Positions 1-34,330 of a stretch of DNA of 34,330 bases are shown here, piece by piece. The stretch's first letter is position 1; each line of letters starts with the position of its first letter. The DNA lies in NCBI GenBank assembly GCA_002007425.1, contig MUGK01000030.1, positions 1 to 34,330 on the forward strand. Direction: 5' to 3'. Below the pieces are notes generated by a model. It was not told the origin of the DNA. It did no database searches and saw nothing but the letters and a program-made list of their open reading frames with translations. Both the position numbers and the translations under genes were made by a program. Source of the DNA: Chromatiales bacterium USCg_Taylor (lineage in GTDB: Bacteria; Pseudomonadota; Gammaproteobacteria; JACCXJ01).

Positions 1-30
1 CTCCCATCATGAACAGCTACCCGCTCCTAG

Positions 31-118
31 TTCAGGCTCATCTTGTGTTAGAAATAAGCCCCACCTTCAGGCTCATCTAGCATTGGAAGAGACTGGGGAC
101 TCACCTAGCATTGGAATA
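31..118 (+). repeat. Imperfect short direct repeats (TTCAGGCTCATCT..., TCATCTAGCATTGGAA, TCACCTAGCATTGGAA)
   Basis: TTCAGGCTCATCT occurs at 31 and 66; CTAGCATTGGAA occurs at about 77 and 105. Non-coding, next to transposase debris. Confidence 0.45.
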
Positions 119-426
119 GGGGTAGTGTCCCAGTTTGATTGAAGTTTCGGTGGTAGGGCACAAACCCGCGCCGGCCCCCCCATTTCCTGACGCCCAAAAC
201 GCGCGCGCGACCGAGTTCGCGGCCAGCGCCGAGCGCTTCCGCGGGTTTACCGGGCGTTAGCCGCCGGTCCGGCCCAAAATCCCTGGCGCAGGCCTGGGCG
301 CTAGCCCTCAGACGCAGGCCTCCGCGCCGTCTACGGCGACAGCGCGCTAGGCATTCGACAGTTTCGGCCGCTAGCAATGCAATATCCTTTTGAGGCGTTT
401 AACCTGCCATGACCGCTCAAGCCCGC

Positions 427-1137
427 TCACGAGACCTCGATACCGATAACCCAGTACTGCTGACCCATCCGATGCACGACGATCCGGAGGTGAACTAGTG
501 CTGGTCCGGCTAACCCCGCCCGAGATCGGTCGCGCGATGCGGTGGCCCGGTGCCGCCGGGATCGTCGCCGGGTTTTTGTGCGCGGCGCTCCGTCGGCTCG
601 CCGAAATCGGTCCGTTAGCCGAGTTTGTATTAACGGTCTGTGCCAGCTATGCCGTTGCGATTTTGCTAATGCACCGCGCGAAGCGCCGGGCGGCGTGGTG
701 CAAAGGCAATTCGCTAGACGCATGAGGCCGGGTATTTTTCGCCGCGCTCCCGAGGAGGTGACCCAGAGCACCCGCGTACTCAGTGCCCGCGTGCGGAGCG
801 CCCATCGATCACTGCACGAGCGTGGGGCCATATCGACGCCCCTCGCCCGGCGGATATTGCTATCTGCGCTTCGGTGTTGGCAGAGGCGGTGACAAAGGGC
901 TTGATAGAGTCGCTTGCGCTCAGCGTGAAGATGGCTATTGGACATCAGTCTATCCATGCGTTTGATGTTGTGTTTGGTGCGGGCGGGACTATTCAGGCGT
1001 CGGCCCAAGGCGGTGACCGTCAGGCAGGCGCCGGAGATTAAAGCACTGACCGCTGCGGCCAGTGCCGTGGCACGTTTGGCATGTAGAGAGGGGACTGAGT
1101 CTAGGATAGTTGTGTGCAATACTTGGAGTAAGCGCAT
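427..1137 (-). pseudogene. Degenerate IS4-family (IS10-like) transposase remnant; recognisable homology confined to about 880..1137
   Basis: MRLLQVLHTTILDSVPSLHAKRATALAAAVSALISGACLTVTALGRRLNSPARTKHNIKRMDRLMSNSHLHAERKRLYQALCHRLC resembles the IS10 transposase N-terminus (ARTKHNIKRIDRLLGNRHLHKER). Downstream sequence loses the family pattern (no intact DDE domain). Confidence 0.65.
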
Positions 1138-1266
1138 CGTGTTTTTCCTTGGTTCCAACACTTTGTTTGGCGACAAGCATTGGATCAGAAAACACGGTGC
1201 GCTGCCATGTCTTTGTTTATGATCGAATTTCCTACAAGATTTGTGGGGATACCTTAGATTCAGGGG

Positions 1267-2882
1267 TTATGCCACGGTGCCTGCGTCGGCGGCCCCGTAT
1301 TTTTCGCGCATCAGCTTTTTGTCGAGCTTTCCGACGCTGGTCTTGTCCAGAGCCTCGACAAAGATGATCTGCTCCGGCACCGCATATTTCGAAATGATGC
1401 CGCGCTTGACGTAACCCAGGACGTGATCCCGTAGCACGGCGGGCGCTACCGCACCGCTCTGGCCGGTCGTGGGCACGATCAGGGCCAACGGCCGTTCACC
1501 CCACTTTTCGTCCTTGACGCCGATGACGGCGACTTCAGCGACGCCCGGATGACGGGACAGGATGTCCTCGAGCTCAATTGAGGAGATCCATTCGCCGCCG
1601 GTCTTGATGACGTCCTTAAGGCGATCCGTTATCTGGAGATAGCCGTCCGGATCAATGTTCGCGATGTCTCCCGTGTGCAGATAACCCCCGGCCCAAAGCG
1701 ACTCTGAGGCCCGCGGATCCCAAAGGTATCCCCGGGTGAGCCAGGGCGCGCGCGCTACCACTTCACCGGTGGTCTTGCCGTCATGCGGCACGTCACGCAT
1801 CTGCCCATCCACAACGCGCAGGTCCACCAAAGGCACCGGAAGACCCGCCTTGACGCGGCGTGCCACTTCCTCGTCCGCACCGGCAGCAAGATGGCGGGTC
1901 TTGACTTGAGCCAGCGATAGGGCCGGGCAGGTCTCGGACAGACCATAGCCACTGAAGACGTCGATGCCCCGTTCCAGCGCCTGCTTCGCCAGGCCGATCG
2001 GCAACGCGGAACCGCCGATGACGATCTTCCAGCCCCTGAGGTCCACGTCCTTTGCGGCGGGATGATTCAGGATCATTTGCAGAATGGTCGGCACACAGTG
2101 CGAGAAGCTGGCGCCTTCGCTTTGCTTAAGCGCCAGCAGCATCTCCGGCGTGTAGCGCCCGGGGTACACCTGCTTTACCCCCATCAACGTAGCGATATAC
2201 GGGTTACCCCAGGCGTGCACGTGAAACATCGGCGTGATGGGCATGTACACATCGTCGCGATGGAAGCGGCCCTGCTGCGCCGGCATTGCCAAGCCCGCAA
2301 GCACGGCGAGCGAGTGCAGCACCAGTTGCCGGTGGCTGAAATAGACGCCTTTCGGCAAGCCGGTGGTGCCGGTGGTGTAAAAGGTCGTCGCCCGCACGTT
2401 CTCGTCGAAATCCGGGAACTCGTATTCCGGTCCATGGGCCGCTAACAGCTCCTCATATTCCGCGTCAAAGCTGCGGCGGTCCTCACGCGCGGCCGCCGCG
2501 TCAGTAATCAGCACGAACTTGCGGCCGCTCGTCAGTTGAGACTTGATCATGCCCAGCATCGGCAAGAAGTCTGCGTTGACCAGCAGGACCGTGGGCGAAG
2601 CGTGGTTCAGGGTGTAGAGCACCTGTTCCGGCGACAGCCGGATGTTCACGGTTTGCAGTACGGTGCCCATCATGGGCACGGCAAAAAAGCACTCCAGATA
2701 GCGGTGGCTGTCCCAATCCATCACGCCGACGGTGTCGCCCAGCTTGACCCCAAGCCAGGCCAGGCCCGATGCAAGGCGGCCGATGCGCTCATGCAGTTGG
2801 CGATAGCTCAGGCGCTTGAGATCGCGATAAACGATAGCAGCGGATATGCGTAGGCCGAAGTGGTAGGGTCAATCTGGCTCAT
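1267..2882 (-). pseudogene. AMP-dependent acyl-CoA synthetase/ligase with a frameshifting deletion near the N-terminus
   Basis: Main frame (1267..2724) carries TTFYTTGTTGLPKGV, GYGLSETCPAL, GYLHTGDIANIDPDGYLQITDRLKDVIKTGGEWIS and C-terminal SVGKLDKK. The frame continues upstream past 2724 as IVYRDLKRLSYRQLHERIGRLASGLAWLGVKLGDTVGVMDWDSHRY. The start (MSQIDPTTSAYAYPLL, ATG at 2882) is in another frame ending at TGA 2808. Confidence 0.8.
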
Positions 2883-3041
2883 GTCAGTTCTCGCTCTCAA
2901 GCCCGCCGAGCTTTATCCAGCGCGCTTTACCAACAGTTTTCTCCGGCGACAATACTGGCTTATTCTCCACCTTAATGAGAACAGCATCAGTATGCGTTTT
3001 CATCAATGATAGCAAAAATGGGTATCGAGGATTGCGTCCAC

Positions 3042-4010
3042 TCAGCCCGTGCACACGGCTGAGGTCGTGGCATGGGGCTGCAGCGTCCCAACCAAGTCCG
3101 AAACCGAGCGCACGCGGTGGCGCTTGAGGTACTCGATGATCCCGCGGTTGATCTTCGGGCAGATGAGCGGATCGTAGAACAAGGCCGTGCCGATCCCGAC
3201 CGCCGTCGCGCCCGCGATCAAGAACTCGATGGCATCGGCGACGGTCGTGATCCCGCCCTGCCCGATGATCGGAATGCCGTGTGGTCTACACACTTGGTAG
3301 ACCTGGTGCACCTTCAACAACGCGATGGGTTTGATTGCCGGTCCCGACAATCCCCCCTGGTTATTGCCGATGACCGGCCGGCGGGTCTCGATATTCACCG
3401 CCATCCCCATGAGGGTATTGATGACCGCCAAGGCGTCCGATCCCGCCTCAATGCAGCGGCGCGCGTTTTCGGCGATTTCGGTCTGGTTCGGTGAGAGTTT
3501 CGTGATCAGAGGCTTGCGCGTGGCCGCCCGGCAGGCCGCCACCACCCGGGCGGACATTTCGGGATCGTTCCCGAAGGCGACACCGCCTTCCTTGACGTTG
3601 GGACAAGAAATATTGATCTCGATGGCATCGATGGGTGAATCATCGAAAATCCGAGTCACCTCCCGGTATTCTTCGATTGTCGAGCCACACACATTGGCGA
3701 TGAAACGCGTCTCCTCAAAATTCAACCGCGGCAAGATGGCGTCGACGACCGCCCGGGCGCCGGGGTTCTGTAACCCAATCGCGTTCAGCATCCCGCCCGG
3801 CGTCTCGGCGATCCGGTGCGGGGGGTTCCCGAGTCTCGCCTCGAGCGTCGTCCCCTTCAAGCAGATTGCCCCGGCATCGCGATTGGAAAATCCGGCGACG
3901 CGCGTGTATTCTTCGCCGAAGCCCACGCAGCCCGACAACAACACCAAAGGGGTCGTGAAAGGCAAGCCGCGGAAATCGACGGCCAACATGTCTTGTTCTC
4001 GCGCAGCCAT
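3042..4010 (-). CDS. pyrD: Dihydroorotate dehydrogenase, class 1B catalytic subunit-like
   Basis: INISCPNVKEGG, KLSPNQTEIAENARRCIEAGSDALAVINT, GGLSGPAIKPIAL, GIPIIGQGGI motifs of class 1 DHODs. Confidence 0.88.
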   Translation of the reverse strand: MAAREQDMLAVDFRGLPFTTPLVLLSGCVGFGEEYTRVAGFSNRDAGAICLKGTTLEARLGNPPHRIAETPGGMLNAIGLQNPGARAVVDAILPRLNFEETRFIANVCGSTIEEYREVTRIFDDSPIDAIEINISCPNVKEGGVAFGNDPEMSARVVAACRAATRKPLITKLSPNQTEIAENARRCIEAGSDALAVINTLMGMAVNIETRRPVIGNNQGGLSGPAIKPIALLKVHQVYQVCRPHGIPIIGQGGITTVADAIEFLIAGATAVGIGTALFYDPLICPKINRGIIEYLKRHRVRSVSDLVGTLQPHATTSAVCTG

Positions 4011-4018
4011 TAGCCACC

Positions 4019-4513
4019 TTGTTTCATGTTGTTCTTTATCAGCCGGAAATCCCGCCGAACACGGGCAATGTTATACGGTTGTGCGCGAATACCGGAGCGC
4101 GCTTGCATCTTATCGAGCCGCTCGGATTCTCGCTCGAGGATAGGCGCCTGCGGCGCGCCGGCCTGGATTATCACGAACTGACGGGGATCGCGGTCCATGC
4201 CGAGATCGGGGCGTTTATGGCGCACGTGCAACCGCTACGGGTATTCGGGTTTTCAACCAAAGGGCAAGGGTGTTATACCGACATCGCTTTCCGGCCCGAA
4301 GACGCATTCCTGTTCGGTCCCGAGACTCGGGGGCTACCACCGCACCTCCTTGAGCGGCTCGGTCCCGAAAACATCTTCCGCATTCCGATGCGGGCCGGAT
4401 GCCGCAGCCTGAACTTATCGAATGCTGTGGCCGTCATTGTTTACGAAGCCTGGCGGCAGCAGGGTTTTCATGCCACTGGTTCATTGGCAACGCAAGCTGC
4501 TCTCTCTAAATGA
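4019..4513 (+). CDS. trmL: tRNA (cytidine(34)-2'-O)-methyltransferase (SPOUT family), apparent TTG start
   Basis: FHVVLYQPEIPPNTGNVIRLCANTGARLHLIEPLGFSLEDRRLRRAGLDYHE...LFGPETRGLP...IPMRAGCRSLNLSNAVAVIVYEAWRQ. Confidence 0.93.
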   Translation: MFHVVLYQPEIPPNTGNVIRLCANTGARLHLIEPLGFSLEDRRLRRAGLDYHELTGIAVHAEIGAFMAHVQPLRVFGFSTKGQGCYTDIAFRPEDAFLFGPETRGLPPHLLERLGPENIFRIPMRAGCRSLNLSNAVAVIVYEAWRQQGFHATGSLATQAALSK

Positions 4514-4530
4514 CCAGTTCGCCCGATAGC

Positions 4531-5556
4531 CTAGCTGCACTCGATCTCCTGGCGCGGCTCGCGCGCGAGCAATGTCTGCACCGCCTCGCGGGGCTCACAC
4601 TCGCCAGCCACAACGCGCACGACCTGCTCACTGATTGGCATTTCAATGGCGTGCTTTCGCGCCAAGGACAATACCTCGTAGGCCGTTCGGACGCCTTCCA
4701 CGACCTGGCCGATGCGGCGCACCGCCTCGGCCAGGCTCACGCCCCGCCCGAGCATGAGGCCGAGCCTGCGGTTGCGCGACTGATCATCGGTACAAGTTAG
4801 CACCAAATCACCGATGCCGGCGAGACCCGTGAGCGTCGCCCGCTGGCCCCCCAAGGCCAAGCCCAAGCGCACCATCTCGGCAAGCCCCCGGGTAATCAGT
4901 GCCGCGCGCGTATTGGCGCCGAATCCGAGGCCATCCCCAACGCCCGCCGCGATAGCCAGAACATTCTTTACCGCTCCGCCGATGGCGACCCCGGTGAGGT
5001 CGTCGCTAATATAGGCCCTAAAGCTCCGGTTATGTAAACGCTGGACCAGATCGCGCGCGAAAGGCTCGTTACGCGAGGCCACGGTCAGCGCGGTCGGCAG
5101 ACCCGCGGCAACTTCCGTCGCAAAGCTCGGTCCGGAGACCAAGGCGGTGACCGTGTTCATCCCGAGCACCTCCTCGACGGTTTCGTGCCCCAGCTTGTGG
5201 GTGCTCGCTTCGATGCCTTTGCATGCCAATGCGATTCGCAAGGTTCCCGAAACCTTGGCGAGAACGTCACGCGTGACCTCGCGCAAGGCATTCACGGGTA
5301 CCGCGACAACGACATCCCGTATGCCGGCCGGCGGGAGGGCCGTGATCGGCATGACCGCCTCGGGCAGGACGATGCCAGGAAGGAAGCGAGTGTTGCGGCG
5401 CGTCTCTCGCAGCGAGGCGATGTGCGCCTGATCATGCCCCCACAGGTAGGTCGGCTGCCCGTTGCGCGCCAAGAGGACGGCAAGCGCCGTTCCCCATGAA
5501 CCGGCGCCCATCACGAGAATAGGCGCCGTTGTGTTTGCCGCGGAGGAAGGGTCCAA
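4531..5556 (-). CDS. gpsA: Glycerol-3-phosphate dehydrogenase [NAD(P)+]
   Basis: ILVMGAGSWGTALAVLLARNG, LACKGIE, SGPSFATEVAAGLPTA, GGAVKNVLAIAAGVGDGLGFGANTRAALITRGLAEM. Confidence 0.95.
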   Translation of the reverse strand: MDPSSAANTTAPILVMGAGSWGTALAVLLARNGQPTYLWGHDQAHIASLRETRRNTRFLPGIVLPEAVMPITALPPAGIRDVVVAVPVNALREVTRDVLAKVSGTLRIALACKGIEASTHKLGHETVEEVLGMNTVTALVSGPSFATEVAAGLPTALTVASRNEPFARDLVQRLHNRSFRAYISDDLTGVAIGGAVKNVLAIAAGVGDGLGFGANTRAALITRGLAEMVRLGLALGGQRATLTGLAGIGDLVLTCTDDQSRNRRLGLMLGRGVSLAEAVRRIGQVVEGVRTAYEVLSLARKHAIEMPISEQVVRVVAGECEPREAVQTLLAREPRQEIECS

Positions 5557-5586
5557 CGCCGGTTGCGAACGCGGTTAACCCGCTTC

Positions 5587-6087
5587 CTAATGCGCTTGCT
5601 CCGCGTGGGACGGCACCTCCTGCTGGCGGCGCTTGAGCTCCTGCGCATAGAGCGCATCGAAGTTAACCGGGGCGAGCAGGAGCGGCGGATACCCGCCGCG
5701 GATCACTAAGTCGGATACCGCCTCGCGGGCGTAAGGAAACAGTACGTTGGGACAGGCCGTCGCCAGGATCGGCCCGAGGTGCTCCGGGGGAAAGCCCGCG
5801 ACCGTAAAGATCCCCGCTTGTTGCACCTCGACGACATACAGCGGCTTATCCTCGCTGCGCACGGTGACGGTCACGGTTAACACCACCTCGTGGACCTCCT
5901 CATCGAGACGCGTGGCTTGATTATTGAGCTGGACGTCGATGGTCGGATTCAATTTCTGCAGAAACGCGTGCGGAGACTGCGGCGCCTCGAAAGAAATATC
6001 CTTGGCATAGATCTTTTGGATCGCCAACTGGCCGGCCAGCGGCGGCGCTTGCGTAGCGTTGTCCTGATCCCCGTTGGCGCCTGTCAT
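5587..6087 (-). CDS. secB: Protein-export chaperone SecB
   Basis: LAIQKIYAKDISFEAPQSPHAF...VHEVVLTVTVTVRSEDKPLYVVEVQQAGIF...CPNVLFPYAREAVSDLVIRGGYPPLLLAPVNFDALY. Confidence 0.96.
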   Translation of the reverse strand: MTGANGDQDNATQAPPLAGQLAIQKIYAKDISFEAPQSPHAFLQKLNPTIDVQLNNQATRLDEEVHEVVLTVTVTVRSEDKPLYVVEVQQAGIFTVAGFPPEHLGPILATACPNVLFPYAREAVSDLVIRGGYPPLLLAPVNFDALYAQELKRRQQEVPSHAEQAH

Positions 6088-6120
6088 AGCTCCACTTGCG
6101 CTAAACCTCTCCGCCCGCCT

Positions 6121-6546
6121 CTACCCTTTAGTGACCGGTAAATTGCTCTGCTGCCATTCTACCATTCCGCCCTTGAGCCGGTAGATGCACTCGAATCCCG
6201 CCTTGGTCAAAGGCTCCACCGCGGCGACCGAGGTGTTCCCCGCCTGGCAGCAGAGGATCACCGGTTTCTTGCGATCGAGCGTCAGGGTGCCCGCGCGGCT
6301 CGCCAGGTCGGCGAGCGGGAGGCTCAGCGAGCCTAAGATATGCCCGCGGCCATAGGCCGCTTGATCACGCACATCGATAATGGTCGCAGCCTGATGATTT
6401 ACGATTCGGGTCACCTCGGTCGGAGGCAGTTGCGGCGCACCGCTCGCGGATCCTTTCGCGATGTACAGCGCCAGCGCCAAGATATTCAGCACCAGCACGG
6501 AAAACAATATCCAATGATTCACTACGAATTCGCCAAGTTGCTCCAT
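6121..6546 (-). CDS. Membrane-anchored rhodanese-like domain protein (YibN-type)
   Basis: N-terminal TM (WILFSVLVLNILALALYIA), rhodanese signature IIDVRDQAAYGRGHILGSLSLPLADL and CCQAGNTSVAAVEPLTKAGF; position next to secB. Confidence 0.88.
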   Translation of the reverse strand: MEQLGEFVVNHWILFSVLVLNILALALYIAKGSASGAPQLPPTEVTRIVNHQAATIIDVRDQAAYGRGHILGSLSLPLADLASRAGTLTLDRKKPVILCCQAGNTSVAAVEPLTKAGFECIYRLKGGMVEWQQSNLPVTKG

Positions 6547-6818
6547 TTAATCTCCTCTACCCTGTTCGCCGCTACGCCGCGTTGCCCAGCCATCGTGATC
6601 TCGCCTCGAGCACCGCCGTGCAAGCGTCGCAACGCATGGGCGCATTTTGCCAGGCCATGGATGAAAAGGCCATGCTCACCGCCATGCGAAACGCCCGCCC
6701 TTTGGATCCCCGGTGTACGCAATCAATGACACCGGATCATGATACACTTGCGCGGATGTTTGCCAGCCAGCATGCGGTTTCGTAGAGCCACCGCAGCTAC
6801 CCGCCTCGCCGCACGCGC

Positions 6819-8438
6819 ATGCCTCTAATCCCGCGCCCCCTAATCCTCGCCGTCCTCGACGGATGGGGCCACAGCGACACGACCGAATACAATGCTATCC
6901 ATAGCGCACATAAGCCGGTTTGGGACGATCTCTGGGCATTGTACCCGCATGCACTTATCGGTTGTTCGGGCCTAGACGTCGGCCTGCCAGACAATCAAAT
7001 GGGAAACTCCGAGGTCGGGCACATGCACCTCGGCGCGGGACGCTTGGTGTTGCAGGAGCTCACGCGCATCACCCGCGCCGTCGAAGACGGCTCCTTCTTC
7101 GGCAACGAGAACCTGATCGCTCCCGTCGACCGCGCCGTGCGGAGCGGGCGCGCGATCCATATCTTGGGTCTGCTCTCGCCCGGAGGCGTTCACAGCCACG
7201 AGGCGCACATCCTCGCCATGATGGACCTCGCGGCCAAGCGCGGCGCCACGCAGATCTACCTGCATGCCTTCTTGGACGGGCGCGACCGCCCCCCGAAAAG
7301 CGCCGCCGACTCCATTCTCGAGGCACAGGTCAAGATTGCCGCGACCGGCGCAGGACGGATCGCCTCCCTCATCGGCCGCTATTTCGCCATGGACCGCAAC
7401 CACGACTGGAGCCGTACCCAAGAAGCCTATGATCTCATCGCCCACGGCCTCGCCCGCTTCCGATCCACGGACCCATTCATCGCCCTCGACACGGCCTACG
7501 CGCGCGGGGAGACCGACGAGTTTGTCCAAGCCACGGCGATCGTACCCGCGAACGGCGACGCGGTGACGGTCGCCGATGGCGATGTTGTGCTGTTCATGAA
7601 CTTCCGCGCCGACCGCGCCCGCCAGCTCACTCGGGCCTTTATAGAACCCGATTTCGACCGCTTCGAGCGCGGGCGGACACCGGCGCTCGGCGCCTATGTC
7701 AGCCTGACCCGCTATCACGCCGATTTTCACATTCCCTGCGCTTATCCCCCGGAGCGCCTGCACAACGTCTTGGGCGAATACCTTGCCCACCAAAGACTCA
7801 CTCAACTGCGCATCGCCGAGACGGAAAAATACGCCCACGTCACCTACTTCTTTAACGGCGGCGAAGAGCGCGTCTTCGACGGCGAAGATCGCATCCTGGT
7901 GCCCTCGCCCCATGTCGCGACCTACGACCTCAAACCTGAGATGAGCGCCGACGCGATCACGGATCGCCTAGTCGAGGCGATTTACAGCAAGAAATACGAT
8001 GTCATCGTTTGCAATTTCGCGAATGCCGACATGGTCGGCCACACGGGGAACTTCGAGGCCACGGTCAAGGCAATCGAGGCGATTGACGCCTGTCTCGGAC
8101 GCATCGTGGCCGCGATTCAAGCCGTGGGCGGGGAGATACTCATCACCGCCGATCACGGTAACGCCGAAAAGATGCGGGGGGTGTCCACCAAGATGCGGCG
8201 CGGGCAGCCGTACACGGCTCACACTCGCAATCGCGTACCGCTGCTCTATATCGGGCGTCCCGCCGAGCTTGCACGGAGCGGCACGCTCGCCGATATTGCC
8301 CCAACGTTGCTTTATCTTCTTGGGCTTGATCCGCCCGCGGAAATGAGCGGGCGCACGCTGGTCGCGCTGGAACAGGCCGAAGGGACCGGTCGCCAGTCGC
8401 GGCGGCCACGGCAACGCCTGGGCCGCTTATTGCGGTAA
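6819..8438 (+). CDS. gpmI: 2,3-bisphosphoglycerate-independent phosphoglycerate mutase
   Basis: [72 protein letters not shown]. Confidence 0.96.
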
Positions 8439-8462
8439 TAGCGAACTTAATCGTACTCTTAT

Positions 8463-9830
8463 TTGATTTCCCGGTGGGGTTCGTCGATGAAACAGATACT
8501 GAAAAACATTTTTGTTCTGGCGCTCGGCCTCGGCCTTGGTATTCAACTCGCTAGCGGTGGAAATGAGACCGCCAATGCCGCCTCGAAGCCGCGCGCGGGC
8601 TTACCGCTCGATGAGTTGCGCACCTTCACCGAGGTATTCGCGAAGATCAAGAGCGATTACGTCGAAGAGGTCGGTGATGCGGATCTACTCGAGAACGCGA
8701 TCCGGGGAATGTTGTCGGGGCTCGATCCGCATTCGGCCTATCTCGACCCCGACGCCTACGGTGGCTTGCAGGAAGGGACGAGCGGTGAATTTGGGGGCCT
8801 CGGGATCGAGGTCGCGATAGAGGACGGCTTCGTCAAGGTAATCGCGCCGATCGATGATACGCCGGCGCAGCAAGCCGGGATCAAGGCGGGTGATCTTATC
8901 GTCCGCCTTGACGATACGCCGGTAAAAGGCATGAGCCTTAACGACGCGGTAAAAATGATGCGGGGCAAACCCGGAACGGCCATTCAGCTAACCATCGTAC
9001 GCGAAGGCGAGGAAAAGCCGCTGGCGATCTCCGTAAAGCGCGCGGTAATCAAGGTGCAAAGCGTCAAGAGCCGAACCTTGGAACCGCAACTGGGCTATGT
9101 ACGCATCTCGCATTTTCAAACGCGCACGGGCGACGATCTCAGCGCCGCCCTCGACACCCTGAAACGCGAAAACAAGTACAGGCTCTCCGGGCTCATCCTC
9201 GATCTGCGTAATAACCCCGGCGGCATCTTGGGTTCGGCGGTGGCCGTCGCCGACGTATTCATGGAAAAAGGTCTCATTGTCCTGACCAAGGGGCGCGGCA
9301 AGGGATCCGAGCTGAGCTTCGACGCGAAACCCAAGGACGCCTTGAACGGGGCGCCGATGGTCGTACTCGTCAACGGCGGATCGGCCTCGGCCTCGGAAAT
9401 CGTGGCCGGCGCGCTCCAAGACGCCCGCCGCGCCGTGCTGATGGGAAGCAAGACCTTCGGGAAAGGCTCCGTGCAAACTATCCTGCCGATGAACAATGAC
9501 GCCGCGCTTAAGCTCACGACCGCGCTTTACTATACTCCCTCGGGCCGGTCCATCCAGGCCGAGGGCATCGTCCCCGACATCATTTTAGACCGGTTAAAAG
9601 TGGCGGCCGCGGAAAATCCGGGCTTGGACGAGATTAAAGAGAGCAACCTCACGCGACACCTCTCGAACGGGAAGCAGCCCCCTGCCGAGGCCGCGCAGCC
9701 CGAAGCCAAGCCGAAGGATGCAAAAGCGAATAACGAAAACGGTGAAACCCTGGCGACCAGCGACTATGAATTGTACGAAGCGCTAAACTTGCTAAAGGGC
9801 CTCACGCTGCAACGGCGCGCATCCAATTAG
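8463..9830 (+). CDS. ctpA: Carboxy-terminal processing protease, S41 family with PDZ (real start probably ATG 8487)
   Basis: GLDPHSAYLDPD, PDZ domain, GLILDLRNNPGGIL, VNGGSASASEIVAGALQD, GSKTFGKGSVQTI catalytic motifs. Confidence 0.93.
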   Translation: MISRWGSSMKQILKNIFVLALGLGLGIQLASGGNETANAASKPRAGLPLDELRTFTEVFAKIKSDYVEEVGDADLLENAIRGMLSGLDPHSAYLDPDAYGGLQEGTSGEFGGLGIEVAIEDGFVKVIAPIDDTPAQQAGIKAGDLIVRLDDTPVKGMSLNDAVKMMRGKPGTAIQLTIVREGEEKPLAISVKRAVIKVQSVKSRTLEPQLGYVRISHFQTRTGDDLSAALDTLKRENKYRLSGLILDLRNNPGGILGSAVAVADVFMEKGLIVLTKGRGKGSELSFDAKPKDALNGAPMVVLVNGGSASASEIVAGALQDARRAVLMGSKTFGKGSVQTILPMNNDAALKLTTALYYTPSGRSIQAEGIVPDIILDRLKVAAAENPGLDEIKESNLTRHLSNGKQPPAEAAQPEAKPKDAKANNENGETLATSDYELYEALNLLKGLTLQRRASN

Positions 9831-9836
9831 ACTTGG

Positions 9837-10391
9837 ATGGCCGCCGTACTTATCCCGCTGGCCCAAGGGTGTGAAGAGCTTGAGGCCGTCACCGTCATCG
9901 ATCTCCTGCGCCGGGCCGGGATCGAGGTGGTCACGGCCGGCCTCGATAATCATCCCGTCCGCGCCAGCCGCGGAGTGGTGCTGATCGCCGACCTGAACTT
10001 GGACGAAGCCTTGAAACGCGACTACGACATGGTCGTGCTTCCGGGGGGTGCCCAAGGCGCGGAGCAACTGAACCGCGACCCGCGCGTGCACGATCTGCTT
10101 ATCAAAATGGCGACGAACGGAAAATTTACGGCTGCGATCTGCGCGGCGCCCAAGGTCTTGGGCGCAGCCGGCCTTCTCAAAGGAAAGCGCGCCACCGGCT
10201 ATCCCGGGATCTTGCGGGCGATGAATTTCACGGAGGTGACCGTGACCGAGGACGCCCTAGTCCAAGACGGGAAGGTCATTACCTCGCGCGGACCCGGCAC
10301 GGCGATGGATTTCGCGCTCGCCTTGATCGAGTCCCTGGCCGGCACTCCCAAGCGCGATGAGGTCGAGTCGCAACTCGCGCGAGCTCCGTAA
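9837..10391 (+). CDS. DJ-1/PfpI family protein (YajL-like)
   Basis: LIPLAQGCEELEAVTVIDLLRRAGIEVVTA...VVLPGGAQGAEQL...AAICAAPKVLGAAGLLKGKRATGYPG...SRGPGTAMDFALALIE. Confidence 0.92.
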   Translation: MAAVLIPLAQGCEELEAVTVIDLLRRAGIEVVTAGLDNHPVRASRGVVLIADLNLDEALKRDYDMVVLPGGAQGAEQLNRDPRVHDLLIKMATNGKFTAAICAAPKVLGAAGLLKGKRATGYPGILRAMNFTEVTVTEDALVQDGKVITSRGPGTAMDFALALIESLAGTPKRDEVESQLARAP

Positions 10392-10395
10392 CGCG

Positions 10396-12063
10396 TTAGT
10401 GCTCCCGAAATGCACGCGCCAACAGAACTAACCCAAAACCGCCCATGACCCACACGCCGAAGGGGGCGTCGCCAAGCATAAGCGTATCCTCGTCCGCGAG
10501 GCCGAGCAGCGTCGTGGCGCTCAAGATAAACGCGCCAGCAGCCACGGCGTAGGCCGCGCGTTCGGCGGCAATCCGGATCTCGCGCTGAATATCCTGCAAC
10601 TTGCTGGTATGGATATTCAGGGTAAAATCGCCTTGCTTGAGCTGCTCCAGGAGATCCACGACGTGGCCCGGGAGGTTCGGAAGCCGCTCGGCCCACATCG
10701 GCAGATTCTCGCGCGTGGCTCCCACGATCCGGCGCACGCCGACCCGCTCGCTCATCCACCTCTCCAAGGACGGCTTGGCCGCATGCCACATGTCCAGATC
10801 GGGGCACAGGTGTCGCGCCACCCCTTCGATGTTAACCAAGGTTTTTTGCAACAGCAGGAGCTGGGGCAGGACCTCCATCCTGAAACGCTGCGCGGTCTGA
10901 AACAGGCGCAGCAACAGGTGGCCAAAGGAGACATCCTTGATCGGGCGCTCGAACATCGGTTCGCACACGGAGCGGATCGCGAACTCGAAGTCATCGACGC
11001 GCGTGCCCGCGGGGACCCAACCCGATTCCACGTGCAGCTCCGCCACACGCCGATAATCGCGCTTGAGAAAGGCCAAGAAATTATTGGCTAAATAGCGTTG
11101 GTCGAATTCGCTCAATGAGCCCATGATCCCGAAATCGACCGGTACGATCTTAGCCAGCTCCTCGCCCCGAGGGGGGATCACGAAGAGGTTGCCGGGATGC
11201 ATATCCGCATGGAAAAAGCGATCGCGAAATACCTGCGCAAAGAACAATTGCACGCCGACCTCGGCCAGTCTTCTAAGATCCACGCCGGCTTTGCGCAGGG
11301 CATCGAGGTTGTCGATCGAGATCCCCGATATCCGCTCCATCACCAGCACGTCGCGGTGGGTCAGGTCCCATTCGATGGCGGGAACATGAATCTCGCTCGA
11401 TCCTTCGAAGTTCCGCTTCAATTGCGAGGCGCTCGCGGCCTCGCGCACCAGATCAAGCTCATCGAGTATGATTTTTTCGTACTCCGCGATCACCCGTGTG
11501 GGCCTCAGCCGCCGCCCCTCGCTCCAGTAGCGCTCCGCGAAGTTGGCAAGGATATCCAGCAGGCTGAGATCGCGGCGGATAACCTTTTTGATCCCCGGCC
11601 GCACGACTTTGACCACCACGTCGCGGCCGTTCAGAAGCTTTGCCGCGTGGACCTGGGCGATCGACGCCGAGGCCAAGGGCTGTTCGTCGAATTCGCTGAA
11701 GATCTGCTGTAACGGGCGCCCGTAGGCCGCTTCGACGATCTTGCGCGCCTCGCTCCCGGGGAAGGGAGGCACATGGTCTTGCAGATTCGCGAACTCCTCC
11801 GCGATATCGTCCGGGATCAAATCACGCCGGGTCGACAGCACCTGACCGAATTTCACGAAGATAGGGCCGAGGTCCTCGAGGACATGTCGGAGCCGTTCCG
11901 CGCGCGGGGCATAGCCGGAGCGTGTCCAGTTCCACGGCAGCACGTACAAAAGGAACCGAATCGGCCGGAAAAGGTGTGTGGCCAGAATGATTTCATCGAG
12001 GCCATGGCGGATCAGGACCCGCTGGATCACGAGCACGCGCAGGAACTGGCCGATGCCGATCAC
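10396..12063 (-). CDS. ubiB: Ubiquinone biosynthesis kinase-like protein UbiB (ABC1/ADCK family)
   Basis: [19 protein letters not shown] (KxGQ), [28 protein letters not shown]; in ubiE-ubiJ-ubiB order; two C-terminal TM helices. Confidence 0.95.
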
Positions 12064-12707
12064 GCCGGCCGTTCCTTTGCCGCCCTTCCTAAGCGCCCGT
12101 GGAGCCGCTTGATGCGTGCGTCCAGACGGTCGATGTCGCTGCGCAACTCATCGACAGCGGTCAAGAACTGCCGGATCTGCCATCGCTCCGGTAACAGCTC
12201 GGCCTCATTGCGGAGGTACTCGGCGACGTCGCGCTCGAGCGTCGCGCGCATCTCGGCAAGCCACTGCGCGGCCGCGCGTCCCCCGTTTCCGAGTTGATGC
12301 GCGGCGACATCGCCAAAATAACCGGAGAGCAATTCCTCCCAATCCACGCTAAACGAAGCCAAGAGCGACTGCAGGTGCCTGCCAAGCGCGACATCGCCGA
12401 TGATCTCGACACCGCTCGCGACGCTCGCGCCCTCGGTGTCGGCGCTCATCGCTAAGAGCGCCAGCGGCGTGCCCCGGATCCGCACGTGAACCTCGCCGGA
12501 ATGATCGGCGCGCAGCCGAATCGCGGCCGCTTCCGGCAAGAGATAGATCGTCTGCCCGAGGCCCGTCAGCTCCACGGCGATGGTTTTTCCTGCCATGGCC
12601 GCCGCGCGCTCGAGCGCCTCCGGGTCGAGCCGCAAGAGCGACCCCAACACTCGCTCCAATAAGCTTAGCAGCGCGGGCGGGAGAGGTGCGCTGGCGACTC
12701 CCGTCAA
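12060..12707 (-). CDS. ubiJ: Ubiquinone biosynthesis accessory factor UbiJ (SCP2 domain)
   Basis: SCP2-like pattern ([27 protein letters not shown]...[13 protein letters not shown]), C-terminal coiled coil; between ubiE and ubiB with 4-bp overlaps. Confidence 0.88.
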
Positions 12708-13447
12708 AGCTTGTACCCGCGATGTACCGCAACGATCCCGCCACTGAGGTTATAGTAACTCGTAAGCTCGAATCCGGAGTCGTTCATCATCGCTTTCAAG
12801 GTCTCCTGATCGGGGTGCATCCGGATCGACTCGACGAGGTAGCGATAACTCGCTCTATCACCCGCAATCAGTTGTCCCAGCACCGGAATCACGTTGAACG
12901 AATACAGATCGTAGACGCTTTGCAGTAGTGGAACGTTCAGGCGGGAAAACTCCAGGATCACCACGCGTCCTCCATAACGCAACACCCGATGCATCGACGC
13001 GAGCGCGCGCTCCTTCGCCGTCACATTACGCAAGCCGAACGCGATCAGGATGGCATCGAAGCTGTCCTCGGGAAACGGCAGTTGCTCGGCGTTGGCAAGC
13101 ACGACATCGACATTGCTTGCCAGGCCGCGATCGAGAAGGCGATCGCGGCCGAGCCGCAACATGGGGCCATTGATGTCGGAGAGCACGACCCGCCCCCCGG
13201 CACCCACCTCAGGCCCGATCAAGGCGCTCACATCGCCGCTTCCCCCGGCCAGGTCCAAGATCCGTTCGCCGTGTTTGATACCGGCGACGGCGACGGCGAA
13301 GCGCTTCCACAGCCGATGCGCCCCCCCGGACATCAAATCGTTCATCAAATCATAACGCGGCGCCACCGAGGCAAACACGCCGGCGACTCGCCGTGCTTTT
13401 TCTTCGCCGCGGATCCTTTGAAAACCAAAGTCCGTGGCCTCGCTCAT
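12704..13447 (-). CDS. ubiE: Demethylmenaquinone/2-methoxy-6-polyprenyl-1,4-benzoquinol methylase
   Basis: [78 protein letters not shown]. Confidence 0.96.
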
Positions 13448-13815
13448 AAGGACGCCGAGCGGCGCTGGTAACCCGCTTCCCGTAATGCATCCAAGTACTT
13501 CATCCAGTAACGGTCCCTATGCATTCCAAGATCATACAAGTAACTCCAGGAATAGAGCCCGGTGGCATGCCCGTCATCGAAGCTGAGCCTTACGGCGTAG
13601 TTGCCCACCGGTTCGATGAGCGTGATGTTAGCCTGCTCTTTCCCGGTCTGAAGCACGGCGGTCTCCGGGCCGTGGCCTTTGACGTCCGCCGAGGGCGAGT
13701 AGACGCGCAATAGCTCACACGGCAGATCAAAACGATTGCCGTCGTTGAACGTGATCTCGAGCACGCGCGATTTGCGGTGCAGTTTAATCTCGGCCGGAAA
13801 GGGTTTTTCAGCCAT
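13444..13815 (-). CDS. DUF971 (gamma-butyrobetaine hydroxylase-like N-terminal) domain protein
   Basis: [39 protein letters not shown]...[28 protein letters not shown]. Confidence 0.9.
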
Positions 13816-13826
13816 CGCATTGCCTG

Positions 13827-15161
13827 TTATAAGATATACCTCGCGATGTCGTCGTCGCTGGCGAGCTCGCCCAGTTGCCCATCGACGTAGGCGGCGTCGA
13901 TGTCCACATCTACAACCTCGCCGCTCCCGGCGCTATAAGAGATGGTCTCTAGCAAGCGCTCGAGCACGGTGTGCAGGCGCCTTGCCCCGATGTTCTCCGT
14001 CCTTTGATTGACTTGCCAGGCGACCTCGGCGATGCGTGCTATCCCCGACTCGGCGAAACGCATGCTCACTCCTTCCGTCGCCATCAAGGCGATGTATTGC
14101 TCGGTCAACGAGGCGTCCGGCTCGGTCAGTATGCGAACGAAATCTTGTACTGTAAGGGCGTTGAGCTCGACACGGATGGGTAAGCGTCCTTGCAGCTCGG
14201 GGATGAGATCCGAGGGCTTGGAAAGATGAAAGGCTCCCGAAGCGATAAATAGGATATGGTCGGTCTTCACCATCCCGTACTTGGTGGAGACCGTGCAACC
14301 TTCCACTAGGGGCAATAAATCGCGCTGCACGCCCTCGCGAGATACGTCCGGGCCGCTAAATTCCGAACGCCGGGCCACCTTGTCGATCTCGTCCAGGAAG
14401 ACGATGCCATGCTGCTCCGCTCTTTGTATGGCCTGGGCTTTGATTTCATCTTCATTGATTAGCTTGGCCGCTTCCTCCTCCACGAGGAGCTTGCGTGCCT
14501 CGGCCACATGTAACCTGCGGGTGCGCGTACGCCCGCTCCCCAGGTTTTGAAACATCGATTGGAGCTGGCCTGTCATCTCTTCCATTCCCGGGGGGGCCAT
14601 GATCTCGACCCCGATGCGCGGGGCGTTCAGCTCGGCTTCGATCTGCCGCTCATCCAGCGTACCGTTGCGCAACATCTGGCGAAAGCGATCACGCGTCGTC
14701 GATCCTTCGTCGGCATTCGCGAGATCGAGTGTCCCGCTGATCCGCGCCGCCGGTAACAGAATGTCCAGGATCCGCTCCTCGGCCGCCGCCTCCGCCGCGT
14801 GTCGTACGCCCGCCATGGCCGCTTCGCGGATCATCTTGACCGCTATATCGACCAGATCGCGGACGATCGTTTCCACGTCCCGCCCCACGTAACCGACCTC
14901 GGTAAACTTCGTCGCCTCGACTTTGATGAACGGCGCCTGGGCAAGCTTCGCGAGACGCCGCGCGATCTCGGTCTTGCCTACCCCGGTGGGACCTATCATC
15001 AAGATATTCTTGGGTGTGATCTCGTTCCTCAAATCGGCGCTCACCTGCATGCGCCGCCAGCGATTGCGCAGCGCGATCGCCACGGCCCGCTTGGCGGCCG
15101 CTTGGCCGACGATATGTTTATCCAACTCGGCGGCGATCTGCCGCGGGGTTAATTCACTCAT
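13827..15161 (-). CDS. hslU: ATP-dependent protease ATPase subunit HslU
   Basis: [65 protein letters not shown]-terminal DIARYIL. Confidence 0.97.
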
Positions 15162-15180
15162 GCAATATCATCAGGCTCAA

Positions 15181-15732
15181 TCAACTTTCCGCTTCCAGTT
15201 CCTCGACCGTCAGGTTGGCGTTGGTGTAAATGCAGATCTCGGCGGCGATCCGGAGCCCCGCCTCCACGATGGCGCGGGCCCCCAATTCGGTGTGCTGCAA
15301 AAGCGCCGTCGCCGCCGCCTTGGCGTAAGGTCCGCCCGATCCGATGGCCATCACATGGCCCTCGGGCTCGATCACATCCCCGGTTCCGGAAATGATGAGC
15401 GAGGTCCTCGCATCCGCCACGACCAAGAGCGCCTCCAAACGCCGCAAGGCCCGGTCGGTACGCCAGTCTTTGGCAAGCTCGACCGCCGCGCGGGGGAGGT
15501 TGCCTTGGTGTTTTTCCAGCTTGCCCTCGAAACGCTCGAATAGCGTAAACGCATCCGCGGTTCCGCCCGCGAAACCGGCCAAGATGCGATCGTTGTACAT
15601 ACGCCGCACCTTGCGCGCATTGCTTTTCATGACCGTATTGGCAAACGATACCTGCCCGTCCCCGCCGATCACGACGCGGCTTCCCCGGCGCACGGAAAGT
15701 ATGGTCGTACCTTCAAAGCGGGGCCATGCCAT
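15181..15732 (-). CDS. hslV: ATP-dependent protease subunit HslV
   Basis: [62 protein letters not shown]; upstream of hslU. Confidence 0.97.
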
Positions 15733-15823
15733 GAATCTTATCCATCAAAGCGGGTTGGTTTGAGAGAGGCGAATTCTACAACACTCGGCGCGAGAACGCG
15801 CAGCCCGCGGATTCGGTTAGCTT

Positions 15824-16717
15824 TCAGCGGCGGCGCGCCCGCGGATGGGCGGCGTCATAGACCCGCGCTAGATGCTGAAAATCGAGATGCGTGTACACCT
15901 GTGTCGTGCTGATATTGGAATGGCCCAGGAGCTCCTGCACGGCCCGTAGATCACCGCTCGACTCCAAGAGGTGACTGGCAAAGGAATGGCGCAGCATATG
16001 CGGATGCACACGCCGGTCAATGCCCTGGGATAGGCCCCATCGCAACACCCGATATTGCACCGAGCGCACGCTGATACGCCCCCCGCGGCGGTTCACGAAC
16101 ACCGCCGTTTGTTCCGCGCCGGCCAATTCCGCCCGAGCCGCCGACCAGGCACCCAACGCCTCGATCGCGTATCGGCCCACCGGGACGATGCGGTGTTTAT
16201 TGCCTTTGCCTTTCACCCGCACTTCACGCTCGCGCAGATCGAGATCCTGCACGTTCAATCCGACCAGCTCTGACACCCGGAGTCCCGAGGAGTACAGTAG
16301 CTCGAGCAGCGCCCGATCGCGAAGCGCAAGCGGATCGACCGCGCCGATGGCGAGCAGGCGCCCGGCTTGGTCTACGTCCAAGAGCTTCGGTAGCTTGCGC
16401 GCCGCCTTGGGCGCGCGCACCACCTTGGCCGGATTTCGCGTCAAGCAGCCTTCGTACTCCAGGAACTCGCAATAAGCGCGCAGCGCCGACAGCGAGCGTT
16501 GCAGGCTCTTGCCGCTGATTCCGCCACGGTGGCGCCAGGCCACGAAATCGCGCACGCACTTCTCATCGATTGCTTCGGGAGTTGTGATCTCCTGCCGGCG
16601 GCAATAGTGCGCAAAGCCGCCGAGATCCCGGCGATAGGCGGCCTGAGTATGCGGCGAGCGTTGCTGTAGACCCGCGAGAAACGCCGTGACCGTGATCTCC
16701 CATCGATCCGCTGCCAT
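15824..16717 (-). CDS. xerC: Tyrosine recombinase XerC
   Basis: LLYSSGLRVSELVGLNVQDLDL, HPHMLRHSFASHLLESSGDLRAVQELLGHSNISTTQVYTHLDF (R..HxxR..Y catalytic set). Confidence 0.95.
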   Translation of the reverse strand: MAADRWEITVTAFLAGLQQRSPHTQAAYRRDLGGFAHYCRRQEITTPEAIDEKCVRDFVAWRHRGGISGKSLQRSLSALRAYCEFLEYEGCLTRNPAKVVRAPKAARKLPKLLDVDQAGRLLAIGAVDPLALRDRALLELLYSSGLRVSELVGLNVQDLDLREREVRVKGKGNKHRIVPVGRYAIEALGAWSAARAELAGAEQTAVFVNRRGGRISVRSVQYRVLRWGLSQGIDRRVHPHMLRHSFASHLLESSGDLRAVQELLGHSNISTTQVYTHLDFQHLARVYDAAHPRARRR

Positions 16718-16727
16718 GGCCCCCGAA

Positions 16728-17432
16728 TCAATCCGCTATCCAAGGATCGATGATCTGGCTCACCACCTCGGCAAGCTGAGAGAGAAAATCGACCCCCATG
16801 CCGGAAGCGTAGCGGCGCGGATCGAAGCTGCCAATCCCGAGCACCCCGCTCCACCGGCGGCGCGCGAGCGGCAGCAGAACGGCGGAACCGTTCTCTCCCC
16901 GCGCGGCGCCGAACAAGGCATCTCGTTGCGAAGGCTCAAGCCCTCCGCATAGCGGGTGCATTCCGGCAATCAGCGCGGTGAACACCTCCCGTTCGGCGGC
17001 CTCATGGCCAAGGAACTCCGGCACCGGCTCGCCGTTGATCGGCCGCGGCGCCGCGAACACTTTGAGCGCCACAAAGTCGGCCCGAAAATCCTCCATCAAG
17101 GCTTGATAAAGCGTAGCTATCGTTGCCTTGATATCATCGCTCCCGAGGAGCTTGATCGTCAGTTGATGCAAACGCCGCCGAAGATCGTCGTTCTGCGCCG
17201 CGATCGTTAACAGCTCACGGTATTTATTCTCAAGCCGCCGGTACTGTTCGCGTAAAGCGGCCACCTGGCGCTCGACCAGCGACACCGCCTCGCCCGTCAC
17301 ATGCGGCACGGCAATCTCGGCCAAGACAGCCGGATGCTCGACGAAAAACTGTGGATGCGCTTTCAAGTACGCAGCGACCACACCCTCGGCATCCGCGCCC
17401 TCTCCGATCCGCAACGGGTCTTTGCCGGTCAT
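16728..17432 (-). CDS. DUF484 family protein (GAF-like)
   Basis: VVAAYLKAHPQFFVEHPAVLAEIAVPH, SLVERQVAALREQYRRLENKYRELLTIAAQND; lies between dapF and xerC as usual; start chosen at MTGKDPL (4-bp overlap with dapF). Confidence 0.9.
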   Translation of the reverse strand: MTGKDPLRIGEGADAEGVVAAYLKAHPQFFVEHPAVLAEIAVPHVTGEAVSLVERQVAALREQYRRLENKYRELLTIAAQNDDLRRRLHQLTIKLLGSDDIKATIATLYQALMEDFRADFVALKVFAAPRPINGEPVPEFLGHEAAEREVFTALIAGMHPLCGGLEPSQRDALFGAARGENGSAVLLPLARRRWSGVLGIGSFDPRRYASGMGVDFLSQLAEVVSQIIDPWIAD

Positions 17433-18259
17433 AATGTCACGCGTGCATCGAACACCTTCGTCGCGGGTCCCGTCATCCACACCTCCTGCCCGGGGCCCTG
17501 CCACCGAAGCGTCAACTGCCCCCCGGGTAAGACCACGTTCACTTTGGGATCCAATAAACCGAGCCGTCTCCCCGCGACCACGGCGGCACACGCCCCGGTG
17601 CCGCAGGCGGGCGTTTCACCGGCACCGCGCTCGAAGACTCGCAAGCGAATATGGCCCGCGTCGATGACCTGCATGAAACCGACATTGGCGCCTTGCGGAA
17701 ATCTCCAATGCTTATCGATCGCCGGACCGAGCTCGCCGACCGGCGCCCGGTCGGTGTCCGGGACGCAGAGCACCGCATGGGGATTCCCCATCGAGACCGC
17801 GGCCACGCTCACCCGGCCGCCGTTGACCTCAATTTCATAGGTGTCGGCCTCGCGCTCCGCGAGCAACGGTATCTCCGCGGGCGCCAGACGGGGCGCCCCC
17901 ATATCGACCTGGACCTGCCCATCGTCTTGGCAATAAAGATGAACGATCCCCGCAAGCGTTTCCACGATGATAGAGTCTCGATCCACCCAACCCGTATTCC
18001 GCAAGTAGCGCGCGACGCACCTCGCGCCGTTACCGCACTGCTCAACCTCGCCGCCGTCGGCGTTAAAGATGCGGTAATTGGCATCGACCCCCAAACGCTT
18101 AGGCCGCTCAACCAGCAATACCTGATCGCAGCCCACCCCCAAGCGTCGATTGGCGATCCGCATGATCTGCTCCGGTGATAATGAGATACCCGAGGATAGA
18201 CCATCGACCAAGACAAAGTCGTTGCCCAGTCCGTGCATCTTCGTCACGTTGATTTCCAT
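17429..18259 (-). CDS. dapF: Diaminopimelate epimerase
   Basis: TKMHGLGNDFVLVDG, FNADGGEVEQCGNGARCVARYL, VSMGNPHAVLCV, FERGAGETPACGTGACAA. Confidence 0.96.
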   Translation of the reverse strand: MEINVTKMHGLGNDFVLVDGLSSGISLSPEQIMRIANRRLGVGCDQVLLVERPKRLGVDANYRIFNADGGEVEQCGNGARCVARYLRNTGWVDRDSIIVETLAGIVHLYCQDDGQVQVDMGAPRLAPAEIPLLAEREADTYEIEVNGGRVSVAAVSMGNPHAVLCVPDTDRAPVGELGPAIDKHWRFPQGANVGFMQVIDAGHIRLRVFERGAGETPACGTGACAAVVAGRRLGLLDPKVNVVLPGGQLTLRWQGPGQEVWMTGPATKVFDARVTL

Positions 18260-18431
18260 TTCGCTAAGGGTACAAGCAGCCATCGGAGTTGGAAAGCGCG
18301 CTACCTCCGGCGAAGATGCCGGTTCCATCGTCATTAGGTCGGGAAAGCTCGGTCTTGGGCTTACGCCGGGGTTGCCATACGTAGTATAAGATACCCGTTA
18401 GTCAAGCGTCCCGAACTCGCTGAAACACGCA

Positions 18432-19269
18432 ATGAATAGTCCTTTGAACGTGGTTGAAGTCGATCAAGATAACTTTGACACGCAGGTGCGGCAACGGTCC
18501 CGAGTCATTCCGGTGCTCGTGGACTTTTGGGCACCGTGGTGCGCGCCGTGCCGCGTCCTCTCCCCGATCCTGGCAGGTCGTGGTCGCGACGGTTGATACG
18601 GATAAAAATCAGCGCCTCGCGCTGGAGCACCGCATACAAAGCATCCCCGCAGTTAAGCTCTATAAAAACGGAGAAGTCATCGACGAATTCTTGGGCGTGC
18701 AGCCGGAAAGCGTGATCCGGGTCCTCTTGGACCGCCACATTGAGCGCGAATCCGATCGCCAACGCGCGGCGGCCGCGGCGGCCCTCGCGCGTGGCGACGT
18801 CGATGCCGCCGAGCGGTTGCTGCGGCAGGCGCTTGCGATTGACCCGGACAACCAACGCCTGCATCCGGATCTAGCCCGCGTGCTCGTCCAACGGGGCCGT
18901 TTTGAAGAAGCTCACGAAATCATCGCGGACCTCCCCGCCCCGCGCCAATTGGACGAGGACATCAGGGCGCTCGGGATCCGTATCGATTTCGCGCGCGTGG
19001 CCCACGCGGCGCCCGAGGAAGCGATGCTGCGGCAGCTTATCGATGCCGATCCCGGCGATTGCGAGGCACGCTATCAGCTCAGCGCCCGTTTAATCATGGG
19101 TGGCCGGTTCGAGCCCGCCCTGGAGCAGCTGATGGAGATCGTCCGCCGGGACCGCAAGTATCGCGACGATGGTGCGCGCAAAGCCAGCGTGGACGTGTTT
19201 ACCCTGCTCGGGGCACAGGACCCCTTGGTAAGACGCTATCGCGCTTTGATGTCCTCGGCACTGTACTAA
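18432..19269 (+). pseudogene. Thioredoxin-TPR co-chaperone YbbN/CnoX with a frameshifting internal deletion
   Basis: ATG 18432 frame: [47 protein letters not shown], then stop at 18594-18596. Next frame resumes [50 protein letters not shown] plus TPR region to 19269. The usual linker of about 8-12 residues is missing near 18570. Confidence 0.85.
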
Positions 19270-19341
19270 GAGCTTGTGAAAAAACCTCTAAGGAAGCTCG
19301 GCAAAAGGCGGCCGGCCGGGCGGATGTTCGGAGGGCGCGCT

Positions 19342-19641
19342 TTAATGGTCGTGCTTCGCGGGCGACTGCTCGAAGGCGAGCTTCTCGGGCGCCGCTTCTT
19401 TTTGATACTTGGCCTTCCAGTCGCGATACGGCATCCCGTAGATGATTTCCCGCGCCGTTTCATCGCTGATTTCGACGCCGAGTTCCTGCCCAGCCTCACG
19501 GTACCACTTGGATAAACAGTTGCGGCAGAAACCGGCCAGGTTCATCAGATCGATATTTTGAACCTCGGTATGCGTACGGAAATGATCCAAAAGCCGGCGA
19601 AAAGCCGCAGCCTCAAGATCAGTGCGCATTGTCTTGTCCAT
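19342..19641 (-). CDS. DUF1244 domain protein
   Basis: AAFRRLLDHFRTHTEVQNIDLMNLAGFCRNCLSKWYREAGQELGVEISDETAREIIYGMPYRDWKAKYQ; start reassigned to MDKTMRTD. Confidence 0.9.
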   Translation of the reverse strand: MDKTMRTDLEAAAFRRLLDHFRTHTEVQNIDLMNLAGFCRNCLSKWYREAGQELGVEISDETAREIIYGMPYRDWKAKYQKEAAPEKLAFEQSPAKHDH

Positions 19642-19720
19642 CTTGGCCCCCTTACCTGTAAACGAATTATAGCGCAGATTAGCCGCGCCGCCCGGGTGGC
19701 AGTTCTTCGCGCCCGTGACT

Positions 19721-21145
19721 CTAAGCGTCCAGAAAACCATATTTTTTTATCCGATACCGGATGGCCATGCGCGTGACGCCCAATTGACGGGCAGTCTCGG
19801 AGACATTGTTACCGGTGCGGCTGAGCGCTTGCTCGATGAGGAGCCGTTCGGCCGCGGCTAATGTCAGGCCCTCGATCGCGGCGATCCGCTCTCGGCCTCG
19901 CTCCCCGGAAAGCCCGGGCAGCATGAGATCCTCGGCGTTCACGGTACCTCCCCCGGTCAGGAGCACCACCCGTTCGATGAGATGTTTGAGCTCTCGAATA
20001 TTGCCTGGCCAGGCGTATTCCCGCAAAAGTCTGCCGGCCGGGACAGTGATCGTCGGCGCGGGCAGCCCGTAGCGCTTGGCGACTTGCCGCGCAAAATGAT
20101 CGGCCAGCGCCACGGCGTCATCAGCGCGCGCCCGCAACGGCGGCACGTGGATCGACAGAACGTTGAGCCGGTAATAGAGATCATTGCGTAGCGCTCCGGC
20201 CGCCATCATTTGCTCAGGATCGCGGTTGGTGGCCGCGATAAACCAAGCCGATACGGTCCGCTCGCGCGTACTGCCGATCCGCCGGGTGCTGCGCCGTTCC
20301 AGCACGGCAAGCAATTTGGATTGCAGATCGACGGGAAGCTCAGCGATCTCATCTAGGAACACGACCCCATCTTCGGCCGCCTCGATGAGGCCGGTCCTAG
20401 CGGTAAGGGCGGTCGTGAACGCCCCTTTTTCATGCCCGAAAAGCTCCGCTTCGATGAGATCCTTCGGCAAGGCGGCGCAATCGACGTGTACGAATGGTCG
20501 CTCGCGCCTTGCGCTGGTGCTATGCAGCAGGCGCGCTACCAAATCCTTGCCGGTGCCGGTCTCTCCTAGAATCAGGATTGTCGGCGGGATCACCGCTGCG
20601 GTGGTGCACAGCGCCCCCAGCCGCTCGGCCTGCCCGCGGATCTTCACGATCGCCGGATGCTGTCCCAGTAAACATACCTCCTCGCGGGCATGGTGTTCCC
20701 GGGCGCGAGAATACTCCAGCGCGCGGGCGAGTTGAGAGTCCCCCAAGACCTTGTCCAAGGTGATCAGCAGTTCATCCAGATCGAGCGGCTTTTTGAGATA
20801 GTCCGAGGCCCTCAACTTCATCGCGGCCACCGCGTCCTCGATCTCCCCGTAGGCGGACAAGACCACCACCGGCAGCTCCGGCGCCTTGTGCTGGCGCAAC
20901 TCGCTCAAGAATTCGAGACCCGATCCGTCCGGCAGGCGCACATCGAGCAAGACGATCTGCGGGTCTGCGGTTTGCAACAGGTGCCGCGCCTTCCCGAGAG
21001 TCCCGGCAACCACCGGCGCATAGCCCTCCTTGGCTAAGCGTTTCTCGACGGCCCGAGCGAACAAGGTTTCGTCATCCACTATCAGCACCCGTACCGGCGC
21101 CGGCGGCGCATCGGGTTCCCGCGTTTGGCTCAGCCGCTCGCTCAT
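19721..21145 (-). CDS. NtrC-family sigma54-dependent response regulator (REC-AAA+-HTH Fis)
   Basis: VRVLIVDDETLFARAVEKRL receiver; LILGETGTGKDLVARLLHSTS, ELFGHEKGAFTTALTARTGLIEAA (GAFTGA-like, here GAFTTA), VFLDEIAELP; Fis HTH NNVSETARQLGVTRMAIRYRIKKYGF. Confidence 0.93.
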   Translation of the reverse strand: MSERLSQTREPDAPPAPVRVLIVDDETLFARAVEKRLAKEGYAPVVAGTLGKARHLLQTADPQIVLLDVRLPDGSGLEFLSELRQHKAPELPVVVLSAYGEIEDAVAAMKLRASDYLKKPLDLDELLITLDKVLGDSQLARALEYSRAREHHAREEVCLLGQHPAIVKIRGQAERLGALCTTAAVIPPTILILGETGTGKDLVARLLHSTSARRERPFVHVDCAALPKDLIEAELFGHEKGAFTTALTARTGLIEAAEDGVVFLDEIAELPVDLQSKLLAVLERRSTRRIGSTRERTVSAWFIAATNRDPEQMMAAGALRNDLYYRLNVLSIHVPPLRARADDAVALADHFARQVAKRYGLPAPTITVPAGRLLREYAWPGNIRELKHLIERVVLLTGGGTVNAEDLMLPGLSGERGRERIAAIEGLTLAAAERLLIEQALSRTGNNVSETARQLGVTRMAIRYRIKKYGFLDA

Positions 21146-22599
21146 ACTATTGAACCACTCCCGCCCAAAGGCACTTCGATCGTGACTCGGGTCCCGCCTG
21201 CCGGATTGGTGCTGAAGGCAAGTTTCCACCCGTGGGCGTTGCAGACCTTAAAGGCAAACGGGATCCCAAGCCCGGTTCCATAGCGCTTGGTCGAGGGTCC
21301 AGGCGTCAAACCGTCCGCCTCCGGGTCGAAGGGCATACCCGGTCCGTCATCATCGATGCTCAAGACGCAACAGTTTCCCTCGCCGTGGGTCGCCACCGTT
21401 AAGCGGCCTCCCACGGGTGAGGCATCGACGGCGTTGGACAAGAGCCCGAATAAGGCCTGTTCGATCAGATCGGCATCGGCCCACACCTCGGGCTCATCGG
21501 CGCCGGAGCGCTCATCGAGCCGCAATCCCTTGTCCGCGATCCTGGCCGCCAATAGGCCCAGCGCCGTCGCGAGCATGCGGCTGGGACGCGCGCGGGTACG
21601 GTTGAGCTTATGTGGATGCAGATACGATACGAGCGAGGTGACCCAGCGGCCGAGACGATCGACCGTCTGTATGACCGCCTGCTTAATCTCGTGGATTTCC
21701 TCGCGCATTTCAACGCAATCGAGTAATTGCGCACTCGCGCGGATACTTGCAAGCGGGTTTCTAATATTGTGCGCGATCACGGGCACGAGGGCTCCCAATG
21801 CCGCCTGGCGCTCTCGCTCGACGAGCGCATCTCGGCTCCTGGCCAGTTCCGCCGCCATGTGGTTGATCGCCAGAGCAAGTTGTTGCACCTCCTCCACCCC
21901 GGCCGCCGAAACCTTGTGGTCGAGAGCGCCAGCGCTCAACAGCCGCGACCCTTCGATTAGACGCGCCATCGGCGAGACGAATCGGTGTTGCAAGCTCAAG
22001 CGCGATAACAAGACCAGGACCGCGGCAAGCAGGATGGGAAGCGGTATCAGCACCGGCGTCAACCGCACCCACTCGCCGACGCGGCGATCCAAGACCGCAT
22101 GTTCGCTGGTTAATAGCCTATCAAAGGCACGGAAAGCGGTTTCAAAGCCGCCGACAAGCTGTTCTTCATGATCCGATTCGAGGATTCTCAAACGTCCCAA
22201 CTGGCTCGCGGCATACGGATCACCGAAGATATTATTCATGTCCTGTTGGATCACCCGGTAAGCACGTTGCATCCCCTGGATGGCCAGCGCTTCAGCGCGC
22301 GAGGCGCTCCCCTGGCGCAAGGCATCGAATTTATCGTCGATGCGCCGCGAGTAACGCGAGTACAAGGCGAGGGCCGCGGTTTCCTCCATGAGCCGCGCGC
22401 GGGTCACTTCGCGGATCTGCCGAAACAAATCGCTCCGGACGTGATGCATGATGTGGGTCAAACGGCTCAGGCGTAAGGATTCCGTGGACGCCTCGCGCCA
22501 AAAATACACCGACAACCCGCCCAACGCACCGGTGACGATGACCAACAGCAGCAAGGCCAGCTCGTAAGTCAACAATAACCCGCGTAGCGATCGGAGCAT
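21142..22599 (-). CDS. Membrane sensor histidine kinase (HAMP, HisKA, HATPase)
   Basis: Two TM segments, H-box VIAHNIRNPLASIRASAQLL, N-box LLSNAVDASPVGG, G-boxes DDDGPGMP and GTGLGIPF; 4-bp overlap with the downstream response regulator. Confidence 0.92.
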   Translation of the reverse strand: MLRSLRGLLLTYELALLLLVIVTGALGGLSVYFWREASTESLRLSRLTHIMHHVRSDLFRQIREVTRARLMEETAALALYSRYSRRIDDKFDALRQGSASRAEALAIQGMQRAYRVIQQDMNNIFGDPYAASQLGRLRILESDHEEQLVGGFETAFRAFDRLLTSEHAVLDRRVGEWVRLTPVLIPLPILLAAVLVLLSRLSLQHRFVSPMARLIEGSRLLSAGALDHKVSAAGVEEVQQLALAINHMAAELARSRDALVERERQAALGALVPVIAHNIRNPLASIRASAQLLDCVEMREEIHEIKQAVIQTVDRLGRWVTSLVSYLHPHKLNRTRARPSRMLATALGLLAARIADKGLRLDERSGADEPEVWADADLIEQALFGLLSNAVDASPVGGRLTVATHGEGNCCVLSIDDDGPGMPFDPEADGLTPGPSTKRYGTGLGIPFAFKVCNAHGWKLAFSTNPAGGTRVTIEVPLGGSGSIV

Positions 22600-22686
22600 G
22601 GGTGATATCCCACGGTTAGGTTGATATTAACCACCACCCTGGTTTATTTGAACCAAGCATTCCGGCCGTGGGTTCGGTCCGCGGGC

Positions 22687-22725
22687 TTGATCGCCGCTGG
22701 GTGAATTCGTATATAATTGAATTAT
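22687..22725 (+). promoter_or_regulatory. Candidate promoter/operator: TTGATC -N19- TATAAT overlapping the 13-bp palindrome ATAATT-G-AATTAT
   Basis: Direct sequence reading in the 245-bp divergent region between the histidine kinase and pqqA; the 19-bp spacer is longer than optimal. Confidence 0.3.
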
Positions 22726-22844
22726 TGCAGATCTGTAGCGGCTTACGCCGGGCGCATCACGTTGGCATAATGTATGATTAGGAACAATCGAGCCTAATTC
22801 ATCCCTGATGGCAGTATTAATTAACCAAGTAAAGAGGAGGACAC

Positions 22845-22919
22845 ATGACCTGGGAAACACCTGATTTCGTCGACCTTCGTTTCGGTTTTGAAGTGACCAT
22901 GTACATTTACAATCGCTAG
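22845..22919 (+). CDS. pqqA: PqqA, pyrroloquinoline quinone precursor peptide (24 aa; not in ORF track)
   Basis: ATG..TAG encodes MTWETPDFVDLRFGFEVTMYIYNR, matching the PqqA pattern W-x-x-P-x-[FY]-x-D-L-R-x-G-[FL]-E-V-T-[ML]-Y-x-x-x-R with the E-x3-Y cross-link pair (E16, Y20). Strong SD (AGAGGAGG) 4 nt upstream of the ATG. Confidence 0.95.
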   Translation: MTWETPDFVDLRFGFEVTMYIYNR

Positions 22920-22941
22920 AAGATCAGCAACGTGTCAATCA

Positions 22942-22971
22942 CTAGGGGACCTTCGGGTCCCTTAGTTTTTT
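22942..22971 (+). terminator. Rho-independent terminator with cUUCGg tetraloop between pqqA and the ABC transporter
   Basis: CTAGGGGACC-TTCG-GGTCCCTTAG followed by TTTTTT; 10-bp stem with one G-U pair. Confidence 0.9.
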
Positions 22972-22990
22972 AGCACGATCACCATAGACG

Positions 22991-23908
22991 ATGCCGAATG
23001 CCCTTGCCATCGAAACCCGCAGTCTAAGCAAGTCCTATGGGTGTTTGCTAGCCGTCGATGCGTTGGATCTGTCCGTTGCGCAAGGGTCGTTCTTCGGGCT
23101 CTTGGGGCGCAACGGTTCCGGGAAAACCACTACCCTGCACATGCTGAGCACGCTGGTGCGACCGAGTGCGGGTCAAGCGTGGGTTGGCGGTTATGAGGTT
23201 GTTCGCCAGCCCGTCGCGGTGCGCCGGGCGATCGGAGTAGTGTTTCAAGAATCCGCACTGGACCGTACGCTTACGGTGGTAGAAAACCTGCGCTTCGCCG
23301 CGGCGCTGGCGGGCCTCTCGCCTTGGATTGCGCGCCAGCGCGGCGAAGAGCTGTTGAAGCTATTCGATCTGACGGAGAAACGTCACGCACCGGTGTCCAC
23401 TCTGTCCGGCGGGATGCGGCGCGCCCTCGATATCGCACGCGGGGTCTTGCACCGGCCGCCGATCCTGTTTCTGGATGAGCCCACCATTGGCCTCGATGTC
23501 ATCAACCGCCGTCAGATCTGGCGCTTCCTCCACCGTTTGCGCACCGAAGAAGGCTCGACCCTGATGCTCAGCACACACTACATGGATGAGGTTGAGGGAT
23601 GCGACGAGGTGGTATTCATGAAAGGCGGCAAAACGATCGGGCAAGGTCGTCCCGCGGCTCTGGTCAGCGGCGTCGCGTCTTTTATCCTGGAGGTTGAGAC
23701 CGAGACCCCCGCCTTGTTCGCCCAGGAATTAACCCCTCGATTCGGCGAGCCCTTGGCCGAGGAGGGGCGCTTACAGTTTCGCATCCTGGATCGAGACTTC
23801 GCGCTGTCCCATCTCCCCTCCCACCTCAAACACATAACGCGCGGGATCCACCTTCGGCGCGCGGATCTCAACGACGTCTATCTGTGGCTTAACCGCGCGG
23901 GAGCTTAA
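22991..23908 (+). CDS. ABC transporter ATP-binding protein (DrrA/PedB-like, type seen in PQQ-alcohol dehydrogenase loci)
   Basis: GLLGRNGSGKTTTLHML Walker A, STLSGGMRRALDIARG signature, ILFLDEPTIGLD Walker B, STHYMDEVEGCDEV. Confidence 0.9.
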   Translation: MPNALAIETRSLSKSYGCLLAVDALDLSVAQGSFFGLLGRNGSGKTTTLHMLSTLVRPSAGQAWVGGYEVVRQPVAVRRAIGVVFQESALDRTLTVVENLRFAAALAGLSPWIARQRGEELLKLFDLTEKRHAPVSTLSGGMRRALDIARGVLHRPPILFLDEPTIGLDVINRRQIWRFLHRLRTEEGSTLMLSTHYMDEVEGCDEVVFMKGGKTIGQGRPAALVSGVASFILEVETETPALFAQELTPRFGEPLAEEGRLQFRILDRDFALSHLPSHLKHITRGIHLRRADLNDVYLWLNRAGA

Positions 23909-23909
23909 A

Positions 23910-24716
23910 ATGTGGCGCGCAATCAAAGCCATGATAATGCGCGATCTCACGCGCATGGTGCGCCAACGCGGGCGCCTCGTGAGCGCCATGGTGCGGCCCC
24001 TCATCTGGTTGTTCGTGATCGGCTCGGGTTTCGACGCCCTTCTGAGCGCTGCCGGAACGCCCAACTACCGGCAGTTTCTGGTCCCGGGTCTGCTATGTAT
24101 GGTGATGCTGTTCGGGGCCTTGCTCGCCTCCCTGTCCATGGTCTACGACAAGGAGTCCGGGGTGATGCGCATGTTGATCGTGGCACCCTTCCCGCGTTAC
24201 GTCATTATCCTCGCGCGGACCGCCAGCGCCACAATGGTGGGGTTGACCCAAGCCCTCATGCTGATGCTGATCTTATTACCGCTTGGCTACCTCGCTGACA
24301 CGCAAAACGTTGGACTCCTCGTGGTCGGACTGGTATGCACGGCGCTCCTGTGTGCGAGCATCGGCACTCTCATCGCGGTATTCAGCAAAGCCTTGGATGA
24401 CTTCGCGGTGGTGATGAACTTCTTTATCTTTCCGATGTACTTTCTCAGCGGCGCACTCTATCCGATCGGACAGTTGCCCGACGTGCTAAAAGCGCTGGTT
24501 TTAATCAATCCTTTCAGCTACGGGGTCGATTTGATGAAGCATGCGCTCGCCGCGCGGGCGAGCCCCCCCTTCGGTGCAGAATTTGCCCTCTATCACGATC
24601 TTCTGGTGCTGGTGGGCTTTTCGGCCCTGGCCCTGAGCATCGCTTGCTACCGGTTCTCGCAGGCGCCGGTGTTCGAGACACTGGCGCGAATGCTCAGTCA
24701 CCGCAAGAGTCATTAG
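23910..24716 (+). CDS. ABC-2 type permease (DrrB/PedC-like)
   Basis: MWRAIKAMIMRDLTRMVRQRGRLVSAMVRPLIWLFVIGSGF, six hydrophobic segments, FIFPMYFLSGALYPIGQLP; starts 2 nt after the ATPase stop. Confidence 0.9.
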   Translation: MWRAIKAMIMRDLTRMVRQRGRLVSAMVRPLIWLFVIGSGFDALLSAAGTPNYRQFLVPGLLCMVMLFGALLASLSMVYDKESGVMRMLIVAPFPRYVIILARTASATMVGLTQALMLMLILLPLGYLADTQNVGLLVVGLVCTALLCASIGTLIAVFSKALDDFAVVMNFFIFPMYFLSGALYPIGQLPDVLKALVLINPFSYGVDLMKHALAARASPPFGAEFALYHDLLVLVGFSALALSIACYRFSQAPVFETLARMLSHRKSH

Positions 24717-24736
24717 ACGCCTCAGAGCACAAGCTC

Positions 24737-25046
24737 TCACGGCAGCATACGGCGGAAAACCCGATCGCCGGGCCGCAACGCGTGCCGCTGCGCACCCGCG
24801 ATATGCGTGAGGGCCGCCACCAGCAGCAGCGCATTCGCCTCGTGTAACTCGGAGAAGAAATCGTTGAGCACGGGATCTTTCCAGCCCCAATGGGGTAACG
24901 GCCAGCCGAAAAAGCTCGTTCTGTAACCGCTAAACGATGACGACAGATAGCCGCTGAGCGGTGCAGAAAAATCAACACATAGAGAAGCGCATGGGTCGCG
25001 CCGGCGAGCGGATAGGTGTTCTGTGCCCGGCCACAAAGCCACCGCG
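24737..25046 (-). pseudogene. Truncated, frameshifted cytochrome b561 remnant
   Basis: PLSGYLSSSFSGYRTSFFGWPLPHWGWKDPVLNDFFSELHEANALLLVAALTHIAGAQRHALRPGDRVFRRMLP in one frame, continued upstream as YPLAGATHALLYVLIFL in the neighbouring frame; N-terminal helix not found. Confidence 0.7.
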
Positions 25047-25244
25047 CGACGCCCTAAAGGGTATGGCGTTTGCAGCAACATTCGAGCGGCGGGTTTACGA
25101 CACCAGTATAGGGATGGGTCATCGTGATTGCGGAAAAAACCATCTTGGTTTAACGTCGTTTTTCGATTCATCCCATAGTAGAATGATTGTCAAATAGTTA
25201 AAGAGCAGCGATATGCGCGCGGGAACACCGCGGAACAAGGGAAG

Positions 25245-25907
25245 ATGATGACACAACGCCAAATCGGCGCCATCACGAGGACGATTTGCCTCGTGCTCAT
25301 GATCGCCGGTGGTGCTGCGATCCAGGGAGTCTGGGCAGCAAGCAGCGGCCATCACGATTACGAACTAGAAATCATCAAGTCCGAGCGTATGTTGCTCTTG
25401 AAAAGAGGCGCCAAGATCGAGAAGGCCTTTAGGATGGCCTCTGGGCGCGGCGGGCCGGGCGACAAGCACTACCGGGGAGATCACCGGACTCCGGTGGGTA
25501 CTTATCGCGTCGTAAAAATTAAGCCCAGCAGCCGATTCCACACCTTCTTGCAGTTGAATTATCCCAATGTCAAAGACGCATTTTACGGGCTTCGCGGCCG
25601 GATGATCTCGGAGTACGATTTCGATCGCATCGTCTCGGCGCAGAGATACCACAAGATCCCGCCGCAAAACACGGCGCTGGGCGGCGCGATAGGAATTCAT
25701 GGTATCGGTGCCTTCACACCACAAAAATTCGACATACACCGGAATGTCAACTGGACGCAAGGATGTATCGCGCTGACCAATGAGCAGATCGATACCTTGC
25801 GAAAGTACGTGGGGGTCGGCACCAAAGTCGTGATCGCCGAGACGCTGGCGTCGTCAAAATCCTCTCTTAGCCAGGCGCCGGCGCGGGTTAGAATCGTCAA
25901 GCGATGA
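25245..25907 (+). CDS. L,D-transpeptidase (YkuD domain), signal peptide
   Basis: Hydrophobic leader TICLVLMIAGGAAIQGVWA; GAIGIHGIG...NWTQGCIALTNEQIDTLRKYV (YkuD catalytic His and Cys motif). Confidence 0.88.
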   Translation: MMTQRQIGAITRTICLVLMIAGGAAIQGVWAASSGHHDYELEIIKSERMLLLKRGAKIEKAFRMASGRGGPGDKHYRGDHRTPVGTYRVVKIKPSSRFHTFLQLNYPNVKDAFYGLRGRMISEYDFDRIVSAQRYHKIPPQNTALGGAIGIHGIGAFTPQKFDIHRNVNWTQGCIALTNEQIDTLRKYVGVGTKVVIAETLASSKSSLSQAPARVRIVKR

Positions 25908-25963
25908 GGTGAGAGGTTTAAAGAGGCCCGGGGCGGCCCTGAAGCCACGATCACCCTATTTCG

Positions 25964-27526
25964 ATGAGATTGTCCCCTTCGAGTAAACCCATACGCAGAA
26001 AAACCACCAAGCGGCTGGACCTCATCGGGGCGGCCCGCATCGCGCTTGCGATCGTGCTTGGCGGCGCGCTGCTGAACGCAGGCGCCGACACGGGAGCGGC
26101 GAATCGCATCGAACAGCTTCTGCATGCGTGTACTCAACCGCAAGGCCAGCGACTGGATTGCGACTATCGCCTGCTCACCCCGGAGGCGGTCACCGGATTC
26201 ACAGCCGCGATCGAAGGCGTCTCTTTACCCAACCCGCGCACGACGGACTACCCCTATGATGGCAGCAGCTCAGCGATTCTTTTTCTCATTGATGCCGGGA
26301 CCTTCCATAACCTGGCCGTCATCGAGACAATTGTCGAGCATATACGCTTACTCATCGGCCTTTCCAAACCGCACCATCGGGTGGGCGTGGCGACTTTCCA
26401 CGGCAATCCGACCTTAACACTCCCAATCGGGTCCGTTCCAAAGGATATCGTCGCCGCGGTCCGCACGCTCACCAGCCCGCAAAGTTCGCAATCGACCCAG
26501 CATGATGCCTATAAAGCGTTGCGGATCCTGGGTCAGTACCCCGCGGTACGAAAAGCGCTCTTTTTCTTTACCGACGCAGCGGCGAGCAGCGAGTCCTATT
26601 ATCAAAGCGAACTGGTCGCCGCTGCACGCGATGCCAACGTGTCAGTATACAGCGTCGCTTACGTCAGTTCCGAGCAACCTTCCCCGGCGCTGACCTCCCT
26701 AAAGCGTCTGAGCAGGGAGACGAACGGGAGACTGATCCGCGCCGATCCTCGCGACTTCTCGCTTCCCGCTGGGTTTATGACCCAGCCCTACGCGGCCATC
26801 GATAGCGGCGGACAGATCAGCATCGATCTGAGCGCCGCGGTGACCGCGGGGCTTTCAGGACCGCGTTGGGTAACCCTGAAGGTTGCGCTCCAAGGCAGGA
26901 GCATCGAGGTGCCGCTACCGGTGACGGTCCCTGAGCCTGCCCCCGCCGTGCACGCAGCCGGACAAGCCCCAACCCCGTCCGCCGCGATGCCGGTTCCTCC
27001 GGCGCAGCTTGATGCCCCCTCCGCCAGTCCCTGGGTTTATCCACTAACGGCGATCGGGCTGGTCACCCTCATCGGCGGCTTCATTTATCTAAGGCAGGAC
27101 CGGGCGCCGCGCGCCGACGAACCCGACACGCTCAGCGTACCGCGCGCCTATCTGGTGCGCAAGAATGACGCCGGTACACGATGCGTGATCACCGCCTCGC
27201 CCTGGCGCATCGGGCGCGGGAAAAATAATGAGATGGTCATCCCTGACAGCTCCGTATCGCGCCATCACGCCGAAATCATGCGCAACCCGGATGGCACCTT
27301 CGCCATCAAGGACCTTGATTCCCTCAACGGTTTGTTCGTCAGCGATAAGAAGGTGCGGCGGTCGATGCTCAGCGACGGTTGCGAGATCGATATTGGAGAC
27401 GTGCGTTTCACTTTCGCGATCGAGGGCGCTGACGTCAGCCCCTCCGACGTGACGGTCTCGGAGCCCCAAACCATGAATCGAACGGTGCATGCAGAGCTTT
27501 TCAATCGCCGCTCCCAACACACTTAG
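25964..27526 (+). CDS. Membrane protein with N-terminal vWA-like domain and C-terminal FHA domain
   Basis: N-terminal hydrophobic leader; AILFLIDAGTFHN...RVGVATFHG...LFFFTDAAASSESY vWA-like; TM WVYPLTAIGLVTLIGGFIYL; FHA WRIGRGKNNEMVIPDSSVSRHHAEIMRNPDGTFAIKDLDSLNGLFVSDKKV. Confidence 0.85.
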   Translation: MRLSPSSKPIRRKTTKRLDLIGAARIALAIVLGGALLNAGADTGAANRIEQLLHACTQPQGQRLDCDYRLLTPEAVTGFTAAIEGVSLPNPRTTDYPYDGSSSAILFLIDAGTFHNLAVIETIVEHIRLLIGLSKPHHRVGVATFHGNPTLTLPIGSVPKDIVAAVRTLTSPQSSQSTQHDAYKALRILGQYPAVRKALFFFTDAAASSESYYQSELVAAARDANVSVYSVAYVSSEQPSPALTSLKRLSRETNGRLIRADPRDFSLPAGFMTQPYAAIDSGGQISIDLSAAVTAGLSGPRWVTLKVALQGRSIEVPLPVTVPEPAPAVHAAGQAPTPSAAMPVPPAQLDAPSASPWVYPLTAIGLVTLIGGFIYLRQDRAPRADEPDTLSVPRAYLVRKNDAGTRCVITASPWRIGRGKNNEMVIPDSSVSRHHAEIMRNPDGTFAIKDLDSLNGLFVSDKKVRRSMLSDGCEIDIGDVRFTFAIEGADVSPSDVTVSEPQTMNRTVHAELFNRRSQHT

Positions 27527-28874
27527 CCGCCGCGACGGCGCCGGCATTTTCTTCGCTCTCCGTCCACCTAAAGCATAACCCGATTTCATCCGGATCCGCG
27601 GCCAGGGCCTGATGGCGCCACAACCCGGCGACTGCGGCGAGCTTCTTACCGAAGTAGACAAGTGGAATACGATCCCGGCGCCACGGCGGAATCCCCTGTT
27701 CCTGGAACAGGTGTTTGAGCAAGCGTGTATGGGAACTACCGCAGGGCCGCAGCCGCTCTCCGCCCCGTCGAAAACGCACCGTGACCGAATCGTTAACGCA
27801 CGCCGCGGCACGAATACCGTCCGCGCCCCGCTCCACCGTTAGCGTACCGAGCGGCAGCGCGAGCGGCGTATCGCAGTTCCACGCGAACACTTGATTTGCG
27901 TCATGCGGGCTCAAGGGACGCATGGCGTAAAAATCGTCTCGATAGCGGCGCACCTCGCCCCCCGGCCAGCGAATGCAAGCCCTACTATCCCATCGGCACT
28001 CCAGGGCTTCCCCCGCCAACTGCTGCAATTGGACCGCCGTCATGGACGGCAGGCCGCATCGGACTAACCAAACGCGCAAGACATTTCGCCGCCGCGCCTC
28101 GGGCAGGCGCCGTAAGCGCGAGACAGAGACCGCCGCGGGCGCGGCGGATGCGACCCGCGCCAGATCTTGTTCCGCGATCTCGTCGATGAGCGCCGCGGCC
28201 TCCGCCTGCCACAGGGCCGCGCGTGCGAGCGTCGCCCCCAAGCTTGGCCAGCGTGTCTTCAGTACCGGCAACACCGCATGGCGCAAGAAATTACGCGCGT
28301 AGCGCGTATCGGTGTTGCTCGGGTCTTCGATCCAGCCCAGGCGGTGAGCCTCGGCATAGGCCGCGAGATCGGCGCGATCGAAGGCGAGCAAAGGTCGCGC
28401 GAGCCAGCCCGCCCCCCACCGTACCAGGGGGGGCATCCCCGCGAGGCCTTGAGGTCCCGATCCCCGCAATAGTTGCATCAGCAGGGTTTCGCCTTGGTCG
28501 TCGCGGTGGTGCGCCGTCAGCATCATTTCGCCCTCGTGCATGAGTGCTTGCAGGGCCCGATAGCGCCTCTCGCGAGCCCATGCCTCCGGGCTGTTGCCGA
28601 CGGGATGCCGCGCATCGAGTTGGACCACGGATAACGGAATAGCGTGGTACTCGCACACCTCGGTACAAGCTTGTGCCCAACAGGAAGCGTCGGGGTGCAG
28701 CCCATGATTGACATGGGCGGCCTGAAGCGGCGCCTCGAGTGCATTGCGCAGCGCGGCTAAGGCATGCAGCAATACGCGCGAGTCCTGTCCGCCGCTAAAA
28801 GCTATCCAGTACGCCGTGGCCTTGGGCAAGGCTGCCAGCACCGTGCGTAAGGCCTCGGGTGAAAAGCGGATCAC
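27501..28874 (-). CDS. tilS: tRNA(Ile)-lysidine synthase
   Basis: YWIAFSGGQDSRVLLHALAAL PP-loop, AAHVNHGLH, LTAHHRDDQGETLLMQLLRGSGPQGLAGMP; downstream of accA. Confidence 0.94.
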   Translation of the reverse strand: MIRFSPEALRTVLAALPKATAYWIAFSGGQDSRVLLHALAALRNALEAPLQAAHVNHGLHPDASCWAQACTEVCEYHAIPLSVVQLDARHPVGNSPEAWARERRYRALQALMHEGEMMLTAHHRDDQGETLLMQLLRGSGPQGLAGMPPLVRWGAGWLARPLLAFDRADLAAYAEAHRLGWIEDPSNTDTRYARNFLRHAVLPVLKTRWPSLGATLARAALWQAEAAALIDEIAEQDLARVASAAPAAVSVSRLRRLPEARRRNVLRVWLVRCGLPSMTAVQLQQLAGEALECRWDSRACIRWPGGEVRRYRDDFYAMRPLSPHDANQVFAWNCDTPLALPLGTLTVERGADGIRAAACVNDSVTVRFRRGGERLRPCGSSHTRLLKHLFQEQGIPPWRRDRIPLVYFGKKLAAVAGLWRHQALAADPDEIGLCFRWTESEENAGAVAAAKCVGSGD

Positions 28875-28892
28875 ACCAACGCGGGGAGTAAG

Positions 28893-29855
28893 CTACTGTT
28901 TCTCCTTCGTCTGGCCGATGCTCATCAAGCGCTGCCGGCGGTCGATAAGGAGATCGCCGTTATCAAGCTTTCGCAACGTACTCAGGTTGTCGATGAGAAC
29001 CTGCCTAAGCCGCTCGGCCATGTCGTCGAAAGCCCGATGCGCCCCCCCGAGCGGCTCGGGCACCACCTCGTCGATCAATTCCAGCTCCAGCAGGCGTGCG
29101 GAGGTCATTCCCATGGCCTCCGCCGCTTTTTCCGCCATCTCGCCGCTCTTCCATAGAATCGACGCACAGCCCTCGGGCGAGATCACCGAATAGGTGCTGT
29201 ATTCGAGCATCAACATCCGGTCCGCGACGCCAATGGCGAGCGCGCCCCCGGAACCGCCTTCTCCGATCACGGTGGCAATGATGGGTGTCTGCAACCCGGC
29301 CAGAACGAATAAATTGCGGGCAATCGCTTCGCTCTGGCCACGCTCCTCCGCGTCGATACCGGGATAGGCGCCGGGGGTATCGATAAACGTGAGCAACGGC
29401 AGCTTGAATTTCTCCGCCAGCCGCATCACCCGCAAGGCCTTGCGGTAGCCCTCCGGCCGGGGCATGCCGAAATTTCGCTGCAGGTTCTCCACGGTGGTTC
29501 GCCCTTTTTGCTGCCCGATAACGGCCACGGGCTCGCCTTCGAAACGCGCGACTCCGCACACCATGGCGGCGTCGTCGCCGAAAGCGCGATCGCCGTGCAA
29601 CTCATGGAACTCAGTAAAGATCCGCTTCGTGTAATCCAGCGTGTAGGGACGTTGCGGGTGACGGGCGATGCGCGAGATCTGCCACGGTGTCAAGGACGAA
29701 AATATCGACTTGGTCAGGTCCTTCGAGCGCGCCTGGAGCCGCTGTATTTCCTCGCTGATATCGATGGCCGACTCATCACTCAAAAGGCGCAGCTCCTCGA
29801 TCTTCGCCTCGAGCTCCGCGATTGGCTGTTCAAAGTCCAGGAAGTTAAGATTCAT
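28893..29855 (-). CDS. accA: Acetyl-CoA carboxylase carboxyltransferase subunit alpha
   Basis: [109 protein letters not shown]. Confidence 0.97.
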
Positions 29856-29953
29856 CGCCGCTGCCGGGGTGAGAATTTTTTAAGTTACCCGATATACAGC
29901 CCCCGAGCAATGACCGGATGAGGGTTGTATCCGCCCAGGGCTTCGGTACGCCG

Positions 29954-32900
29954 TTATGTAGGCGAAGCGGTGCTCGCTTCCAACCCGTAGTCGATAGTGA
30001 CCTGGCCGCCCGCAAAGAGCGCGCGCAGCGTTTCCAGCAAGGCGTCGCTGAGATCCACACGCCAAGCGTCGCCCAAGCGCAGACGTCCGCTTGCCTCTCC
30101 ACCCCGATACTCGATAAAGACCGGACAGCGGCCGTTTCGATGGGTCTCAAGCAACCGTTGCAGTTCCGTGATTCCACCATTGGCGAACCGCGCCGCATCG
30201 ATGCGTACGACTAAGCCCTTGGCATAGGCCGCCCGCGCCTGAGGTAGATCAAACAACTTTTCTGCGAACAAGGTGTGGGCATCGGTCACTTCATCGACTC
30301 TGCAGGCGCCTTCCGCGATTAGCACGCGATCCTTGACCAACACCGCTGCATAACGCTTCAGCGTTTCCGGATACACCACCACCTCGATGCGCGCAGTATG
30401 ATCGTCGAGCGTCGCGGTCAGCATGCGGCCGTGCCGCATGTCGTTGCGCCGCAACGACATGATCAACCCGCCGACGCGCCGCGTGCCCGGTCTAAGATCG
30501 CGCAAGCGGCAGCTCACCAGTCCATTCAGCTCCTCCTCGTAGCGATCGATGGGATGTCCGCTCAGGTATAAGCCCAGCGTCTCGCGTTCCCCCGCAAGCC
30601 GCTGGTCATCCGACCACTTGAGCGTTTTCGGATCACCCTGTCCCGGCGTCTCCGCCGCCTCGGCGGGGAACCCGAAGAGGTCATGCTGGCCCGAGGCGCG
30701 GTCCTTGACGCTTTGCCCCGCGGTCTGCATGGCCGGGTCGAGCGTTGCCAGCAGCCATCCGCGATCCGGCCCCAGGCCATCCATGGCGCCGGCTTGAATC
30801 AGCGCTTCCAAGACGCGGCGATTGGCTTTGCGCGCGTCGACTCGCAAGCACAGGTCAAAGAGATCACGGAAGAGCCCACCGCTATCGCGCACCGCCATCA
30901 TGGCCTCGATCGCCATGCGCCCCGCGCCTTTGACCGCCCCGAGCCCGTAACGAATCGACGCATCGCCGGCGACCGTAAAACCATAGGCAGAGGTATTGAT
31001 ATGCGGGGCTAAGATGCCTAAACCGAGGCGCCGGCATTCATCGATGAGCGCGACCACCTTGTCGGTGTTGTCCATGTCCGCGGACAGCACGGCCGCCATG
31101 AAGGCAGCCGGATAATGGGCTTTGAGCCAGGCGGTTTGGTAGGCGATCAAGGCATAGGCCGCCGAGTGCGATTTGTTGAAACCATAACCGGCGAACTTTT
31201 CCATCAAGTCGAAAATCGCGCCGGCCACCGCGGGCTCGACCTTGCGTTCCACGGCCCCGCCGATAAAGACGGCGCGCTGTGTGGCCATCTCCTCCGGCTT
31301 CTTCTTTCCCATGGCCCGGCGCAGCAGATCCGCGGCCCCGAGCGAGTACCCCGCGAGCACCTGGGCGATTTGCATGACTTGCTCCTGGTAGAGAATCACG
31401 CCATAGGTCGGCTGTAGGATCAGCTCGAGCGCCGGGTGTGGATAGCGTACCGACGCGCGTCCGTGCTTGCGATTGATGAAGTCGTCCACCATCCCTGACT
31501 GGAGGGGCCCCGGGCGGAACAAGGCCACGAGCGCCACCAAGTCGTCGAACGTGTCCGGTCGCAAGCGCTTGACGAGGTCCTTCATGCCCCGGGATTCCAA
31601 TTGGAATACCGCCACGGTCTCGCCGCGCTGTATCAATGTGAAGGTTTTCGCGCCGTCGAGCGGAATGCGGGTGATGTCGAGCATCGGATCGCTTTGAAGT
31701 TCCCGCGCGGCATTGATGTCGCGCACCGCCCGAGCGATGATCGTGAGCGTTCTGAGGCCCAGAAAGTCGAATTTCACCAGCCCCATCGCCTCGACATCGC
31801 CCATGTCGAACTGGGTAACCCGGGCCGTCGAACCCTGCTCGCAATACAACGGCATGAAATCGGTCAAGGGCGCCGGGGCGATCACGACGCCGCCCGCGTG
31901 CTTGCCCGCATTGCGCACCAAGCCCTCGAGTTTCTTGGCCAGATCGATGAGCGTGTGCACCTCCTCCTCGGCCTCATAACGCTCGCGTAAGGCGGGCTCC
32001 TCGGAGAGGGCCCGTTCCAGCGTCATGTTGAGGTCGAAGGGGATGAGCTTGGCGATCTGATCGACAAACCCGTAGAGATAGCCGAGCACGCGGCCGACAT
32101 CACGCACTACCGCCCGCGCGGCCATGCTGCCGTAAGTGATGATCTGGGAGACCCGATCCCGGCCGTAGCGCTCTGCGACGTAGTCGATGACCTCGTCGCG
32201 CCGGTCCATGCAGAAATCGATATCGAAATCGGGCATTGAGACCCGCTCGGGATTGAGAAAGCGCTCGAACAAGAGATCATATTGAATCGGATCGAGATCG
32301 GTGATCCCCAAGGCGTAGGCCGTGAGCGACCCGGCCCCCGACCCGCGCCCGGGCCCGACCGGTATACCGCATTCCTTGGCCCAACGGATGAAATCCGCCA
32401 CGATGAGGAAATAGCCGGCGAAACCCATCTTGGTGATCATTTCGATCTCTGACATGAGCCGCTCCGCGTACGCCTGGTGCGTGGGACCGCTGCTCGGCGC
32501 ATCGGCACCCGCGATTACCGCCAGCCGCTGGCGCAGACCGGTTTCGGCTTGGGTGCGCAAATAGTCCTCGACCACGGTGCCGGGCGGGACCGGAAAATCG
32601 GGGAGATGATAGCGATCGAGCGTCAGCTCGAGATTGCACCGCTGGGCGATCATGCGGCTATTTTCGACGGCCTCGGGCACATCCGCCCACAGCGCCTCCA
32701 TCTCCTCGGCGCCGCGCAGGTATTGCTGCGGGCTGTAGGGTTTCGGCCGGCGCGGATCGGCCAAGGCGCGGCCGGCGTTTATGCAAAAACGGGCCTCGTG
32801 GGCCTCATAATCCTCCGGGTGCACAAAACGTACGTCATTGGTAGCGACCACAGGCGCGTGGCAGGCAGCCGCGAGATCCAGGGCGCGGTCGATGTATTCC

Positions 32901-33418
32901 GCCTCGCCCGAGCGCCCGGTGCGCTGCAACTCCAGGTAGTAACGATTCGGGAAGTGGTCTAACCAGCACCTGAGCCGGCGTTTCGCCTCCGCCTTCGAGC
33001 CGCCGGCTAAGACCTGGCCGATCTCACCCCCGCCCGCGCCCGAGAGGAGGAGGAGACCCTCCGAACGCGCGAATAACCACTCTTGCTGGACCTGCGGCAC
33101 TCCCTGGACCTGACCCTCCGTGTAACTGCGGGTGATGATCTCGGTCAGATTGCGGTAGCCGGCGGCGTCCTGACAGAGCACGACGACGCGGGTGCGCTTT
33201 GCGGCGTCGCCGGCGAGCCAGAGGTCCGCGCCGATGATCGGTTTAATCCCGCGTGCCTGCGCCGCACGGTAGAATTTCACCATCGAAAACAACGCGCTCT
33301 GATCGGTCACCGCGACCGCCGGCATCCCGAGCGCGGCCACCCGATCGACCAGATCATTGATGCGGATCAGGCCATCGACGATGGAATACTCGCTGTGGAG
33401 GTGCAGATGCACAAACAC
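29954..33418 (-). CDS. dnaE: DNA polymerase III subunit alpha; likely GTG start at 33418, not the ATG at 33505
   Basis: VFVHLHLHSEYSIVDGLIRI PHP start; PVGPGRGSGAGSLTAYALGITDLDPI; PDFDIDFCMDRRDEVIDYV; NKSHSAAYALIAYQTAWLKAHYP. Confidence 0.95.
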   Translation of the reverse strand: MFVHLHLHSEYSIVDGLIRINDLVDRVAALGMPAVAVTDQSALFSMVKFYRAAQARGIKPIIGADLWLAGDAAKRTRVVVLCQDAAGYRNLTEIITRSYTEGQVQGVPQVQQEWLFARSEGLLLLSGAGGGEIGQVLAGGSKAEAKRRLRCWLDHFPNRYYLELQRTGRSGEAEYIDRALDLAAACHAPVVATNDVRFVHPEDYEAHEARFCINAGRALADPRRPKPYSPQQYLRGAEEMEALWADVPEAVENSRMIAQRCNLELTLDRYHLPDFPVPPGTVVEDYLRTQAETGLRQRLAVIAGADAPSSGPTHQAYAERLMSEIEMITKMGFAGYFLIVADFIRWAKECGIPVGPGRGSGAGSLTAYALGITDLDPIQYDLLFERFLNPERVSMPDFDIDFCMDRRDEVIDYVAERYGRDRVSQIITYGSMAARAVVRDVGRVLGYLYGFVDQIAKLIPFDLNMTLERALSEEPALRERYEAEEEVHTLIDLAKKLEGLVRNAGKHAGGVVIAPAPLTDFMPLYCEQGSTARVTQFDMGDVEAMGLVKFDFLGLRTLTIIARAVRDINAARELQSDPMLDITRIPLDGAKTFTLIQRGETVAVFQLESRGMKDLVKRLRPDTFDDLVALVALFRPGPLQSGMVDDFINRKHGRASVRYPHPALELILQPTYGVILYQEQVMQIAQVLAGYSLGAADLLRRAMGKKKPEEMATQRAVFIGGAVERKVEPAVAGAIFDLMEKFAGYGFNKSHSAAYALIAYQTAWLKAHYPAAFMAAVLSADMDNTDKVVALIDECRRLGLGILAPHINTSAYGFTVAGDASIRYGLGAVKGAGRMAIEAMMAVRDSGGLFRDLFDLCLRVDARKANRRVLEALIQAGAMDGLGPDRGWLLATLDPAMQTAGQSVKDRASGQHDLFGFPAEAAETPGQGDPKTLKWSDDQRLAGERETLGLYLSGHPIDRYEEELNGLVSCRLRDLRPGTRRVGGLIMSLRRNDMRHGRMLTATLDDHTARIEVVVYPETLKRYAAVLVKDRVLIAEGACRVDEVTDAHTLFAEKLFDLPQARAAYAKGLVVRIDAARFANGGITELQRLLETHRNGRCPVFIEYRGGEASGRLRLGDAWRVDLSDALLETLRALFAGGQVTIDYGLEASTASPT

Positions 33419-33457
33419 GTTTTGGATCTCGCCGAACGCAGGTTTAGTCAAATATTT

Positions 33458-33556
33458 CGCCTGCGGGGCATGGAACCCGCAGGCGACCAAAGAGGAGACT
33501 TGCACGACTCCCCTTTGGAAACCCCAATGCTAGAGTCCCCGTCGCAAGCGGCGGGG
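33458..33556 (-). repeat. Three consecutive inverted repeats (hairpins) in the rnhB-dnaE intergenic/leader region
   Basis: 33458-33467/33476-33485 perfect 10 bp (CGCCTGCGGG/CCCGCAGGCG); 33487-33497/33508-33518 11 bp with one wobble; 33537-33545/33548-33556 CCCCGTCGC/GCGGCGGGG. Confidence 0.8.
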
Positions 33557-33567
33557 TAGCAGTGAAT

Positions 33568-34167
33568 CTAGTCTGACAGGGCGCCGCCAAGTTGCAAGCA
33601 TGCGCGCACCGGCGCGAACGACCGCCGGTGAACCGCCGAGATTCCCAACCTGATCAAGGCTTCAAGATGCCGCGGCGTCGGATAACCCTTGTGCACGGCC
33701 ATACCGTATCCGGGATAAACCCGGTCCAGCGCTTCCATCTCGCGATCGCGCGCCACTTTCGCCAGAATGGAGGCCGCGCTGATTTGAGGCACGAGCCGGT
33801 CACCCTCGACCACGGCGACCGCGGGATACGGCACATCGGGACGCTGGCGCCCATCTACCCAGACTTGCGCCGGCGCCACCGGCAACGCGAGCACGGCTCG
33901 CCGCATCGCCAACAAGCTTGCCTGGAGAATGTTGAGGGCATCGATCTCGGCGACCTCGGCGCGCCCGAGCGCCCAGGCCACGGCGTACGCCTCGATCCTC
34001 CCGGCCAAGACCGCACGCCGTTTGACGCTCAATGTTTTAGAATCCGCGAGTCCCGCGATCGGCCGCGCCACATCCAAGATCACCGCCGCACAGAAGACGG
34101 GCCCGGCGAGCGGTCCCCGGCCAGCCTCGTCGATCCCTGCAATCACTGTCACCTCCCGCTGCATCAT
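33568..34167 (-). CDS. rnhB: Ribonuclease HII (start probably at 34164/34167, not the track start 34254)
   Basis: [86 protein letters not shown]. Confidence 0.95.
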
Positions 34168-34187
34168 AGGGTCAAACGCATTGGAAG

Positions 34188-34214
34188 CGAATGAAAAAAC
34201 TGCCGCTTCATTCG
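34188..34214. repeat. 8-bp inverted repeat CGAATGAA-N11-TTCATTCG between the IS110 tail and rnhB
   Basis: Direct reading; perfect arms at 34188-34195 and 34207-34214. Confidence 0.5.
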
Positions 34215-34247
34215 GATATACCATAGCGCACGATACTGTTATCCATG

Positions 34248-34330
34248 TCAACATCCATGAAGCGCTGGGTTGAAGGGTTGCCCAGACTTCAAGACCCCGT
34301 AGGCGACATGGATGAGTTTACGCATCATGG
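34248..34330 (-). mobile_element. C-terminal end of an IS110-family transposase (runs off window)
   Basis: Minus strand reads [26 protein letters not shown], the typical IS110/IS1111 C-terminal 'MRKLlhi...L+.G.Pf.P' pattern; stop at 34248-34250. Confidence 0.7.

Follow-up and report, generated by a model that had tools for sequence, protein, structure and literature searches.

Known systems for PQQ precursor supply and transport

In the Methylophilaceae, 3 to 12 copies of pqqA, the gene for the PQQ precursor peptide, usually occur together with one set of the other pqq genes (PMC4109929). In Azospirillum, work cited in PMC6115532 places a quinoprotein dehydrogenase gene under sigma-54 control, and an ECF sigma factor influenced a pqqA:lacZ fusion (PMC12826043). 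On the transport side, PMC12997753 cites PedA1A2BC as a system that Pseudomonas putida needs for the intracellular transport of La3+. Our literature search, mostly of non-subscription journals, turned up no account of pqqA being controlled through sigma-54 or by a two-component system. We also know of no carrier that has been assigned to the transport of PQQ to the periplasm.

Here, we describe a pqqA gene with an apparent two-component system on one side and an ABC-2 exporter pair on the other. The window, meaning the whole stretch of 34,330 nt that was analysed, is an entire contig (C169) of the genome. Judging from the sequence, the regulatory part of the locus is probably best explained as a two-component, sigma-54 switch that is largely dedicated to pqqA.

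The pqqA gene and its place in the genome

The precursor gene (22845..22919, forward strand) encodes the 24-residue peptide MTWETPDFVDLRFGFEVTMYIYNR and is preceded on the same strand by the Shine-Dalgarno sequence AGGAGG (22835..22840). The preliminary description had called this ORF a PqqA with a Glu-x3-Tyr pair, and the assignment is borne out: the peptide scores 45.8 bits with NCBIfam TIGR02107 (cutoff 20, E 3.5e-12), matches Pfam PqqA (E 6.4e-12) and has the pair at Glu16 and Tyr20.

None of the pqqBCDE genes lies within the 34,330 nt. A search of the genome for pqqB, pqqC, pqqD and pqqE finds all four on another contig (C181), in the order mgtE-pqqB-C-D-E, with pqqE reaching the contig end. 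PqqB and PqqE score 412.6 and 540.4 bits, both above cutoff, and the ORFs between their genes align with PqqC and PqqD from the pqq clusters of relatives. The same contig carries rpoN. A third contig (C175) encodes an XoxF-type dehydrogenase that scores above its family cutoff and contains an Asp-Tyr-Asp motif, which we take to be the motif of the lanthanide enzymes. The earlier statement that pqqBCDE is absent therefore holds only within the window. The contig continues for 22.8 kb on one side of pqqA and 11.4 kb on the other, so that the separation of the gene from pqqBCDE is more than a contig break. The precursor is thus encoded apart from the enzymes that turn it into PQQ, and the locus is an orphan only locally.

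Non-adjacency to pqqBCDE is also what speaks for pqqA being a relic left after loss of a pqq operon, but this reading is contradicted by the presence of pqqBCDE, rpoN and the XoxF dehydrogenase gene in the genome, by an intact PqqA sequence that scores far over the cutoff and by the conservation of the regulatory sites upstream of the gene; we give it practically no weight. The idea of a spare or second PqqA supply was dropped as well. No second pqqA was found in the genome (2.96 Mb in 246 contigs; at 93% completeness, another copy could be missing from the assembly), and a spare supply is unsupported since the copy in the window is the only one found.

A divergent two-component system

The link between pqqA and the ABC genes that had been reported for this locus is real, but the divergent regulatory genes and the sigma-54 enhancer layout upstream of pqqA had been overlooked. 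On the reverse strand, divergent from pqqA, lies a gene for a sensor histidine kinase (HK; 21142..22599), followed by one for an NtrC-type response regulator (RR; 19721..21145) whose start overlaps the HK stop codon. The HK has an N-terminal, all-helical sensor region, followed by the Pfam domains HAMP (slightly under cutoff), HisKA and HATPase. Its AlphaFold model has a mean pLDDT of 79.6 and a pTM of 0.46, and at this pTM the model matches chiefly generic kinase cores. The RR has the architecture of a sigma-54 activator, with REC, sigma-54 AAA+ and Fis-type HTH domains (Pfam). Its activator loop reads GAFTTA rather than the canonical GAFTGA; a loop of the form GA[FY]T-x-A, with N, S, H, D or T in place of the G, occurs in 44 of the 45 loci of the RR family.

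A kinase alignment was used to search 143 gammaproteobacterial genomes for the HK family. It is present in 15 of them, and all 15 are among the 22 genomes that have pqqA (p ~2e-15, assuming independent genomes and ignoring shared ancestry). In 39 of the 80 named loci, the HK gene is adjacent to pqqA and divergent from it. Kinases of the family also occur in MAG records whose titles name Klebsiella pneumoniae and Rhizobium (L118, L131, L160); they are 43-51% identical to the HK in the window, and these titles may name the wrong species.

Conserved sites upstream of pqqA

The region upstream of pqqA contains two enhancer-like palindromes, GGTTGATATTAACC at 22619..22632 and GGTTTATTTGAACC at 22641..22654, located by motif and genome scans and lying 22 bp apart. 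They are followed by a putative sigma-54-type promoter, TGGCATAATGTATGAT (22763..22778, forward strand), 82 bp 5' of the pqqA ATG. The position and -24 element (GG) of this promoter agree with a motif that is conserved upstream of pqqA in relatives, but the match is imperfect, with a score of 0.76 owing to GA instead of GC at -12. The same GA recurs in 7 other loci where HK/RR and pqqA occur together, and the GG/GC combination is found in 29 of the 45 loci with RR and pqqA. All of the 16 promoters in these 45 loci that have something other than GC at -12 co-occur with the RR loop GAFTNA or, in the window, GAFTTA. Co-evolution of the activator loop and the -12 element is possible, although it is confounded with ancestry.

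The palindromes have the form GGTT-N6-AACC, and their pairing about 22 bp apart is conserved upstream of pqqA. Among 65 non-redundant pqqA upstream regions, 78% contain such a pair with 13 or more of the 16 letters matched and a spacing of 21-23 (peak at 22), as opposed to 0.5% of dinucleotide shuffles; some of the regions counted here were also those in which the motif had initially been recognized. A sigma-54 score of at least 0.9 is reached by 57% of the 65 regions and 1.2% of shuffles. Six pqqA upstream regions (L203, L206, L208, L211, L213 and L221) were left out of the motif scoring.

The sites and the kinase occur together. At least one pqqA with a palindrome pair is found in 13 of the 15 genomes with the HK (the two where a clear pair was not found are G096 and G121) and in none of the 7 genomes with pqqA and no HK (Fisher p 2e-4, shared ancestry ignored). 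When the 15 HK-containing genomes were scanned in full (spacing 22, at most 2 mismatches), 17 places with a pair were found, 13 of them upstream of pqqA; the genome of the window has a single such place, upstream of its pqqA and with 0 mismatches. From this co-occurrence and the adjacency of the genes, we infer that the RR is the protein that recognizes the palindromes. Conservation of the DNA sites across many gammaproteobacteria further suggests that the main job of the RR would be to turn on pqqA. One genome (G140) contains four pqqA copies in three loci (L046, L047, L048), and the first copy in each locus carries both the palindrome pair and the sigma-54 element, an arrangement that would suit one common regulator for several precursor genes.

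Alternatively, the HK and RR could form a broader regulator, for example of an alcohol, lanthanide or nitrogen response, with pqqA as one of many targets. HK homologues do occur beside other genes, with no pqqA, ABC or b561 gene adjoining the HK in 21 of the 80 loci, and Methylophilus has an HK that is 38% identical, with the scanned pqqA upstream regions under the motif threshold. This alternative is nonetheless unlikely given how specific the sites are for pqqA in the full-genome scans (13 of 17 places, and the only one in the genome of the window) and given that a search upstream of xoxF in this genome found no such site. Control of xoxF by the same sites was rejected on that ground. Methylophilus was likewise set aside as a further carrier of the system, its HKs being 38-40% identical and its scanned pqqA upstream regions below threshold. 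At two loci where ABC genes adjoin the HK and pqqA is absent (L099, L152), no sigma-54 site was found before the ABC genes. A switch devoted mainly to pqqA is the reading that we carry forward.

The ABC-2 pair downstream of pqqA

Genes for an ABC exporter ATPase (22991..23908) and an ABC-2 permease (23910..24716) follow pqqA on the forward strand; NCBIfam scores and trees place both in a pqqA-linked clade. An intrinsic terminator (22941..22966, forward strand; fold -24.9 kcal/mol, z -5.05) separates them from pqqA, and given its strength, the ABC genes are probably expressed at a lower level.

The pair had been likened to both PedBC and DrrAB; it is close to the PQQ-associated ABC families, but by the cutoffs of the curated models it belongs to neither PedBC nor DrrAB. 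The ATPase scores 207.2 bits with PQQ_ABC_ATP (TIGR03864, cutoff 302.25) and 259.6 with DrrA (TIGR01188, cutoff 312.45); the permease scores 165.6 bits with PedC (TIGR03861, cutoff 241.35) and 144.2 with DrrB (TIGR01247, cutoff 223.05). For the ATPase, DrrA ranks first and the PedB type second, both below cutoff, and for the permease, PedC is the nearest NCBIfam family. The PedBC proteins of relatives pass the cutoffs, with 366-382 bits for PedC. No PedA2 beta-propeller (TIGR03866) reaches its cutoff anywhere in the genome (best 73 bits against 287.3), and the genes that most closely follow the permease include none for a substrate-binding protein. Membership in PedBC is ruled out by the curated cutoffs. 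The comparison with DrrAB combined these model scores with E. coli YadGH as the outgroup. The PedC proteins group on their own (95%) in the permease tree, in which the deep nodes are weak because the PedC of G107, on a very long branch, is probably misoriented and that of G131 was omitted for stops. The ATPase tree has a PedB group at 100% and leaves its position relative to the pqqA-linked clade unsettled.

The permease clade was found in 7 of the 143 genomes (384-499 bits, with the next match at 188), all 7 of which carry both HK and pqqA. The pair adjoins pqqA in G000, G001 and G009 and the HK in G133 and G140, and in G121 (L058) it lies immediately 3' of pqqABCDE, which is the strongest synteny link between the clade and PQQ synthesis. 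In G096, it is on a contig stretch with no pqqA, HK or pqqABCDE neighbours. The suspicion that the pqqA-ABC adjacency might be unique to one genome with no pqqBCDE anywhere can be put aside: the link is conserved, the clade is restricted to pqqA genomes among the 143, and pqqBCDE is present here. As only 7 of the 22 pqqA genomes have the clade, it is no general PQQ exporter. A weaker permease match (173-188 bits) is present in seven other pqqA genomes (G026, G074, G085, G107, G119, G131 and G136), and the two such matches that were checked, those of G085 and G026, are PedC by NCBIfam. No genome among the 143 has both the clade and the weaker match.

On gene linkage, the pair would be the best candidate in the locus for outward transport of PQQ or a derivative, and we regard such export as a tentative but realistic possibility. 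The strong terminator, the top (sub-cutoff) ranking of DrrA for the ATPase and the absence of the clade from 15 of the 22 pqqA genomes would all fit an unrelated drug-type exporter that happens to lie downstream of pqqA. An unrelated transporter is somewhat unlikely in view of the restriction of the clade to genomes with HK and pqqA (7 of 7, among 143) and its position next to pqqA, HK or pqqABCDE in 6 of the 7. A further candidate role, in place of PQQ export, is in the uptake of lanthanides or alcohols by a system like PedA1A2BC; it is suggested by the PedC and PedB-type rankings, the XoxF with its Asp-Tyr-Asp motif and the part of PedA1A2BC in La3+ transport in P. putida (cited in PMC12997753). 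We find this role quite improbable: both Ped cutoffs are missed, PedC groups apart in the permease tree, the genome has no PedA2 over cutoff, and none of the genes closely following the pair encodes a substrate-binding protein.

Beyond the permease, on the reverse strand, is what probably remains of a gene for cytochrome b561 (24737..25171). Homology is limited to residues 100-175 of 177 (24746-24970), and the Pfam score is 24.9 bits against a cutoff of 30.1. Several relatives have an intact b561 gene at the same position, and b561 adjoins pqqA, the ABC pair or the HK in 42 of the 80 loci. Farther along (25245-27526), the window has an L,D-transpeptidase (YkuD) gene and then a gene for a protein with vWA and FHA domains.

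Proposed mechanism and comparison with known systems

In the mechanism that we propose, the HK would sense a signal in the envelope and phosphorylate the RR, which would then bind the two palindromes and activate RNA polymerase-sigma-54 at the pqqA promoter. Most transcripts of pqqA would be short and stop at the terminator behind the gene, with the ABC-2 exporter expressed through limited read-through or from a separate promoter. The peptide would be processed by PqqB-E, encoded elsewhere and expressed separately, to yield PQQ for periplasmic quinoproteins such as XoxF; in this way, precursor supply could set PQQ output. The substrate that the exporter carries out of the cytoplasm would most likely be PQQ or a product derived from PqqA. 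A more ambitious version, which we consider doubtful, is an undescribed PQQ homeostasis module, in which a pqqA-devoted two-component system senses the state of periplasmic PQQ or quinoproteins and a PQQ-specific ABC-2 exporter supplies the periplasm.

The locus thus provides a candidate for how many gammaproteobacteria, including some methylotrophs, switch PQQ production through the precursor peptide. The regulatory DNA sites of pqqA are defined precisely enough to be mutated, and the ABC pair is a defined, testable candidate for a PQQ exporter.

Several described systems resemble parts of this arrangement. PrsK/PrsR, AtoSC and ZraSR also combine a sensor kinase with a sigma-54 activator of the NtrC family, but the HK and RR score far under the cutoffs of their NCBIfam models, and the neighbouring genes and predicted target differ. 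With PedA1A2BC and the TIGR03861 and TIGR03864 families, the locus shares an ABC-2 ATPase and permease tied to PQQ metabolism; it differs in the sub-cutoff scores of the pair, the separate grouping of PedC and the lack of a PedA2 over cutoff. The Methylophilaceae, with their split and multi-copy pqqA, similarly have precursor genes that outnumber pqqBCDE clusters. In Methylophilus, however, the scanned pqqA upstream regions fall below the palindrome-pair threshold, whereas the window has one pqqA beside an apparent two-component system. The case in Azospirillum has in common sigma-54 control within quinoprotein metabolism; there, the target is a dehydrogenase gene and the regulator is of the LuxR type, whereas here the predicted target is the PQQ precursor gene itself and the regulator is of the NtrC type.
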